Positions 1 through 64,000 of a stretch of 64,000 bases of DNA are shown here, in pieces. Positions within the stretch are counted from its first letter, which is position 1, and each line of letters opens with the position of its first letter. The stretch comes from Candidatus Palauibacter rhopaloidicola (GTDB lineage: Bacteria; Gemmatimonadota; Gemmatimonadetes; Palauibacterales; Palauibacteraceae), in assembly GCA_026914155.1 (NCBI GenBank), contig JAPPGH010000022.1, positions 1-64,000 on the forward strand, written 5' to 3'. Both the position numbers and the translations under genes were made by a program. Under the pieces are notes generated by a model. It was given only the letters and a program-made list of their open reading frames with translations, had not been told where the DNA came from and did no database searches.

Positions 1-499
<499 letters not shown>

Positions 500-1396
500 A
501 TGACGTTCAGGGCCGGTTTCGTGGCCATCGTCGGACTCCCCAACGTCGGGAAGTCCACGCTGCTCAACGCGTTCCTCGGCGAGCGGCTCGCGGCCGTCAC
601 GCCCAGGGCTCAGACGACGCAGCGGCGACTTCTCGGGATCTACTCCGACGAAGCCGCGCAGGCCGTGTTCATCGACACCCCCGGCCTCCTCGAGCCGCGC
701 TACACGCTGCATCGGTCGATGAAGGAGGAGGCGCTCTCGGCGCTGGAAGACGCGGATCTCGTGCTCGCCGTGGCGGACGCGGGGTTCGAACCCAGCCTCG
801 ACTGGGCCGGCGAGTTCGCGGACTCGATCGGCGGTCCCGGGATCCTCTGTCTCAACAAGATCGACCGCGTTGCGACTCCCGGCCTCAAGGCGCTGCGAGC
901 CCGGTTCGCGGGCGGCGGCTGGGATGGCGTATACGGGACGTGCGCCACGAGCGGCGAGGGGGTGCCGGAGTTGCTCGAAGCCCTGTCCGCGCGCCTTCCG
1001 GAATCCCCGCCCCTGTATCCCGTGGATGAACTCTCCGACGCGCCGGTGCGGCACTTTGTCGCCGAGATGATCCGGGAGACGTGTCTCGAGGAGCTGGCGG
1101 AGGAGGTCCCCTACGCGGTGGCGATCCGGATCGAGGAGTTCCGCGAACGGGAGGGGGAGAGGCCCACGTACATCGAGGCCGTGATCCACGTGGAGAAGGA
1201 ATCCCAGAAGGGCATCGTCGTGGGAGCCGGCGGAAGGACGATCCGCAAGCTCGGGACGCGCTCCCGGCTGAAGATCGAACGCTTCCTCGGGAGGCGGGTC
1301 TATCTCCGGCTCCGGGTCAAGGTCCTCCCGAACTGGCGGAAGAAAACGCACCATCTTAGGGTGCTCGGTTTCCGGGTTCCCGCGCAGGAGAACTGA
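500..1396 (+). CDS. era: GTPase Era, 16S rRNA-binding ribosome assembly factor
   Basis: A 298-aa protein of normal Era length. The N-terminal GTPase domain shows G1 GLPNVGKS (residues 12-19), G3 DTPG (59-62) and G4 NKID (about 119-122). The C-terminal KH domain carries the GxxG-type loop in VGAGGRTIRKLG (about residue 240). Era binds the 3' end of 16S rRNA during 30S maturation, so its place directly behind the 16S gene is striking. Start: the ATG at 500 puts the G1 box at the usual distance. Its stop overlaps the next start by 1 nt (TGATG), pointing to coupled translation with the Trm112-like gene and rnr. Confidence 0.97.
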   Translation: MTFRAGFVAIVGLPNVGKSTLLNAFLGERLAAVTPRAQTTQRRLLGIYSDEAAQAVFIDTPGLLEPRYTLHRSMKEEALSALEDADLVLAVADAGFEPSLDWAGEFADSIGGPGILCLNKIDRVATPGLKALRARFAGGGWDGVYGTCATSGEGVPELLEALSARLPESPPLYPVDELSDAPVRHFVAEMIRETCLEELAEEVPYAVAIRIEEFREREGERPTYIEAVIHVEKESQKGIVVGAGGRTIRKLGTRSRLKIERFLGRRVYLRLRVKVLPNWRKKTHHLRVLGFRVPAQEN

Positions 1397-1569
1397 TGCC
1401 CCTCGACGAACGGCTGCTTGAGATCCTCGCCTGCCCGAAGTGCAAGGGCGAGCTGGAGTATCGCGCGGGCGCGGGAGAGGAAGCTCTGCTCTGTCACCCC
1501 TGCCGCCTGAAGTTCGAGGTCGACGAAGGGATCCCGATCATGCTCATCGACGAGGCGAAGCCTCTCTGA
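1396..1569 (+). CDS. Trm112/UPF0434-family small zinc protein (57 aa)
   Basis: A short gene that is easily missed, running from the ATG inside TGATG at the era stop to a TGA at 1567-1569. The 57-aa product begins MPLDERLLEILACPKCKG and has two CxxC knuckles, C13/C16 and C33/C36, followed by the family's FEVDEGIPIML motif. Bacterial YcaR/UPF0434 proteins have this size and pattern; the eukaryotic and archaeal relatives (Trm112) activate methyltransferases. The bacterial role is poorly defined, so a partner methyltransferase is only a guess. Its stop forms CTGA with the probable rnr start. Confidence 0.9.
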   Translation: MPLDERLLEILACPKCKGELEYRAGAGEEALLCHPCRLKFEVDEGIPIMLIDEAKPL

Positions 1570-3623
1570 ACGCCGGCGGACGCTCCCGGGGCCGCGGCCG
1601 GTCCCGAGGCCGGTCCCGAGGCCGTGGCCGATCCCGTGATCGTGGCCCATCCCGTGACCGCGGCGCATCCCGTGATCGTGGCCGATCCGGGGGTCGCCAG
1701 CGGGTCAGCGGACGGCTGCAACGGATCGAGAGCGGCGCGGGCTTCGTCATCCCGGACGAGGGCGACGAAGACATCTTCGTCCGCGCCCGCGATCTCGGCA
1801 CGGCGGTGGACGGCGACCGCGTCGCGGTGCGGATCGAAGACCGCGGGCGGCGCGGACCCCGCGGGACCGTCGTCGAGGTGCTCGACCGGGCCCGTTCGCA
1901 TGTCGTCGGCGTATTCCGCGCCGAGCGCGGGCACGGCTGGTTGGCCGCGACCCGGCCGAAACTCGGCATCGACGTGTTCATCCCGGCGCGCGATCGCGGT
2001 GAAGCCGAATCCGGCGACCTCGCGGTCGTAGAGGTCACGGACTGGGGAGAAGAGGGTCCGGGCCCGGCGGGCCGCATCGTACGGGTGCTCGGTCCGTCCG
2101 AGGATCCCGGCGTGGCGGTACTCGCTATCCAGGTGGGGTACGGGATCCGCGATGCGTTCCCCGAAGCCGTCGAGGACGCGGCGGCGGCCCTGGCCGCGCG
2201 GGGGATCCGGCCGGCGGACCTCGAGGGACGGGAGGATTGCCGCGGAGACCGCGTGATCACGGTCGACCCCGGCGACGCCCGTGACCACGATGACGCGATC
2301 TCCATTACGCGGCTTGCCGACGGCGGGGCGCGGATCGGCATTCACATCGCGGACGTGTCCCACTATGTACACGAGGGAGACCGCCTCGACGTGGAAGCCT
2401 GGGAGCGCGGCACGAGCGTGTACCTGGTGGATCGCGTGCTTCCAATGCTCCCCCACGCGCTGTCGAGCGACCTCTGCTCGCTGGTGCCCGGCGAAGACCG
2501 CCTGACGCTGGCCGCCTTCCTCACCGTCGATCGCCGGGGAGCCCTCCGCGGGACGCACTTCGCCCGGGCTGTCATCCGAAGCGCGCACCGGCTCTCCTAC
2601 GAGGAGGCGCAGGAAGCCCTGGACGGCGAAAGTACGCCGGCGACGGAGCGAGATCCGGGGCTGCGCGAGGACCTTCGGGCCTTGCTCGACGCGAGCCGAA
2701 GCTTCCGCCGACGCCGCAGGGCGCGGGGCAGCCTGGACTTCGACCTGCCGGAGTCCCGGATCCTGCTCGACGAGGAGGGGGCTCCCATCGACGTGCGGCG
2801 GCGCGAGCGGTTCGACTCGCACCGACTCATCGAGGACCTCATGATCGCGGCGAACGAAGCGGTGGCCCACTGGGCGATCGAACAGGGGTCGCCCGTACTC
2901 TACCGCATCCACGAGGAACCGAACCCTGAGAAACTCGACACGCTGCGCCTCCTGGCGGGCGAGTTCGGCCTCTCCTTCCCGCAGCGGAATCCGCGCCCAC
3001 GCGACTTCCAGCGCCTGCTCGATGCGGTGAAGGGCAGGGTCGAGGAGCCGCTCATCTCGGTCCAGGTGCTGCGGAGTCTCGCCAAGGCACGATATGAGAC
3101 AGGAAACGAGGGCCACTTCGGGCTCGCTTCGCCGGCGTACCTCCACTTCACATCGCCCATCCGCCGGTATCCGGACCTCGTCGCTCACCGGCAACTGGCT
3201 CGCTGGCTGGCGGAGCCGCGCCGCGTTCGCGACATCGACCGGGAATGGCTCTCGACGACGGCCCGGCACGCTTCGGCGCGCGAAGAGAACGCGGCCCGGG
3301 CGGAGCGGGATTCGGTGGAACTCAAGAAGGTCGAGTTCATGGACCGGCATGTGGGCGATCACTTCGAGGGCACGATCAGCGCCACCGCACGGTTCGGTTT
3401 CTTCGTCCGGCTCGACGCCTACGACATCGAGGGACTCGTCCATGTGAGCCGCCTCGCGGGGGACCGCTACGTGCACGACCCGGCGAAACACGCGCTCCGG
3501 GGCCGCCGCACGCGGAAGAGCTACCGGCTCGGGGATCCCGTGGAGGTTCAGGTGGTCCGCGTGGATCGCGACGCGCGACGGATCGATTTCGGCCTCGTGA
3601 CGCCGCCGCCGAACCCCGTGTGA
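1566..3623 (+). CDS. rnr: Ribonuclease R (RNB-family 3'-5' exoribonuclease)
   Basis: RNB-family exonuclease of about 685 aa. After an Arg-rich N-terminus (about residues 5-45) come an OB/cold-shock segment (RLQRIESGAGFVIPDEG), the catalytic RNB domain with metal-binding aspartates in DPGDARDHDDAIS (about 233-245), and a C-terminal S1 domain (GDHFEGTISATARFGFFVRL). The HFTSPIRRYPDLVAHR block is typical. It degrades structured RNA, including rRNA, and sits between ribosome-assembly and translation genes. Start: the only ATG/GTG/TTG in frame before the conserved part is a GTG at 1440, which would overlap the Trm112-like gene by 130 nt. A CTG at 1566 forms CTGA with that gene's stop, mirroring the NTGA overlaps elsewhere, and is preferred. 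E. coli RNase R is longer (about 813 aa). Confidence 0.9.
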   Translation: MNAGGRSRGRGRSRGRSRGRGRSRDRGPSRDRGASRDRGRSGGRQRVSGRLQRIESGAGFVIPDEGDEDIFVRARDLGTAVDGDRVAVRIEDRGRRGPRGTVVEVLDRARSHVVGVFRAERGHGWLAATRPKLGIDVFIPARDRGEAESGDLAVVEVTDWGEEGPGPAGRIVRVLGPSEDPGVAVLAIQVGYGIRDAFPEAVEDAAAALAARGIRPADLEGREDCRGDRVITVDPGDARDHDDAISITRLADGGARIGIHIADVSHYVHEGDRLDVEAWERGTSVYLVDRVLPMLPHALSSDLCSLVPGEDRLTLAAFLTVDRRGALRGTHFARAVIRSAHRLSYEEAQEALDGESTPATERDPGLREDLRALLDASRSFRRRRRARGSLDFDLPESRILLDEEGAPIDVRRRERFDSHRLIEDLMIAANEAVAHWAIEQGSPVLYRIHEEPNPEKLDTLRLLAGEFGLSFPQRNPRPRDFQRLLDAVKGRVEEPLISVQVLRSLAKARYETGNEGHFGLASPAYLHFTSPIRRYPDLVAHRQLARWLAEPRRVRDIDREWLSTTARHASAREENAARAERDSVELKKVEFMDRHVGDHFEGTISATARFGFFVRLDAYDIEGLVHVSRLAGDRYVHDPAKHALRGRRTRKSYRLGDPVEVQVVRVDRDARRIDFGLVTPPPNPV
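1599..1682 (+). repeat. Short tandem repeats coding the Arg/Gly/Ser-rich RNase R N-terminus
   Basis: Two perfect 12-bp copies of CGGTCCCGAGGC (1599-1610, 1611-1622) are followed by three degenerate 18-bp copies built on ATCCCGTGATCGTGGC (1629-1646, 1647-1664, 1665-1682). They are in frame with rnr and encode SRGR and SRDRG(P/A/R) units. Being multiples of three, they can change copy number without breaking the frame. Confidence 0.85.
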
Positions 3624-3628
3624 CGCCG

Positions 3629-3652
3629 CCGCCGAAAGTTCGCCTTCGGCGG
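3629..3652 (+). terminator. Stem-loop just after rnr (possible weak terminator)
   Basis: A perfect 8-bp inverted repeat, CCGCCGAA (3629-3636) and TTCGGCGG (3645-3652), with an 8-nt loop, begins 6 nt after the rnr stop. No T-tract follows, so intrinsic termination is uncertain. The remaining ~100 nt before prfB show no further gene or clear promoter. Confidence 0.4.
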
Positions 3653-3749
3653 GGAAACGTGGTCTATTACCGCCGGTGCGGTTCCGAGACAGCACACGTA
3701 TCGCACCCCATACCGACCTGACGCTCGAGCGGAGGCACTGGAGCCGGAA

Positions 3750-4863
3750 ATGACGGAGTTGGCGAGACGAAAGGGACGCGCGGAGGCGCTGCGCGGCCGG
3801 CTCGATGAGCTACGGGGGTATCTTTGAGATTCCCGGGAAGCTGACCCGCATCGCGGAACTCGAGAAGAAGATGGCGGCCCCGGACTTCTGGAACGACCGC
3901 GATGGCGCAAGAGAGGTCATCGGCGAGGCGAACCTCCTCAAGAGCTGGACCCGTCCGTGGGGCGACTGCTCCGCCCGCGTGGACGACCTGTTGGAGATGG
4001 CGCTGCTGCTCGAAGAGGAGGACGACGCCGAACTCGAGGCGGAACTCGAGGCGGGGCTCGAACGGGCGGAGCTGGAGGCCGCCCGCCTGGAGTCGCGGAA
4101 CATGCTGCGCGGGGAGGACGCCCACCGCAGCGCGCTCGTCACGATCAACCCGGGCGCGGGCGGGACCGAGTCGCAGGACTGGGCGGAGATGCTCATGCGC
4201 ATGTACCTGCGCTGGGCGGAACAGCACGACTACGATGTCGAGGTCATGGACCTCCTTCCGGCCGAGGAAGCGGGGATCAAGTCGGCCACGCTCGATGTGG
4301 ATGGACAGTTCGCCTACGGGTACCTCTCGGCGGAACGGGGCGTCCACCGGCTCGTGCGCATCTCCCCCTTCGACTCGCAGGGCCGTCGGCACACCTCGTT
4401 CGCCTCGGTCTTCGTGTATCCGGTCGTCGACGAGGACATCGAGATCGCGGTCAACGACGAGGATCTCAGGGTCGACACCTTCCGCGCCTCCGGGGCGGGC
4501 GGCCAGCACGTGAACAAGACCGATTCGGCGGTGCGGATCACGCATCTGCCGACGGGCATCGTCGTCTCGTGCCAGCAGGAGCGCAGCCAGCACAAGAACA
4601 AGTCCAAGGCGATGAAGATGCTGCAGGCCGCCCTCTACCAGCGGGCCGTCGAGGAGCGGGAAGCGCGGCGGGCCGAGCTGGAGGGGGCGAAAACGCGCAT
4701 CGAGTGGGGCCGGCAGATCCGGTCCTACGTCCTGCAGCCCTACAAGATGGTCAAGGACCACCGGACGAATCTCGAGGTCGGCAACGTCGACGCCGTGCTC
4801 GACGGCGAGATCGACGGGTTCATCCAGGCGTTTCTCCAGGAATCCGGCAAAACGGGCACATGA
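3750..4863 (+). CDS. prfB: Peptide chain release factor 2, programmed +1 frameshift
   Basis: RF2 ends translation at UGA and UAA codons. The gene is in two frames: ATG 3750 opens a 25-codon segment ending LDELRGYL, then an in-frame TGA at 3825-3827. Shifting +1 at CTT T continues at GAG 3826 with EIPGKLTRIAELEKK and runs to 4863, giving about 370 aa (E. coli RF2: 365). The SPF recognition tripeptide (RISPFDSQGRRH) and the catalytic GGQ (GAGGQHVN, about residue 251) are intact. A GGAG motif (3740-3743) precedes ATG 3750 at good spacing. Reading only from ATG 3805 would drop the conserved N-terminal helix. The frameshift lets RF2 limit its own synthesis. The stop overlaps lysS (ATGA). Confidence 0.95.
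3811..3827 (+). promoter_or_regulatory. prfB programmed +1 ribosomal frameshift site
   Basis: Sequence TACGGGGGTATCTTTGA: a G-rich Shine-Dalgarno-like run just upstream of the slippery CTT-T and the UGA stop. It closely matches the well-known E. coli AGGGGGTATCTTTGAC site. Here the base after UGA is G, not C. When RF2 is scarce, the ribosome pauses at UGA and slips from CTT to TTT. Confidence 0.93.
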
Positions 4864-6503
4864 AGGGAATCCGGCAAGACGGGTTGGTGATCTGCCCCCC
4901 CTGCGGCTCCGCCTTCCCGGGACTCCGGGACGGCGTCTGCACCGACTGCTGGTACGCGTCGCGCAAGCGGCCGAAGCCCGTAAGGGACCGTTTCGCGAAA
5001 CTCGCCCGGCTGCGCGAACTCGGCGTCGACCCCTACGGCCATGCCTTCGACCGTTCCCACGAACTGCGCGAGGCCTTCGCGGCCTTCGAGGGGGCGGAGG
5101 CGGCCGTCGAGGGGGCGGGGGATGGCGGGGATTCTCCCGAAATCGAGGGCGTCCGGGTGGCGGGGCGCATCCTCTCCTACCGCGACCTGGGGGGGAGCGC
5201 CTTCGCGCATATCGGGGACCGCGACGGACGGTTGCAGATCCACCTGAGGCGCAATCTCCTCGGCGATGAGGGCTCCGCGCTGATGGACCTGCTCGACCTC
5301 GGCGACTGGATCGGGGTCGAGGGGGCCGTCTTCCGTACCCGGCGCGGCGAGGTCACCGTGCGCGCGGAATCGCTGACCCTCCTGACCAAGACCCTCCGCC
5401 CGCTCCCCTTCGGGAAGGAGGAGGTCGGCGAGGATGGGCGGCGCGTGGTGCACAGCGGGTTCAGCGACCAGGCCTCGCGCTACCGGCAGCGGTACGCGGA
5501 CCTGGCGGTGAACCCGGACGTCCGCGAGCTGTTCCGGATCCGGGGCCGGGTCGTCACGGAACTCCGCCGCTGGCTCGACGGGCGCGGCTTCCTCGAGGTG
5601 GAGACTCCGATCCTGCAGCCGCTCTACGGGGGCGCGCTCGCGCGGCCCTTCTCCACGCACCACCACCGGCTCGACCGGAAGATGTTCCTGCGGATCGCCG
5701 ATGAACTCTACCTGAAGCGGCTCATCGTCGGGAATCTCGACCGCGTGTACGAGATCGGACACGACTTCCGGAACGAGGGGATCGACCGCACGCACAACCC
5801 CGAGTTCACGATGCTCGAGCTTTATTTCGCGTTCGCCGACTACGAGGACGTGATGAGGCTCACGGAGACGATGATCGGCGACGTCGCGCGAGAGGTGATG
5901 GGGACGACGCGCTTCGAGTACGACGGGGCAGTCGTGGACCTCGGCGCGCCCTGGGCCCGCGTCCGCTGGGATGAGGCGTTCTCGGAGGCCACCGGACTCG
6001 ATCCGCGGCAGGCGGCGGAGAAGGACCTCCGCGCCCTGGCAAGGGAGACCGGGCGCGCCGACGCGGACGACCTCTCCCGGGTGCAGATGCTGGACGCGCT
6101 GTTCTCGGACCTCGTCGAAAGCCGGATCACGGACCCGGTCTTCGTGTACGGTCACCCGATCGAGATGAGTCCGCTCGCGAAACCGATGCGGGGCGAGCCG
6201 GCGTTCGCGGAGCGCTTCGAGGTCATCGCGTGCGGTTTCGAACTCGTGAACGCGTTCAGCGAACTCAACGATCCGGCGGACCAGTGGAACCGCTTCGCGG
6301 CGCAGCAACGGCTGCGGGAAGCGGGGGACCAGGAGGCGATGGAGATCGACGAGGACTACGTGCGGGCGCTGGAATACGGGCTGCCTCCCACGGGCGGGTT
6401 CGGGCTCGGGGTCGACCGCCTCGTCATGCTGATGACGGGGAAGACTTCGATCCGCGACGTCGTTCTCTTCCCCATCCTCCGTCCCGAGGAGGGACGCTCG
6501 TGA
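4860..6503 (+). CDS. lysS: Lysyl-tRNA synthetase, class II, with extra N-terminal zinc ribbon
   Basis: A 547-aa class II lysyl-tRNA synthetase. Recognisable parts: the OB anticodon domain (VAGRILSYRDLGGSAFAHI), the GGALARPFSTHHHRLD segment, motif 2 (YEIGHDFRNEGID), HPIEMSPLAKP and motif 3 (GFGLGVDRLVMLMT). It charges tRNA-Lys. Odd feature: the first ~35 residues hold two knuckles, C12-P-P-C15 and C27-T-D-C30, that look like a zinc ribbon; E. coli LysS lacks this. The ATG at 4860 overlaps the prfB stop (ATGA); prfB-lysS adjacency is common in bacteria. An upstream start is ruled out because the frame then lies inside prfB. Confidence 0.95.
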   Translation: MKGIRQDGLVICPPCGSAFPGLRDGVCTDCWYASRKRPKPVRDRFAKLARLRELGVDPYGHAFDRSHELREAFAAFEGAEAAVEGAGDGGDSPEIEGVRVAGRILSYRDLGGSAFAHIGDRDGRLQIHLRRNLLGDEGSALMDLLDLGDWIGVEGAVFRTRRGEVTVRAESLTLLTKTLRPLPFGKEEVGEDGRRVVHSGFSDQASRYRQRYADLAVNPDVRELFRIRGRVVTELRRWLDGRGFLEVETPILQPLYGGALARPFSTHHHRLDRKMFLRIADELYLKRLIVGNLDRVYEIGHDFRNEGIDRTHNPEFTMLELYFAFADYEDVMRLTETMIGDVAREVMGTTRFEYDGAVVDLGAPWARVRWDEAFSEATGLDPRQAAEKDLRALARETGRADADDLSRVQMLDALFSDLVESRITDPVFVYGHPIEMSPLAKPMRGEPAFAERFEVIACGFELVNAFSELNDPADQWNRFAAQQRLREAGDQEAMEIDEDYVRALEYGLPPTGGFGLGVDRLVMLMTGKTSIRDVVLFPILRPEEGRS

Positions 6504-7852
6504 GCGGAGGGCGGGGGCGCTTCGAGCGCTTCGTCGCCCGGCGCTACCTGCGGGGGACCGGGCGCCGCATGTCCGTCTTCGGGGGTTTCCGCGCCCTGGG
6601 CCGCTTCCTCCGCCGGCCGTGGCGGCCCGTCGCGGGCGCCGGCACCGTGGACGAAAAGGACTCCAGGCTCGTCGCCTTCATCTCGAGTCTCGCCGTGGGA
6701 GGCGTGGCCGTCGGCGTGATGGCGCTCATCGTCGTGATCGGCGTCCTGAACGGCCTCCAGGAGAGTCTGAGGGACCGGATCCTCAGCGGCGGTCCGCACG
6801 CGCACGTGATGGAACTCGACAGCGGCTTCCAGATGGCCGACTGGGAGACGGTTCTCGACCGGGTCCGGCAGGATGACGACGTGGTCGCGGCCTCCCCGTT
6901 CGCCTTCAACAACGTCATTCTCACCCAGCAGGGCGACCGGTACAACGAGTCCGTCGTCCTGCGCGGGATCCCGGACGACCCGGACGGGATGCGGATCGCC
7001 GGGCTCATGGAGCACCTCATCATCGGAGAACCGCCCTTCGGCGCGACCGAATCCGGGAACCCGGGCATCGTGGTGGGGCGCGGTCTCGCCCAGAGGATGG
7101 GCCTCTATCAGGGCAAGGTCATCGTCGCGGCCTCCACCCGGGACGCGACGCTGTCGGCCGCGGGGCTCTCGGCCTCGCTGAGACGCTTCGAGGTCACGGG
7201 GGTCTTCCAGACGGGGCTCTACCAGTACGACGACGAGCTTGCGATGGCCCCCCTCGCCGAAGCGCAGGCGCTGTTCGGACTCGGCGACGCCGTGACCGGC
7301 ATCGAGTTCGATGTGAGCGACCCGTGGCAGGCGACGGAGGTGTCCGCGCGGCTGGAGGAGGCGCTCGGCTGGCCCTTCCGGGTGGAGGGCTGGCAGGAAC
7401 TCAACCGGAGCCTCTTCTCGGCGCTCCGGCTCGAGAAGCTCGGCATGGCCGTCGTCCTCATCCTCATCGTCCTCGTCGCTTCGTTCAACATCGTCTCGAC
7501 GCTGGTGATGATGGTCGCGGACCGCACGCGCGAGATCGGGATTCTCCGCTCGATGGGGGTGTCGGCCGGCAGCGTCGGGAGGGTGTTCACGAACATGGGG
7601 CTCTTCATCGGCGTCGTCGGTACGACCCTGGGGGCCGTGCTCGGCGCCCTCCTCGCCTGGGCGCTGTCCCGCTACGAGTTCATCGCCCTGCCGAGCGACG
7701 TGTATTTCATCGACCGGCTGCCCATCTCGCTCGCGCCGCTCGACGTCACCCTGATCATCCTCGGATCGCTGCTCATCTCCTACCTGGCCACGATCTATCC
7801 GGCGCGAAAGGCCGCGGCGCTCGCGCCGGTCGACGCCATCCGGCACGAATGA
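6500..7852 (+). CDS. lolC: Lipoprotein-releasing ABC transporter permease, LolC/LolE family
   Basis: A 450-aa MacB/FtsX-type permease with the Lol layout: a first membrane helix near residues 55-80 (AVGGVAVGVMALIVVIGVL), a large periplasmic domain (about 80-310), and three C-terminal helices, with REIGILRSMGVSAGSVGRVF in the conserved coupling loop. With LolD it extracts outer-membrane lipoproteins from the inner membrane. Only one permease is encoded, so it may act as a homodimer (LolF-type) or pair with a distant gene. GTG 6500 overlaps the lysS stop (GTGA). Confidence 0.9.
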   Translation: MSGGRGRFERFVARRYLRGTGRRMSVFGGFRALGRFLRRPWRPVAGAGTVDEKDSRLVAFISSLAVGGVAVGVMALIVVIGVLNGLQESLRDRILSGGPHAHVMELDSGFQMADWETVLDRVRQDDDVVAASPFAFNNVILTQQGDRYNESVVLRGIPDDPDGMRIAGLMEHLIIGEPPFGATESGNPGIVVGRGLAQRMGLYQGKVIVAASTRDATLSAAGLSASLRRFEVTGVFQTGLYQYDDELAMAPLAEAQALFGLGDAVTGIEFDVSDPWQATEVSARLEEALGWPFRVEGWQELNRSLFSALRLEKLGMAVVLILIVLVASFNIVSTLVMMVADRTREIGILRSMGVSAGSVGRVFTNMGLFIGVVGTTLGAVLGALLAWALSRYEFIALPSDVYFIDRLPISLAPLDVTLIILGSLLISYLATIYPARKAAALAPVDAIRHE

Positions 7853-8553
7853 CGGCGGAGCGCGGGGCGGCGCCGCCGGCCGCGGTGCGGGCGGCGGGAC
7901 TCGAGCGGACCTTTCCGAGCCCGGATGGCGGTCTCCTCCCCGTCCTGAAGGGGATCGACCTGACCGTGGGTCGGGGGGCCGCCCTGGCGATCGTCGGTCC
8001 GAGTGGGTCGGGGAAGTCCACGCTGCTACATTTGCTCGGCGCCCTCGACCGGCCGACGGCGGGAGACGTCTGGCTCGGGGGCGAGCGGGTGTCGGAACTG
8101 GGGGGGGAACGGCTGGCCGAGTTGAGGAACCGGTTCGTCGGCTTCGTATTCCAGTTTCATCACCTGCTGCGCGACTTTACGGCACTGGAGAACGTGATGC
8201 TGCCGCAGCTCATCGCCGGGGCGTCGCGGGAGGAAGCGCGGGAGCGGGCCGCCGACCTGCTGGCGCAGGTGGGCCTGGCGGAACGGGCGAGTCACCGGCC
8301 GCGCCGGCTCTCCGGCGGCGAGCAGCAGCGGGTCGCGGTGGCGCGGGCGCTGGCGAACGCGCCGCCGCTCGTGCTGGCGGACGAGCCGTCCGGGAACCTG
8401 GACGCCGAGGCGACGCTGCGCCTGCACGACCTGCTGTTCGAGCTGGTGGACGGGCACGGGGCGGCGCTGGTCGTCGTGACGCACAGCCGCGAACTGGCGG
8501 CGCGCGCGGGTCGTGTGCTGCGCATCGAAAGCGGGTCTCTCGTCGCCGCGTGA
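7849..8553 (+). CDS. lolD: Lipoprotein-releasing ABC transporter ATPase LolD
   Basis: A 234-aa ABC ATPase. Walker A GPSGSGKST (residues 50-58), signature LSGGEQQRVAVARAL (about 154-168), Walker B VLADEPSGNLD and the H-loop VVTHSRE are all present. The EPSGNLD sequence is typical of the LolD/MacB/FtsE subgroup. It starts at an ATG overlapping the lolC stop (ATGA), so the two are almost certainly co-translated as one transporter. Confidence 0.94.
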   Translation: MTAERGAAPPAAVRAAGLERTFPSPDGGLLPVLKGIDLTVGRGAALAIVGPSGSGKSTLLHLLGALDRPTAGDVWLGGERVSELGGERLAELRNRFVGFVFQFHHLLRDFTALENVMLPQLIAGASREEARERAADLLAQVGLAERASHRPRRLSGGEQQRVAVARALANAPPLVLADEPSGNLDAEATLRLHDLLFELVDGHGAALVVVTHSRELAARAGRVLRIESGSLVAA

Positions 8554-8585
8554 TGGAGCGCCGGGCGACGTAACGGAGAAACGGG

Positions 8586-9080
8586 ATGGACTGCGAGAAC
8601 TGCGGGGAGCGCAAGGCGACGATCACCCTCACGGAGATTGAGAACAACGAGATGCGCACGCTCAATCTCTGTTCGACCTGCGCGACGTTGAAGGGGGTTT
8701 CGGCCGGCGGTGGATCCGCGCCCATGGCGGACCTCCTGGCGCACCTCGGCGGGAGCACCGGGGACACCCTGTTCGATGAGGCCGGCGAGGCGTGCGAGTA
8801 CTGCGGCATCGGGGCCCGCGACTTCCGAAAGTCCGGGAGGCTGGGCTGTCCGCAGTGCTACGCGCACTTCCACCGCCAGCTCCGTGCGCTCCTCCGCCGC
8901 GTGCACGGCTCCTCCCAGCACATGGGGAAGGTGTACGTGAGCGCGGCCCCCGATGCGGATCCGGAGCAGGTCCGCCTCTCCACCCTCAGGCGACGGCTCG
9001 AGCGCGCGGTGGAGATCGAAGACTTCGAATCCGCGGCGGACCTCAGGGACGCGATCCACGCGCTGACGGAGGTGTCGTGA
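8586..9080 (+). CDS. mcsA: McsA-like zinc protein, activator of protein-arginine kinase
   Basis: A 164-aa protein with four CxxC knuckles (C3/C6, C29/C32, C70/C73, C88/C91), which suggest two zinc sites, and a C-terminal UVR segment (about 130-160, RRLERAVEIEDFESAADLRD). This is the McsA layout: in Bacillus, McsA binds and activates the arginine kinase McsB. A GGAG-type ribosome-binding site lies about 10 nt before ATG 8586. The stop overlaps mcsB (GTGA). No CtsR-like repressor gene precedes it, unlike the firmicute ctsR-mcsA-mcsB-clpC operon. Confidence 0.92.
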   Translation: MDCENCGERKATITLTEIENNEMRTLNLCSTCATLKGVSAGGGSAPMADLLAHLGGSTGDTLFDEAGEACEYCGIGARDFRKSGRLGCPQCYAHFHRQLRALLRRVHGSSQHMGKVYVSAAPDADPEQVRLSTLRRRLERAVEIEDFESAADLRDAIHALTEVS

Positions 9081-10168
9081 CGGACGGGCCCACGGCCACG
9101 CCGCCCATCGGGGCCCACGGTCTCGACTGGCTGGATGAAGAGGGGCCCGATGGCGACATCGTCGTATCGAGTCGCGTGCGCCTCGCCCGCAACCTCCAGG
9201 GCTATTCGTTCTCGGCGCACGCCACCGGCGAGGAGCGCGAAGCCCTGCTCGAGAAGGCGCGGGTGGCGACGGAGGCCGCGGGCGTGCTCGAAGAGGTCGA
9301 TTTCTGGGAGATCTCGCGCCTCGACCCGGTGGATTGCCTCCTCCTGCTTGAGCGGCGCCTCGTGAGCAAGGAACTCATCGGCAAGCCCGAAACCGGGCCG
9401 CGCCGGGGCTCGGGCCTCGCCCTGTCCCGGAGGCGGGCGATCGGGATGATGGTGAACGAGGAAGATCACCTCCGGCTGCAGACGCTGCGCGGGGGCTTCC
9501 AGCTCGCGGCCGCGTGGCGCGACCTCGATCAGCTCGACGAGGAGATCGGCGCCCGGCTTCCGTACGCCTTCCACCAGGAGTTCGGCTTTCTCACCTCCTG
9601 TCCGACCAACGTGGGGACCGGGCTGCGGGCTTCCGTCTTCATCCACCTGCCCGGTCTCGTCCTCACCCGTCAGATCCGCAAGGTGCTCGAGGGAATGGGG
9701 CAACTCGGCGTGACCTACCGGGGTCTATACGGAGAGGGTTCGAGGATCGTGGGGAACCTGTTCCAGATCTCGAACCAGACGACCCTGGGGAAGACCGAGG
9801 AGGACCTGATCGACCAGCTCGAACGCCTGGTCGGCCGCGTCATCGGATACGAGAAGCAGGCGCGGGCCGTCCTGCTGCGCGAGGCGCCGAACGTACTGGA
9901 GGACAAGGTGTGGCGGGCCTACGGGATCCTGTGTCACGCGAGAAGCCTGCCCTTCGAGGAGATGATGAACCTCCTCTCCGGCGTCCGTCTCGGCGTCTCG
10001 CTGAAACTTCTGAAAACGCCTCGGGTAGACGTGATCAGCCGCATGATGATCCATGCCCAGACCGCCCATCTCGCGCGCGCGGCCGGGCGCCGGCTCGACG
10101 AGGCGGATGCGGACGCGTTCCGCGCGAGCTACGTTCGAAGAGCCTTGAATGGCGCGGGATCGCACTAG
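9077..10168 (+). CDS. mcsB: Protein-arginine kinase McsB
   Basis: A 363-aa phosphagen-kinase-like protein, the same length as Bacillus McsB. Conserved blocks: VSSRVRLARNL (ATP phosphate-binding arginines), MVNEEDHLRLQ, TSCPTNVGTGLRASVFIHLP (with the catalytic-loop cysteine) and RGLYGEGS. It phosphorylates arginines in damaged proteins, marking them for ClpC. GTG 9077 overlaps the mcsA stop, giving exactly the family length. clpC follows after 36 nt, so marker and unfoldase form one functional unit. Confidence 0.95.
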   Translation: MTDGPTATPPIGAHGLDWLDEEGPDGDIVVSSRVRLARNLQGYSFSAHATGEEREALLEKARVATEAAGVLEEVDFWEISRLDPVDCLLLLERRLVSKELIGKPETGPRRGSGLALSRRRAIGMMVNEEDHLRLQTLRGGFQLAAAWRDLDQLDEEIGARLPYAFHQEFGFLTSCPTNVGTGLRASVFIHLPGLVLTRQIRKVLEGMGQLGVTYRGLYGEGSRIVGNLFQISNQTTLGKTEEDLIDQLERLVGRVIGYEKQARAVLLREAPNVLEDKVWRAYGILCHARSLPFEEMMNLLSGVRLGVSLKLLKTPRVDVISRMMIHAQTAHLARAAGRRLDEADADAFRASYVRRALNGAGSH

Positions 10169-10204
10169 CCGCCGGCCATCACGTCGACGCCACATGAGGC
10201 CCGG

Positions 10205-12694
10205 ATGAACTACAACTTCACGGATCGTGTTCGGAAGGTGCTCGCCATGGCGCGCGAGGAGGCCATCCGCCTCAAGCACGACTACGTGGGTACGGAACAC
10301 ATCCTCCTCGGCCTGATCCGTGAAGGCGAGGGCGTCGCCGCCGCGGTGCTGGCCAACCTCTCCGCCGACCTCGACGAGTTGAAGCGGCTCGTCGAGGGGA
10401 ACATTCGGGCGGGGAAGAGCAGTTCGTCGATCGGCGAACTCCCCTACACGACGCAGGCGAAGAACGTGCTCGAGCACGCGATGGCCGAAACGGAGGAACT
10501 CAACCACACCTACGTGGGAACAGAGCACCTCCTGCTCGGTCTCCTCCGGCAGGAGAAGGGGCTCGCGGCGAAGGCGCTCGGCGAGGCCGGAATCGGGCTC
10601 GACGGCGCGCGGGCCGAGACGCTGAAGCTGCTCGGGACGGACATGCCGGCCGGCGGCACGCCCGCCACGGCCTCCGTTTCCGATCCCGCGAGTTCGTCCG
10701 GCAAGAAGGGCGACAAGAAGTCGAAGACCCCGGCGCTGGATCATTTCTGCCGCGATCTCACGCAGCTCGCGAGCCAGGGAAAGCTCGATCCGACCATCGG
10801 ACGGCTGGGCGAGATCGAGCGCATGATGGAGGTCCTCTCGCGCCGCAAGAAGAACAACCCCGTGCTCATCGGCGAGCCGGGAGTTGGCAAGACGGCGATC
10901 GTCGAAGGACTCGCCCAGGCCATCCAGCGGGGCGACGTGCCGGACAGCCTGAAGCGGCACCGCGTCCTGGCGCTCGACATGGCGGCGGTCATCGCCGGCA
11001 CCAAGTACCGGGGGCAGTTCGAGGAGCGCCTCAAGGCGATCGTCAACGAGACCTCGCAGGCGAAGGGGGTCATCCTCTTCATCGACGAGCTGCACACCCT
11101 CGTCGGGGCAGGCGCGGCGGAAGGCGCGATCGACGCGTCGAACATGCTAAAGCCCGCCCTCTCCCGGGGGGAGCTGCAGTGCGTGGGCGCCTCCACCCTG
11201 AACGAGTACCGGAAGTACATCGAGAAGGACGGGGCGCTGGAACGCCGCTTCCAGACCGTGATCGTCGAAGCTCCGACCATTGACGAGACCGTCGAGATCC
11301 TTCAGGGGCTGCGGAAGTACTACGAGGACCACCACAACGTGGAGATGCCGGATGCGTCGCTCTCCGCCGCCGCCCGGCTGGCCGAGCGCTACATCACGGA
11401 CCGCTTTCTCCCGGACAAGGCCATCGACGTGATCGACGAGGCGGGCGCGAGGTCGAGGCTCGCCGCTCAGGTGCCGCCCGCCGAGGTGCAGGAGTTCCAC
11501 ACGAAGCTCGAGGAACTCGCGGAGTGGAAGGATGCCGCGATCAGCGACCAGGACTTCGAGCGCGCCGCCTACCTGAGGGACCGCGAGAAGGAGGTTCAGG
11601 AGGAGATCAAGCGCCGCCGCGACGAATGGGAGCGCGCGCGGGCCGAGTTCCGCCCCACGGTCGACGAGGACGACATCGCCTTCATCGTGGGCCGCTGGAC
11701 GGGGATTCCCGTGACCCGCCTGAGGGAGGCGGAAACGGACCGCCTCCTCCGCATGGAGGACGAACTGCACGAGAGCGTCGTCGGGCAGGACGAGGCCATC
11801 GAGGCGGTGAGCCGCGCCATCCGCCGCGGGCGGGCGGGCCTGAAAGACCCCGACCGGCCCATCGGGAGCTTCATCTTCTGCGGCCCGACAGGGGTGGGGA
11901 AGACGGAACTGGCGCGAGCGCTGGCACGCTTCCTGTTCGCGGAGGAGAGCGCGCTCGTGCGCGTGGACATGTCGGAGTACATGGAGAAGTTCTCCGTGAG
12001 CCGCCTCATCGGCGCGCCGCCGGGCTATGTGGGCTACGAGGACTCCGGCGCGCTCACGAAGGCCATACGGAGGCGGCCGTACAGCGTGGTGCTGCTCGAC
12101 GAGATCGAGAAGGCGCATCCCGACGTCTTCAACATCCTCCTCCAGGTGCTCGACGAGGGCCGGCTCACGGACAACTACGGCCGGGTCATCGACTTCAAGA
12201 ACACCGTCGTCATCATGACGTCGAACGTCGGGAGCCGGGACATCGGCAGTTCGACGCGCGTGGGGTTCACTGAAGATACGGGCGGGATCGACTACGACCG
12301 GATCCGGGAACGGGTATCGGACGAGATCGACCGCGTGTTCACGCCCGAGTTCCTGAACCGGGTCGAGGAGACGATCGTCTTCCATCCGCTGTCGAAGGAG
12401 CAGCTGGGTGAGATCGTGCACATCCAGCTCAGGGAGGTGCAGAAGCGCCTCGCGGAGGAGCGGCTCGAACTCGAGTTGACGGATGCGGCGATCCGTTTCC
12501 TGGTGGACCGCGGCTATGACGAGAAGTTCGGGGCGCGCCCGCTCAAGCGGACGATTCAGCGACACGTCGAGGATGCGCTCTCCGAGCGGATCCTGATGGC
12601 CGACTTCGAGCCCGGCGACCGGATCCGGGTGGACATCGCCGACGATGAGGACAGCCTGGTGTTTGCCGCGCCCACGACGTCCTCGGCGACATGA
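10205..12694 (+). CDS. clpC: ATP-dependent Clp protease ATPase subunit ClpC
   Basis: An 829-aa double-AAA+ unfoldase. Order: two Clp-N repeats (residues ~1-140, beginning [17 protein letters not shown]), AAA-1 with GEPGVGKT (~221-228), a middle domain with a UVR motif (~427-463) that separates ClpC from ClpA/ClpB, AAA-2 with GPTGVGKT (~560), and a C-terminal D2-small domain. It unfolds arginine-phosphorylated proteins for ClpP. A low-complexity linker rich in Ser and Lys lies near 145-180. The stop overlaps the bamA start (ATGA), tying proteostasis to outer-membrane assembly genes. Confidence 0.96.
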
Positions 12695-15120
12695 ACCGCC
12701 GACGGCCGCCTGCCGGCGCGGCGGGCGGACTGTGGCTGACGGGCCTGATTCTCGGCCTCGCCGCGGCGGAGCCGGCGGCGGCGCAGCTTCAGCTCGACCA
12801 GTCGTCCGTCCGCGTCGACTCCGTCGTGGTGGTGGGCAACCAGCGCCACTCCGCGAACATCATCATCACCCGGAGCGGGCTCCGCGCGGGCAACGTCGTG
12901 CGCCAGCCCCAGATCCAGGACGCGATCCGCCGCCTCTTCAGCTCCGGAGACTTCTCGGACGTCGAGATCGGCGTGGCGGAGTCGGACGATCCCGAGCGCG
13001 GCGTGTTCTACATCCGCGTGGAGGAGCGGCCCTACATCACGCAATACGCGTTCCGCGGACTGGAGCGGGTCGACGAGGATGTGATCCGGGACACGATCGG
13101 CCTCGCGAGCAACAGTCCGCTCGACCCCAGCCGGATCGGGCGGGCGCGCGTCACGCTCCTCGAACTGTTGTCGAACGAGGGATTCCCGACCGCGAGCGTG
13201 GACACGCTCATCCGGCCGGACCCGGCGTTCCCTCCCGACCTGCTCGTCGTGTTCGACGTGGACGAAGGGCCGCGACTCGGCGTCACGGCGATCACGTTCG
13301 ACGGGAACGAAGCGTTCACGGACGCGGAACTGCGGGCGGCGATGGCCACGGACGAGGAGGGGTTCTTCTGGTTCGATTCGGGCGAACTCAAGAAGGATGA
13401 ATTCCGGCGCGACCTGACGGAGCGACTCCCGGACTTCTACCGCGCGAACGGCTACTTCGACTTCGAGGTCCTGGGGGATACGGTCATATCGGACCGCGTC
13501 ACCGGGAAGGGCCGGATCGAGATCCGCGTCATGGAGGGTGCCCGGTATCTGCTCGAGGACCTGAGGATCACCGGCAACCGCGCCTTCCCGCTCGCGACGA
13601 TCGAGCCCATCGTTCGCCGCGGCCAGCACGAGGCGGAAGGGGACGAGGAGTATCCTCCCTTCAACTTCACCGCCTTCTACGCTTCGCCGGCGGACCTCGG
13701 CGACCTGTACCGCAACAACGGATACCTCGGGTCCCGCGTCACGCCGGACGTGCGGCGCGTGGACGTCCCCGAAGGCGAGGCGCCCCGAGTCACGGCCCAT
13801 CTCGTCATCCAGGAAGGCGCGCGGAGCTATATCCGCGAGATTGCGATCGAGGGGAACACGGCCACGCACGACCGCGTGATCCGGAACCGCCTGCTCATCT
13901 TCCCCGGAGACGTGTACTCCCAGGAACGCCTGATCCAGTCGTTCCAGAACATCCAGGGGCTGAACTTCTTCGAGCCGCTGCCGCCGGACGAGGCGATCGA
14001 CATCCGCCCGCGCCCGGACGGGGACATCGACATCTCGCTGCGCGTCCAGGAGAAGCAGACGGGGACGCTGAACTTCGGGATCACCGCGTCCGGCTACACC
14101 GGGCTCGCGGGCTTCATCGGCTATACGCAGCCGAACCTCTTCGGGCTCGCGAAGACGGGGAGCATGCGCTGGATCTTCGGCCGCCGGCAGCGGGACCTCG
14201 ACATCAGCTACTCCGATCCGGAAGTCCTCGGAAGCCACTACTCCGCCAACGTCTCGCTCCGGGATTCGCGCGACCAGTTCACCGGTTTCAGCCTCGGGGA
14301 CCGCCGCCAGAGGGGCGGCCTGACCGAGGTCGGCGTTCCCATCTTCGGGATACGAAACACGCGCGTCTTCGTGGGCTACTCGCTCTTCGACGACGACGTG
14401 CGGGGGCTGGACACGACGAACGTGATCGGGCGGCGGTTCTCGCTCTTCTCCGGTCTCCGGTCCACGCTTTCAGGGCGCCTCGTCCAGGACAGCCGGAACA
14501 ATCCCCTGTTCGCGACGGCCGGCGCCCGCAACCAGATCGCGTTCCGGCAGACGGGCGGCTTCCTCGGAGGCGACGGGAACTACCAGAAACTCGATCTGAC
14601 GAGCGAGTGGTTCGTGCCGGTGGGCCGGCTCGGCGGGGGCCCGGGGAGCACGAGCCCACCCATCGAACTCACCTTCGGACTCAGCTTCGAAGCGGGCCTC
14701 ATCCTGGGCCGGAATCCGTTCTTCACCGAACGCTACTACGCGGGGGGCACGCAGGCGGGGATCCAGTTACGAGGGTACGACGAGGCCTCGATCACACCGT
14801 CGGGTCACATCCCGGACAACGCCCCCTTCAGCGACCTCGACCGCGTGGGAGAATCGTTCTTCCGGACCGGGGTGACTTTCGGGATCAAGCTCACGAGCAG
14901 CATCTTCATGAGCGCCTTCATGGACGCCGGGAACGTCTGGCTGGACGCCAGCCAGCTCAACCCGACGGACCTCCTGGTGGGGGCCGGGATCGGCGCGAGT
15001 CTCGTGACGCCGTTCGGTCCGCTGGGCCTCGACTACGCATACGGGTTCGATCGGCGCGATGTCCTGGGCCGGCCGGATCCGGGTTGGCAGTTGCACTTCA
15101 AGTTCGGACGTGTGTTCTGA
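12691..15120 (+). CDS. bamA: Outer-membrane protein assembly factor BamA (Omp85)
   Basis: An 809-aa Omp85 protein. A signal peptide ends near residue 31 (EPAAAQ); five POTRA-like units follow (about 40-430; first one [16 protein letters not shown]), then a C-terminal beta-barrel with the conserved GLDYAYGFD region and a terminal phenylalanine (FKFGRVF), the usual barrel signal. It folds and inserts outer-membrane proteins, including, presumably, the three DUF5916 barrels later in the window. ATG 12691 overlaps the clpC stop; a skp-like gene follows after 18 nt, a classic bamA-skp-lpxD order. Confidence 0.96.
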
Positions 15121-15138
15121 ACCGAGAGGGATAACGAC

Positions 15139-15747
15139 ATGAACTGGATCCACAGGGGCGCGGGGCCGGCGGCGATGTGCGCGCTCGCGCTGGGCGCGCT
15201 GGTCGCGGGCCCTCTGGCCGGGCAGGAGCCGGCGGGGGCGCCACCGGTGCTGGAGCTTGTCCCGCTGCCCCCCGAGGGGACGCCGATCGTCTACGTGAAC
15301 ACGCAGGCGATCCTCCCCGTCGCGCCCGGCGCCGATTCGGCCGGCGCGGCGTTTCAGCAGCTTTCCGTCGAGTTCGAAGGTGAACTCGACGCGTTCGCGG
15401 CGGAGATCGACTCTCTCATCGCGGCATACCAGCAGCAGCAGTCCCTGCTCGACCCGGCGGGTCGCCAGCAGAAGGAGCAGGAGATCCGCGACAAGCAGCA
15501 GGAGGCGGCAGGGAGGCAGCAGGAACTGAACGTGGAACTGGATCGGCGTCGCGCCGCCCTGCTCGAACCGATCGTGGTCCGCGTGAACGAGGTGATCGAG
15601 GAGATCCGGGCGGAACGCGGCTACTCGATCGTGCTCGACGTCGCCGCGGGCGTGGTGGCGGCGGACACTACGCTCGACATCACGACCTCCGTGCTCGAGC
15701 GTCTCGGGGTCGATCTCGCCGCCCTCTCGGCCACGCCCGGCGGCTAG
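15139..15747 (+). CDS. skp: Periplasmic chaperone, Skp/OmpH family
   Basis: A 202-aa secreted protein with a signal peptide (residues 1-29, ending PLAGQ), a short strand region (TPIVYVNTQAILPVAP) and a long Gln/Glu-rich helical coiled coil (about 75-150), then YSIVLDVAAGVVAADTTLDI, matching the C-terminal strand of OmpH proteins. Skp forms a trimer that carries unfolded outer-membrane proteins to BamA. A GAGAGGG-like site precedes ATG 15139. The acidic N-terminal insertion after the signal peptide is longer than in E. coli. Confidence 0.9.
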   Translation: MNWIHRGAGPAAMCALALGALVAGPLAGQEPAGAPPVLELVPLPPEGTPIVYVNTQAILPVAPGADSAGAAFQQLSVEFEGELDAFAAEIDSLIAAYQQQQSLLDPAGRQQKEQEIRDKQQEAAGRQQELNVELDRRRAALLEPIVVRVNEVIEEIRAERGYSIVLDVAAGVVAADTTLDITTSVLERLGVDLAALSATPGG

Positions 15748-15778
15748 CCCCCGGCGCGAGTCCGGCTCCGTTCCCCGA

Positions 15779-16849
15779 ATGCCGGCGTTCACGGTCGCCG
15801 ATCTCGCGCGTCGCGTGGGCGCGGACGTACTGGGGGATCCCGACCGCCGGTTGACCGGAGTGGCCTCACTCGAGGTGGCCGGTCCGGAGGACCTCGGATT
15901 CTTCGCCCGCGAAGCGATGCGGGAGGCCGTCCGCGGGACACGGGCGGGGGCGGTGTTGACCCCGCGCAGCTTCGAGCCGGGCGCCGTCCGGTTCAGCGTC
16001 CTGAAGGTCGACGACCCCCAACTCTCCTTCGCCAGGATCGTGCGGCTGTTCCATCCGGAGCCGGCGCCGCCGCCGGGGATCCACCCCTCCGCCCGGGTCG
16101 CCGAGGGGGCGCGGATCGGCGAGGCGGTGTCGCTGGGCGCGGGGGTGGTGGTGGAGGACGGAGCCCGGGTCGGGCGCGGGACGTGGGTGGGGCCGGGGAC
16201 GCTGATCGGCCGTGGAGCCCGGATCGGGGCGGACTGCCGGCTCGGCCACGCCGTCTCCATCCTCCACGGCGTGGAGGTGGGCGACCGCGTGCGCGTCCAC
16301 GCCGGCGCGCGCCTCGGGACGGATGGCTTCGGGTACGTGCCGGGGCCGGACGGGGCGCACAAGGTGCCGCAGATCGGCGGCTGCGTGATCGGAGCGGATG
16401 TCGAGATCGGCGCCAACTGCACGATCGACCGCGGTGCGCTCGACGACACGCGGATCGGCGACCGGACCAAGCTCGACAACCTCGTGCACGTGGGACACAA
16501 CGTGCGGATCGGGAGCGACTGTCTCATCGCCGCGCACGTCGGCATCGCGGGAAGCTGCGACATCGGCGACGGAACGCAGTTCGGCGGCCAGGCGGGCGTG
16601 GCCGGCCACCTGACGATCGGAGCCGGCGCGCGCATCGCGGGTCAGACGGGCGTCGTGCAGGACGTGCCCCCGGGAGCGGAGGTGGGAGGAACGCCTGCTC
16701 GGCCCCAGCGGTCGTGGCTGAGGGAAGCCGCACACCTGAGCCGCCTGCCGGATCTCTTCCATCGCGTCTCCAGCCTCGAGCGGCGGTCGGACGCCGACGA
16801 GGATGAGGGGCACATCCGACGGGACGGGCCGGACGATGTAGGCGCTTGA
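15779..16849 (+). CDS. lpxD: UDP-3-O-acylglucosamine N-acyltransferase LpxD
   Basis: A 356-aa left-handed beta-helix acyltransferase with an N-terminal uridine-binding domain (about 1-100) followed by hexapeptide repeats (GARIGEAVSLGAGVVVEDG and onward). The catalytic pair lies in NLVHVGHNV (H237 and H240, near E. coli His239). It adds the N-linked acyl chain in lipid A synthesis. The stop overlaps lpxC (TTGA). Neighbours lpxC, fabZ and lpxA give the common lpxD-lpxC-fabZ-lpxA order. Confidence 0.95.
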   Translation: MPAFTVADLARRVGADVLGDPDRRLTGVASLEVAGPEDLGFFAREAMREAVRGTRAGAVLTPRSFEPGAVRFSVLKVDDPQLSFARIVRLFHPEPAPPPGIHPSARVAEGARIGEAVSLGAGVVVEDGARVGRGTWVGPGTLIGRGARIGADCRLGHAVSILHGVEVGDRVRVHAGARLGTDGFGYVPGPDGAHKVPQIGGCVIGADVEIGANCTIDRGALDDTRIGDRTKLDNLVHVGHNVRIGSDCLIAAHVGIAGSCDIGDGTQFGGQAGVAGHLTIGAGARIAGQTGVVQDVPPGAEVGGTPARPQRSWLREAAHLSRLPDLFHRVSSLERRSDADEDEGHIRRDGPDDVGA

Positions 16850-17694
16850 CGCCGAAACAGCGCACGATCGCGCGGGCCGTGGAGGTCCGCGGGTACGGAA
16901 TACACACGGGCGAGCCCTCTGTCGTCAGCCTCCGCCCCGCTCCCGAACACGGCGGGCTGCGCTTCCGCCGCACCGATCTCCCCGGCGCGCCGGAGATCCC
17001 CGCCACGGTGGGGTCCGTGCATTCCGCCCACCGTGAGACCGCCCTCCGGCAGGGTGAAGCCGTGGTTCGCACCGCCGAACACGTGCTGGCCGCGGCGCAC
17101 GGGTTGGCGCTCGACAACCTGTGGATCGACGTCGCCGGGCCCGAACCTCCCGCGCTCGACGGGAGCGCCGCCGCGTGGTGCGACCGGCTGCTGGACGCGG
17201 AGCCCATCGCGCAGGAGGCGGAGGCGCCGTGCCTCCGGATCGACGACCCCCTGCATCTGAACATCGGGGGGACCCGGTACGATGTCCTGCCCGCGGAGGC
17301 CGGCCGCGTCTCGGCGACGATCGACTTCGACCACCCTCTCATCGGGCGGCAGTCCGCCAGCGCGCGCCTGGACCCCGTGGAGTTCGCGCGGGAGATCGCG
17401 CCGGCCCGCACCTTCGGCCTGTCCGCATGGGCGGAGGCGCTGCGGGAGCGGGGACTCGCGCTCGGAGCGACGCGGGAGAACACGCTCGTCCTCTCCGGAG
17501 ACGGGCTTGAAGCCGGACAGGAACTCCGTTTCCCCGACGAGTTCGTGCGCCACAAGATTCTCGACATCATCGGCGACCTCGCACTCGTGGGCGCGAGGCT
17601 GCAATGTCATGTGGTCGCGGAACGACCGGGACATCGCGGCAACCTGGAACTCGCCCGCCGGCTGGCAACCCTGTGCCGGGGCCGGGAGGGGTGA
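16846..17694 (+). CDS. lpxC: UDP-3-O-acyl-N-acetylglucosamine deacetylase LpxC
   Basis: A 282-aa zinc deacetylase, the committed step of lipid A synthesis. Zinc ligands appear as H79 (TAEHVLAA), H236 and D240 (HKILDIIGD), with the general-acid H263 in GHRGN. The GIHTGEPSVVSL opening is typical. The start is a TTG overlapping the lpxD stop; it places the protein at normal length. This is a stand-alone LpxC, not fused to FabZ as in Bacteroidota, although fabZ follows directly. Confidence 0.95.
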   Translation: MTPKQRTIARAVEVRGYGIHTGEPSVVSLRPAPEHGGLRFRRTDLPGAPEIPATVGSVHSAHRETALRQGEAVVRTAEHVLAAAHGLALDNLWIDVAGPEPPALDGSAAAWCDRLLDAEPIAQEAEAPCLRIDDPLHLNIGGTRYDVLPAEAGRVSATIDFDHPLIGRQSASARLDPVEFAREIAPARTFGLSAWAEALRERGLALGATRENTLVLSGDGLEAGQELRFPDEFVRHKILDIIGDLALVGARLQCHVVAERPGHRGNLELARRLATLCRGREG

Positions 17695-17725
17695 GGGGCT
17701 CGCCTGACAAGAACGAGGAAGGGTG

Positions 17726-18154
17726 ATGGACGTCACCGAAATACTGAACATCCTCCCGCACCGGTATCCGATGCTCCTGGTGGACCGCGTGCTCGAGATC
17801 GAACCGGGACAGCGAATCGTCGGCCTGAAGAACGTGAGCGCGAACGAACCGTTCTTCGCCGGGCACTTCCCCGGCCGTCCCGTGATGCCGGGGGTGCTCA
17901 TCATCGAGGCGCTCGCCCAGTGCGGGGGCGTCCTCCTGATGAGCGGCCTGCAGGACCCCGAGGACAAGGTCATCTACTTCCTGTCGGTGGACGGCGTGAA
18001 GTTCCGGCGGCCCGTCATCCCCGGAGATCAGCTGATCCTCGAACTCGACCTCGTTCAGGGGCGGGCCCGGCGCGGCAAGCTGAAGGGGATCGCGCGGGTC
18101 GACGGCAGGGTCGCGGCGGAGGCCACGATTCTCGGACAGGTCATGGACCGGTGA
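17726..18154 (+). CDS. fabZ: 3-hydroxyacyl-ACP dehydratase FabZ
   Basis: A 142-aa hot-dog-fold enzyme of fatty-acid elongation. Active-site H47 lies in AGHFPGRPVMPG and E61 in IIEALAQ; LPHRYPMLLVDRV is the usual N-terminal block. ATG 17726 is chosen because GAGGAAGG sits about 5 nt upstream; a GTG one codon earlier is also in frame. FabZ shares its substrate, hydroxyacyl-ACP, with LpxA and LpxD, which explains the clustering. The stop overlaps lpxA (GTGA). Confidence 0.95.
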   Translation: MDVTEILNILPHRYPMLLVDRVLEIEPGQRIVGLKNVSANEPFFAGHFPGRPVMPGVLIIEALAQCGGVLLMSGLQDPEDKVIYFLSVDGVKFRRPVIPGDQLILELDLVQGRARRGKLKGIARVDGRVAAEATILGQVMDR

Positions 18155-19005
18155 CCTCGGCCGGCTACGCTCCGGGGCGCCACGCGACGGCCGTCGTCGA
18201 TGCGTCGGCGAGCATCGCCTCCAGCGCCACGGTGGGCCCGTACACCGTGATCGGCCCCGACGTGGAGGTCGGCGAACGGGTGCGGATCGGCCCGCACGTG
18301 CTCATCGAACGGGATACGCGCGTGGCCGAGGATGTGCGCATCGCCAAGGGGGCCGTCCTGGGTTCGGACCCGCAGGACCTGAAATACGCGGGGGAACGCA
18401 CCTTCCTGGAGATCGGACCCCGCACGGTCGTGCGCGAGTTCACGACGCTGAACCGGGGGACGGCCGCGAGCGGCCTGACTTCGGTCGGGGCGGACACGCT
18501 CGTGATGGCCTATGTGCACATCGCCCACGACTGCCTCATCGGAGATCACGTCGTGCTCGCGAACGGCGTGACGATGGGGGGACACGTCGAGATCGGGGAC
18601 TGGGGGATTGTCGGCGGCCTGACGGGCATCCACCAGTTCACGCGCATCGGCCGGCACGCGATGGTCGGTGGAGGTGCGCGCGTGTCGCGGGACGTCGCGC
18701 CGTACACGCTCGTCGGGGGAGGCCGGACCCGCACGTACGGCGTCAACCGCATCGGCCTCGAACGCCGGGGCTTCGAGCCGGACGCCATCCGCGCCCTCCA
18801 GGCCGCCTACCGGACGATCTTCCGGTCGGGCGAACCCCTCCGCGCGAGTCTCGATCGCGTCCGGCGGGGGGACATGACCCCTGAAGTGCGGGAACTCGTG
18901 GAGTTCATCCGCGGTTCCGAGCGCGGCGTGACCCCCACCCGCGTCGGACCGGACGACGACCTGCCGCCGGAGCCGCGCGAGGCGAAGACCCGGTCCGCCG
19001 TGTGA
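18151..19005 (+). CDS. lpxA: UDP-GlcNAc acyltransferase LpxA
   Basis: A 284-aa hexapeptide-repeat acyltransferase, the first lipid A enzyme. Catalytic H126 lies in YVHIAHDCLIGDHV (E. coli His125). FLEIGPRTVVREFTTLNRG and the TYGVNRIGLERRGF block of the C-terminal domain are characteristic. It is slightly longer than E. coli LpxA (262 aa), with an Asp/Pro/Glu-rich tail (about 262-284). GTG 18151 overlaps the fabZ stop; its own stop overlaps the oxidoreductase (GTGA). Confidence 0.95.
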   Translation: MTSAGYAPGRHATAVVDASASIASSATVGPYTVIGPDVEVGERVRIGPHVLIERDTRVAEDVRIAKGAVLGSDPQDLKYAGERTFLEIGPRTVVREFTTLNRGTAASGLTSVGADTLVMAYVHIAHDCLIGDHVVLANGVTMGGHVEIGDWGIVGGLTGIHQFTRIGRHAMVGGGARVSRDVAPYTLVGGGRTRTYGVNRIGLERRGFEPDAIRALQAAYRTIFRSGEPLRASLDRVRRGDMTPEVRELVEFIRGSERGVTPTRVGPDDDLPPEPREAKTRSAV

Positions 19006-19976
19006 GTCGGATCCCGGCCGGCGTCGTCGGCGTCGGGAAGCTGGGTGCCGAGCACGCCCGGCTCCTGGCGCAGAGCGACGCGTTCGAACTGGAGGGGGTC
19101 CACGACCGGTCGGCCGCGCGGGGGAAGGAGGTCGCGGACGCGCTGTCCGTGCCGGCCTTCGCGGAGGCGGAGGCGCTGCTCGACCGCGTCGATGCCGTCG
19201 TCATCGCGGTGCCCACCGTGGCGCACCACAAGGCCGCGAGGACCGCGCTCCGGGCGGGGTGCCACACGCTGGTCGAGAAGCCGCTGGCCTCGAGCCTGGC
19301 GGAGGCGGACGAGATTCTCGCGCTGGCGGAGGCAGCGGGCGTCGTCCTCGGCGTGGGACACGTCGAGCGTTTCAACGGCATCCTCCTCGCCGCGGATCCG
19401 TGGCTGGACCGGCCGCGGTTCATCGAGTCGCTGCGCATGGCGCCGTTTCAGGCTCGCGGGGCGGACACCACGGTGATCCTGGATCTCATGATCCACGACA
19501 TCGACCTCGTCCTCACGCTGACGGAGGCGCCGCTGGCGGACGTGCGCGCGGTGGGCGTGCCCGTCATTTCCCCGCGGATCGACCTCGCCAACGCACGGCT
19601 CTCCTTCGAGGACGGCACTGTGGCGAACATCACCGCGAGCCGCGTGGCGCTGAAGGCGCTGCGGAAGCTGAGGTTGTTCCAGCGCTCCGGGTACTTCAGC
19701 TTGGACCTGGCGGCCGAAACGGGACATCACTACCGGCGGCGCGATCCGCGGACCGGGGCCGCGATCGCGGGAGTGGAGGCCATGGTGGAGCCTGTGCCGC
19801 TGGAAGCTTGCGGCGGCGAGGCGCTCGCCCGGGAGATCGAGGCCTTCGCCGACGCGATCGCAGGACGTCCGAGCCGCCTGGTATCGGGTCGCGCGGGCAG
19901 GGAAGCGCTGGAAGTCGCGATCCGGATCACCCGCGAAATCGAGGAGTTCGTTCATGTCGTTGCTCAAGATCCGTGA
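19002..19976 (+). CDS. Gfo/Idh/MocA-family NAD(P)-dependent oxidoreductase in the lpx operon
   Basis: A 324-aa sugar-dehydrogenase-like protein. The Rossmann start AGVVGVGKLGAEHARLL, the EKP motif in LVEKPLASSLAEAD and the GHVERFNGI and MIHDIDLVL segments are family hallmarks. Members oxidise or reduce sugars, often UDP-sugars. Between lpxA and lpxB it occupies the slot where many bacteria keep lpxI. A UDP-GlcNAc 3-dehydrogenase (GnnA-like) role is possible, but the partner aminotransferase GnnB is not here. The substrate is unknown. GTG 19002 overlaps the lpxA stop. Confidence 0.85.
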   Translation: MSRIPAGVVGVGKLGAEHARLLAQSDAFELEGVHDRSAARGKEVADALSVPAFAEAEALLDRVDAVVIAVPTVAHHKAARTALRAGCHTLVEKPLASSLAEADEILALAEAAGVVLGVGHVERFNGILLAADPWLDRPRFIESLRMAPFQARGADTTVILDLMIHDIDLVLTLTEAPLADVRAVGVPVISPRIDLANARLSFEDGTVANITASRVALKALRKLRLFQRSGYFSLDLAAETGHHYRRRDPRTGAAIAGVEAMVEPVPLEACGGEALAREIEAFADAIAGRPSRLVSGRAGREALEVAIRITREIEEFVHVVAQDP

Positions 19977-20088
19977 GGAGCGGAAGAAGCTCGGAGGGGC
20001 GGTCAAGCGGGGACCCCGGACCCTGGTCCTCCTCATTCTCCTTGCGCTCGTCCTCATGCTGATGGCCTACCTCGGCCGGGTGTCCTGA
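19954..20088 (+). CDS. Single-pass membrane microprotein (44 aa) inside the lpx operon
   Basis: A short frame from ATG 19954 to TGA 20086-20088, overlapping the oxidoreductase end by 23 nt. The product has a basic N-terminus (MSLLKIREERKKLGG), then one hydrophobic helix (TLVLLILLALVLMLMAYLG, about 23-41). By the positive-inside rule the N-terminus is probably cytoplasmic. No family is recognised. Reasons to call it: it fills the gap exactly between two operon genes, and its stop forms CTGA with the probable lpxB start. It could anchor or regulate a lipid A enzyme; that is a guess. Confidence 0.7.
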   Translation: MSLLKIREERKKLGGAVKRGPRTLVLLILLALVLMLMAYLGRVS

Positions 20089-21257
20089 CCCCGGATCCGC
20101 CTCCGCGGGCGGCGATCTTCATCTCCGCCGGCGAGTCCTCGGGGGACCACCACGGCGCCGCGGTCGCGCGGGAGATCCGCCGGAAGCTGCCCGGTGCGAG
20201 GCTGTTCGGGATCGGCGGCCGCGAGATGGACGCGGCCGGAGTGTCGAGGATCGCCGGACTGGACGAGTTGTCGGTCATGGGGGGTACGGAGGTGCTGCGG
20301 CGCCTGCCGGGCTTCCTTCGGCTGGAGCGCAGGATCCGGCGCCTCTTCGCGAGGGAGGATGTCCGTCTGTTTCTGCCGATCGACTACCCGGGGCTGAACC
20401 TCCGGCTCGCCCGGAGCGCCCGGCGGCAGGGGCGGCGGGTGCTCTACTACATCGCGCCCCAGGTGTGGGCCTGGCGGGAGGGCCGCGCCCGGAAGCTGCG
20501 GCGCGACTGCGACCGCGTGCTCACCGTGCTCCCGTTCGAAGCGGCGCTGCTCGAGCGGCACGGCGTGCGCGCAGAGTTCGTCGGGCACCCGCTCCTCGAC
20601 GCGCCGCGCAATCCCGAAGGCGCCGCCGGGGCCCGCCCGGCCGCGGGGCTCAGCACGCCCGGAACGAACAGGGTGGTGGGGCTCTTCCCGGGATCGCGGG
20701 CGCAGGAGGTTCGGTGCATGCTGCCGGTCTTCGCGGAAGCCGCGCGGCGACTCGCGCGGCGGCATCGGGATCTCGACTTCATCATCGCGCGCCCGCCGCA
20801 CCTCCCGGAAGCGCTCTACTCGGAAGCCGGCTTCCCGACCGCGGGAGCGCGCGAGGCGACGGCACGGTCCTGGGCCGCCCTCACGAAGTCGGGCACGATC
20901 ACGCTCGAACTCGCGCTCGCGGGCGTGCCGATGGTCGTGGGCTACCGCATGAGCCGAGTGGAGTGGGCCATCGGCCGGCGGCTCGTGCGCGTTCCCTCCA
21001 TCGTGCTCGTCAACCTCGTGGCCGAGGCCCCGGTCGTCCCCGAATTCCTCCAGGACGGGCTGACGGCCCGACGCGCGGCAGGGGCGCTCGAGGCGCTCCT
21101 CGACGAGGGAGCGCCGGCGCGGCGCGAGATGCTGCGCGGCTTCGACGTCGTACGCGAGCGGCTCGGGAAGCCGGGGTGCGCGGCCCGGGTCGCGGGGCAC
21201 GCGGTCCGACTGCTGGCGGGCCGGGACTCCGCGCGGGGGGCCGGGGCGACGTGTTGA
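20085..21257 (+). CDS. lpxB: Lipid-A-disaccharide synthase LpxB
   Basis: About 390 aa (E. coli 382). GT19-family blocks: SAGESSGDHHG near the N-terminus, IAPQVWAWREGR, VGHPLLD, LFPGSRAQEV and KSGTITLELALAGVPMVVGYRMS. It joins two acylated glucosamines to form the lipid A disaccharide. The first ATG/GTG/TTG in frame is ATG 20226, which would delete the SAGESSGD motif. The open frame extends upstream to a CTG at 20085 that forms CTGA with the microprotein stop, so CTG initiation is inferred. The stop overlaps the next gene. Confidence 0.93.
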   Translation: MTPDPPPRAAIFISAGESSGDHHGAAVAREIRRKLPGARLFGIGGREMDAAGVSRIAGLDELSVMGGTEVLRRLPGFLRLERRIRRLFAREDVRLFLPIDYPGLNLRLARSARRQGRRVLYYIAPQVWAWREGRARKLRRDCDRVLTVLPFEAALLERHGVRAEFVGHPLLDAPRNPEGAAGARPAAGLSTPGTNRVVGLFPGSRAQEVRCMLPVFAEAARRLARRHRDLDFIIARPPHLPEALYSEAGFPTAGAREATARSWAALTKSGTITLELALAGVPMVVGYRMSRVEWAIGRRLVRVPSIVLVNLVAEAPVVPEFLQDGLTARRAAGALEALLDEGAPARREMLRGFDVVRERLGKPGCAARVAGHAVRLLAGRDSARGAGATC

Positions 21258-23023
21258 GCGCGCGCCGCATCCCGCTGGGCATCGCCGTCCGGCTCGTGCG
21301 GGCCGCCCTGCCCATCAGCCGGACATGGCGCTTCCGGGACCCGGACGACCCCGGCCGACCGTATCGGCCTCTGCTGAAACACGAGATCCACGCGTGCTGG
21401 CACGAACACCTCCTTCCGCTCACATGTCTCCTCGCGGGCCAGGAACTCGCTACGCTCGCGAGCCGCGACCGCGATGGCGAGATCATCTCGCGTGTCCTCC
21501 GGCGCCTCGGGTACGACGTGGCGCGCGGCTCGAGCAGCCGCGGGGGTTCGGCCGGCTTCCGCCAACTGGCCCGCTCCTTCGCCGCGGGACGCGGGGTGAT
21601 TCTCACGGGGGACGGGCCGCGCGGCCCGCGGCGGTCGCTGAAGGAAGGCACGGCGCGCATCGCGAAGCTGACCGGCAGCGCCGTGACCGTGGTGGGCGTG
21701 GCGGCCTCCTCGGGCCGGCGCCTCCCGAGTTGGGATCGCTTCCTCGTCCCCGCCCCCGGGGCCACCGTGTTCGTCTCGCTCGCGCCCGTCGCCGCGGGCC
21801 ACGCGCCGCGCACGGGAGACATACAGTCGGCGCTCCGGCGCGAGGTGGCGCGCTGCGAGCAGGCGGCCGGCGAGGCCCGCTGGTCCCGTCCTCCGGGAAT
21901 CGTACGGGGCAGCAGGGAGGCCGCGCGCAGGGGGGCCGCGCGGGACGCTTCGGCGCGGACCGGCCTCGGGGCTTCGGCGCGGCGCTCGCTCGAACTCCGC
22001 CTCCGCGGACAGTGGCGCCGTCCGCGCGCGGCGCTCCCGCTGAGGGGTCTGGCCCGGGTCTACGGAGGCGTCCACGAAGGCCGGCATCGCCTCTACGATC
22101 TCGGCCTCCTCCTCGCGCACCGCGCCGGCATCCCCGTGATATCGGTCGGCGGCGCCACGGTCGGGGGAAGCGGCAAGACGCCGCTTGCCGCCTGCATCGC
22201 GCGTACGCTTCGCGAGGCCGGACATCGCCCGGCCATCCTCGCGCGCGGATACGCCGACGAACTCGAGCTGCTCGGACACGAGGCGCCCGGAGCGTCGATC
22301 CGCGGCCACCCGGACCGGCTCCGGTCGGGGCGGCGGGCCGCGGCGGAGGGAGCGACGGTGGCCATCGCCGACGATGGCTTTCAGCATCGCCGTCTCTTCC
22401 GCGACCTGGACCTCCTCGTCCTCGACCGGGACGCCCTTCGCCGCACGAACGGGGCGCGACTCCCGGCCGGGCCGTTTCGCGAGCGCTGGGAACGCGCCGT
22501 CGGCCGCGCGGACGCGATCATCGTCACCGGACGGGAGCCCTGGACGGCCGACCTGTCCCGTTTCGACGGCGAACTTGGGGTCCGCCTCGGGCGTCTGGCC
22601 CCCGGCGTTCCGGTCGCGACGGCGGTGTTCGGGCACGGGCCCCTCGAGGCCGCCAGCGCGGGGGCGCGCGGCGGGTCCGGACCGCCGGCCCCCCGGCTCG
22701 CCTTGACCGGGATCATGAAGCCCAATCTCTTCTTCGCGCAGGCCGGCGCCGCGTGCGCGTCGGTTCGGGAGCGCCTCGCGCTGAGCGATCACGGGATCCC
22801 ATCGCAGCGGGAGCGGACGGCCGCGATCCGGGCGGCGGGGCGGGGCGGCGTGCTCACCACGCGCAAGGACCTCTCCCGGCTCCGCCCGCTCTTCGACCCG
22901 GGCCTGCCGATCTGGATACTCCCCGAGACTCTCGCATGGAAGGCCGGCTGGGACGACGTGAGCCGCCTGATTCTCGATGTGGCATCGGGCCGGAAGGGCC
23001 GTGATCCGGCGGTCGAGGGGTGA
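21251..23023 (+). CDS. Fusion: DUF374 (LpxJ-type) acyltransferase + LpxK lipid A 4'-kinase
   Basis: A 590-aa two-domain protein. Residues about 1-215 match DUF374: HACWHEHLLPL, SRDRDGEIISRVLRRLGYDV, RGSSSRGG, GDGPRGPRRSLKEG and the SWDRFLVPAPG strand. The characterised DUF374 protein LpxJ is a lipid A late acyltransferase. Residues about 265-590 match LpxK: ALPLRGLARVYGG, Walker A VGGATVGGSGKTP (about 297-309), DDGFQHRRLFRDLDLLVLD and GIMKPNLFF. A low-complexity Arg/Ala linker joins them. One chain could acylate and phosphorylate the disaccharide made by LpxB. Start: GTG 21251 or TTG 21254 (TTGA with the lpxB stop); both are plausible. Confidence 0.9.
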   Translation: MLSARRIPLGIAVRLVRAALPISRTWRFRDPDDPGRPYRPLLKHEIHACWHEHLLPLTCLLAGQELATLASRDRDGEIISRVLRRLGYDVARGSSSRGGSAGFRQLARSFAAGRGVILTGDGPRGPRRSLKEGTARIAKLTGSAVTVVGVAASSGRRLPSWDRFLVPAPGATVFVSLAPVAAGHAPRTGDIQSALRREVARCEQAAGEARWSRPPGIVRGSREAARRGAARDASARTGLGASARRSLELRLRGQWRRPRAALPLRGLARVYGGVHEGRHRLYDLGLLLAHRAGIPVISVGGATVGGSGKTPLAACIARTLREAGHRPAILARGYADELELLGHEAPGASIRGHPDRLRSGRRAAAEGATVAIADDGFQHRRLFRDLDLLVLDRDALRRTNGARLPAGPFRERWERAVGRADAIIVTGREPWTADLSRFDGELGVRLGRLAPGVPVATAVFGHGPLEAASAGARGGSGPPAPRLALTGIMKPNLFFAQAGAACASVRERLALSDHGIPSQRERTAAIRAAGRGGVLTTRKDLSRLRPLFDPGLPIWILPETLAWKAGWDDVSRLILDVASGRKGRDPAVEG

Positions 23024-23496
23024 CGCGGATCCTCGTGGCTTCGGTCGGGCGGAACCGGGCGACCCCTCTTCGAAGGGCGACGGAGGAGTACGAGGACCGG
23101 CTGCGCCGGTACATCCGGTTCGAGTCGGTCGTCGTCGACCCCGCCCGGCTTCCCGATGCGCGCGCCGCGGAGGCGCGGGAGCGGGAGGCCGCGGCCCTCG
23201 AGCGGCGGCTCCCCGACGAGCTGGACCTCATCGCGCTCACGCGCGAGGGCCGGTGCTGGACCACGCGGGCCCTCGCGGACTACCTCGACAACCTGCGGAC
23301 GTACGGACGGCCCGGAGCCGCGTTCGCGATCGGCGGGGCCCACGGGCTCGCCCCGCGGCTGCTCGCCCGCGCGCGGAAGAGGCTCGCGCTCTCGGCCATG
23401 ACGCTCCCGCACGAGGTGGCCCGACTCGTCCTCACGGAGCAGCTCTACCGCGCGGCCACGATTCTCCGTGGCGAGCCGTACCACAAGGGCCCCTGA
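23020..23496 (+). CDS. rlmH: 23S rRNA (pseudouridine-1915-N3)-methyltransferase RlmH
   Basis: A 158-aa SPOUT methyltransferase (E. coli 155 aa). The knot region FAIGGAHGLAPRLLARARKRLALSAMTLP is split here by its key points: IGG-x-x-G for SAM binding and the LSAMTLPHEVARL block, followed by EQLYRAATI and the terminal PYHKG. It methylates pseudouridine 1915 in 23S helix 69. GTG 23020 overlaps the LpxK stop (GTGA), so it rides on the lipid A operon without an obvious functional link. Confidence 0.94.
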   Translation: MTRILVASVGRNRATPLRRATEEYEDRLRRYIRFESVVVDPARLPDARAAEAREREAAALERRLPDELDLIALTREGRCWTTRALADYLDNLRTYGRPGAAFAIGGAHGLAPRLLARARKRLALSAMTLPHEVARLVLTEQLYRAATILRGEPYHKGP

Positions 23497-23503
23497 GCGG
23501 CCC

Positions 23504-24256
23504 GTGAGCGGACCCACGGGCGCCCCCGCCGAATGGTTCAGGGACTGGTTCGGCCGAGCCTACCTCGAACTGTATCCACATCGGGATGAGGAGGAAGCCG
23601 CCCGGGCCGTCGCGCTCTACCGCGACCGCGCGGGACTCCCGCCCGGCGCCCGCGTGCTCGACCTCGCCTGCGGCGCGGGGCGGCACCTGCAGCGCCTCCG
23701 CGCGGCGGGGCTGCGGGCGGTCGGGATCGACCTCTCCGCTCCGCTCCTCGATGCGGCGCGAACGCGCCCGGGCTTGGACGGAGCCCTCATCCGCGCGGAC
23801 ATGCGCGGGCTCCCCTTCGCCACCGGGGCGTTCGACGGTCTCGTGAATTTCTTTACCTCCTTCGGCTACTTTCTCACGCCGGAGGAGGATGTCGAGGTCC
23901 TGCGGGAGATCCGGCGCGTGCTGCGGCCCGGCGCCCCCTTCCTGATGGACTATCTGCACGCGGCCTGGGTCATCGACCGCCTCGACCCCGAGTCCGTGGG
24001 CGAGATCAACGGAACGCCCGTGAAGCAGACGCGGTGGGTGGAGGGAGACCAGGTCTTCAAGCGAATCGAGATCGGCGGCGCCGGGGGCCGGGAGCCGGAA
24101 GTCTATCACGAGCGCGTGCGCCTCTATTCCCCGGAAGCGCTGCGCACGCTCCTGCGCGAGCAGGGGCTCGAGGCGACGAACGCCTTCGGCGCGTATGACG
24201 GGGCGCCGTTCCGGAGCGACTCGGCTCGCCTTCTCCTGCTGGGACGGACCCTTTGA
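23504..24256 (+). CDS. Class I SAM-dependent methyltransferase
   Basis: About 250 aa. Motif I is VLDLACGAGRHLQRL, motif II region VGIDLSAPLLDAA, with an ADMRGLPFATGAFDGLVNF segment typical of the Methyltransf_11/25 group. The target is unknown; it is not close to UbiE or BioC in any feature I can see. Start: GTG 23504, 8 nt after the rlmH stop, is preferred; an in-frame GTG at 23468 would overlap rlmH. Its stop overlaps bshC (TTGA), hinting at a link to bacillithiol or thiol metabolism, without proof. Confidence 0.85.
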   Translation: MSGPTGAPAEWFRDWFGRAYLELYPHRDEEEAARAVALYRDRAGLPPGARVLDLACGAGRHLQRLRAAGLRAVGIDLSAPLLDAARTRPGLDGALIRADMRGLPFATGAFDGLVNFFTSFGYFLTPEEDVEVLREIRRVLRPGAPFLMDYLHAAWVIDRLDPESVGEINGTPVKQTRWVEGDQVFKRIEIGGAGGREPEVYHERVRLYSPEALRTLLREQGLEATNAFGAYDGAPFRSDSARLLLLGRTL

Positions 24257-25827
24257 ATCCGCCGGAGACCCCGGAAATCCTCGCCCGGCCTCTGGGCGTC
24301 CCCGGCTCCATCGCGCACGCGGTGCTGGAGGCAGACGGCCCCGGCCTCCTTCCTCTCGCGAGCCGCCTTTCCCCGACCCTCCCTCCGCCCTCCCACCGCT
24401 CCCGGCTCGGATCCGAGGCCTTCGGCGTTTCCGGGCCGGAGGTTCGCGCGCGCCTCGAGTCCGTCCTCGGGGGGCAGGGAGCCTTCGTCACGACGGGGCA
24501 CCAGCCCGTGCTCCTCCTCGGACCCCTCTACGTCCTCTACAAGGCCCTCACCGCCATCTCGCTCGCCGCCCGGCTTGAGAGGACGCTCGGCGCGCCGGTC
24601 GTCCCCCTCTTCTGGATCGCATCGGATGACCACGACTGGGCCGAGGTGGGGAGCACCACGATCCTTGACCGTTCCGACGCGCCGCGGACGCTCGCCCTTC
24701 CGGTGCCTCCCGGTGGCGAACGCCGATCCGTGGGATCCCACACCCTGGACGGTCCCGGAATGAAGGTGCTCGACGCCCTGCCCGAAATCCTTCCTGAATC
24801 GGAGTTTACGGCACACTACCTCGAGTTGGTGCGAGATGCCTACGCCGAGGGACGGTCGGTGTCCACGGCCTTCGCCCGGTTTCTCGGCGGCGTCCTCGGC
24901 GACCGGGGGTACGCCTGGATCGATTCCGCGCGACCGGAGCTCCGGCGCGCCGCGGCCCCCCTCTATCGGCGGCTGCTGTCCGACTGGGACGGAACGCTCG
25001 AGGCCGAGACGGCGGGGGCGCGCGCGTTGGAGGCGACCGGCTTCGAAGCGCCGATCCCGCGCGTCGAGGATGCGCTGCCGCTGTTCTTCGACGAGGGCGG
25101 CGGCCGGCACCGCGTCCGGCGCGGCGGGGCGATGTCCCCGGAAGGCTGGCTCGAACGGCTGGAAGCCGCGCCCGAGGGCTTTTCGCCCAACGTCGCATCC
25201 CGCCCCGCGCTCGAATCCTACCTCCTGCCCGTGGCCGCGACGGTGCTGGGACCCGGCGAGATCGCGTACTGGAGCCAGCTCGGGCCGCTGTTCGGCGCCC
25301 TCGATCTCCCCCTGCCGTCCGTCCAGCCGCGTGCGGCATGGACGCTGGTCGAGGCGCGTACGCGACGTATTCTCGAGCGGACCGGGCTGTCGCCGCAGGA
25401 TCTCGCCATGGGCACGGAGCCGGTCGTCGAACGCCTCACGCGGGAGGCGCGGCCGGAAGCGGTGCAGCGGGCGCTCGAGGGCTTTCGGAAGGACGCCGAG
25501 GCCGGCATGGCCGCGCTCGGCGAGGCGGTGGCCGAAGATGTGCCGGGACTGCGAGGGGCCGCCGGGAAGATGCGCAAAGGCATCGTCGACGCGGTCTCCG
25601 AACTGTCCCGGCAGGTGGACCGCGCGACCCGGGAACGGCTCGACGTCCGCCTGGGCCAGGTGCGCCGCGCGGGGGCGAACCTCTTCCCGCGGCGGCGGCC
25701 GCAGGAACGCGTGCTGAACCCGCTCTCCTTCCTCTGCCGCTACGGCCCGCGACTCGTGGAGCGGCTGGCCCGCGAGACCGACCGGCAAGTCGCGTCCTTC
25801 TTGGCGGGTCGCGCGGGAGATGGATAG
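24253..25827 (+). CDS. bshC: Bacillithiol synthase BshC (cysteine-adding enzyme)
   Basis: A 524-aa protein with BshC hallmarks: FVTTGHQPVLLLGPLYVLYK, PLFWIASDDHDWAEV, the GPGEIAYWSQL segment, and a C-terminal coiled coil (about 400-480) ending RVLNPLSFLCRYGP. BshC joins cysteine to GlcN-malate to complete bacillithiol, a low-molecular-weight thiol that replaces glutathione. bshA and bshB are not in the window. The start is a TTG overlapping the methyltransferase stop; the product is near the usual ~540 aa. Confidence 0.93.
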   Translation: MNPPETPEILARPLGVPGSIAHAVLEADGPGLLPLASRLSPTLPPPSHRSRLGSEAFGVSGPEVRARLESVLGGQGAFVTTGHQPVLLLGPLYVLYKALTAISLAARLERTLGAPVVPLFWIASDDHDWAEVGSTTILDRSDAPRTLALPVPPGGERRSVGSHTLDGPGMKVLDALPEILPESEFTAHYLELVRDAYAEGRSVSTAFARFLGGVLGDRGYAWIDSARPELRRAAAPLYRRLLSDWDGTLEAETAGARALEATGFEAPIPRVEDALPLFFDEGGGRHRVRRGGAMSPEGWLERLEAAPEGFSPNVASRPALESYLLPVAATVLGPGEIAYWSQLGPLFGALDLPLPSVQPRAAWTLVEARTRRILERTGLSPQDLAMGTEPVVERLTREARPEAVQRALEGFRKDAEAGMAALGEAVAEDVPGLRGAAGKMRKGIVDAVSELSRQVDRATRERLDVRLGQVRRAGANLFPRRRPQERVLNPLSFLCRYGPRLVERLARETDRQVASFLAGRAGDG

Positions 25828-25830
25828 CTT
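25801..25830 (+). promoter_or_regulatory. Possible promoter at the end of bshC
   Basis: TTGGCG (25801-25806), 18 nt, then TAGCTT (25825-25830), about 100 nt upstream of the next gene. It resembles a sigma-70 promoter but is weak on sequence alone. The rest of the 25828-25932 gap shows no gene. Confidence 0.25.
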
Positions 25831-25932
25831 TCGGCCTTCGCGGGTACATCGTCCCGGAGCCGACAGCGGGCACGCCGCGAGCGGACGTTCTTCGACGGGG
25901 GGCGCGACAATGAGCGGCACGGGAGATCCGAG

Positions 25933-26244
25933 ATGACCTTCGCTTTCATGGTCGTCCTCGGGCTGATCGTCCTCATTCCCGTGCTCGCCATCGTGATCGA
26001 CTCTCCCCTTTCCGAAGCCCTGGCGCGCCGGATCGGGAACACCGACTCGGGCACGAACCAGTCCGCCCGCATCGACGCGCTGGAGCAGGAAGTCCAGTAC
26101 CTGACGCAGGCGGTCGAGGGCATCCGGGAGGAGACCGCCTTCGTGCGCGCGCTCGTGGAGGGAGACGAAGCGCTCCCGGCACTCCCCGCCCGTGATGCGG
26201 GACGGCCGGCCGGAAGCGACGCCGGGAACGACGCGGAGCGCTGA
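25933..26244 (+). CDS. Small membrane protein with coiled coil (103 aa)
   Basis: Not assigned to a named family. An N-terminal helix (about 3-24, FMVVLGLIVLIPVLAIVID) is followed by a polar segment and a predicted coiled coil (about 45-75, RIDALEQEVQYLTQAVEGI). The tail is rich in Ala, Gly and Asp. The layout recalls small PspB/LapA-like envelope proteins but no diagnostic motif is seen. GGAGATCCGAG precedes ATG 25933. The 3' end overlaps the murJ start region by about 50 nt, which suggests co-expression. Confidence 0.7.
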   Translation: MTFAFMVVLGLIVLIPVLAIVIDSPLSEALARRIGNTDSGTNQSARIDALEQEVQYLTQAVEGIREETAFVRALVEGDEALPALPARDAGRPAGSDAGNDAER

Positions 26245-27823
26245 TCTGACGGAGGGGAAGGCGCCGGGGCAGGGCCGTTCCGCGACGCGGGTCGCCGCCG
26301 GTATTCTCGCCAGCCGCATCACCGGGTTTCTGCGCGACGTCCTCATCGCCGCCACGTTCGGCGTCGGGCCGATCACGGATGCGTACGCGGCCGCCCTCAA
26401 GATCCCGAACGCGTTTCGCAACCTCCTCAGCGAAGGCGCCCTCTCCGCCTCCTTCGTGCCGGTGTTCTCCTCGTTGATGGAGCGGGGGGAAACGGCTGCG
26501 GCGCGGCGGCTCGCGCAGGGCGTGCTCGGCGGCCTCCTCCTCCTCTCCGCCCTCGTCGTGGCCGCGGTCGTCGCCGCCGCGCCCTGGCTCCTGGGGATTC
26601 TCGCCCCCGGCTACGACGCCGAGCTGAGCGACCTTACGACGCACCTCGTCCGCATCCTCTTCCCCATGTCCGGGGTGATGATCGTCGGTGCGTGGTGCCT
26701 CGGCATCCTCACGAGCCACCGCCGCTTCTTCCTCCCCTTCGTGGCGCCGGTCGTCTGGAACCTGTCCCAGATCGCCGGCCTCCTGCTCGGGGCGCGGCTG
26801 GGCTGGGCGCCGCTCATCGTCGTGCTCACCTGGTCCACGCTCATCGGGAGCGTGCTGCAGGTCGCGGTCCAGCTCCCCGCCGTGTACCGCCTGCTCGGCA
26901 CGCTCCGGCCCCGGGTCGATCTCCGCTTCGAGCCCACGCGCCGCGTCGCGCGCAACGCGATGCCGGTCGCGGCGGGGCAGGGGATCTTCCAGCTCTCGAG
27001 CCTGACCGATGTATTCATCGCCAGCCTCCTCGCCGAGGGCGCGCTCACGGGCATCTACTTCGCCCAGCGCATCGCGATGGTGCCGATGGCCCTGTTCGGC
27101 GCCTCCGTGGCGGTGGCGGCGCTGCCGGAGATGTCCCGCGAGAAGGGGGTCGAAGCGCTGCGATCCCATCTCTCCACCGGCGTGCGGCGCGTGGCCTACT
27201 TCATCCTTCCATCCGTCGCCGTGCTCCTCCTGCTCGGAGACCTCGTGACGTCGCTCATCTACGAACGGGGGGCCTTCGAGGCCGAACACGTGCCGGTCGT
27301 GCGGTGGGCCCTGGGCGCCTACGCGCTGGGACTCGTCGCGACGGGCCTCACGAAGCTGTTCGCGAGCGCGTTCCACGCCCTCCAGGACACGCGCACGCCG
27401 GTGAAGTACGCCATGGCCGGCGTGGGGGCCGGCATCCTCATCGGGGCGGCGACCGCATTGTGGATGGAGGACCGCGGGTTCGGGCTGCGCGCGGCGGCCG
27501 GCCTCGTCTTCGGCAGTTCGGTCGGGGCCTGGGTCAACTTCGTCCTCCTCGTGCGCGGGCTGGGGCGGCGAGGTGCGGGGGGATGGTTCCTCCCGGTGCG
27601 GCGTTCGCTCGCCCGCATGGCCGCCGGCGCCGGCCTCGCGAGCGGCGCCTTCCTGGCGGTTCGCTCGCTGCTCGGGGCGCGACTCCCGGACGGATTCCTC
27701 GGCGACGCCACCCTCCTCGCGGCCGCGCTGATCGCGGGCGGGCTCTGCTACGCCGGCTGCGCCGGCCTCCCGACCGGGCTGCGGACCGTCGGGGCGACCC
27801 CGCCGGGGGAGAAAAGGGGATGA
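26195..27823 (+). CDS. murJ: Lipid II flippase MurJ (MviN)
   Basis: About 542 aa with some 14 hydrophobic helices. Diagnostic stretches: SRITGFLRDVLIAATFG and DAYAAALKIPNAFRNLLSEGALSASFVPVF (given here in two parts), and AGQGIFQLSSLTDVFIASLL. MurJ flips lipid II across the inner membrane for peptidoglycan synthesis. Start: ATG 26195 (preceded by an in-frame GTG 26192) overlaps the 103-aa gene by about 50 nt; a later CTG at 26246 would avoid this overlap and cannot be excluded. The stop overlaps uvrC (ATGA). Confidence 0.94.
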   Translation: MRDGRPEATPGTTRSADLTEGKAPGQGRSATRVAAGILASRITGFLRDVLIAATFGVGPITDAYAAALKIPNAFRNLLSEGALSASFVPVFSSLMERGETAAARRLAQGVLGGLLLLSALVVAAVVAAAPWLLGILAPGYDAELSDLTTHLVRILFPMSGVMIVGAWCLGILTSHRRFFLPFVAPVVWNLSQIAGLLLGARLGWAPLIVVLTWSTLIGSVLQVAVQLPAVYRLLGTLRPRVDLRFEPTRRVARNAMPVAAGQGIFQLSSLTDVFIASLLAEGALTGIYFAQRIAMVPMALFGASVAVAALPEMSREKGVEALRSHLSTGVRRVAYFILPSVAVLLLLGDLVTSLIYERGAFEAEHVPVVRWALGAYALGLVATGLTKLFASAFHALQDTRTPVKYAMAGVGAGILIGAATALWMEDRGFGLRAAAGLVFGSSVGAWVNFVLLVRGLGRRGAGGWFLPVRRSLARMAAGAGLASGAFLAVRSLLGARLPDGFLGDATLLAAALIAGGLCYAGCAGLPTGLRTVGATPPGEKRG

Positions 27824-29724
27824 ACGGGAAGCGAGGCCCGCTCGGGCCGGACCTCGACGGGCTTCGCGAGCAGGCGCGGGGGCTGGGTCACGAACCCGGA
27901 GTGTACCTGTTTCGGGATGCCGCCGGGGACGTCCTCTACGTGGGAAAGGCGAAATCGCTCCGCTCGCGCGTCGCCTCCTATTTCGGCGCCGAGGCGAGCC
28001 GTTCCGTGAAGCTCGTCCGCCTCGTGCGGGAGATCGACAGCATCGAGACCTTCCCCGTGCGCTCGGAAGCCGAAGCCCTCCTCCTCGAATGGAATCTCAT
28101 CCGCGAGTTCGGGCCCCGCTTCAACATTCAGCTCCGCGACGACAAGAGCTATCCGTACATCAAGGTCACGGTCGGGGAGCCTTTCCCGCGGATCTTCGTA
28201 ACGCGCCGGCTGAGGGATGACGGTTCGCGGTACCTGGGTCCCTTCACGGATGTCGGGGCGATGCGGCGGGCGCTGCGCACGATCAAGAAGATGTACACCG
28301 TGCGGTCGTGTCACTACCGGATGCCGGCGGAGCTTCCGCCCCGCCCCTGCCTCGACTATCACATCGGGCGCTGCAAGGCGCCGTGCGCGGGCCTCCAGTC
28401 CGAAGCGGACTACCGGTCGATGATCGACGAGATCCTCGAGATTCTCGGAGGGCGGACGGGGGCCGTGAGGCGCTCGGTGGAGGACCGGATGGCGGAAGCC
28501 GCCGAAGCGCTGGACTACGAACGGGCGGGGGAGTTGAGGGACGTACTGCGCGGCCTCGATCAACTCGAGAGCCGCCAGGCGGCGATCGACCCCAGGGGCG
28601 GGAGCCACGACGCGATCGGGTTCGCGCGCCAGCCGGCGGGCGGGTCGGTGTGCGGCATCGTGCTGAGGGTGCGGGAGGGAAGGCTCGTCGGCCGTCGGCT
28701 CCACTATCTCGCGAACGTCGGCGATGAACCGGACGAAGCCGTGCTCGGGGCGCTGGTGAAGGGGTACTATCTGCGCCAGGCGGACGATGTCCCCTCGGAG
28801 TTGCTCGTTCCGGACGCGTTCGACGAGCAGGACCTCGTGGAGGAGTACCTTTCCGGGGTCGCCGGACACCGCTTCCGCATCCGGGTGCCCGCGCGCGGAC
28901 CCGGGCTGGAACTGACGCGGGCCGCGAGCCGAAACGCGGCGCACGTGCTGGAGCGGGACCGGGTGGAGCGGGGAGAGGAGGCGGGGACGGGGGCCGAGAC
29001 GGCGGGACCGCCGGCCGCCGCGGCGCGGCTCGCGGAGGCGCTCGGGCTGGAGGCGCCGGCGCGGGACCTCGTCTGCTTCGACGTGTCGACGCTCGCGGGC
29101 CGGGAGTCCGTTGGCAGTTGCGTGTGGCTCCGGGACGGGCGGCCGCACAAGGATGAGTACCGCAGGTTCCGGATCCGGGACTCGGAGGAGGGAAGGACCG
29201 ATGACTACGCCATGATGCAGGAGATCGTGTCGCGCTACTTCGACCGCCGCGTCCGGGAAGGGCGTGCGCTGCCCGACCTCGTCGTCGTGGACGGGGGCAG
29301 GGGACAGCTGTCGGCGGCGCGGCAGGCCATGGATGGCGCGGGCGTCTCGGACCTGCCCACCGTGGCCCTCGCGAAGCGCGAAGAGGAGGTGTTCCGGCCC
29401 GGGGCCCGGACGCCGTTGCGGCTTCCGCGCGCCGACCCGGGGCTGCACTGGCTGCAGCGGGCGCGCGATGAGGCCCACCGCTTCGCGCTCCGTTACAACC
29501 GGACGCTGCGTCGCCGTCGCGCGCTCCGATCGAGGCTGAGCGAGATCCCGGGGGTGGGGCCGGAGCGGGAGCAGCGTCTGCTGGAGCGGTTCGGCAGTCT
29601 CGACCTCATCCGGAGGGCCACGCCCGCGCAGCTCGCGCGCACGCCGGGGATCGGCCCTGCGACCGCCACGTCGATCCTCGCCGCGCTCCACGAGGAAGAT
29701 TCGGCGCGGGGAGCCGTCTCGTGA
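27820..29724 (+). CDS. uvrC: Excinuclease ABC subunit C (UvrC)
   Basis: A 634-aa nucleotide-excision-repair nuclease. Domains: GIY-YIG (about 22-100, EPGVYLFRDAAGDVLYVGKA), the CLDYHIGRCKAPC cysteine cluster (about 177-190), a UVR motif (about 215-250), the RNase-H-like 5' nuclease (FDVSTLAGRESVGS, DLVVVDGGRGQLSAA) and two C-terminal helix-hairpin-helix motifs (EIPGVGPEREQRLLERFGS; TPGIGPATATSIL). ATG 27820 overlaps the murJ stop; the stop overlaps the 62-aa gene (GTGA). Confidence 0.96.
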   Translation: MNGKRGPLGPDLDGLREQARGLGHEPGVYLFRDAAGDVLYVGKAKSLRSRVASYFGAEASRSVKLVRLVREIDSIETFPVRSEAEALLLEWNLIREFGPRFNIQLRDDKSYPYIKVTVGEPFPRIFVTRRLRDDGSRYLGPFTDVGAMRRALRTIKKMYTVRSCHYRMPAELPPRPCLDYHIGRCKAPCAGLQSEADYRSMIDEILEILGGRTGAVRRSVEDRMAEAAEALDYERAGELRDVLRGLDQLESRQAAIDPRGGSHDAIGFARQPAGGSVCGIVLRVREGRLVGRRLHYLANVGDEPDEAVLGALVKGYYLRQADDVPSELLVPDAFDEQDLVEEYLSGVAGHRFRIRVPARGPGLELTRAASRNAAHVLERDRVERGEEAGTGAETAGPPAAAARLAEALGLEAPARDLVCFDVSTLAGRESVGSCVWLRDGRPHKDEYRRFRIRDSEEGRTDDYAMMQEIVSRYFDRRVREGRALPDLVVVDGGRGQLSAARQAMDGAGVSDLPTVALAKREEEVFRPGARTPLRLPRADPGLHWLQRARDEAHRFALRYNRTLRRRRALRSRLSEIPGVGPEREQRLLERFGSLDLIRRATPAQLARTPGIGPATATSILAALHEEDSARGAVS

Positions 29725-29909
29725 CGCGCGGCGGACACCCCCCCGCGGGTCTGTGCGCGCGCTGCCGTCACCGTCGCTGGATCCGGAGCGACCGCGGGTC
29801 CGCCTTCCTCCTCTGCCGGCTCTCGCGCACGGACGCGCGCTTCCGGCGCTATCCGACGCTGCCCGTGCTGCGCTGCGCCGGCTTCCAGGCGGAGGAAGAG
29901 GCTCCGTGA
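29721..29909 (+). CDS. Small Cys4 protein, probable zinc binder (62 aa)
   Basis: A 62-aa frame locked between uvrC and gltX by 4-nt overlaps at both ends (GTGA each). Cysteines C12, C15, C32 and C52 form a plausible zinc site; the LCRLSRTDARFRRYPTLPVLRC core reads like a folded mini-domain (21+ residues shown in short: LCRLSRTD...YPTLPVLRC). I recognise no named function. The tight overlaps argue that it is truly expressed. Confidence 0.75.
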   Translation: MTRGGHPPAGLCARCRHRRWIRSDRGSAFLLCRLSRTDARFRRYPTLPVLRCAGFQAEEEAP

Positions 29910-31378
29910 CCGCTCCGACCGCCTCGCCGGCCCGTGTCCGAACCCGTTTCGCGCCGAGCCCGACCGGTGCCCTCCATCTGGGCAACGCGCGCACCGCGAT
30001 CCTGAATTGGCTCTTCGCGCGGCGGCACGGCGGCGCCTTCGTGCTCCGCCTCGAGGATACGGACACCGAGCGTGCGGTACCGGGAGGGGAGGAGATGATC
30101 TACGAGGCCCTCGACTGGCTCGGCATCGCCCCCGACGAGGGCCCGCGGGAGGGGGGACCGTCCGGGCCGTACCGCCAGTTGGCGCGCGCCGACCGGCATC
30201 GGGCCCGCGCGGCGGAGTTGCTGGAATCGGGGCGGGCGTTCCGCTGCTACTGCCGGCCGGATGAACTCGAGGCGCGGCGGGCGGAGGGGGTCGCCACGGG
30301 GGAGCCCACCGGACGCGATGCGCGCTGCCGCAACCTTCCTGCCGGGCGGGCGCGCCGCCACGAGGCGGAGGGGCGAGGGGGCGCCATCCGGCTTCGCATC
30401 GAATCCGGGCCCGTCGAGTTCACGGATCTCCTGAAGGGCACCCTCTCGATCGACGGCGACGACCTGGGGGACCTCGTCCTCGTGCGGAGCGACGGGCGGC
30501 CCACGTACAACTTCGCGGTCGCTGTGGACGACATCGAGATGGAGATCAGCCATGTGATCCGGGGCGTGGGCCATCTCTCGAACACGCCCAAGCAGGTGCT
30601 CCTCTACCGGGCCTTCGGGGTGAAGCCGCCGGAGTTCGTCCACATCCCGACCGTCCTCGCCCCCGGGGGAGGGAAGCTCTCCAAGCGGCGGGGGGCGGCC
30701 GGCGTCCTCGACTACCGGGAGCGGGGGTTCCATCCGGACGCGGTGCTCAACTACCTGTCGCTTCTCTCGTGGTCCTCGGAGGACGGGGAGGAGTTCCTGA
30801 GCCGGGAGGCGCTCGTGGAACGGATCGACCTTGGCCGGCTGGGGGCGGCCGATGCCGAGGTGGACGAGGAGAAGATGACCTGGCTGTCGGGACAGCACCT
30901 GCGGGCGGAACCGGCCGGTCGGCTGGCCCGCGAGTGGGCGGGGCGGCTCGACGTGGAAGGGCTGGGGCTGAACGACGCCGATCTCCGCCGCGCGGCGGAG
31001 GTGTTCGCCAAACGTACGCGCCTCCTCTCCGACGTCGCGTCCGAGGTCGAGCCGATCTACCGTGCGCCGGAGACCGGCGGGTCCGCCGCGCGGGAGTCGC
31101 TCTCCGCCCCCGCGGCCGCGACCGCGATCCGCCTCGCCCGCGCGGCGTGGGCGGACACGGCGTGGCGACCCGAACCCCTCGCCGCGGCGCTTCGCGGCGC
31201 GATGCGCGACGCCGGGCTCGCGGGGCGTACCTTCTTTCCGCCCGTCCGGGTCGCCCTGACCGGGCAGCTTCACGGCCCCGACCTCGGCGAGGTCGCCTAC
31301 GCGCTCGGACCGGAGCGCACCCTGATCCGCCTGGCGGCGGCGACAACAGCGGCGACGACAAAGGAGCGAAGCGAATGA
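29906..31378 (+). CDS. gltX: Glutamyl-tRNA synthetase
   Basis: A 490-aa class I synthetase. The HIGH-type motif is SPTGALHLGNARTA and the KMSKR-type motif is GGGKLSKRRGA. VRLRIESGPVEFTDLL-type and FVHIPTVLAP blocks are as in bacterial GluRS. It charges tRNA-Glu, and perhaps tRNA-Gln if a GatCAB pathway is used, which the window does not show. GTG 29906 overlaps the stop of the 62-aa gene; the stop overlaps thrC (ATGA). Confidence 0.95.
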   Translation: MTAPTASPARVRTRFAPSPTGALHLGNARTAILNWLFARRHGGAFVLRLEDTDTERAVPGGEEMIYEALDWLGIAPDEGPREGGPSGPYRQLARADRHRARAAELLESGRAFRCYCRPDELEARRAEGVATGEPTGRDARCRNLPAGRARRHEAEGRGGAIRLRIESGPVEFTDLLKGTLSIDGDDLGDLVLVRSDGRPTYNFAVAVDDIEMEISHVIRGVGHLSNTPKQVLLYRAFGVKPPEFVHIPTVLAPGGGKLSKRRGAAGVLDYRERGFHPDAVLNYLSLLSWSSEDGEEFLSREALVERIDLGRLGAADAEVDEEKMTWLSGQHLRAEPAGRLAREWAGRLDVEGLGLNDADLRRAAEVFAKRTRLLSDVASEVEPIYRAPETGGSAARESLSAPAAATAIRLARAAWADTAWRPEPLAAALRGAMRDAGLAGRTFFPPVRVALTGQLHGPDLGEVAYALGPERTLIRLAAATTAATTKERSE

Positions 31379-32514
31379 GCTGGCGCCTCGATTGCGGCCT
31401 CTGCGGGCGAACCGTCGCCCGGGGGCTGGCCACCGTGTGCCCGGACCCGGCCTGCGGGAAGCCCCTGCTGGCCCGGTACGACCTCGGAGCCCTGGACGGC
31501 GAAGCGCTGCGGCGGGCGTGGACCGGGCGGCAGGGCGGCATGTGGCGTTTCCGGGAGATCATGCCCGTCGAGCCGAACGAAGATCCGGTGACGCTCGGGG
31601 AGGGCGGCACGCCCCTGCTCGAGATCGAGATCGGAGGGGAGTTCGAGGGTCTCACGCTCATGGTGAAGGACGAGGGCCTCAACCCCACCGGGAGCTTCAA
31701 GGACCGGGGGCTGTGCGCGGCCGTCACGCGGGCGGTGCACGAGGGGGCGACGGACCTCGTCATCCCGAGCGCCGGAAACGCCGGCGCGGCCCTCGCGGCC
31801 TACGCGGCGCGCGCGGGCGTAACCTCCCGCCTCTTCATCCCCGAGGACACGCCGGAGGGCGTCGCCCGGCGCTGCGAGCACTACGGCGCCGACATCGTCC
31901 GGGTCGACGGGCTCATCGACGAGTGCGGCCGCCTCTCCGCGGAGTACGGCGCGGAAACGGGGGCGTTCAACATCTCCACGCTCAAGGAGCCATACCGGAT
32001 CGAGGGGAAGAAGACGATGATGCTGGAGATCGTCGAAGCGCTCGGCTGGCGGGCGCCCGACGCCATCGTCTATCCCACCGGCGGCGGCACCGGCCTCATC
32101 GGCAGCGCCAAGACGCTGGCGGAACTGCGTGAACTCGGCCTCATCGACGGGGACACGCGCCTCTACGCCGTGCAGGGCACGGGCTGCGCGCCCATCGTGC
32201 GCGCGCACGCGGCGGGCGAGACGTACGCCGAGCCGTGGCGGAACGCCTCGACCGAAGCCTGGGGCCTCCGCGTCCCGGGCGCGCTCGGAGACTTCCTGAT
32301 GCTCGAAGCCATCCGCGCATCGGGCGGAGGCGGCGTCGCCGTTTCCGACGAGGCGATGCAGGATGGGGCCCTCGACCTCGGCGCGGCCGGCGTGGGGGCC
32401 TCGATCGAAGGCGGGGCTACGCTCGCGGGCGCGCGCGAACTCCGGCGGGCCGGGGAGTTGCGCGATGGCGAGACCGTCGTCCTCTTCAACACCGCCCACC
32501 TCCTCACGTACTAG
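31375..32514 (+). CDS. thrC: Threonine synthase with N-terminal zinc ribbon
   Basis: A 379-aa PLP fold-type II enzyme. The PLP lysine lies in NPTGSFKDRGL; the phosphate loop is PTGGGTGL. It converts O-phosphohomoserine to threonine. The first ~30 residues hold C7/C10 and C22/C27 (CGLC, CPDPAC), a short zinc ribbon common in this type of threonine synthase. ATG 31375 overlaps the gltX stop. After the stop is a ~105-nt gap before the next gene. Confidence 0.93.
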   Translation: MSWRLDCGLCGRTVARGLATVCPDPACGKPLLARYDLGALDGEALRRAWTGRQGGMWRFREIMPVEPNEDPVTLGEGGTPLLEIEIGGEFEGLTLMVKDEGLNPTGSFKDRGLCAAVTRAVHEGATDLVIPSAGNAGAALAAYAARAGVTSRLFIPEDTPEGVARRCEHYGADIVRVDGLIDECGRLSAEYGAETGAFNISTLKEPYRIEGKKTMMLEIVEALGWRAPDAIVYPTGGGTGLIGSAKTLAELRELGLIDGDTRLYAVQGTGCAPIVRAHAAGETYAEPWRNASTEAWGLRVPGALGDFLMLEAIRASGGGGVAVSDEAMQDGALDLGAAGVGASIEGGATLAGARELRRAGELRDGETVVLFNTAHLLTY

Positions 32515-32619
32515 CTGGCGGTCCGCGGCAAACGCCCCGCGGGGCTCCGTGCGCCGCGTGAGCCTTCCGGCTACTTTGACCGTGGTTGCGACTCAACACA
32601 GAAACAGGGGTTCAGAGCG
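32515..32619 (+). promoter_or_regulatory. thrC-TPR gap with GC palindrome and possible promoter
   Basis: GCCCCGCGGGGC, a 12-bp palindrome near 32534-32545, lies after the thrC stop but has no T-tract. A TTGACC hexamer at 32577-32582 could be a -35 element, with no good -10 at standard distance; CTACTTT (32571-32577) could instead be a -10. Evidence for either is weak. Confidence 0.25.
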
Positions 32620-33948
32620 ATGTCGAACATGGTGCGTACTGGCGCGAGAGCGGCGACCGCCGCCACCCTCGCGTCGATCTTCACTTCCGCGGGACTCTTC
32701 GGACAGGAATGCGAGTTCGACCCGAACAGCGCGGCCTCCACGGCGTCCGAGGCGATGCAGAGACTCGCCGAGGCCGCAACGGCCGCGGACAGCATGGCCA
32801 TCTTCGAGGAGGCGTGGGCGGCGCTCGGGTCGGATCTGGACAGCGAAAATCCGGTGGTCCCCCTGCTGGGCGCCCAGATCCAGATCGGTCTCGGCAACTT
32901 CCCGGATGCCGTGGAGTTTCTCGACCGCTACGACGCCACGGCGGCTCCCGAGTGCATGATGCACGGCGAGGCACAGCGCTATAACGGCTGGGTCCGGCTC
33001 TACAACCAGGGCGTCACGGCGTACGGCGCAGCCGACTACGAGACGGCGCTCGACGCCTTCACGCTTGCGAACGACTTCAATCCCGACCTCCGCACGTACA
33101 GCAATGCGGCGCTCCTGCAGTCGCAGCTGGGAGACAACGCGGGTGCGATCGAGACGTACCGGGCCGCGCTCGCCGCGGATATCCCCGATGCGGACGCGGA
33201 GTCGCTGCGCGGCATCGTCGGCGGACTCGGCGACATGCTGGCGGCGGAAGGCAGAGGGGATGAAGCCCTCCAGGCCTACAGCGACTACCTCGCCGGGAAT
33301 CCGGACGATGTCGTGATCCAGATCCGGTATGCGGGAGTCCTGGCCGATCAGGGGCAGACCGAGGAGTCGGCGGCGATCTATGCCGCGACCCTCGAACGAA
33401 CGGACCTGACGTACCAGCAGTGGCTCGAAGTCGGCGTCGGGTTCTACAACGCCCAGAACTTCCCGGACGCGGCGACCGCGTTCGGCAACGCCCGCGCGGG
33501 GAACCCCTACAACAAGGAAGCGATGGAGAACTACGTCAACGCTTCCATCCAGTCCGACCGTCCCGGGCCCGTCATCGCGCTCGCGGACACCCTGACGCAG
33601 TGGTACCCCTACGACGCGCTCGCTCACCAGTTGCGCTTTCAGTCGCTGGGCCGCGCCGCAATGAACGAGCAGGCGATGGAGTCCATGGGCGAGGAGCAGG
33701 CGTTGCCGCTCTCCGTCACGTTCGCGCAGATGGCCACGGCCGCGAACGGCCGGTACATCGTGCAGCTCGCGTTCACGAACCGCACCGCGTCCGGCACGCT
33801 GCAGATCACCTTCGAGTTCGTCGATGCCGGCGGGCAGGTCGTCACGGAGCATACGCAGACCTTCGGGGCCGATTCCGGCAGCTTCACTTTCGAGATCCAG
33901 TCCGACGTACCCCTGGCCGGTTTCCGGTACGGAACGATCGGGGGCTGA
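32620..33948 (+). CDS. Secreted tetratricopeptide-repeat protein
   Basis: A 442-aa exported protein: a signal peptide (about 1-29, ending AGLFGQ) followed by helical TPR-like units through about residue 320 (for example LYNQGVTAYGAADYETALDAF and NPDLRTYSNAALLQSQLGDN in shortened form), then a beta-rich C-terminal domain (about 345-442, GTLQITFEFVDAGGQVVTEH). TPR proteins bind partners; the target is unknown. The following two strong hairpins suggest it ends its transcript. Its own upstream gap suggests a separate promoter. Confidence 0.8.
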   Translation: MSNMVRTGARAATAATLASIFTSAGLFGQECEFDPNSAASTASEAMQRLAEAATAADSMAIFEEAWAALGSDLDSENPVVPLLGAQIQIGLGNFPDAVEFLDRYDATAAPECMMHGEAQRYNGWVRLYNQGVTAYGAADYETALDAFTLANDFNPDLRTYSNAALLQSQLGDNAGAIETYRAALAADIPDADAESLRGIVGGLGDMLAAEGRGDEALQAYSDYLAGNPDDVVIQIRYAGVLADQGQTEESAAIYAATLERTDLTYQQWLEVGVGFYNAQNFPDAATAFGNARAGNPYNKEAMENYVNASIQSDRPGPVIALADTLTQWYPYDALAHQLRFQSLGRAAMNEQAMESMGEEQALPLSVTFAQMATAANGRYIVQLAFTNRTASGTLQITFEFVDAGGQVVTEHTQTFGADSGSFTFEIQSDVPLAGFRYGTIGG

Positions 33949-33950
33949 CC

Positions 33951-34020
33951 GCCCGGCAGGCCGTGGCTTGCCGGGCCTCAGGTCCGGGGGCGGGCCGCTC
34001 ACTGGAAGCCGGAGCGGCCC
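33951..34020 (+). terminator. Two consecutive strong stem-loops after the TPR gene
   Basis: Hairpin 1: GCCCGGCA (33951-33958) pairs perfectly with TGCCGGGC (33969-33976), 10-nt loop. Hairpin 2: GGGCCGCTC (33992-34000) pairs perfectly with GAGCGGCCC (34012-34020), 11-nt loop. Neither has a T-run, as is common in GC-rich genomes, but two adjacent perfect stems directly after a stop make a terminator or RNA-stabilising element likely. Confidence 0.6.
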
Positions 34021-34047
34021 CTCTGCGGGTTCCCCACGTGCCAGACC

Positions 34048-35325
34048 ATGATTCGAATCGCCAGCGTCGAGCCGGGGTCGATCGCCGCAGATCTTGAACT
34101 GCCGGCGGGCCTCGCCGTGCTTGAGATCAACGACAGACCCGTGCGGGACGGCCTGGACCTCCTCTTCTACCAGGCGGAACCCGCGCTGCGGGTGCTCGCG
34201 GAGCGGCGGACGGGAGAGCGGTTCCTGTTCGAGATCGAGAAGCCCGCGGACGAACCCCTCGGCATCGTCCCGGAGCCCGACAAGATCCGCCGCTGCACGA
34301 ACGCGTGCCCGTTCTGCTTCGTGAAGGGGAACCCGAAATTCGACAAGCTCCGGGCGCCGCTCTATGTGAAGGATGACGATTATCGGCTGTCCTTCCTGCA
34401 CGGCCACTACATCACGCTGACGAACCTGCGTCCGGATGACTGGGATCGCATATTCGAACAGCGACTGTCGCCGCTCTATGTGAGCGTTCATTCGACGGAC
34501 CCCGCGGTCCGGCTCGGGATGCTGAAGAACCCCCGGAGCGCGAATATCGGGCAGGATCTCGACCGGCTGGCCGAGGGCCGCATCCTTGTGCACGCGCAAG
34601 TCGTACTCTGCCCGGAGGTGAACGACGGCGAACACTTGGCGCGGACGATCGAAGACCTCTATCGCCGCGGGGATGCGATCCGGTCGCTCTCCATCGTACC
34701 CGTGGGCCTGACCTCGTGGAACGCCGCCCTGGGCGGGCGGGCGCTCGAACCGGAGGAATGCCGCCAGGCGCTCGACGCCGTCGACGCGATCCGCGAGCGG
34801 GCGCTGTCGGAGCGGGGGCACGGGTGGTGCTACGCCGCCGACGAGATGTACCTGCAGGCGGGACTCGAGCCGCCCGGCGCCGCGTACTTCGACGACCACG
34901 AACTCGAGAGCAACGGCGTCGGGGCGATCTCCACGCTGACGGATCGCGTGACCGGACAGCTGGAGGCGCTCCGCCCGCTGGAAGGGTGCCGGGTCGTGGC
35001 GGTCACGGGGACCTCCATGGGGCCGACGATGACCCGCCTCGCGGGCCGCATCGCGCGGCGCACCGGGGCCGAGGTGTCGACGGTGGCGGTCGGGAACACG
35101 CTGTACGGGCCGATGGTCACGACGGCCGGCCTCCTGCCGGGCGCGGACCACCGGAGCGCACTCCGCGGCGCGGGGGACTTCGACGTGGCCCTCTTCTCGG
35201 CGCAGGCGCTGAACGACGGCGACCTCTTCCTCGACGACGTGAGCCTCGCCGAGCTGCAGGCCGATTTTCCCGGCCGCAGGGTCGAGCCCTCCCACGACCT
35301 CGTCGACGTCCTGACGCGACTTTAG
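34048..35325 (+). CDS. Radical SAM protein with PDZ-like N-terminus and DUF512 domain
   Basis: A 425-aa protein. A PDZ-like N-terminal segment (about 5-45, GSIAADLELPAGLAVLEIND) precedes the radical SAM cluster C83-x3-C87-x2-C90 (CTNACPFCF) and a C-terminal DUF512 domain with an extra Fe-S-ligand style region and a Rossmann-like CRVVAVTGTSMGPTM segment. Such proteins are found next to der in Firmicutes and Cyanobacteria, as here, suggesting a role in ribosome maturation or RNA modification; no substrate is established. ATG 34048 is the natural start after the hairpins. Confidence 0.87.
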   Translation: MIRIASVEPGSIAADLELPAGLAVLEINDRPVRDGLDLLFYQAEPALRVLAERRTGERFLFEIEKPADEPLGIVPEPDKIRRCTNACPFCFVKGNPKFDKLRAPLYVKDDDYRLSFLHGHYITLTNLRPDDWDRIFEQRLSPLYVSVHSTDPAVRLGMLKNPRSANIGQDLDRLAEGRILVHAQVVLCPEVNDGEHLARTIEDLYRRGDAIRSLSIVPVGLTSWNAALGGRALEPEECRQALDAVDAIRERALSERGHGWCYAADEMYLQAGLEPPGAAYFDDHELESNGVGAISTLTDRVTGQLEALRPLEGCRVVAVTGTSMGPTMTRLAGRIARRTGAEVSTVAVGNTLYGPMVTTAGLLPGADHRSALRGAGDFDVALFSAQALNDGDLFLDDVSLAELQADFPGRRVEPSHDLVDVLTRL

Positions 35326-35339
35326 TGGTGTCGACACTG

Positions 35340-36665
35340 ATGGCTCTCCGCACGGTCGCCATCGTGGGCCGCCCCAACGTCGGCAAGTCGACGCTCTTCA
35401 ACCGGATCCTGGGGCGGCGCGTGGCGATCGTCGCCGAGCGCCCCGGCGTGACGCGGGACCGGCAGTTCGCCGAGGCGGAATGGGCCGGGCGGCGCTTCCT
35501 CCTCGTCGATACCGGAGGCCTCGTCGTGCGGCCGGATGAACGCATCGACCTCGAGGTGCGCCGGCAGGCCGAGACGGCGATCGGCCACGCGGACGTCGTC
35601 GTCTTCGTCGTGGACGGCCGCGACGGCGTCCAGCCCGTGGACCGCCACGTCGCGGAACTCCTGCGCCGGTCGGGCCTGCCCGTGATCGTGGCCGCGAACA
35701 AGCTCGACGAACTCGGCGAAGCGATCGGGCACGTCGACTTCTACGAGCTCGGCCTCGGCGACCCCACGCCGCTGGCGGCCCTCAGCGGCAAGGGATCGGG
35801 GGACCTCCTCGACCGCGTGGTCGAGGCCCTCCCGGAATCGCCGGAGCCGGAGGAGGACGACGCCGACATCCGCATCGCCGTCATCGGACGTCCCAACGTG
35901 GGCAAGTCCAGCTTCGTGAACCGTCTCCTCGGTGAGGATCGCGTCATCGTCCACGAGGAAGCGGGGACCACCCGCGACGCGATCGACACGGACCTCGTCC
36001 TGGAAGGGCGCCGCGTCCGGCTCATCGACACCGCCGGCCTCCGCCGCCGGGCCCGTATCGTGGATGACCTCGAATTCCTCGGGCGGCTGCGGGCGGCCTC
36101 GGCCATCGACCGGGCGGACGTCTGTCTCCTCCTCGTGGATACCCGGGCAGGCGCGGCGAACCAGGACTTCCGGATCGGGCACCAGGCGTGGGACGAGGGA
36201 AAGGGTCTCGTGTTCGTGGCCAACAAGTGGGACCTGATCGAGGACCGCGGACCTTCCGCGCTGGCCGGTTTCGAGCGCGAACTCCGCGAGCGCGCGCACT
36301 ATCTTCGCTGGGTGCCGATCATCACCTGTTCGGCGTTGACGGGGAAGCGGGTGCGGAAGGCCATCGACCTCGCGTTCGAGGTGCAGGAAGCGCGGGCGCG
36401 GCGGGTGCCCACGGCGGAGGTGAACGAAGTGCTTCAACGGCTGGTTGCGCGCCGGCAGCCTCCCCAGGGGGGGCGGGGAGACGTGCGGCTGCTGTACGGC
36501 AGCCAGGTGGCGGCATCCCCGCCGCAGTTCGTACTCTGGTCCAACCGGCCGCACGACCTCAAGGAGCACTATGTGAGATACCTCGTCGCCGGCTTCCGGG
36601 AGGCCTGGGGATTCGAGGGATCTCCCATCCGGATCAAGCTGAAGAAGCGTTCGGGGCGCGAATGA
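35340..36665 (+). CDS. der: Ribosome assembly GTPase Der (EngA)
   Basis: A 441-aa protein with two tandem GTPase domains: G1 boxes GRPNVGKST (about 10-18) and GRPNVGKSS (about 181-189), DTGG and DTAG switch motifs, and NKLD and NKWD G4 motifs, then a KH-like C-terminal domain (RRQPPQGGRGDVRLLYGSQ). It works in 50S assembly. ATG 35340 (MALRTVAIVGRP) is preferred; GTGs at 35325 and 35328 are in frame but add residues not usual for Der. The stop overlaps plsY (ATGA). Confidence 0.95.
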   Translation: MALRTVAIVGRPNVGKSTLFNRILGRRVAIVAERPGVTRDRQFAEAEWAGRRFLLVDTGGLVVRPDERIDLEVRRQAETAIGHADVVVFVVDGRDGVQPVDRHVAELLRRSGLPVIVAANKLDELGEAIGHVDFYELGLGDPTPLAALSGKGSGDLLDRVVEALPESPEPEEDDADIRIAVIGRPNVGKSSFVNRLLGEDRVIVHEEAGTTRDAIDTDLVLEGRRVRLIDTAGLRRRARIVDDLEFLGRLRAASAIDRADVCLLLVDTRAGAANQDFRIGHQAWDEGKGLVFVANKWDLIEDRGPSALAGFERELRERAHYLRWVPIITCSALTGKRVRKAIDLAFEVQEARARRVPTAEVNEVLQRLVARRQPPQGGRGDVRLLYGSQVAASPPQFVLWSNRPHDLKEHYVRYLVAGFREAWGFEGSPIRIKLKKRSGRE

Positions 36666-37306
36666 CCGCACCGCTCCTGACGCTTGCCGCCTATCTCATC
36701 GGGGCCTTCCCCACCAGCTACCTCGTCGGGCGCGCCTACGGGTACGACCTCCGGCGGGAGGGGAGCGGCAACCTCGGATCCACGAACGCCTACCGGGTGC
36801 TCGGGTTCTTCCCGGCCGTGGGCGTGCTCATCGTGGACCTGCTGAAGGGATTCGTGCCCGTGTGGCTCTTCCCGATGTGGGACGGGCGGGGCGGCGCCTG
36901 GACCCTCGCGTACGGGCTCGCGGCCATCTCCGGACACGTGTGGCCCGTGTACACGAGATTCAGGGGAGGGAAGGGGGTCGCGACCGCCGCCGGAACGATG
37001 GCCGCGCTGGTGCCGGTGGCCGTGATCGTCGCCTTCTTCGTGTGGGTCGTGACGGTGATCCTCACGCGGACGGCCTCCATGGCGTCCCTCCTCTCCGCGG
37101 CCCTCGTGCCCATCATGGCCCGCGGCTCGGCGGCCCCGCGCTCCGTCGTGTTCTATGCGCTCCTCCTCGCCATCGCCGTCTGGTGGACGCACCGCTCGAA
37201 CCTCGCGCGGATCGTGAGGCGCGAGGAGTTCCAGGTGGATTGGCGCCGCGGCCGGCTCCCGCGCCGGGAGAGGACGGCGCGGAAGTCCCCGGAGGACGAG
37301 GCGTGA
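36662..37306 (+). CDS. plsY: Acyl-phosphate:glycerol-3-phosphate acyltransferase PlsY
   Basis: A 214-aa multi-pass membrane enzyme. Three conserved loops are visible: GSGNLGSTNAYRVLG, FRGGKGVATAAG and HRSNLARI. It makes lysophosphatidic acid from glycerol-3-phosphate, the first step of phospholipid synthesis. gpsA, which supplies that substrate, follows with a GTGA overlap; der-plsY-gpsA is a common order. The C-terminus is an Arg-rich cytoplasmic tail. Confidence 0.95.
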   Translation: MTAPLLTLAAYLIGAFPTSYLVGRAYGYDLRREGSGNLGSTNAYRVLGFFPAVGVLIVDLLKGFVPVWLFPMWDGRGGAWTLAYGLAAISGHVWPVYTRFRGGKGVATAAGTMAALVPVAVIVAFFVWVVTVILTRTASMASLLSAALVPIMARGSAAPRSVVFYALLLAIAVWWTHRSNLARIVRREEFQVDWRRGRLPRRERTARKSPEDEA

Positions 37307-38313
37307 GCGGGCAGCGGGTCGCCGTGCTGGGCGCGGGCAGCTGGGGCACGGCGCTGGCCGATGTCCTCGTGCGGAACGGCCACGAGGTGCGCCTGTGGGC
37401 GCGGGACCCGGCTCACGCCGCCGCGATGCGCGACAGCGGGACGAACGAACGCTATCTGCCCGGAATCGAGCTGGGCCGCCCCCTCACCGTGACATCGGAT
37501 CTCGCGGAGGCGATGGACGGCGCCGGTTTCGTGCTCTCCGTCTGCCCATCGCACGCGGTGCGCGAGGTGCTGGGACACGCCGCGCCCCACCTTGGCGACC
37601 AGGTGCTGGTCTCGGCCTCCAAGGGGATCGAGCTCGGCACGCACCGGAGGATGTCGGAGGTCATCGTGGAGACGCTGGGCGAGGCCGCGGGACCCCGCAC
37701 GGTCGTTCTCTCGGGACCCAGCTTCGCGGAGGAACTCCTCCGCGGGCTTCCGACCGCGGTCGTCGCCGCGAGCCGGAGCGAGGCCCACGCGCTCGCCGTG
37801 CAGAGCCTGTTCCGGAACGGGTACTTTCGAGTGTACACGCAGCCGGATGTGGACGGCGTGGAGCTCGGCGGGGCGCTCAAGAACGTGATCGCGCTCGCGG
37901 CGGGGATCTCGGACGGGCTGGAGCTGGGTTCGAACGCGCGCGCGGCGCTCATCAACCGCGGATTGGCGGAGACCGCGCGGCTCGCCCGGCACTTCGGAGC
38001 GCGGGAAACGACGCTCGGGGGCCTCGCCGGGCTCGGAGACCTCGTCCTCACCTGCACCGGACGGCTGAGCCGGAATCGCTCGGCCGGACTCGCCATCGGA
38101 GCGGGTCGGCGGCCTTCGGACGTGATCGGAGAGATGGACCAGGTAGTGGAAGGCGTGCGGACGGCGCGCGCGGCATACGAACTGAGCCGGGACCTGGACG
38201 TGGAGATGCCGATCACGAGCAGTGTATATTCGATCCTGTACGAAGATGTGGCGCCCCGGGAGGCGCTGGCGCGGCTGATGGCCCGGGAACCGAAACCCGA
38301 GCGCTGGGGCTAG
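37303..38313 (+). CDS. gpsA: Glycerol-3-phosphate dehydrogenase [NAD(P)+]
   Basis: A 336-aa enzyme reducing dihydroxyacetone phosphate to sn-glycerol-3-phosphate. The dinucleotide motif GAGSWGTALA starts at about residue 8; the catalytic lysine is in GGALKNVIALAAGI; LSGPSFAEE and LVLTCTGRLSRNRSAG are family blocks. GTG 37303 overlaps the plsY stop, so its product is handed directly to PlsY. Confidence 0.95.
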   Translation: MSGQRVAVLGAGSWGTALADVLVRNGHEVRLWARDPAHAAAMRDSGTNERYLPGIELGRPLTVTSDLAEAMDGAGFVLSVCPSHAVREVLGHAAPHLGDQVLVSASKGIELGTHRRMSEVIVETLGEAAGPRTVVLSGPSFAEELLRGLPTAVVAASRSEAHALAVQSLFRNGYFRVYTQPDVDGVELGGALKNVIALAAGISDGLELGSNARAALINRGLAETARLARHFGARETTLGGLAGLGDLVLTCTGRLSRNRSAGLAIGAGRRPSDVIGEMDQVVEGVRTARAAYELSRDLDVEMPITSSVYSILYEDVAPREALARLMAREPKPERWG

Positions 38314-38351
38314 CAGCCCGAGGCAGGACCCGGCGCCAGCGCCACCAAGGG

Positions 38352-38376
38352 CTGCCAGCAAGGACTGCCAGCAAGG
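38352..38376 (+). repeat. 12-bp direct repeat in front of the MerR gene
   Basis: CTGCCAGCAAGG occurs at 38352-38363 and again at 38365-38376, separated by one base, 13 nt before the merR start codon. The second copy lies where a ribosome-binding site would be expected (AAGGGAAGGGG follows). It may be a binding site for the regulator encoded just downstream, or a slippage product. Confidence 0.7.
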
Positions 38377-38388
38377 GAAGGGGACGGC

Positions 38389-38751
38389 GTGTCCGACCGG
38401 ATCGCCCCGAAGGAGTACTACTCGATCGGCGAAGTGTGCGAGATCGCGGATCTCAAGGCGCATGTCCTGCGCTATTGGGAAACGCAGTTCTCGGCGCTTC
38501 GTCCCACGAAGAACCGGGCGGGGAACCGGGTGTACCGGCCGAAGCAGATCCAGCTCGTGCAGCTCCTGCGGCACCTCCTCTATACCGAGCGGTACACGAT
38601 CGAGGGCGCACGGCGGAAGCTCGACCAGCTGCGGGCGGGCGGGGAACTCGCAGAGCAGGCGCGCGTGGCGTGGGACCGGGAGACGATCCGCGACCTCCGG
38701 AGGGAGGCCGACGAACTGGTCGAGCTGCTCGAGGACGGCGAGGCCGGGTGA
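38389..38751 (+). CDS. MerR-family transcriptional regulator
   Basis: A 120-aa protein with the MerR winged-helix domain: YYSIGEVCEIADLKAHVLRYWE at about 10-31 (HTH plus the RYWE turn), then LRPTKNRAGNRVYRPKQI (wing) and a helix with the dimerising coiled coil. It is short, with no evident effector domain or metal-binding cysteines, like the HspR/YcgE-type or RacA-like small MerR proteins. GTG 38389 follows AAGGGGA. Targets are unknown; the direct repeat at 38352 is a candidate operator. Confidence 0.88.
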   Translation: MSDRIAPKEYYSIGEVCEIADLKAHVLRYWETQFSALRPTKNRAGNRVYRPKQIQLVQLLRHLLYTERYTIEGARRKLDQLRAGGELAEQARVAWDRETIRDLRREADELVELLEDGEAG

Positions 38752-39515
38752 CCGAAGCGGAAAAACCCGTCCTCCTGTGCACGAACGACGACGGCGTGAA
38801 GTCGACCGGGCTCGCGTTGCTCGCCCGCGTGGCCGAGGCGTTCGGCGACGTGTGGACGGTGGCGCCGGACCGGGAGCAGAGCGCCACGAGCCATGCGTTG
38901 TCGCTGTTCCGCCCGCTCCGGCTGACGCGGCTCGGACCGCGGCGCTACATGGTGGACGGGACGCCGACCGATTGCGTGCTCCTGGCCCTGAAGGAGATCC
39001 TCGAGGCACGGCCCCGCTTCGTCCTCTCCGGCGTCAACCACGGCCCCAACATGGGGGAAGACGTGCTCTATTCCGGCACCGTGGCGGCGGCGATGGAGGC
39101 GACGATCCTCGGCGTGCCCGCGATCGCCTTCTCGTTCACGGGGAGCGACGACGGCGTTCTGGAAACCTACGAGGAGACGCTCGGCCGGATCATCGCCTCC
39201 TGCCTCGACCGGGATTCCTTTCCGGATGAGACGTTCTTCAACGTCAACCTTCCGGACCGGCCGGCGGGCCAGGTGAAGGGGATCACGGTGACGGCGCTGG
39301 GGCGTCGGGTGTACCACGACTCGCTCCGCCGGATTCACGATGAGGAAGGGACCGAGTATTTCAAGATCGGAGGGGGACGTTCGGCGTGGCGCGGCCGGGA
39401 GGACTCGGATTTCCGCGCCGTGCGCGCGGGCTTCGTCTCGGTGACGCCGCTCCACCTCGACCTGACGAATTTCGAACTGCTGAACGAGGTAAGGTCGTGG
39501 CGACTGGGAGGTTGA
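38748..39515 (+). CDS. surE: 5'/3'-nucleotidase SurE
   Basis: A 255-aa phosphatase. The metal-binding NDDG lies near residue 14 (LLCTNDDGVKSTGL) and SGVNHGPNMGEDVLYSGTVAAA carries the second conserved cluster (Asn and Gly-rich loop). It removes phosphate from nucleoside monophosphates under stress and classically neighbours pcm, as here. GTG 38748 overlaps the merR stop (GTGA). Confidence 0.95.
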   Translation: MTEAEKPVLLCTNDDGVKSTGLALLARVAEAFGDVWTVAPDREQSATSHALSLFRPLRLTRLGPRRYMVDGTPTDCVLLALKEILEARPRFVLSGVNHGPNMGEDVLYSGTVAAAMEATILGVPAIAFSFTGSDDGVLETYEETLGRIIASCLDRDSFPDETFFNVNLPDRPAGQVKGITVTALGRRVYHDSLRRIHDEEGTEYFKIGGGRSAWRGREDSDFRAVRAGFVSVTPLHLDLTNFELLNEVRSWRLGG

Positions 39516-40174
39516 CGGAGCGGGACCCCGCGGCGGACTACCGGCGCGACCGCCGCCGCCTCGTGGAACGGCTCCGGGATCGGGGGGTGAGCGATCTGGC
39601 CGTGCTGCACGCGTTCGACAGCGTTCCGCGGCATGCGTTCGTACCCGACGTGATGCGGGCCCGCGCATACGAGGATGTCCCGCTCCCCATCGGCCGGGGG
39701 CAGACGATTTCGAGCCCTACGATCCACGCCCTCAGTCTCGAATACGCCGAAATCCGCCCCGGTCATCGCGTCCTCGAGGTCGGGACGGGCGCGGGATTTC
39801 AAACGGCGCTCCTCGCGGCGCTCGGGGCGGCGGTGTACTCCATCGAGCGGATCGCTTCCCTGTACGAGGCCGCGGCACGCAGACTGGACCGCCTCGGCGT
39901 GGACGCGCGTCTCATGCACGGGGACGGGAGCCGGGGCTGGCCGAAACACGCTCCCTTCCAGGCGATCATCGTGGGCGCGGCCGCCGCCCGCCCGCCCGAG
40001 GCGCTGTTCAGGCAGCTCGCCGACGGTGGCCGCCTGATCGTGCCCGTCGGGACGCGGCGGCAGGAACTGCGGCGCTACACGCGACGCGGCGACGACTTCG
40101 CGCGGGAGACGATCACCGGCGCCCGCTTCGTGCCCCTCATCCAGGATGGGCCGCGGGGCGAGGGCCCCGAGTGA
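39497..40174 (+). CDS. pcm: Protein-L-isoaspartate O-methyltransferase
   Basis: A 225-aa protein-repair methyltransferase. Landmarks: PRHAFVP, the GQTISSPTIHALSLEYAEI substrate loop and motif I VLEVGTGAGFQTALLA. It methylates isoaspartyl residues so that damaged proteins can return to aspartate. Start: GTG 39497, 18 nt inside surE with AAGG-like sequence upstream; a TTG at 39512 (TTGA with the surE stop) is the alternative. The stop overlaps the DUF368 gene. Confidence 0.93.
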   Translation: MATGRLTERDPAADYRRDRRRLVERLRDRGVSDLAVLHAFDSVPRHAFVPDVMRARAYEDVPLPIGRGQTISSPTIHALSLEYAEIRPGHRVLEVGTGAGFQTALLAALGAAVYSIERIASLYEAAARRLDRLGVDARLMHGDGSRGWPKHAPFQAIIVGAAAARPPEALFRQLADGGRLIVPVGTRRQELRRYTRRGDDFARETITGARFVPLIQDGPRGEGPE

Positions 40175-41085
40175 GGCCCGTGAGAGCCTGGGCCGGGGTG
40201 TACGCGAAGGGCCTCGCCATGGGGCTCGCGGATCTCGTGCCCGGGGTTTCGGGCGGGACGATCGCCTTCATCTCGGGCATCTACGACGAACTCGTCGCGA
40301 CGATCGCGGGGCTCGACCGCCGCCTGCTCGGAGCGTTCCGGGAAGGAGGGGTGCGCGGCGTCTGGCAGGCGGGCAACCTGGGCTTCCTCGCCGTGCTGCT
40401 CGCCGGCATCGGTACGAGCGTGTTCGCCTTCGCCGGGCTGCTGCACTGGCTGCTCGCGAACCGGCCCGTGGAGCTGTGGGCCTTCTTCTTCGGCCTCGTG
40501 GCGGCGTCGGTCCCGCTCGTCGGCCGGCAGGTCACGGATCGCCGGGCCGGCACCTGGACCCTTGCCGCCGCCGGGGCCGTGCTCGCCGCCGTCGTCACGT
40601 CGCTGCCCCCGCTCGTCCGCTCCGACGCGCCCCTCTTTCTCGCGGCGGCCGCGGCCGTGGCGGCGTGCGCCATGATCCTGCCCGGGATCTCCGGCGCCTT
40701 CATCCTGCTCATCCTGGGCGCCTACGCCCCCGTGATCGCCGCCCTCGACAGCCTGGATTTCGTCCGGATCGGGGTCGTGGGCATTGGGGTCGCCGCCGGC
40801 CTGCTCGCGTTCAGCCGCGGCCTGCGGCGCCTGCTCGCCCGGCACCGGACGCCCACGCTGGCCGCGCTCGCCGGGTTCCTGCTCGGCTCGCTCAACGCGC
40901 TGTGGCCGTGGAAGGCGCAACTCCGTGAGCTGTACACGCACAGCGACGGCCGCATCACGTGGTTGCTGGCGAACCGCTGGCCCGCGGGCGCCGGCGAGAT
41001 CTGGCCGGCGGCAGCTCTCGCGCTCCTCGGGGCGGGGGCGGTCCTGGCGATCGACCGCATCGCCCGCGGGTCGGATCAGCCGTGA
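40171..41085 (+). CDS. DUF368 membrane protein, probable polyprenyl-phosphate translocase
   Basis: A 304-aa protein with about eight to nine membrane helices and the two inverted DUF368 signatures: GLADLVPGVSGGTIAFISG (about 18-36) and AMILPGISGAFILLILGAY (about 168-186). DUF368 proteins (PopT) were recently shown to return undecaprenyl phosphate to the cytoplasm, recycling the carrier for cell-wall and glycan synthesis. That fits murJ and the glycosyltransferases elsewhere in the window. GTG 40171 overlaps the pcm stop (GTGA). Confidence 0.9.
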   Translation: MRPVRAWAGVYAKGLAMGLADLVPGVSGGTIAFISGIYDELVATIAGLDRRLLGAFREGGVRGVWQAGNLGFLAVLLAGIGTSVFAFAGLLHWLLANRPVELWAFFFGLVAASVPLVGRQVTDRRAGTWTLAAAGAVLAAVVTSLPPLVRSDAPLFLAAAAAVAACAMILPGISGAFILLILGAYAPVIAALDSLDFVRIGVVGIGVAAGLLAFSRGLRRLLARHRTPTLAALAGFLLGSLNALWPWKAQLRELYTHSDGRITWLLANRWPAGAGEIWPAAALALLGAGAVLAIDRIARGSDQP

Positions 41086-41170
41086 CGGCACGCAAGTAGC
41101 GGCGATCCGCCGGGCCGGGTAGCTTCCACGCCGTTCGGCAACCGAGCGGGAAACGAGGAGGGAACGGCAG

Positions 41171-41866
41171 ATGGCGGACGCACTCGCCAGCGGAAAGACA
41201 CCAGACGGCGACGGCGGCCGGCAGGACGCCTTCGTCCGGTCCACCTTCCGCCTGGCCACCTGGGTCAACAGGAACATGCGGGCGGTGCTGGTGGGAGCCG
41301 CCGGCACCGCGATGGTCGTCGTGGGCCTCGTGTACTACACGAACTTCCAGGCCTCGGTGCGCGAGCAGGCGGCGTCCGAACTCGCGACGTTGCGCATGAC
41401 CGCGGTCGACCCCGAACTCCTCATCGCCGATCTCGAAGCCTACGTCGATCGGTTCGGCGGCGTCGCCGCGGCGAACGAGGGTCGGCTACTCCTCGCGCGG
41501 ACCTACCTCGACCAGGGGCGGTCCGTGGAGGCCGCAGAGGTCGCGAGCACGATTTCGGAGGCGCCGGACCGGCCGGTCGGACTCGCCGCCCGCACGCTCC
41601 TCGCCGCGGCGCAGGAAGCGTCCGGGGACGCGGAGACCGCGCTCGCGACTTGGGAAACCCTGGGAGAGACGGCGCGTTTCGCTTTCCAGCGCCGCGAGGC
41701 GCTCGCTTCCGCGGCGAGAATCCTCGCGTCCCTCGGCCGTCTCGATGAAGCCGAGACGATCTTCGCCGCCATCGCCGAGGAAGCCGCGGGGGAGGACCCC
41801 GTGGAAGCCGGCGTCTACCGCCTCCGGCTGGGAGAGCTCAAGGCCCGGCGCGCGGGTAGCGGCTGA
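41171..41866 (+). CDS. Membrane-anchored TPR protein (YfgM-like)
   Basis: A 231-aa protein with one N-terminal helix (about 38-58, RAVLVGAAGTAMVVVGLVYY) and a periplasmic helical-repeat domain (about 75-225) with Ala-rich TPR-like turns. Size and layout resemble YfgM/ancillary SecYEG subunits, but no exact match can be claimed. GAGGAGGG lies just upstream of ATG 41171. A possible -10 TAGCTT is at 41120-41125. It is the last gene of the (+) run before the strand switch. Confidence 0.75.
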   Translation: MADALASGKTPDGDGGRQDAFVRSTFRLATWVNRNMRAVLVGAAGTAMVVVGLVYYTNFQASVREQAASELATLRMTAVDPELLIADLEAYVDRFGGVAAANEGRLLLARTYLDQGRSVEAAEVASTISEAPDRPVGLAARTLLAAAQEASGDAETALATWETLGETARFAFQRREALASAARILASLGRLDEAETIFAAIAEEAAGEDPVEAGVYRLRLGELKARRAGSG

Positions 41867-42039
41867 CCTCGGAACGCCCCGGCCGATTCCCGGCACTCCA
41901 TACGCGGCAGCCATGCAAAGGACTATGGTCGTGCAGCGCCCCAGGAATGACGCATAAGATATATTATGTAAACTTGCAGCAAGACCTCGCGATCCCCTCC
42001 ACCGCTCTTGGCGCTGGCGTGGGGTTTTGCCACGGACTG
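41867..42039 (+). other. Convergent intergenic region with an AT-rich near-palindrome
   Basis: No gene is seen. CATAAGATATATTATG (about 41950-41965) has perfect 5-bp arms (CATAA/TTATG) in an otherwise GC-rich region and stands out by composition. A 5-bp stem, CGTGG (42018-42022) with CCACG (42030-42034), sits just outside the last codon of the opposite-strand gene and may help termination from either side. Confidence 0.5.
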
Positions 42040-44331
42040 CTAGAACGCGAAGGTGTGGGAGTACTTGACCATGAGTGCCCGCCCGGACGAGAACGGGAGG
42101 CGCGGGTCGACGCCGCCGTTCGTGCGGTCCATGAAGTAGCCCTCGTTGTAGACCACCCACAGGTCCACGCCCTCGCGGAAGTGATAGCGGAAGCGCGCGT
42201 TCACGCTCACCTGCTCCGTCGTCGAGTTGTACTGTGCGAGCGTGCTCAGCGAGAGGTGCGTGTCGAGCGCGAAATCCAGGTTGAGTCTCGCCAGGTGCGT
42301 CGTCAGGAAGTCGCGGTTCGGCAACTCGAAGCGGTTGATGTGGTAGCTCGGGCGAAGCTCGAAATGCCGGGAGAGGTTCAGCGCCGGACTCAGGCGAAGG
42401 CTCACGCGGCGACCGTCGTAGAAGCTCCCGGCCGAACCGCCGATCTCCCCGCGCACGAGGCCGCCGCGAGCGAGCCGGAGCGAGGCCTCGGCTTCGTGGA
42501 ACCAGTACTCCCCCGGGTCGATCTTCAAATCCGCGATCTCGAACGGGTCCCGGATGCTCTCGAAGCTCGAACGGGATGTGAGAATCATGAAGGTCCCGGA
42601 CTTCAAGCCGATCATCATCTGAGGGGCGATAACCCGTGACTCCGGCGTGAGATCCGCGTTCCTGTAGTAGTGCTGCGTCTCGCCGCTGAGGGTCACGGCG
42701 CGGAGCGCCGAGTTGGCGCCCATGAACCAGGAATAGCCGGCCGATCCGCCGAAGAGCGTGAACTCGTTCCGCAACTGGAAGCCCAGGCGCGGCAGGTAGT
42801 CGCCTCCCACGCGGCGATACTGCGCGCTGTAGGCGAACCCCTCCTGTCTCCTCCGCTCGAACTGCGCGAAGAGGGTCCCGGCGTCGAGCGGGTTGCGCTC
42901 CGCGACATCGTCATCGAAGGACTGGGCCCAACGCAGCGTCAGGTATTCGTCCCCGAACACCCGAACCTCACTGTCCGCCCCGTAGGCCACGTTCGTCTTG
43001 CCGTACGCATCGACGCGCGTGGTGACGATCCCGCCGATGGACGAATTCTGGTTGAAGACCTGCTGCTTGAGCCGCAGCACGCCCATGTTCTCGCCCGGCC
43101 GCCCGACCGCGGGGGCCGTCTGCATGTTCAGCAGGCCGAAGTCGAGCCCCCCGGCCCGCCCCACCACCCGCGCGCCCCCGTAGATGCGGACGAGTTCGCC
43201 GCGGTCGAGCCCGATCCGGCGGCTGAAGAAGACCCGGTCGGTGACGCCGCCGGTGGCGAAGTCGAAGGTTGCCGAGCGTTCCTGGAAGAACTGCCGCTTC
43301 TCCGGGAAGAAGAGCGGGAACCGCGTGACATTGATCTGCTGGTCGTCCGCCTCCACCTGGGCGAAGTCGGTGTTCGCCGTGAGGTCGATCGACAAGTTCG
43401 ACGATGGCGAATACTTGAAGTCGAGGCCCGGTTCCCCGGTGGGGTCGTCCGTCGTCTCCCAGTACGCCCGCACGTCCGGCGGTTCGCGCAGGGTCGGGAT
43501 CTGCGTCATCCCCCCGAGCACGTACGGCGTCACGTAGATCGGGTTGGCGCGATCCACGCCGCTGAACGTGACCCGTTGCGCCAGCGACGGCTTGCCGAAG
43601 CCGAAGAACCCGTACTCCGGCGAGATGTCGGGGTAGACGTGGCGTTCGTTCTTGCGCGAGATCGAGCGGTAGACGATGAGCCCCATCGTCACTTCCCCGC
43701 CCGTATTCTGGAACCCGAGCGTCGAGAACGGGATCTGCATCTCCGCCGACCAGCCGTCGTTCGTCCGCTGGACGGCGGCGTTCCAGTGCGCATTCCAGTC
43801 GCTGTTGAAGGGCCGGGTCCCCGCCGTCCACTCCGCGTCGCCCCAGACCGCGCGATCGGAGCGGGCGCCGTTGGGGTTCACCACGAAAGCGACGGCCGTC
43901 TCGTGGTCGTTGTAGCTGTCGATCACGACCGAGAACTGGTCGTCGCCGCTGAAGCCGTCGCGGGCGAAGCTGTTCGCGCGGATTCCGCCGAGGTCCGAAT
44001 CAAACAGCTGCCCCGAGACGTACAGGTACCCTTCGTCGTAGGCGATCCGGATCCGCGTCTCTTCGGTGAGGGTCCCGTCGTACGTAGGCGAATACATCAC
44101 GAGCGGCACGGGGTCGATCTCATCCCACGCGGGTTCGTCGACGAAGCCGTCGACCTGGATGTGCCCCTGCCCCTGGAGCCGGTGGAGAGGCACCGCGGGT
44201 TTCCCCCGCCCGCCGTCCTGCGCCGCCGCTGCCCCCGGCAGTGCCGCCGCAAGAGCCACGCAGGCGCCGGCCGCCACGCCGATTCCGGCCGGCCCCCCCC
44301 CAACTCTCCGGGAAGCGGTCACGCGACGCAT
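42040..44331 (-). CDS. DUF5916 outer-membrane protein with CBM9-like domain (copy 1)
   Basis: A 763-aa exported protein: signal peptide (about 1-38, ending AAAAQ), a CBM9/DOMON-like domain (about 55-250; IQVDGFVDEPAWDEIDPVPL, EGYLYVSGQLFDSD), and a large DUF5916 part predicted as a beta-barrel (about 300-763), ending in an aromatic residue (KYSHTFAF), the usual outer-membrane signal. SVARE-like sequences such as FFPEKRQFFQERS are shared with copies 2 and 3. Ligand and function are unknown; a sugar- or glycan-binding or transport role is inferred from the CBM9-like fold. It starts 4 nt after copy 2 ends and is the most divergent of the three. Confidence 0.85.
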   Translation of the reverse strand: MRRVTASRRVGGGPAGIGVAAGACVALAAALPGAAAAQDGGRGKPAVPLHRLQGQGHIQVDGFVDEPAWDEIDPVPLVMYSPTYDGTLTEETRIRIAYDEGYLYVSGQLFDSDLGGIRANSFARDGFSGDDQFSVVIDSYNDHETAVAFVVNPNGARSDRAVWGDAEWTAGTRPFNSDWNAHWNAAVQRTNDGWSAEMQIPFSTLGFQNTGGEVTMGLIVYRSISRKNERHVYPDISPEYGFFGFGKPSLAQRVTFSGVDRANPIYVTPYVLGGMTQIPTLREPPDVRAYWETTDDPTGEPGLDFKYSPSSNLSIDLTANTDFAQVEADDQQINVTRFPLFFPEKRQFFQERSATFDFATGGVTDRVFFSRRIGLDRGELVRIYGGARVVGRAGGLDFGLLNMQTAPAVGRPGENMGVLRLKQQVFNQNSSIGGIVTTRVDAYGKTNVAYGADSEVRVFGDEYLTLRWAQSFDDDVAERNPLDAGTLFAQFERRRQEGFAYSAQYRRVGGDYLPRLGFQLRNEFTLFGGSAGYSWFMGANSALRAVTLSGETQHYYRNADLTPESRVIAPQMMIGLKSGTFMILTSRSSFESIRDPFEIADLKIDPGEYWFHEAEASLRLARGGLVRGEIGGSAGSFYDGRRVSLRLSPALNLSRHFELRPSYHINRFELPNRDFLTTHLARLNLDFALDTHLSLSTLAQYNSTTEQVSVNARFRYHFREGVDLWVVYNEGYFMDRTNGGVDPRLPFSSGRALMVKYSHTFAF

Positions 44332-44335
44332 CTCT

Positions 44336-46636
44336 CTACCAGATGAAGGTGTGGGAGTACTTGATCATGATGTTTCGCCCCGCCGACCACGGCAGCCTCG
44401 GATCGAACCCGCGGTCCCGTTCGAAGTTGAACCCTTCATTATACACAATCCAGAGGTCCGTGCCTTCCCTGAAGTGATAGCGGAAGCGCGCGTTGACGCT
44501 CGTCCGCTCGTCGAGGTTGTTGTACTGCGCGAAGGCGCTGAACGAGATGTGGGTGTTGAAGGCGAAGTTCAGCCGCAGCCGGCCCAGGTGCGTCGTCGTC
44601 GCCTCGCTCCGGTCGGGGAACTCGAGCCGGTTCACCTCGTAGCCGCCGACGACCTCCAGGTAGCGGGAGACGGTCCACGTGGGGTTGAAGATGAGACCCA
44701 CGCGCCGCCCATCGTAGAAGCTCCCCGCCGTCGTCCGGATGTCGCCGCGGAAGATGGTGCTGCGCGGCAGCGACCAGTCGATCCCGGCCTCCGTGAACCG
44801 GTATTCCCCCGGCTCAATGGACACCGCTGCGGCCGAGAAGGGCCTCTGGATATCCTCGATCTGGCTGTTTGCGTAGGCCGTGATCATCGCGGTCGACTTG
44901 AATTCGAGCCGCACCTCGGGACGGATCGAGCGCGATTCGAGGGTGAGGTCGACGTTGCGCTGGTAGTTCTCGCCCACCATCGCCAGCGTGATCGCGTTCA
45001 GCGTCGCGTCGGCCCCGCGGAGCCAGGTATGGGCCAACTCTCCGCCGAACAGCGTGAAGTCGTTTCGCAGTTGAAACCCGAGGCGCGGCAGGTAGTCGGG
45101 GCCCACCCGCCGGTAGAAGAGGTTGTAGGAGACGCCGCGGTCCGTCCGCCGCTCCCAGCGCGCCCGAACGAGGCTCGCGTCGAGCACGTTGCGCTCCCTG
45201 ACCACCTCGTCCTGGGTCTGCGCCCATGTGACCGTCAGGTACTCGTCCCCGAACAGCCGCAGTTGCGAGTCCAGGCCGTAGGCGACGTTGTTCCGGCCGT
45301 TGGAGCCGTAGCGGGTCGTGAGGATCCCCCCGATGAACGAATACGGATTGAGCACCTGCTGCTTGAGGCGCATGACGCCCACGTTCTCGCCCGACCGCCC
45401 CGCGGCCGGCGCCGTCTGCATGTTGAGGATCCCGAAGTCCAGGCCGGCGAGCCGGCCGACCAGCCGCGCGCCCCCGTAGATGCGGATGAGTTCGCCCCCT
45501 TCGAGCCCGATGCGGCGGCTGAAGAACACGCGGTCGGTGAACCCTCCCGTCCCGAAATCGAAGGTCGAGGAGCGTTCCTGGAAGAACTGCCGTTTCTCGG
45601 GGAAGAAGAGCGAGAAGCGGGTCAGGTTCACCTGCTGGTCGTCCGCCTCCACCTGCGCGAAATCGGTGTTGACCGTGAGGTCGATGGCGAGGTTCGACGA
45701 GGGAGAGTACTTGAGATCGACGCCCGGCTCCGCCACCTGGTCCCGCTCGGTTCCCCAGAAGGAGGCGGCGTCCGACGGTTCCCTGAGGACCGGGGTCCGG
45801 CTCAGGCCTCCGAGCACGTACGGGGTCACGTAGGCCGGCGTCGTGGGCCGCACGCCACGCAGCGTCATGCGCTGGCCCTGCGAAGGCTTGAGGAAGCCCC
45901 CCTGCCCCCATTCGCGGCCGATGAACGGGAAGACGTGGCGCTCGTTCTTCCGGGCGATGAAGCGGTAGACGATGATCCCCATCGTCACTTCGTCCCCCTG
46001 CGCCTGGAAGCCCAGCGTGGAGAACGGAACCCGGTATTCCGCGAACCAGCCCTCGGCGTTTCGCGAGGTGACGACCTGCCAGTGGGCGTTCCAGTCCACG
46101 TTGAACGGCATCACGTCGCCCGTGAAGTCGCCGTCGTTGGAGAGCGAGCGATCCTGGCGGACGCCGGCGGGCGTGGTCCCGAGCCAGACGCCGGTCTCGT
46201 AGTCGTTGTAGCTGTCGATCACGAACGAGAGGAGATCGTCCCCGCTGAACGCATCCCGGAGGTAGGTGTTCGCCCGGATGCCCTCGGGGTTCGAGTCGTA
46301 CATCCGGCCGGAGAGGTACAGGTACTCGTCGTCGTGGGCGATCCGGACCTCGGTCCGCTCCGTCATCTCGCCCCCGTGGTCCGGAGCCCACATGAACATC
46401 GGGAGCGGCTCGATCGCATCCCAGGCCGGCTCGTTGACGACGCCGTCAATGTCGATCTCGCCCGCGAGTCGGGGGATGGGAACCGGAACGGGCGAGCGGA
46501 GCTCCGCGGCGTCGATCGGGTCCGAGCCCCCGGCCTGCGCGGAGAGCCCGGGCGCCGCGAGCAAACAGACCGGCACAATCCACGCGCACGAAGTCGCGAG
46601 TCGCCGACATCGACGGCCGATATGGGTCAACGGCAT
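44336..46636 (-). CDS. DUF5916 outer-membrane protein (copy 2)
   Basis: About 766 aa, same layout as its neighbours: signal peptide (ending PGLSAQ), CBM9-like domain (IDGVVNEPAWDAIEPLP), then the DUF5916 barrel ending KYSHTFIW. It is visibly closer to copy 3 than to copy 1 (for example shared YEVNRLEFPDR/YEVNRIEFPDR, GFDPRLPWSAGRNIM). ATG 46636 is chosen because it starts the signal peptide; an in-frame TTG at 46708 adds 24 non-conserved residues. Co-transcription with copies 1 and 3 is likely. Confidence 0.85.
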   Translation of the reverse strand: MPLTHIGRRCRRLATSCAWIVPVCLLAAPGLSAQAGGSDPIDAAELRSPVPVPIPRLAGEIDIDGVVNEPAWDAIEPLPMFMWAPDHGGEMTERTEVRIAHDDEYLYLSGRMYDSNPEGIRANTYLRDAFSGDDLLSFVIDSYNDYETGVWLGTTPAGVRQDRSLSNDGDFTGDVMPFNVDWNAHWQVVTSRNAEGWFAEYRVPFSTLGFQAQGDEVTMGIIVYRFIARKNERHVFPFIGREWGQGGFLKPSQGQRMTLRGVRPTTPAYVTPYVLGGLSRTPVLREPSDAASFWGTERDQVAEPGVDLKYSPSSNLAIDLTVNTDFAQVEADDQQVNLTRFSLFFPEKRQFFQERSSTFDFGTGGFTDRVFFSRRIGLEGGELIRIYGGARLVGRLAGLDFGILNMQTAPAAGRSGENVGVMRLKQQVLNPYSFIGGILTTRYGSNGRNNVAYGLDSQLRLFGDEYLTVTWAQTQDEVVRERNVLDASLVRARWERRTDRGVSYNLFYRRVGPDYLPRLGFQLRNDFTLFGGELAHTWLRGADATLNAITLAMVGENYQRNVDLTLESRSIRPEVRLEFKSTAMITAYANSQIEDIQRPFSAAAVSIEPGEYRFTEAGIDWSLPRSTIFRGDIRTTAGSFYDGRRVGLIFNPTWTVSRYLEVVGGYEVNRLEFPDRSEATTTHLGRLRLNFAFNTHISFSAFAQYNNLDERTSVNARFRYHFREGTDLWIVYNEGFNFERDRGFDPRLPWSAGRNIMIKYSHTFIW

Positions 46637-46760
46637 GTCCCCAGGGTCGGGGTGGCACCGGGAAGGTCTGCTCGCCGAAAGAACACCCCGGCGAGCCCGA
46701 GGGTTCAATCCCGGCGGCGGAGGGCGCGCCGCCAGCCGAGGAGCCGGCCCCGGCCCCGGG
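46637..46760 (-). other. Spacer between DUF5916 copies 3 and 2 with stem-loops
   Basis: A 124-nt gap. GCTCGCC (46670-46676) pairs perfectly with GGCGAGC (46690-46696) across a 13-nt loop, and a GGCGGC/GCCGCC pair lies near 46711-46731. No T-tract follows on the minus strand. The stems may tune relative expression of the tandem genes. Confidence 0.4.
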
Positions 46761-49085
46761 CTACCAGCTGAAGGTGTGCGAGTACTTGACCATGATGTTC
46801 CGTCCGGCCGACCACGGCAGTCTCGGATCGAATCCCCGTTCGCGGTCGAAGTTCAGCCCTTCGTTGTACACGATCCAGAGATCCGTTCCCTCGCGGAAGT
46901 GGTAACGGAAGCGGGCGTTGATGCTCATGCGCTCGTCGAGGTTGTTGTACTGCGCGAACGTGCTGAACGAGACCTGCGGATTGAGAGCGAAGGCGAGCCG
47001 CACCCGGCCGAGTTGCGTGGTCGCCGCCTCCCCCCGGTCCGGAAACTCGATCCGGTTCACCTCGTAGCCGCCGCCGATCTCCAGGTAGCGGGACACGCTC
47101 CACATCGGGTTGAAGATGAGGCCCGCGCGCCGGCCATCGTAGAAGCTCCCCACCGTGGTCTTGATGTCGCCCCGGAAGATCGCGGTGCGCGGCAGCATCC
47201 AGTCGATGCCCACTTCCCGGAACCAGTACTCGCCCGGCGGGATCGAGAGGCCGGTGATGCGGAACGGCGTCCGGATGTCCTCGAACTGCGTGTTCAAATA
47301 GGCCGCGATGCGCGACCCCGACTTGAAGGCGAGTTCCAGTTCGGGGCGGATCGATTGCGACTCCGGCGTGACGTCGGCGTTGCGGTAGTAGCTCTCCCCC
47401 ATCACCGACAGCGTGACGGTGTTCAGCGAAGCGCTCGGACCCTGAAGCCAGGTGTGGCCGACCTCGCCGCCGAAGAGCGTGAAGTCCCTCCGCAACTGGA
47501 AGCCGAGCCGCGGCGTGTAGTCGGGCCCCACGCGCCGGTAGTAGAGGTTGTACGACACGCCGCGGTCCGTTCTCCGCTCCCACCGGACCCGGAACAGGCC
47601 CGCGTCGAGCGGATTCCGCTCGTTCACCGCCTCGTCGAACGTCTGCGCCCACGTCAGCGTCACCCACTCGTTGCCGAGAGGGCGAATCTGCGTATCCACG
47701 CCGTAGGCGACGTTGTCCTGGCCGTTCCCCCCCAGCCGCGTCGCGACGATTCCGCCCACGAACGAGTACGGATTGAGCACCTGCTGCTTCACGCGCATCA
47801 CGCCGACGTTTTCTCCCGAGCGCCCGCCAACCGGAGCGGTCTGCATGTTCAGGAGCCCGTAGTCGAGGCCTCCCATGCGGCCGACGACCCGCGCCCCCCC
47901 GTAAATCCGTACGAGTTCCCCGCCCTCCAGACCGACCCTTCGGCTGAAGAACACCCGGTCGGTGAAGCCGCCGGTCCCGAAGTCGAAGGTCGAGGACCGC
48001 TCCTGGAAGAACTGGCGTTTCTCCGGGAAGAAGAGGGAGAACCGGGTGAGGTTGACCTGCTGCTCGTCCGCCTCCACCTGGGCGAAATCGGTGTTGACGG
48101 TGAGGTCGATGGCGAGGTTGGACGACGGGGAATACTTGAGGTCGACGCCCGGTTCCGTCGTCCGGTCCTGTTCCGCCGCCCAGTAGGCGGCCGCGTCCGC
48201 CGGCTCTCGCAGCACCGGCGTCCGGCTGAGGCCGCCGAGCGCGTAGGGCGTCACGTAGATCGGCGCCGTGGGCCGAACTTCGCGCAGCGTCACCCGCTGC
48301 GTCTGCGACGGCTTCATGAAGGCGAGCCGGCCCCATTCCCGCGCGATCGGCGGGTACACCTGGCGTTCGTTCTTCCGGCCGATGTAGCGATAGATGGTGA
48401 TCCCCATCGTCACTTCGTCGCCCTCCGCCTGGAATCCCAGCGTCGAGAATGGGATCCGAAACTCCGCGAACCACCCTTCCCCGTTGCGGGTCGTGCGCAC
48501 ATCCCAGTGCGCGTTCCAGTCCTCGTTGAAGGGTGGGAGGTCGCCGCTGAACTCGGCATCGTTGGAGATCGAGCGGTCCTGCCGGACCCCGGCCGGGGTC
48601 GTGCCGAACCAGAGCGCGGTTTCGTAGTCGTTGTAGCTGTCGATCACGAACGAAAACAGGTCATCGCCGCTGTAACTGTCGCGATAGAAGGTGTTTACGC
48701 GGATGCCTTCCGGGTTCGAATCGTACATCCGCCCGGAGACGTAGAGGTACCGGTCATCGTGCGCGAGGCGGATCTCCGTCCGCTCCGTCTGCTCCCCGCC
48801 GTGGGTCGGCGACATGATGAAGAGCGGGAGCGGATCGATCGTCTCCCACACGGGCTCGTTCACGACCCCGTCCACCTCGATCGTCTCGGAGATGCGGGTG
48901 ATGGGCACCGGTGCGGCGGGCCGGAGCGCAGCGATGTCCATCTCACCCGCGGCGTTGGCCTGGGCCGCGAGCCCCGAGGCCGTCCACGCGGCCGCCACCG
49001 CGCCGGCGAACAGGGCCCCCGCGAGCCGGTCGCCGCGCACGGACAGCCGTCTCGGCACGCGCAGGGGCGTCGCGCGGCTTCTCAT
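46761..49085 (-). CDS. DUF5916 outer-membrane protein (copy 3)
   Basis: About 774 aa: signal peptide (ending ASGLAAQ), CBM9-like domain (VDGVVNEPVWETIDPLPL; DRYLYVSGRMYDSNPEG), then the DUF5916 barrel (YSPSSNLAIDLTVNTDFAQV and on) with C-terminal KYSHTFSW. ATG 49085 lies 19 nt after the potassium-channel stop; an upstream TTG at 49148 would overlap that gene by 44 nt and is rejected. First of the three tandem copies in transcription order. Confidence 0.87.
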   Translation of the reverse strand: MRSRATPLRVPRRLSVRGDRLAGALFAGAVAAAWTASGLAAQANAAGEMDIAALRPAAPVPITRISETIEVDGVVNEPVWETIDPLPLFIMSPTHGGEQTERTEIRLAHDDRYLYVSGRMYDSNPEGIRVNTFYRDSYSGDDLFSFVIDSYNDYETALWFGTTPAGVRQDRSISNDAEFSGDLPPFNEDWNAHWDVRTTRNGEGWFAEFRIPFSTLGFQAEGDEVTMGITIYRYIGRKNERQVYPPIAREWGRLAFMKPSQTQRVTLREVRPTAPIYVTPYALGGLSRTPVLREPADAAAYWAAEQDRTTEPGVDLKYSPSSNLAIDLTVNTDFAQVEADEQQVNLTRFSLFFPEKRQFFQERSSTFDFGTGGFTDRVFFSRRVGLEGGELVRIYGGARVVGRMGGLDYGLLNMQTAPVGGRSGENVGVMRVKQQVLNPYSFVGGIVATRLGGNGQDNVAYGVDTQIRPLGNEWVTLTWAQTFDEAVNERNPLDAGLFRVRWERRTDRGVSYNLYYRRVGPDYTPRLGFQLRRDFTLFGGEVGHTWLQGPSASLNTVTLSVMGESYYRNADVTPESQSIRPELELAFKSGSRIAAYLNTQFEDIRTPFRITGLSIPPGEYWFREVGIDWMLPRTAIFRGDIKTTVGSFYDGRRAGLIFNPMWSVSRYLEIGGGYEVNRIEFPDRGEAATTQLGRVRLAFALNPQVSFSTFAQYNNLDERMSINARFRYHFREGTDLWIVYNEGLNFDRERGFDPRLPWSAGRNIMVKYSHTFSW

Positions 49086-49104
49086 CGGTCCCGCCGCGGT
49101 CGGA

Positions 49105-50013
49105 TCATTCGAGCAGTTCGGTACCGCAGTGCTTGCAGTGGGTAGCATCCGGGTCGTGGCCGGACGAGGCGCAGCGCAGGCACACCCGCTCCATGGCGGC
49201 CCGCAGTCTCGCTTCGCGGCCGCCCGTGATCTCGGCCGTCACGATGCCCGTCGGGACGGCGATCACGCCGTACCCCAGGATCATGAGGAGCGCGGCGAGC
49301 ATCTGCCCCGCCGTCGTCTGCGGCGTGATGTCGCCGAACCCCACCGTCGTCACGGTGACGATGGCCCAGTAGACGCCGCGGGGGATGCTGCTGAAGCCCG
49401 CCTCCGCTCCCTCGATCACGTACATCGCGGCGCCCACGACCGTCACCACGACGAGCACCGCGACGATGAACACGGCGACCTTGTAGGCGCTCGAGCGCAG
49501 CGCGCTGATCAGGAGACGCTCTCCCCCCACGAACTGGGCGAGCTTCAGGACCCTGAACACCCGCAGCACCCGCAGCAGGCGGATGACGGCGAGCGCCTGT
49601 CCTCCCGGGATCAGCAGCCCCACGAAGTTGGGCAGGACGGCGAGCAGATCGACGATCCCGAAGAAGGAACGGGCGTATTGGCCGGCTCGCTCCGCGGAGA
49701 TGAGGCGGAATATGTACTCGACCGTGAACAGAATCGTGAACACCCATTCGAGCGTCCACAGCGCGCCTCGAGCGCGAAGGTTGAAATCCTGCACGCTCTC
49801 CAGCATCACGACGACGACGCTGGCGAGGATGACGCCGATCAGGATGAGGTCGAAGAGGCGGCCGGCGCGGGTGAGGTTACCGAAGATGATGCGGTGGGCC
49901 TCGCACCTCCACCGCGGCCGCTTCGAGAAGACCGGATGGTTCTCATAGTCGATCGCCGGACGCGGGGGGTCCCGCCGGGACGGGAAGTACGACATGGTCC
50001 GGTTCCTGGCCAT
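49105..50013 (-). CDS. Voltage-gated potassium channel with C-terminal zinc ribbon
   Basis: A 302-aa six-helix channel. The voltage sensor S4 reads VIRLLRVLRVFRVLKLAQF with an arginine every third residue; the selectivity filter is TVGFGD in VTVTTVGFGDITP. After S6 and PTGIVTAEI the protein ends in a Cys4 zinc-ribbon-like motif (CLRC and CKHC, about 279-297). It would pass K+ across the inner membrane. ATG 50013 overlaps the GT2 stop by 1 nt (TGATG). Its place between a glycosyltransferase and outer-membrane barrels has no obvious reason. Confidence 0.92.
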   Translation of the reverse strand: MARNRTMSYFPSRRDPPRPAIDYENHPVFSKRPRWRCEAHRIIFGNLTRAGRLFDLILIGVILASVVVVMLESVQDFNLRARGALWTLEWVFTILFTVEYIFRLISAERAGQYARSFFGIVDLLAVLPNFVGLLIPGGQALAVIRLLRVLRVFRVLKLAQFVGGERLLISALRSSAYKVAVFIVAVLVVVTVVGAAMYVIEGAEAGFSSIPRGVYWAIVTVTTVGFGDITPQTTAGQMLAALLMILGYGVIAVPTGIVTAEITGGREARLRAAMERVCLRCASSGHDPDATHCKHCGTELLE

Positions 50014-50804
50014 CACAGCCTCCCGATCAGGGACCGCAGCCGCAGCGCCCACACCCGCCACACCGCTTCGCGCACGATCGCCCCCGACATCTTGCTCTGC
50101 CCGAGGCGACGGTCGGTGAACACGATGGGGACTTCCCCGACCCGGAACCCCTTCTTCCACGCGCGGAAGTTCATCTCAATCTGGAACGTGTACCCGGTAG
50201 ATCCCACGCGGTCGAGGTCGATCGACTCCAGTACGCGCCGCGTGAAGCACTTGAAGCCGCTCGTGGAGTCGGCGAGGCGCAGTCCCGTGGCGATGCGAGC
50301 GTACTTGTTCGCGTAGTAGCTGAGGAGCAGGCGCGACATGGGCCAGTTGATGACGTTCACCCCCGCAGTATAGCGGGATCCGACGACGACATCGAAGCGG
50401 CCGGTCGCGGCGATCATGTCGGAAATATAGCGCGCGTCGTGCGATCCGTCGGCGTCCATCTCGAAGATCCACTCGAAATCCCGTTCGAGCGCCCAGCGGA
50501 AGCCGGCGATGTAGGCAGTGCCGAGCCCGAGCTTCCCTTCCCTGTGCAGGACGTTCACGCGCGGATCCGCCGCGGCGAGCGAGTCGACGAGGGCGCCGGT
50601 TCCGTCGGGCGATGCGTCGTCGACGACGAGGACCGAGAGCCGGCCGTCCTGCGCCAGCACGCCCTCGACGATCCCGGCGATGGAATCGATCTCGTTGTAC
50701 GTAGGCAGGATGACGAGGCCCCGCTCGCCGCCCTCGGAAACCGCGGCAGCGACGGGGTCGTCTTCGGGGTCCGGAGACGCCGTGAAGGAGGTGTCGGGGT
50801 TCAT
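50013..50804 (-). CDS. GT2 glycosyltransferase, polyprenol-phosphate mannose synthase-like
   Basis: A 263-aa GT-A enzyme without C-terminal membrane helices. LVILPTYNEIDSIAGIVEGV, VVDDASPDGTG and the DxD-type MDADGSHD are seen, followed by VGSRYTAGV and SGFKCFTRRVLE, all typical of soluble Dpm1/Ppm1-type enzymes. It likely charges polyprenyl phosphate with a sugar (mannose by analogy) for use by membrane GT39-type transferases such as the one at 58775-60301. A TAAATT (-10-like) lies at 50812-50817 on its upstream side. Confidence 0.87.
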   Translation of the reverse strand: MNPDTSFTASPDPEDDPVAAAVSEGGERGLVILPTYNEIDSIAGIVEGVLAQDGRLSVLVVDDASPDGTGALVDSLAAADPRVNVLHREGKLGLGTAYIAGFRWALERDFEWIFEMDADGSHDARYISDMIAATGRFDVVVGSRYTAGVNVINWPMSRLLLSYYANKYARIATGLRLADSTSGFKCFTRRVLESIDLDRVGSTGYTFQIEMNFRAWKKGFRVGEVPIVFTDRRLGQSKMSGAIVREAVWRVWALRLRSLIGRL

Positions 50805-50904
50805 GGCGCGCCGAATTTAGCGCCCGAGGGACCGCTCCCGCATCCGTGCGCCGTCCGTGCGGCCGATGTTTACGGTTTGCGCCGTCCGCGTCGCGACCGT
50901 GGGT
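50805..50904 (-). other. Intergenic gap between LamG lipoprotein and GT2 gene
   Basis: 100 nt. It would carry the terminator of the lipoprotein gene and the promoter of the GT2 operon. Only a TAAATT -10-like hexamer (50812-50817, minus strand) is visible; no matching -35 or clear terminator stem with T-tract was found. Confidence 0.3.
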
Positions 50905-51957
50905 TCAGGGATTGCAGGGACCGAACGTGGTGCTATCGAATACCGACCGTATCTCTCCCTCGTCGAGGGCCCGCCCGAAGAACATCACTTCGTCGATCGC
51001 TCCGGTGAACTCCAGGTCGAGTTCCTCGTCCGCGAACCCCTCCTCGCTCCGCGCTCCGATCCCGACGAACACGTCGTTCACGTGGATGCTCCCGACGTCG
51101 CTGGTCCCCTGCCGGACCGCGTTGACGTAGAAGGCGAGCCGGTCGCCGTCCCAGGTCATGGCGAGGTGCGTCCACTCGCCGGCGACGAGACGCGGCCCGT
51201 AGACTCGCACGTCCTGCTCGCTTCCATCCCTGATGAACGTTCTCCACCTGCCGTTGTGGTTGTCCAGCTCCCACGACTCCTTCCAGGGGTGTCCCTTTCC
51301 GATGACGGTCCCGCTGCCGCTGGCCTCGCCCGGTCCCGGTTTGGCCCAGGCCATGACCGAGAACGGACCTTTCGGGTTCAGGGTGGGAGCATCCGGTACG
51401 CGCGCGATCGCATCCACGCCATCGAAGGAGAAGGCTGTCCCGGCGCCGGGAACGCCCTCGGCGTAACCCGCCCCGTTCATGAGCGTCGCGTCCGCGTCGC
51501 CGATGAGATCCGCGCCGGTGCCTTCCCCCGCCCAATGATGAAGGATACCCTCAGGCGCCAGGGCACAGACCGTGAGTTCGAAACTCTGCCGGGCTTCCGC
51601 CCTCTCGCCATCGCGCGCGACCACGGTCCCCGTCGCGACTCCGCGGGACATCCCCTCCATGGTCAACCAGCTCCCCGCTACGGACAGCCCGGCGACACCG
51701 GGATTCGACGATGTCGCCTCGTACGCCAGGGTCTCCCCATCCGGATCGGCGAAGAACCACGAGAGCTCCAGACCGACGCTGCGACCGACGGGAATGGTCT
51801 GCGCCCAGATCGGGCCACGTACCACGGGAGCCCGGTTTGGCCGGCCTGGATCGACGATCCCGCGCTCAGCCTCCGCGCAACCGAGGCTCAGCACCGCGAC
51901 CGCGGCGGCCAGTACCGCTAACGGGGCCCTCGCAATGACACGGTCGGAGCGGGCCAT
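50905..51957 (-). CDS. Lipoprotein with LamG/concanavalin-like domain
   Basis: About 350 aa. A lipoprotein signal peptide with lipobox LSLGC (cysteine about residue 29) is followed by an Ig-like/cadherin-type segment (PVGRSVGLELSWFFADPDGETLAYE, split here at the DPDG turn) and a C-terminal LamG-type jelly roll (about 170-345; FDGVDAIARVPD, SVMAWAKPG, HLAMTWDGDRLAFYVN, GAIDEVMFFGRAL). LamG_3 domains often bind sugars or surfaces. ATG 51957 starts the signal peptide and is preceded by GAGGAGGAT. Probably a surface-exposed adhesin or glycan binder. Confidence 0.88.
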   Translation of the reverse strand: MARSDRVIARAPLAVLAAAVAVLSLGCAEAERGIVDPGRPNRAPVVRGPIWAQTIPVGRSVGLELSWFFADPDGETLAYEATSSNPGVAGLSVAGSWLTMEGMSRGVATGTVVARDGERAEARQSFELTVCALAPEGILHHWAGEGTGADLIGDADATLMNGAGYAEGVPGAGTAFSFDGVDAIARVPDAPTLNPKGPFSVMAWAKPGPGEASGSGTVIGKGHPWKESWELDNHNGRWRTFIRDGSEQDVRVYGPRLVAGEWTHLAMTWDGDRLAFYVNAVRQGTSDVGSIHVNDVFVGIGARSEEGFADEELDLEFTGAIDEVMFFGRALDEGEIRSVFDSTTFGPCNP

Positions 51958-51974
51958 GGCATCCTCCTCGGCAT

Positions 51975-52045
51975 TTGGCAGCCTGTCGATGGCGGCGTAG
52001 CTTTCCGGTTCGTATCCCCAAACCGGTATCAGGTTCCTTGCCCGC
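51975..52045 (-). promoter_or_regulatory. Structured 5' leader of the LamG lipoprotein (possible riboswitch)
   Basis: On the minus strand: GGGCAAGG (52043-52036), then a perfect 6-bp hairpin CCGGTT (52026-52021) / AACCGG (52010-52005), then AAAGCTACG (52004-51996) and CAGGCTGCC (51985-51977). The order GGCA...AACC...AAAGC...TGCC recalls the c-di-GMP-I (GEMM) fold, but the invariant GGGACGC block is missing, so the match is only partial. It ends about 20 nt before the start codon, a position suited to control of translation. Confidence 0.35.
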
Positions 52046-52170
52046 AACTCGGCCGGCGGTCCGGGCCGCGGCGCCAGTCCAGGCCGTGGCGGCAGTCCAG
52101 GCGAACCCGCCGGGTCCGCCGTCCCCTCGCATCTCCGGCGCGCGGCAGCTATGCGAGAAAGGATCGTCAG

Positions 52171-52953
52171 TTGGCATCCCCGCTCCGCAAATCGTCCCCT
52201 GAGACTGGACGGCCCGAGGGCGACGTGCGCCGGGCGGGACTGCTCGCTTCGTTCGTCCGGGCCGTTCACCGCCGGCTGCCCGGCCTCGTGGGCGGGGCCA
52301 GACGCATCGTGTACCGGACCCCGCTGCTACGGAACGTGATGCTGCCGACGTATCCCTACTGGGTGGATCCCGGGGTGCTGGCGGCGATGTTGGGCCTCAT
52401 CGATGTGACGCGACGGACCGGAGGCGCCGTCGTGGAGATCGGCGTCGGCCGCGGAGACAGCTCCGTGTTCATCCTCGAACATCTCATGACGACCCGCGAC
52501 CCGCGGGACCTGGTTCTCGTGGACACCTTCGACGGCTTCACTCCGGAGAGCATCGCGCATGAGACCGGCGAGCGGCGCAAGACGAGGTCGGAGATCTCGG
52601 ACTATTCCTACCTGGACCGCCGCGTGTTCGAGCACGGCCTCATGCGCCTGGGCTATTCGAACTACCGCATCGTCGCGGGCGACTGCGCGAAGGTGGACTG
52701 GGGCGACGTCACGGGTCCGGTCGGCGCGGTCCTGCTGGACGTGGATCTCTACCTTCCCACGCGAGAGGTACTCGAGGCACTCTGGCCCCTCGTCGTCCCC
52801 GGCGGCGGGTTCATCGTCGATGACTGCATCGAACCGAACTGGGCGGACGGCGCCCTCCAGGCGTACACCGAATTCACGGACCGCCATGGCCTGCCGTTCA
52901 CCAGGGTCGGGCGCAGCGGCGGCCTCATCGTCAAGCCGGCCGACCAGGAATGA
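52171..52953 (+). CDS. TylF/macrocin-O-methyltransferase-like SAM methyltransferase
   Basis: A 260-aa protein. VVEIGVGRGDSSVFILEHL is the SAM-binding turn, LVDTFDGFTPESI and VLLDVDLYLPTREVLE are TylF-family signatures (LDxDxY metal/catalytic region), and GGGFIVDDC follows. Such enzymes O-methylate sugars in glycans or antibiotics; beside wecB and a GT4 gene, a surface polysaccharide is the likely target. TTG 52171 has AAAGGA about 7 nt upstream; no ATG lies at a better place. The stop overlaps wecB (ATGA). Confidence 0.85.
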   Translation: MASPLRKSSPETGRPEGDVRRAGLLASFVRAVHRRLPGLVGGARRIVYRTPLLRNVMLPTYPYWVDPGVLAAMLGLIDVTRRTGGAVVEIGVGRGDSSVFILEHLMTTRDPRDLVLVDTFDGFTPESIAHETGERRKTRSEISDYSYLDRRVFEHGLMRLGYSNYRIVAGDCAKVDWGDVTGPVGAVLLDVDLYLPTREVLEALWPLVVPGGGFIVDDCIEPNWADGALQAYTEFTDRHGLPFTRVGRSGGLIVKPADQE

Positions 52954-54110
52954 CGACCGTCCCGCGAATCCTGATCGTGATCGGCACCCGGCCGGAAGCG
53001 ATCAAGATGGCGCCGGTGCATGACGCGCTGCGCCGCCTCGAACCGGCGTTCGACACGAAGCTCGCGTTGAGCGGGCAGCACCTCGACCTCGTGGAGCCGG
53101 CGCTGGACATCTTCGGCCTGGCGCCGGACTACCGGCTGAACGTGATGCGGGAAGGCCAGGACGTGGCGGATGTCGTGAGCCGCGTCCTCCGGGGCTTGCG
53201 CGACATCCTGCGCGAAGCCGTGCCGGATGTCCTCCTCGTGCAGGGGGACACGGCCACGGTGTTCGCCGCCTCGCTGGCCGGTTTCCTCGAGCAGGTGAAG
53301 GTGGGGCACGTGGAGGCGGGGCTCCGCAGCCACGACCGCTATGCGCCCTTCCCGGAGGAGATCCTGCGCCGGCTCACGGATGTCGCGTCCGAGTACCACT
53401 TCGCCCCGACGATCCGGGCGCGCGACGAGCTGCTGCGAGAGAACGCCTCCCCGGACAGTGTGTTCGTCACCGGGAATACGGTGGTCGACGCTCTGCTTTC
53501 CGTCGCCCGCCGGAAGCGGCCCGTAAAGGATCCCTCCCTGGCGGAGATCCGGTCGCGGGTACGGGGTGGCGAGGCGCGGCTCGTCCTGCTGACCGCGCAT
53601 CGCCGCGAAGCCTTCGGCCGCCCGCTCACCGAGGTTTTCCGGGCCGTTCGGGATGTGGCCGATGCACAACCCGATGTGTGCGTGCTCTATCCCGTCCATC
53701 CCAACCCGAACGTCCTCGTGCCGGCGCGCGAGTTGTTGGCGGAGCACCCGCGCATTCGCCTCACCGAGCCGCTCGACTACCTGGACCTCGTAGCGGCGCT
53801 GGAATCCGCGGCGCTCGTGATGACCGATTCCGGCGGCATTCAGGAGGAGGCGCCGACCTTCGGCGCCCCCGTCCTCGTATTGCGGGATGTCACGGAGCGC
53901 CCGGAGGGAGTGGAGGCCGGAGTCGCCGAACTCGTCGGGACGGATCGCCGGCTCATCGCGGAGCGCGCCCGTGCGGCCCTGTCTCGTGAGCCCGGCCTTG
54001 AACCGCCCCGCAACCCGTACGGAGACGGGCGGGCCGGCGAGCGGATCGCGGACATCCTCGCCGCGGACCTGCTCGGCCGGACGCGCCGAATCGAGGATTG
54101 GGCCGGATGA
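52950..54110 (+). CDS. wecB: UDP-N-acetylglucosamine 2-epimerase (non-hydrolysing)
   Basis: A 386-aa enzyme interconverting UDP-GlcNAc and UDP-ManNAc. Diagnostic stretches: GTRPEAIKMAPV near residue 12, QGDTATVFA, GHVEAGLRS, PFPEEILRRL, TGNTVVD, TAHRREAFG and TDSGGIQEEAP. It supplies a precursor for surface glycans. ATG 52950 overlaps the methyltransferase stop; the stop overlaps the GT4 gene. Confidence 0.95.
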   Translation: MTTVPRILIVIGTRPEAIKMAPVHDALRRLEPAFDTKLALSGQHLDLVEPALDIFGLAPDYRLNVMREGQDVADVVSRVLRGLRDILREAVPDVLLVQGDTATVFAASLAGFLEQVKVGHVEAGLRSHDRYAPFPEEILRRLTDVASEYHFAPTIRARDELLRENASPDSVFVTGNTVVDALLSVARRKRPVKDPSLAEIRSRVRGGEARLVLLTAHRREAFGRPLTEVFRAVRDVADAQPDVCVLYPVHPNPNVLVPARELLAEHPRIRLTEPLDYLDLVAALESAALVMTDSGGIQEEAPTFGAPVLVLRDVTERPEGVEAGVAELVGTDRRLIAERARAALSREPGLEPPRNPYGDGRAGERIADILAADLLGRTRRIEDWAG

Positions 54111-55231
54111 ACATCCTCATGCACACCGTCTACTATGCGCCCGAGGTCGGAGGCCTGGAGAGTCACGTGCACTTTCTCTGCCGCGCCCTGGCCGCGCGAG
54201 GACACACGGTGCGCGTGGTGACGTCCGCGTCCCAGCCCGGCCTGCCGGCGTTCGAGACCATGGACGGCGTAGAGCTTCGCAGGACGTGGCTTCCGGCACG
54301 GAACACGCCGGGGTGGGCCGCGCACGCGCTGGGGTCGCTGCCGAGCTTCATCGAGTGGGCCCAGGAGGCGGATATCCTCCACGCGCAGGATATCGCGGCC
54401 GTCCCGCCCTGCCTCGCGGCGCGCGGCACGAGCGAGACCCCGATCGTCACCACCTACCATACGAGCCATTTCCTCCGGCGTGCGGACTCCCGCTTCTGGC
54501 GCCCGGTTTTTCGCGGGTTCCTGCGCGCGGCGGACCACAATCTCGCGGCAAGCCGGGAGATCGCGGGCGTCGGCGAGTCGATCGCTCCGGGGGTGCACGT
54601 GGAGGCACTGACGAACGGCGTGGACACCGTGACGTTCCGTCGCAGCGGCGCGCCCGAGCCGAAGCGCCGTACGGAGCGACCCGCCCGCCTCATCGCCCCG
54701 CGACGCCTGTTCGAGAAGAACGGCGTCGAGTACTTCGTGCGCGCGCTCCCGCTCATCGCCGAACATGTCGCCGTGGAAGCGCTCATCGTGGGCGACGGCC
54801 CCGAACGGGACCGGCTCGAGGCACTGGCCCGGGAACTCGGTGTTTCGGACCGGGTGCGCTTCCTCGGGGCCCGACCGCACGCCGAGATGCCTCGACTGCT
54901 GTCCTCGTGCGATCTCGCGGTCTTCCCTTCCCTCATGGAGGCGACATCCGTGGCCGCGCTCGAGGCGATGGCGTGCGAATTGCCGGTGGCGGCAACGAAC
55001 GTCGGAGGCCTCCCGGAGATCGTCGACGACAGCGTCGGAGGACTCTGCGAGCCCGCGGACCCGGTGAGCCTGGCGCGGCTGGTGACAAGGCTGCTGAGCG
55101 GCGGGCGGCTGCCCGACCTGGGGGCCGAGGCGCGACGGCGGGTGGTCTCGCAGTGGAGCAACGAGCGCCTGGCGGACCGCCACGAAGAGATTTACACGGA
55201 ACTTCTCTCCGAGCGCGCGCGCCGGAACTGA
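54107..55231 (+). CDS. GT4-family glycosyltransferase
   Basis: A 374-aa GT-B enzyme. YYAPEVGGLESHVHFLCRAL near the start is the acceptor-side glycine loop; RRLFEKNGVEYFVRAL, VGDGPERDRLE and the EX7E motif region EATSVAALEAMACELPV define the GT4 C-terminal domain. The sugar is unknown. ATG 54107 overlaps the wecB stop; a TTG at 54098 is the alternative. Its 3' end overlaps the opposite-strand YfhO-like gene by 40 nt. Confidence 0.92.
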   Translation: MNILMHTVYYAPEVGGLESHVHFLCRALAARGHTVRVVTSASQPGLPAFETMDGVELRRTWLPARNTPGWAAHALGSLPSFIEWAQEADILHAQDIAAVPPCLAARGTSETPIVTTYHTSHFLRRADSRFWRPVFRGFLRAADHNLAASREIAGVGESIAPGVHVEALTNGVDTVTFRRSGAPEPKRRTERPARLIAPRRLFEKNGVEYFVRALPLIAEHVAVEALIVGDGPERDRLEALARELGVSDRVRFLGARPHAEMPRLLSSCDLAVFPSLMEATSVAALEAMACELPVAATNVGGLPEIVDDSVGGLCEPADPVSLARLVTRLLSGGRLPDLGAEARRRVVSQWSNERLADRHEEIYTELLSERARRN

Positions 55232-57708
55232 ACGCCGTTCGCCACGAGCAGGGCAAGCAGCACCGCGATGCCCAGCCAGAACGACCACCTCAGCAGTCCG
55301 GATTCGTAGTACATCTCCACCTGGGCCCGTCCAGCCGGCACGGGCACGGCCCGCAGCGTGTGGTACGCGCGCATGACCGGCACGCTCTCTTCGTTCACGC
55401 GGGCCTTCCACGCGGGATACCAGTTGTCCGCCACCACAAGGAGAGCGGGCCCCTCGGAGACGACTTCGAGCCGAAGCCGATCGGGTCCGCGCTCGCGCCA
55501 CGTCACCTCGCCACTGACCGAACCCCCGTCGAGTTCCAGCGGCGCCGCCTCGGCCAGGACCACTTCCCTCTCCGGGTCGAAGTCCGGCGACAGCATGTAG
55601 GGCACGGCCTCCTCGTCGGTCTTGACGACGGCGGAGCCCACGAGGCGGGCACGAGGCAGCCCCGCCTCCTCGAAGACGGACTCCAGGGTCCGACCGTCCG
55701 GCGTTTGCGTGCGACTGAGGACCGGTCCGGCCGGAGATTGCCCCATGGCGAGATCCGGCCACAGGATGTACCGCACGTTCAGCAGGGCCCGGATCTTGCC
55801 GGACTGCAGGAGATTGAGCGGAAGCCCGGAGCCGGCCATCCCGATCAGTTCGCGGTACCGGGCGAGGTCGTTCGGATGGTGGCCGGCCGCCATTTCGATC
55901 CCGCTCAGGACCGGATCGAGGTCCTGTCCGGCCCTCCGCAGGGACAGCATGCGGTAAGGCTCGTCGTTCCCCCGCTCGCGTTCCAGCACCGCCTGGATGT
56001 TCGGATCCGGGGCGGCCCACTGGTGGAAATCCGTCGTCTGAACGAAGACCCGGTCCACCCGCAGCGCGTCCGCGGCCACCAGGGCGACGAGTCCGACAAC
56101 GAGCAGGGCCGGGCCGAGGCGGGACCCGCGGTAGGCCCACGCCAGGATCGCGAGACCTCCCGCCAGCGCGAATGCGAACCAGGCGCCCGCCGCAATGTGG
56201 GGCACGGCTGCCGCGAGCGCCGCCTGGCGCCCTTCGCCGATCCCGAAGACGGCCGTCCATGTGGACGTCAGGCTCCCGACCGAGGCGAGTAACGCCACAC
56301 CCCCCAGGATGCCGGCGCCCCAGAGGAGTACGCGCTGCGGCGTGCCGGACGCCGGCGCTTCCTTCCGGATGGCGCGAATACGGTCGACGCCCAGGGCGGC
56401 CAGCGTCGCCACGGAGAATGCGAACAGAAACATCGCTGTGGATGGAGCCCGGAACATTCGGATGCCCGGCACCACTTCGTACGCGATGCGCCACACGGGC
56501 GTATGCGCGCCGAGCGCGAACAGGAGCACGGCGCCGGCCAGGCCCGCGAAGAACCAGCGGGTGCCGCGTCGTGCGCCGCCGGCGAAGGACACCGCCGCCA
56601 GCAGGAGGAGCACCAGTCCGGCGTACTCGGAATTGAGCTTGAACGGATTCCGGCCCCAATAGGTGCCCGCGGCCCACGCGGCGGACCCGTCCACGCTGCT
56701 GCCGACGAACTCCGGGATCACCAGCGAAGCAACTTCCTCGGGGTGGAGCGACCACGAACTCGACCACGCCTCGCCGGTTTCTCCCGCGAGTTCACTGGAC
56801 GTCGCCGTGCGCCGGGAAAACTCGGACACATAGTCGACAGCGGGAATGAGCTGTCCTGCGGCGATGACCGCACCCACGACCGAAGCCAGCAGGAAGAGTC
56901 CGAAACGCCCGAGCGCCCGCCGGCTCCGCACGCCGGACAGACCTCTCGCGCTGTCGGAGGTCTCCTCCTCGCGCCCCGCCCTCTGCCGCAGGAAGCCGAT
57001 CGTCCTGAAGATCGCAAACGCTCCGACGGCGGCGAACAGGAAGTACGCCAACTGGAAGTGCGGCGTCAGGATGACCGCCGCCACGACGAGCGCGATGCCG
57101 GTGAACGAACTCAACCGGGGGCGGAGGAAGTAGCGCTCCGTACAGAGAAACAGGAGCGGCGCGAGGGCGGTCACGAACAGCTTCCCGTCATGCCCGCCGT
57201 AGACGAAACTCACCATCACCGGGGCCAGCATGTAACCGACCCCGGACACGAGGGCCGCACTCCGCGAGACGCCGAGGGCCCGGGTCCAACCGAACATGAA
57301 GAATCCCGCGGCGATCACGTGCAGGATGAGCTTCCAGCCCAGCGACCGGTACGTCTCGGTGAGGAGGAGAAGGAGAAACGACGGGGGATAGAGCGCGTCG
57401 CCCGCGCTCAGCCCGTCAATGTACGGAGTGCCTCCCAGAACCTCGGGCTGCCAGAGCGGCACCCGGCCAAGTTCCCTGATGTCCTCCGCGTAGAGGGTGC
57501 GGGCGTGATATCCGCCGGAGAGCGTATCGGTGCCCACCAGCATCGCATCGCTGAAGATGAAGGATGCGAAGAGCACGATCCCGAGGCCGGGAAACAGAAC
57601 CCAGGGAGCCCAACGCGGCACGACGGCCGCAGGTCCGGGATCCGCCCCTTCGCTGCCGTGCCCAGGCGCCGGCTCGGGCCCGCGCCGCCGTTTATCCCTC
57701 GAAGGCAT
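55192..57708 (-). CDS. YfhO-like multi-pass membrane protein, putative GT-C glycosyltransferase
   Basis: An 838-aa protein with at least 12 hydrophobic helices and a C-terminal periplasmic domain (about 600-790), matching the YfhO layout. GYMLAPVMVSFVYGGHDGKL and FRAPSTAMFLFAF are the recognisable blocks; VVADNWYPAWKARVN near 760 is typical of the C-terminal part. In Bacillus/Staphylococcus YfhO adds sugars to lipoteichoic acids; here an LPS or glycan role is more likely. CAT at 57706-57708 gives a clean ATG start. Tail-to-tail overlap with the GT4 gene. Confidence 0.87.
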   Translation of the reverse strand: MPSRDKRRRGPEPAPGHGSEGADPGPAAVVPRWAPWVLFPGLGIVLFASFIFSDAMLVGTDTLSGGYHARTLYAEDIRELGRVPLWQPEVLGGTPYIDGLSAGDALYPPSFLLLLLTETYRSLGWKLILHVIAAGFFMFGWTRALGVSRSAALVSGVGYMLAPVMVSFVYGGHDGKLFVTALAPLLFLCTERYFLRPRLSSFTGIALVVAAVILTPHFQLAYFLFAAVGAFAIFRTIGFLRQRAGREEETSDSARGLSGVRSRRALGRFGLFLLASVVGAVIAAGQLIPAVDYVSEFSRRTATSSELAGETGEAWSSSWSLHPEEVASLVIPEFVGSSVDGSAAWAAGTYWGRNPFKLNSEYAGLVLLLLAAVSFAGGARRGTRWFFAGLAGAVLLFALGAHTPVWRIAYEVVPGIRMFRAPSTAMFLFAFSVATLAALGVDRIRAIRKEAPASGTPQRVLLWGAGILGGVALLASVGSLTSTWTAVFGIGEGRQAALAAAVPHIAAGAWFAFALAGGLAILAWAYRGSRLGPALLVVGLVALVAADALRVDRVFVQTTDFHQWAAPDPNIQAVLERERGNDEPYRMLSLRRAGQDLDPVLSGIEMAAGHHPNDLARYRELIGMAGSGLPLNLLQSGKIRALLNVRYILWPDLAMGQSPAGPVLSRTQTPDGRTLESVFEEAGLPRARLVGSAVVKTDEEAVPYMLSPDFDPEREVVLAEAAPLELDGGSVSGEVTWRERGPDRLRLEVVSEGPALLVVADNWYPAWKARVNEESVPVMRAYHTLRAVPVPAGRAQVEMYYESGLLRWSFWLGIAVLLALLVANGVQFRRARSERSSV

Positions 57709-57807
57709 TCATGACTCCGTCCATCATCGCTTTCTATCGGGTCTGCCCAACGCTCGCTCAACGTACCGGCCGACCCGGGGCAACTCCACTGGACGTCGGC
57801 TTGGCGA

Positions 57808-58782
57808 CTATCCCCGGCGCGCGCCCATCCCGATCAGCGCCGCGATCGCGAACCCGAGGACTTCGGCCAGCGTGGACCAGAGCCTGGCGGCCAGCGCGAG
57901 CGCGGCCGCGGGTCCGATCGGAAGGCCGGCCGCCACGCCGAGCAAACTCGCCATGGCCGCTTCTCGCACGACCATGCCGGCGGGCGCCAGGATGACCAGG
58001 TATCCGGCCACGTAGGCGGTTGCGAACACTCCGATCGCCTGGAGCGGGCCCAGAGGGTTGGACACGAGCATCCCTTCGAGCAGCAACCAGAAGCCCAGGC
58101 CGTGTGGCAACCATAGCACGAGGCGCCCCAGCGTGGCCCGGAGCAGGAGGCCTCCCTGCACCGCGGGAGGTTCGGAGTCGGGCGGTTCCCGCAACAGCCG
58201 GCGGCCCAGCCGGATCATGACGCGAAGCACGGGCGGCGCGAGGGCGGCGCCGATGACGAGAACACCGAACACCGCCGACCACGGTCCGATGGCGCCGAAT
58301 ACGCCCGGGCCGAGCACGGCGGCCCCGATGCCCGCGCCGGTGGCGAGCGTGCCCGCCTGCAGGATGAGCGCCACGGTGAGCGCGACGACCCCGGAATCGC
58401 CGCGGGCGCGGACGTAGGCGACGAGACCCGTGGCCTGCCAGATCCTGCCCGGCAGGTACCGGGCGAGCTGCGACCCGAGCCACACGGAGACGCCTTCCCG
58501 CACACCCATGCGGGCGCCGCAGGCGCGGAACACGGAGGCCCAGAGGACTGCGCCGGCCAACAGGGTCAGGATTTCGCAGGCCACGGCTCCGACCAGCCAC
58601 GGCGCGCGAAGCCGCCAACCCACACCCTCCGCCCCGGCCACCGCCGCCCAGGCGTCCCAGCGCCCGGACAGGGCGACGGCCACCGCAACGAGCGCGGCCA
58701 GCAGGAAGACGCACGCACCGATGACGACGACGGGACGCGGCCGGCCCGCGCCAAGCCCGTGATCCCGCGCCGCCTCAGTCAG
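57808..58782 (-). CDS. Flippase-like membrane protein (lysylphosphatidylglycerol synthase TM / UPF0104 family)
   Basis: About 324 aa, roughly eight helices. LGSQLARYLPGRIWQATGL (about 105-123) and LAPAGMVVREAAMASLLG (about 262-279) are the UPF0104/AglD-type signatures (PGxxG...P-G-x-G-R/E). Such proteins sit beside glycosyltransferases and may help move lipid-linked sugars. The frame is open far upstream of its first ATG/GTG/TTG (GTG 58683, in the middle of the first membrane helix). A CTG at 58782, overlapping the GT39 stop by 8 nt, restores the full helix and is the inferred start. Confidence 0.8.
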   Translation of the reverse strand: MTEAARDHGLGAGRPRPVVVIGACVFLLAALVAVAVALSGRWDAWAAVAGAEGVGWRLRAPWLVGAVACEILTLLAGAVLWASVFRACGARMGVREGVSVWLGSQLARYLPGRIWQATGLVAYVRARGDSGVVALTVALILQAGTLATGAGIGAAVLGPGVFGAIGPWSAVFGVLVIGAALAPPVLRVMIRLGRRLLREPPDSEPPAVQGGLLLRATLGRLVLWLPHGLGFWLLLEGMLVSNPLGPLQAIGVFATAYVAGYLVILAPAGMVVREAAMASLLGVAAGLPIGPAAALALAARLWSTLAEVLGFAIAALIGMGARRG

Positions 58783-60301
58783 TGGATGCCGGCGCGGGCA
58801 GGAGGCGGAAGATGTACGACGGCGGCTCCCCGTCCCCGTACACCAACTCGAACCGGGTCTGGTACGCCTGGATCGCGGGGACGAGATACCGCCCCGTCGT
58901 CGCGCTGATCTGATCCACGACCACGTAGTCCGCTCCCATCTCCTCGAGACCGCGCATCACGGTGGCAGGATCGGAGGAGAACGCATACGCATCGCCGCGG
59001 CGGCGCGCGTGCCAGTAGAAGAGACGCGGCTTCCGGTTCACGATGATCGCCTCCGGAGGCGTGTGGTCCCGGGCCCAGCGGGCAGCGGCATACAGGCTCG
59101 CCTCGGCGGGGCGATCGCACGGCCGGCCGGCACGATAGGACGCGGCGCAAGCGATGCGATCCGGCGCGGTCCCCGCGACCCAGGAGACGCCGAATACGGC
59201 GATCACGATGGCGGCCGCCCAGCCGATCCACGCCCGGGAAGGAGACGCCAGCCGCCATACGGCCACGAAGGCAAGAACGAGCACTACCGGGAGGAGGGGG
59301 AGCAGGAAGCGGCGATCCGTCCACGCGGTCGGCCAGGTCAGGATGATGCCGGTGTACAGAAAGGCGAACACCTCGACGGGCCGCAAACCCTCGCGCGCAC
59401 GCAGCGCCCATCCCGCCAGAGCCGTGGCCGCAACCGCCAGGCCGAGGGCCACGGAGACGCCGCCCGCCCCGCTGAGGGATCCCGGGCCGGCGAGCGTCTG
59501 CGGAAGCACGGACTCCACGTAGCGCCATGAGTTCTCGGCGGCGCGGACCACGAGTCCGCCCACCTCCACGCTCCCGGCCCCGGCGTCATACGGGTTGGCG
59601 AGCAGGAGTTCGGCCAGGTACCCGCCCCTGCCGGGCGCGGCCCACCGCTGATAGAGCACCCACCCTCCGATGACCCCGACGGCGGCGCCCGCCGCCCCGA
59701 GAGCGCGGACTCGGCGTCCCTCGAGCAGCCAGGCCAGCGGCAACGCGACGAGCAGGGCGAGCCCGGCCGTCCGGGTCATGAAGGCCATCGACGCGGCGAC
59801 CAGGGCGAACGCGACGCTCTTCCTGTCCCCACGCAGGGCCAGCCAGAGCGCCAGCGTGACGAACAGCGTGAACGGCGCTTCGCTGAGGATGTAGTGGCCG
59901 TACTCCAGCAGCGTCGGGTTGACGGCCAACACGCCAGCGGCCGCGAGGGCGGGCCCCTTCCCCGCCCACCGCCGTCCGAAATGCGCCGTGACCCAGACGA
60001 CACCCGACGTGAAGGCCAGCATGAGCACCTTCGCCACGATGACTCCGCCCACCCAGCCCGACAGCGCAAGCAGCGACGGCAGGAGAGGCGGATACTTGTC
60101 GTGGAGCGGCGTCCCCGGCAGGTAGAGGTCGCGGTACCCCTCTCCGGTTCTCAGCGCCTCCCCGAGGATGAGGTATGCCGCGTTGTCGCCGCCGGGAAAG
60201 AGCGTGGGTTCGAAGACGATCAACCCCAGCAGGAAATGGAGGAGTGCCAGGCCCGCGGCGACAAGGTTGAAGTTGTCCTTTCGCGGGGCACTCACGCTCA
60301 A
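58775..60301 (-). CDS. GT39-like polytopic glycosyltransferase
   Basis: A 508-aa integral membrane protein with about 10-12 helices and a C-terminal soluble tail. The first loop has GGDNAAYLILGEALRTGEG with the D-N/E acid cluster, and GTPLHDKYPPLLPSLLAL is typical of PMT/ArnT-type (GT39/GT83) enzymes that take sugars from polyprenyl phosphate. With the GT2 enzyme just upstream, it likely adds a sugar to a periplasmic acceptor. TTG 60301 overlaps the GT2 stop (TTGA); GTG 60295 is the alternative. Confidence 0.87.
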   Translation of the reverse strand: MSVSAPRKDNFNLVAAGLALLHFLLGLIVFEPTLFPGGDNAAYLILGEALRTGEGYRDLYLPGTPLHDKYPPLLPSLLALSGWVGGVIVAKVLMLAFTSGVVWVTAHFGRRWAGKGPALAAAGVLAVNPTLLEYGHYILSEAPFTLFVTLALWLALRGDRKSVAFALVAASMAFMTRTAGLALLVALPLAWLLEGRRVRALGAAGAAVGVIGGWVLYQRWAAPGRGGYLAELLLANPYDAGAGSVEVGGLVVRAAENSWRYVESVLPQTLAGPGSLSGAGGVSVALGLAVAATALAGWALRAREGLRPVEVFAFLYTGIILTWPTAWTDRRFLLPLLPVVLVLAFVAVWRLASPSRAWIGWAAAIVIAVFGVSWVAGTAPDRIACAASYRAGRPCDRPAEASLYAAARWARDHTPPEAIIVNRKPRLFYWHARRRGDAYAFSSDPATVMRGLEEMGADYVVVDQISATTGRYLVPAIQAYQTRFELVYGDGEPPSYIFRLLPAPASTD

Positions 60302-61224
60302 CCGGACCCGCCGCGCTTCAGGTCCTCGATCTCGTCGCGCAGTTGCGCCATCGTCTCCGCGAGGAAGCCGAGGATGAAGAGGAGAAGGCCTCCCACGACG
60401 AGGAGAACGACGAGCGTGAGGAGCGGACGATACCCGAGGCCGAACCCGAAGCGCAGGACCAGCGCCGCGAGCCCCGTCACGCAGCCCGCCGCGATCAGCG
60501 CCAGGCCGCTCGTGCCGAAGAAGAGGAGCGGCTTGCGCCCGAACACGAGCTGGAACCACACCGACACCATGTCCAGCATGCCGATCAGGATTCGCCGCCG
60601 CCCCGAGAACTTGGGCTCGCCGTGCCGTCGCGGGAGAAGGTCGATGTCCAGTTCGCCGAGCCGGTATCCCCGGGCGTGGGCGAGCACGACGAAATAGCGG
60701 TGCCAGTCGTGCCGCAGCCGGAGGCCTGTGAGGACGTCGGCCCGGAAGGCCTTCATCGAGTTGAGGTCGCGCACGGGCACCTTGAAGATCGCGCGCGCGA
60801 GCCGGTTGTAGATCGACGACGTGAAGCGCTTCTCGTAGCGCCCCACCTTGCGGCCCGCGACGAGGTCGTACCCCTCGTCCAGCTTCGCCGCGAAGCGCGG
60901 GATCTCCTCCGTGGAATGCTGCAGGTCCGCGTCGAAGAGGACGAGAACCTCGCCGCGGGCGGCCTCGGCGGCCGTGAGCATCGCCTCCGTCTTCCCCCGG
61001 TTCACCCGATGCCGGAGCACGATGGCCGCACCGCCCAGCCCCGCCCGCTCGGCCGCCTCCTCGGCGGCTTCGGCCGTCCCGTCGCCGGAACCATCGTCGA
61101 CCAGGACGACCTCCGCCGCGAGATCGTGCTTCGCGAACGTCGCCGCGAGTTCCGCGAACAGTTCGGGCATGTTCTCGGCTTCGTCATACGCCGGGACGAT
61201 GACCGAGATTGCCGGATCGCTCAT
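60298..61224 (-). CDS. GT2 glycosyltransferase with C-terminal membrane anchors
   Basis: A 308-aa polyprenyl-phosphate glycosyltransferase of the ArnC/GtrB type. The GT-A part has SVIVPAYDEAENMPELF, LVDDGSGDGTA and the DxD motif FDADLQHS (about 95-102); RRHGEPKFSGRR is the usual basic loop; two helices (about 230-290) anchor it. It would load a sugar on polyprenyl phosphate for the adjacent GT39-like enzyme. ATG 61224 overlaps the rpoN stop (ATGA). Confidence 0.93.
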   Translation of the reverse strand: MSDPAISVIVPAYDEAENMPELFAELAATFAKHDLAAEVVLVDDGSGDGTAEAAEEAAERAGLGGAAIVLRHRVNRGKTEAMLTAAEAARGEVLVLFDADLQHSTEEIPRFAAKLDEGYDLVAGRKVGRYEKRFTSSIYNRLARAIFKVPVRDLNSMKAFRADVLTGLRLRHDWHRYFVVLAHARGYRLGELDIDLLPRRHGEPKFSGRRRILIGMLDMVSVWFQLVFGRKPLLFFGTSGLALIAAGCVTGLAALVLRFGFGLGYRPLLTLVVLLVVGGLLLFILGFLAETMAQLRDEIEDLKRGGSG

Positions 61225-62675
61225 ACGCGCCTGCGCAGCCGCGCCGCGAGGATTCCGAGCCGGTCGCGGTACTTGGCCACCGTGCGGCGCGCGATCCGAA
61301 CCCCCTCCTCCTGCAGGCGGGCGGTGATCTCGTGGTCGCTGAGCGGCGCCGTCGGGTCCTCCTCCGCCACGAGCTTGCGGATCCGGGCGCGCACGCCTTC
61401 CGCCGACAGATCTTCTCCCCCGAGGGTCGAATAGCCGCCCGAAAAGAAGAACTTGAGCGGATAGAGTCCGCGCGGCGTCTGGACGTACTTGCCGTTGGTC
61501 ACGCGAGAGACGGTGGACTCGTGCATCTCGATGTGCTTCGCCACATCGCGAAGCGTGAGCGGCCGCAGGTGTTCGGCCCCCTTCTCGAAGAAGTCGCGCT
61601 GCCGCTCGACGATGAAGTCCATCACCTTCAGCATCGTCTGCCGGCGCTGCTCGATCGCCTGGATCAGCCACCGGGCGCTGTTGAGCCTCTCCGAGATGAA
61701 CGCCCTGCTTTCGCCCTCGAAGCGGGCGCGATCCGCGGCCACGTCCCGGTAGACGGGCGAGAGCTTCAGCCGCGGCAGCGACGTGTCGGCGTGCGAGACG
61801 CGGTACCGCCCCTCGACCTTCTCCACCGTGAGATCCGGGATCACGTAGGATTCCGACGCATCCGCGTACCGGAGGCCGGGCTTGGGATCCAGCTTCGCGA
61901 TCTCGTCCGCCGCCGCCTGCACCTCGCCCGGCGTGATTCCGTATTCCTCCGCCAGTTCCGGCCACCGGCGGTTCGCGAGATCATCGAAGTGTCCGTCCAC
62001 GATCCGGCAGGCCAGCGACGCCTCGCGCCCCCGGTCCCGCAACTGCAGCAGGAGCGTCTCGCGCAGGTTTCGCGCCGCGATGCCGCTGGGTTCGAAGGAC
62101 TGGATTCGTGCGAGCATCTCCTCTACCTCCGCCCGCGAAACCTGGTTCAGCGCATCGACGATCCGGTCGAGCGAGCACGAGAGGAACCCGTCGCGGTCCA
62201 CGTTGCCGATGATCTCTTCGCCGATCCGCAGTTCGCGCTCGCCGAGACGGAGCAGGTTCAACTGCTCGTGGAGGTGATCCCAGAGGGTCTGCGCGGCGGC
62301 CGCCGTGGGCGCGTAGTACTCCCGTTCCCCGTATTCCTCGCGCCGTCCGCCTGCATCGTAGTCGTCGAGGAGGATGTCCTCCCAGTCCATCTCCTCCGCC
62401 TCCCCCGCCTCCTCCGCCTCCCCCGCCTCCTCTCCGGGGTCGTCTCCCGCGTCATCGGCGAGGGACTCGGGCAGGTCGTCGACGGAGTCGTCCGGCTCGT
62501 CTCCGGGTTCCACGAAGTCGAGGAAGGGGTTGTCGACGAGCGCCTCTCTCAGGTGGCTCTGGAGGTCGAGCAGCGGCATGTGGAGAAGGTCCATCGCCTG
62601 GTAAAGGCGAGGCTGCGCCTTCTGTTCCTGCCGCAGGTGGAGGCCCGCGGCGAGACTCGGCCGTCCCGCGGTCAT
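61221..62675 (-). CDS. rpoN: RNA polymerase sigma-54 factor RpoN
   Basis: A 484-aa sigma-54. Region I is the Gln/Leu-rich N-terminus (GLHLRQEQKAQPRLYQAMDLL); region II is an extended acidic linker (about 58-115) with repeated EEAGEA units; the HTH lies near 365-390 (TLRDVAKHIEMHESTVSRV) and the RpoN box at 462-471 reads ARRTVAKYRD. It directs transcription needing AAA+ activators. lptB-rpoN adjacency is widespread in bacteria. No sigma-54 activator gene is in the window. Confidence 0.96.
   Translation of the reverse strand: MTAGRPSLAAGLHLRQEQKAQPRLYQAMDLLHMPLLDLQSHLREALVDNPFLDFVEPGDEPDDSVDDLPESLADDAGDDPGEEAGEAEEAGEAEEMDWEDILLDDYDAGGRREEYGEREYYAPTAAAAQTLWDHLHEQLNLLRLGERELRIGEEIIGNVDRDGFLSCSLDRIVDALNQVSRAEVEEMLARIQSFEPSGIAARNLRETLLLQLRDRGREASLACRIVDGHFDDLANRRWPELAEEYGITPGEVQAAADEIAKLDPKPGLRYADASESYVIPDLTVEKVEGRYRVSHADTSLPRLKLSPVYRDVAADRARFEGESRAFISERLNSARWLIQAIEQRRQTMLKVMDFIVERQRDFFEKGAEHLRPLTLRDVAKHIEMHESTVSRVTNGKYVQTPRGLYPLKFFFSGGYSTLGGEDLSAEGVRARIRKLVAEEDPTAPLSDHEITARLQEEGVRIARRTVAKYRDRLGILAARLRRRV
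62391..62426 (-). repeat. Tandem 18-bp repeat in the rpoN acidic linker
   Basis: Two perfect copies of the 18-mer CTCCTCCGCCTCCCCCGC (plus strand, 62391-62408 and 62409-62426) plus the start of a third. In frame they encode the AGEAEE-type acidic repeat of region II, a region whose length is known to vary among sigma-54 proteins. Confidence 0.85.
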
Positions 62676-62677
62676 GT

Positions 62678-63403
62678 TCAGAGCCTGAAGTCCTCCCCGA
62701 GGTACAGTTGCCGGGCTTCCGGATCGTTCACGAGGTGATCCGCCTCGCCCTGCACCAGGATTTTGCCTTCGAACAGGAGGTACGCGCGATCCGTGATCGA
62801 CAGCGTCTCGCGCACGTTGTGGTCGGTGATGAGAACCCCCAGACCCCTGTCCCGCAGGCCCCGCACGATCCGCTGGATGTCGTCGATCGCGATCGGATCG
62901 ACCCCGGTGAAGGGTTCATCGAGCAGCAGGAACTTGGGGCGGGTCGCCAACGCCCGCGTGATCTCCAGCCGCCGCCGCTCTCCCCCGGAGAGCGAATAGG
63001 CCTTGTTCGCCCGAAGGTGCTTGATGGACAGTTCGTCGAGCAGCTCCTCCAGGCGGTCGCGCCGCTCCTGTCGCGACATCTTTATCGTTTCGAGGATCGC
63101 CATCACGTTCTGCTCGACCGTGAGCTTCTGGAAGACCGACGCTTCCTGAGGGAGATAGCCGATGCCGGCTCGCGCCCGCCGGTACATGGGCCAGCTCGTG
63201 AGTTCGTCGCTGTCGAGGTAGACGCGTCCCTCGTCGGCCTTGAGCAGGCCGACGATCATGTAGAACGTCGTCGTCTTCCCCGCGCCGTTGGGGCCGAGCA
63301 GCCCGACGACCTCTCCCTGCCGCACCTCGATCTCCACCTGGTTCACGACGCAGCGGCGCTTGAAGGAGCGGACGAGGCCTTCGGCCCGTAGTACACTGAT
63401 CAA
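62678..63403 (-). CDS. lptB: LPS export ABC transporter ATPase LptB
   Basis: A 241-aa ABC ATPase. Walker [12 protein letters not shown] (about 37-47), signature [19 protein letters not shown] (about 138-156), Walker [15 protein letters not shown] and the H-loop [10 protein letters not shown]. The [12 protein letters not shown] combination is diagnostic for LptB. It powers LPS extraction by LptFG, which are elsewhere. ATG 63403 overlaps the stop of the LptA-like gene (ATGA); rpoN follows with a 2-nt gap. Confidence 0.96.
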
Positions 63404-64000
63404 CGGGATCTCCCGGATCTGAGGGCCGGAGACGCGCCGGTGATCGTGCGCCGCTCCCGTCCCGGTTGGCGGTTACGCGCGGCGAGTTGCACATCGCTCA
63501 GGGTGTGCCCGCGCCGGTGCACGGTGTCCGGCGGCGCGCCGAGCGTATCGGGCGGCGCCGCCGTGCTGTCGGGCCGGACATCCGACGTGTCCGATGGCGC
63601 GCCGAGCGAGTCGGCGGCGGCTGAGACGCTGTCGGCTACGGCCGCCGCGCTGTCGGCCACGGCTGCGCTGTCGGCCACGGCTGCGCTGTCGGCCACGGCT
63701 GCGCTGTCGGCTGCGGCGGCGCTATCCGCCGGCGACGGCGTCCCGAACACCTCCCGCGGTTCGAGGTAGGCGCCGATCGCGTGTTCTCCCTCGACGCCCG
63801 TGGGTGCTCCCGCCTCGAAGTCGATCTGGATGCGCCGCGCCACGAGATAGTTCAGCGACGGTCGCAGGCTCACCGTCGAATCCCGCACCATTCGATAGAA
63901 GGCGCTCGCGTTCCCGTCGATCACGAGTTGCCGCATGAAGGGGTCGACGGCGGGCGCCGAGTCCGGGACCGAGGCGGCGGAACGCTCGAAGACGGCGATG
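63400..64000 (-). CDS. LptA/OstA-like LPS transport protein, C-terminal part (5' end outside window)
   Basis: The frame is open from the stop at 63400 to the right edge, giving about 199 residues of C-terminus. The visible text includes [20 protein letters not shown] and [14 protein letters not shown], the beta-jellyroll-like strands of OstA/LptA-type proteins, and then a disordered tail with tandem AAVADS repeats and Pro/Asp-rich DTLGAPPDT units. Position directly upstream of lptB supports an LPS-bridge role. ATG 63936 is internal, not the start. The long acidic, repetitive tail is not known from E. coli LptA. Confidence 0.75.
63650..63703 (-). repeat. Three perfect 18-bp tandem repeats in the LptA-like tail
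   Basis: CTGTCGGCCACGGCTGCG occurs three times without mismatch (63650-63667, 63668-63685, 63686-63703) and then decays into related copies on both sides. In frame on the minus strand each unit encodes six residues of the Ala/Val/Asp/Ser tail, so copy-number change keeps the gene open. Confidence 0.92.

What the first reader, a model, noticed from the sequence alone, without database searches (positions are those of the whole stretch)
21251..23023. Lipid A late acyltransferase (DUF374/LpxJ type) fused to LpxK kinase
One open frame carries an N-terminal DUF374 domain and a C-terminal LpxK domain, both with their main motifs. DUF374's characterised member, LpxJ, adds a secondary acyl chain to lipid A; LpxK phosphorylates the disaccharide made by LpxB, encoded just upstream. 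A fused enzyme could acylate and phosphorylate in one place and might act in an unusual order (acylation without Kdo). I know no described fusion of this kind, though I cannot search.
Basis: partly seen in the sequence, partly recalled or inferred. Interest (0 to 1): 0.7.

Follow-up and report, generated by a model that had tools for sequence, protein, structure and literature searches.

The report
Fused lipid A acyltransferase and kinase
In a genus of marine bacteria, two neighbouring genes that finish the endotoxin anchor (one adds a phosphate, one adds a fatty chain) have merged into one protein, and a distant group in the same phylum seems to have made the same merger separately, which points to the two steps being done together.

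Summary
Confirmed. Window 21251-23023 (+) is one 590-residue open frame with an N-terminal DUF374 (LpxJ-type) acyltransferase domain and a C-terminal LpxK 4'-kinase domain, both far above Pfam cut-offs. It is no frameshift or assembly error: in 17 of 17 genomes examined of the genus (Candidatus Palauibacter, Gemmatimonadota; the window's own included) the two domains share one frame without a stop. Residues needed for catalysis in both enzymes are kept. The predicted structure matches solved LpxK well and a PatA-type acyltransferase weakly. The fused gene holds the only LpxK and DUF374 matches of the window's genome; single WaaA and LpxL-type genes lie elsewhere. Relatives outside the genus in which both were seen keep two genes. 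A second set of fusions occurs in 4 of 6 genomes of another class of the phylum; a tree needs two changes and a single fused clade is rejected. Best reading: a bifunctional enzyme that phosphorylates 4' and adds the secondary chain at 3' of the same glucosamine. Activity, acyl position and order relative to Kdo are inferred. No description was found in the papers searched. New variant of a known kind.

The parts
21251..23023 (+). fused gene, 590 aa: DUF374/LpxJ-type acyltransferase - linker - LpxK
   Evidence: one open frame; Pfam and NCBIfam; same frame in 17 of 17 genus genomes examined
21251..21865 (+). N-terminal acyltransferase domain, residues 1-205; W50 H51, D75, D121, W161 D162 correspond by order and spacing to the residues needed in Rickettsia LpxJ (W60 H61, D86, D132, W172 D173)
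   Evidence: PF04028; invariant in the 16 aligned fusions of A1; mutants from PMC6148475 section 9
21866..21991 (+). linker, residues 206-247 (borders chosen by me), low-confidence and variable in length
   Evidence: pLDDT below 50 at 212-241; gaps in multiples of 3, median dN/dS 0.53; no in-frame ATG/GTG/TTG from codon 200 to 295
21992..23020 (+). LpxK domain, residues 248-590; K309 T310 (P-loop), D336 E337, D374 D375, H514, K539 correspond to Aquifex LpxK K51 T52, D99 E100, D138 D139, H261, K280
   Evidence: PF02606; alignments to 4EHX/4EHW; all invariant in the 10 diverse fusions of A3
20085..21257 (+). lpxB, directly upstream; its TGA (21255-21257) lies within GTGTTGA at the start of the fused gene; probable CTG start
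   Evidence: PF02684 1e-68 for the part from the first ATG, 20226; translation of the longer frame; CTG seen in 14 of 16 genus genomes examined
15779..19005 (+). upstream lipid A genes: lpxD-like hexapeptide gene (15779-16849), lpxC (16846-17694), fabZ-like (17723-18154), lpxA (18139-19005)
   Evidence: ORFs; LpxC family match at this place; lpxA TIGR01852; lpxD and fabZ named from reading the translations, not searched

Best explanation
A bifunctional, membrane-associated lipid A enzyme made by fusion of two adjacent operon genes. Shown: one open frame, both domains, both sets of catalytic residues, conservation in 17 of 17 genus genomes examined, no second LpxK or DUF374 match in the window's genome. 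Inferred: the LpxK domain phosphorylates the 4'-hydroxyl of the tetraacyl disaccharide-1-phosphate made by LpxB (the gene just upstream), giving lipid IVA. The DUF374 domain then, or at about the same time, moves an acyl chain from acyl-ACP onto the hydroxyl of the 3'-linked acyl chain of the same distal glucosamine, so that LpxB product is passed locally through two steps. WaaA (Kdo) and LpxL (2' chain) act as separate enzymes. The order of phosphate, acyl and Kdo is unknown; LpxJ precedent allows acylation before Kdo.
For: Pfam over cut-offs. 17 of 17 genus genomes examined fused, 48-213 nt between the two domain hits, no stop between. Median dN/dS 0.21 (DUF374) and 0.29 (LpxK) over 66 pairs of 12 of the 17 genomes, so both domains are constrained. 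LpxK residues map to Aquifex LpxK and are invariant in 10 diverse fusions. LpxJ residues H51, D75, D121, W161, D162 are invariant there too and W50 in at least 90%. Foldseek: six Aquifex LpxK chains rank first (E 2.4e-16 to 2.8e-15); the acyltransferase PatA 5F2Z is tenth (E 4.5e-5). Only LpxK and DUF374 matches of the own genome. A second fused clade.
Against: No activity data. The model is moderate (pLDDT 77, pTM 0.57) and domain packing is undetermined; the PatA match is weak (TM by target 0.42, rmsd 10.7, aligned range not shown), and HypB and other P-loop proteins match at similar E-values. The LpxJ residue mapping is by order and spacing, not by alignment to a characterised LpxJ. One genus member (G012) has a second LpxK, in an MsbA-like ABC transporter-LpxK frame on a 10-kb contig that may be foreign; PF02606 was searched in the own genome only. 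Internal initiation of an LpxK-only product cannot be excluded (rival 1). The DUF374 enzymes described in the passages I read come from other phyla.
Confidence: 0.75

Rival explanations
1. The frame is shared but an LpxK-only protein is also (or mainly) made by internal initiation, so the fusion is partly a by-product of two genes without a stop between them.
For: 12 of 17 genus genomes have an in-frame ATG/GTG 54-62 aa before the P-loop, about where a free LpxK would start. The neighbouring lpxB seems to start with CTG, and the window's gene has in-frame CTG codons 264 and 267, 41 and 38 codons before the P-loop, so non-standard starts are possible.
Against: The window's own gene and two more species (G008, G009) have no ATG/GTG/TTG between codon 199, inside the acyltransferase, and codon 296 (291 in the other two), just before the P-loop. 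Without a stop codon the full-length protein is expected in any case. Linker dN/dS is 0.53 and its gaps are in threes.
Confidence: 0.15
2. The DUF374 domain is no longer an enzyme but a membrane anchor or regulator for LpxK.
For: The hydrophobic N-terminal stretch of LpxK is weaker in Palauibacter (median best 19-aa hydropathy 0.14, highest 0.82, n=17) than in 142 LpxK not fused to DUF374 (median 1.26; 21 of 142 at or below 0.82), as if the N-domain had taken over anchoring.
Against: The residues needed in LpxJ are kept across both fused clades (W50 in at least 90%); dN/dS 0.21. Unfused relatives of the same family are already low (0.53-1.03, n=6) and the other fused clade keeps a hydrophobic stretch (1.18-1.79, n=4).
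Confidence: 0.08
3. The acyltransferase domain works on another acceptor or position (2' chain, or a different lipid) rather than the 3' chain of lipid A.
For: DUF374 belongs to a broad acyltransferase superfamily; the nearest solved acyltransferase fold is PatA. Position cannot be read from sequence.
Against: Genes of lipid A synthesis surround it, and it is joined to LpxK. The genome has a separate LpxL-type gene, expected to make the 2' chain. The LpxJ enzymes of Helicobacter, Campylobacter, Wolinella and Rickettsia act on the 3' chain (PMC6148475, PMC6286764, passages).
Confidence: 0.15
4. Assembly or sequencing error joining two genes.
Against: 17 of 17 genomes of the genus examined agree. 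The named public records L033-L035 are fused too but have the contig lengths of G015, G008 and G004, so they are probably the same assemblies.
Confidence: 0.01

Closest known systems
LpxK, tetraacyldisaccharide 4'-kinase (PF02606, TIGR00682; Aquifex structures 4EHX, 4LKV)
   Same: fold, P-loop, mapped catalytic residues
   Different: carries an acyltransferase domain in front. The short loop between RGY and DE is shared with unfused relatives of the class, so it is not due to the fusion.
LpxJ / DUF374 late acyltransferase (PF04028; Helicobacter, Campylobacter, Wolinella, Rickettsia)
   Same: domain, the residues found essential by mutation (by order and spacing), lipid A gene context
   Different: the passages read (PMC6148475, PMC6286764) mention no second domain; here the C-terminus is an LpxK
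Other fusions of lipid A genes: lpxC/fabZ (PMC3087551, passage), WaaA-LpxK in an Acidobacteria record, L103, ABC transporter-LpxK in L221
   Same: two proteins of lipid A assembly joined in one frame
   Different: different pair of domains

Membership tests
LpxK (PF02606 / TIGR00682) | profile score over curated cut-off | tested here: met
   167.5 against 27 bits; TIGR00682 96.4 against 91.95 bits; a further LpxK model, NF001892, is not passed (50.6 against 327)
LpxK (PF02606 / TIGR00682) | P-loop K/T, D99-E100, Walker B D138-D139, H261, K280 (residues from PMC6286764 passages) | tested here: met
   K309 T310, D336 E337, D374 D375; H514, K539 by way of a fused relative; invariant in A3
LpxK (PF02606 / TIGR00682) | LpxK fold | tested here: met
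   Foldseek to Aquifex LpxK, TM by target 0.66-0.70, rmsd 5.4-6.1
LpxK (PF02606 / TIGR00682) | 4'-kinase activity | not testable with these tools
   needs an assay
DUF374 / LpxJ (PF04028) | profile score over curated cut-off | tested here: met
   73.8 against 26.8 bits
DUF374 / LpxJ (PF04028) | W-H, D, D, W-D residues needed for acyl transfer; no HX4D/E at the catalytic His | tested here: met
   W50 H51, D75, D121, W161 D162; spacing 24/46/40/1 against 25/46/40/1 in Rickettsia LpxJ; the residue five after H51 is P56. Mapping by order and spacing only.
DUF374 / LpxJ (PF04028) | acyltransferase fold | tested here: inconclusive
   PatA 5F2Z found at E 4.5e-5 but with TM by target 0.42 and rmsd 10.7; aligned range not shown
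DUF374 / LpxJ (PF04028) | adds the secondary chain at 3' of lipid A | not testable with these tools
   needs mass spectrometry
LpxL/LpxM/LpxP (PF03279) | Lip_A_acyltrans profile | tested here: not met
   no PF03279 hit at E <= 0.001 in the protein; the genome has one such match elsewhere

The most novel reading that the evidence does not exclude
The fusion fixes an unusual order of lipid A maturation: the disaccharide leaves LpxB and is phosphorylated and given its 3' secondary chain by one protein before WaaA adds Kdo, so that penta-acyl, Kdo-free lipid A is the normal substrate of WaaA in Palauibacter and in the second class, an order reached twice independently.
Probability: 0.3. Interest if true: 0.6.

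Novelty: new variant of a known kind. Interest (0 to 1): 0.42.

Why it matters
Gene fusions often mark proteins that work together. Two apparently separate mergers of the same two genes suggest that LpxK and the LpxJ-type acyltransferase act one after the other on the same sugar. My searches showed no work on the order of late lipid A steps in Gemmatimonadota: of 19 papers holding the phylum name and lipid A, 12 were listed; one reports Kdo2-lipid A genes as common there (PMC11651109, passage), and the Palauibacterales paper has no mention of lipid A in its text (PMC10469786). The fused protein lets the order (phosphate, acyl chain, Kdo) be tested on one molecule, and its context supports reading DUF374 in this phylum as a lipid A enzyme.

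Tried and rejected
Rejected: frameshift or assembly error (17 of 17 genomes examined). Rejected: fusion as a general feature of the phylum. Of 220 loci held (many overlapping or from the same genome), 40 are fused, all from the genus or the second class; 104 have separate genes, 69 LpxK only, 1 DUF374 only, 6 neither. In the 93 unique separate pairs, 89 have the LpxK domain between 200 nt before and 400 nt after the DUF374 stop, so the fusion most likely arose from neighbours. Rejected: the short RGY-DE loop as a fusion trait. Not pursued: domain packing in the model. A repeat scan of 20000-24000 gave only short imperfect matches, up to 36 nt.

Limits of the survey: the profile A1 used on 395 phylum genomes did not show the second class as spanning hits, and its list was cut, so other distant fusions may have been missed. 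Searches covered 39, 245 and 296 genomes of three other groups (37, 190 and 219 with a match). No listed match spans both domains without a stop, but a fusion can also appear as two rows, and the lists were cut. Only loci actually fetched were checked for frames. The open_frame column reads through stops in some rows (G397: 588 there, two frames), so I relied on my own stop-to-stop frames. The tree uses 12 of the 21 fused genomes and 45 separate loci chosen by me (46 named, one with a short LpxK dropped), with a quick search.

Full report
What is there. Window 21251-23023 on the + strand is one open frame of 590 residues starting with GTG inside the overlap with the stop of lpxB. Pfam finds DUF374 (PF04028, 73.8 bits, cut-off 26.8) at residues 63-127 and LpxK (PF02606, 167.5 bits, cut-off 27) in two stretches, the better one at 336-564. 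NCBIfam's TIGR00682 lpxK is passed narrowly (96.4 against 91.95 bits); NF001892, another LpxK model, is not (50.6 against 327). The next gene, rlmH (23020-23496), starts in the stop overlap. Upstream lie lpxC, lpxA, a Gfo/Idh oxidoreductase and lpxB; lpxD and fabZ I named from reading the translations.

Is it real. The protein was searched in 40 relatives; 37 had a match. The 16 relatives of the genus and the window's own genome, 17 of 17, have the DUF374 and LpxK parts in one frame with no stop between them, 48-213 nt apart; the TGA seen in one of them (L016) is its terminal stop. The genus name comes: L033 and L034 are records of Candidatus Palauibacter poriticola and P. denitrificans, and L035 is titled Gemmatimonadetes bacterium. 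All three are fused, and their contig lengths equal those of G015, G008 and G004, so they are probably the same assemblies and add names, not evidence. In 12 of the 17 genomes the only gaps against the window's gene are 9, 15, 18, 21 or 87 nt, all multiples of three, and median dN/dS over 66 pairs is 0.21 in DUF374, 0.53 in the linker and 0.29 in LpxK. So the frame is very probably translated through the linker, and both domains are under constraint.

Internal start. The window's gene has no ATG, GTG or TTG between codon 199 and codon 296, and G008 and G009 are alike (codons 199 and 291). Twelve of the 17 genus genomes do have an ATG or GTG 54-62 codons before the P-loop. As lpxB itself seems to use CTG, and the window's gene has CTG codons at 264 and 267, an extra LpxK-only product cannot be ruled out.

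Active sites. LpxK catalytic residues (named in PMC6286764, passages) were mapped through alignments to the Aquifex structures: K51/T52, D99/E100 and D138/D139 to K309/T310, D336/E337 and D374/D375; H261 and K280 through a fused relative to H514 and K539. All are invariant in the ten diverse fusions of alignment A3. For LpxJ, mutation of W60, H61, D86, D132, W172 or D173 in the Rickettsia enzyme abolished activity (PMC6148475, section 9). The window has W50 H51, D75, D121, W161 D162 with nearly the same spacing. All are invariant in alignment A1 (16 of the 17 genus rows; one row nearly identical to another was left out), and in A3 all but W50, which is in at least 90%.

Fold. AlphaFold2 on A1 gave pLDDT 77.2 and pTM 0.57, with a disordered linker at 212-241. 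Foldseek against solved structures returned six Aquifex LpxK chains first (E 2.4e-16 to 2.8e-15), then two chains of a cyclic diphosphoglycerate synthetase and HypB, then the mycobacterial acyltransferase PatA (tenth, E 4.5e-5, TM by target 0.42, rmsd 10.7); many other P-loop proteins follow. The aligned range is not shown; that PatA matches the N-terminal part is my inference. How the domains pack is not determined.

Place in the genome. In the window's genome LpxK matches only in this gene, and there is one match each for DUF374, WaaA and the LpxL family; the last three counts hold in each of the 17 genus genomes. LpxK by family was counted in the own genome only. The protein search showed a second LpxK-like place in G012. 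It lies in a 905-codon frame behind an ABC transporter of MsbA type, on a 10-kb contig that may be foreign. A second match in G005 was not listed and not followed. In the window's genome the fused gene is thus the only candidate for both steps, and lipid A with up to two secondary chains is predicted.

Distribution. With the fused profile, 369 of 395 sampled phylum genomes matched. In the same family but outside the genus, five genomes (G017, G020, G022, G329, G361) show both domains, in separate frames; G018 and G367 show LpxK only. In another class of the phylum, sampled with 6 genomes, 4 (G040, G041, G043, G047) are fused in single frames of 615-821 codons; G042 has LpxK at a contig end and G045 no match. 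Pfam confirms both domains in three of these (G047 was not put through Pfam). In three further groups, of 39, 245 and 296 genomes, no fusion was seen in the listed matches, two of these lists being cut. Of 80 named loci, 24 have both genes apart, 53 LpxK only, 3 fused. A tree of 57 rows (12 fused, 45 not) puts Palauibacter fusions inside their own family next to unfused genes, and the other class elsewhere. Two changes are needed, and one fused clade is rejected (p-AU 0.0006, quick tree). Two separate fusions are the simplest reading.

How it probably works. LpxB makes the disaccharide; the LpxK domain phosphorylates its 4'-OH; the DUF374 domain adds a chain to the 3'-linked acyl group of the same sugar. 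The two positions are neighbours, which makes joint handling plausible. Three unfused LpxJ enzymes did not require Kdo (PMC6286764, passage); for the Rickettsia one this was not tested (PMC6148475, passage). The order in this protein is unknown.

Known or new. Both domains are ordinary members of known families. The combination was not found in the paper library in searches for DUF374 with LpxK or fusion, LpxJ (12 papers listed, two of them opened), LpxK with fused/bifunctional, lpxK/lpxB with gene fusion and PF04028 terms; most hits were seen as listings only, and protein databases were not searched for annotation. lpxC/fabZ fusions are on record (PMC3087551, passage), so fusion within this pathway is a known kind of event.

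Noticed in passing
window 20085-20088: lpxB has no ATG/GTG/TTG at its conserved N-terminus; a CTG, in the window within a CTGA overlap with the preceding stop, is seen at this place in 14 of 16 genus genomes examined; G013 has ATG there, the start was not found in G005, and G001 was not examined. Probable CTG start.
   Followed up: partly
window 19954-20088 (+): 44-aa open frame with one hydrophobic, probably membrane-spanning stretch between the Gfo/Idh gene and lpxB, nearly identical in 12 close genus genomes and recognisable in G003; not found by the same script in G012 and G013. Function unknown.
   Followed up: partly
genomes G021, G150, G195, G322, G390 (genus g6, same family): No match to the fused DUF374-LpxK profile, nor to WaaA, LpxL or DUF374 families, in 5 of 5, and no LpxC in 4 of 5, a partial LpxC match in G150: this sister genus seems to have lost LPS. 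Completeness is 82-90%.
   Followed up: partly
L103 2561-5038 (Acidobacteria record JAPUIV010000281.1): 826-codon frame joining WaaA (PF04413) and LpxK (PF02606): another lipid A fusion.
   Followed up: no
L221 3-2717 (G012:C34): 905-codon frame joining an ABC transporter (PF00664, PF00005; MsbA-like by context) and LpxK, without DUF374, on a 10-kb contig of a genus member; possibly a contaminant.
   Followed up: partly
L174, L188-L194 (phylum of the Neomarinimicrobiota record L040): DUF374 and LpxK lie in the same frame with exactly one TAA between them in 8 genomes.
   Followed up: partly
window 19002-19976 (+): Gfo/Idh oxidoreductase between lpxA and lpxB; best NCBIfam match UDP-GlcNAc 3-dehydrogenase, 160 bits, below its cut-off of 450. 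Position recalls GnnA of amide-linked lipid A (recalled).
   Followed up: no
G000:C48:736-1224: The own genome's WaaA scores 181 bits while 13 of 17 genus members score 102-113; it may be a foreign or contaminant contig (contamination 6.11%).
   Followed up: no
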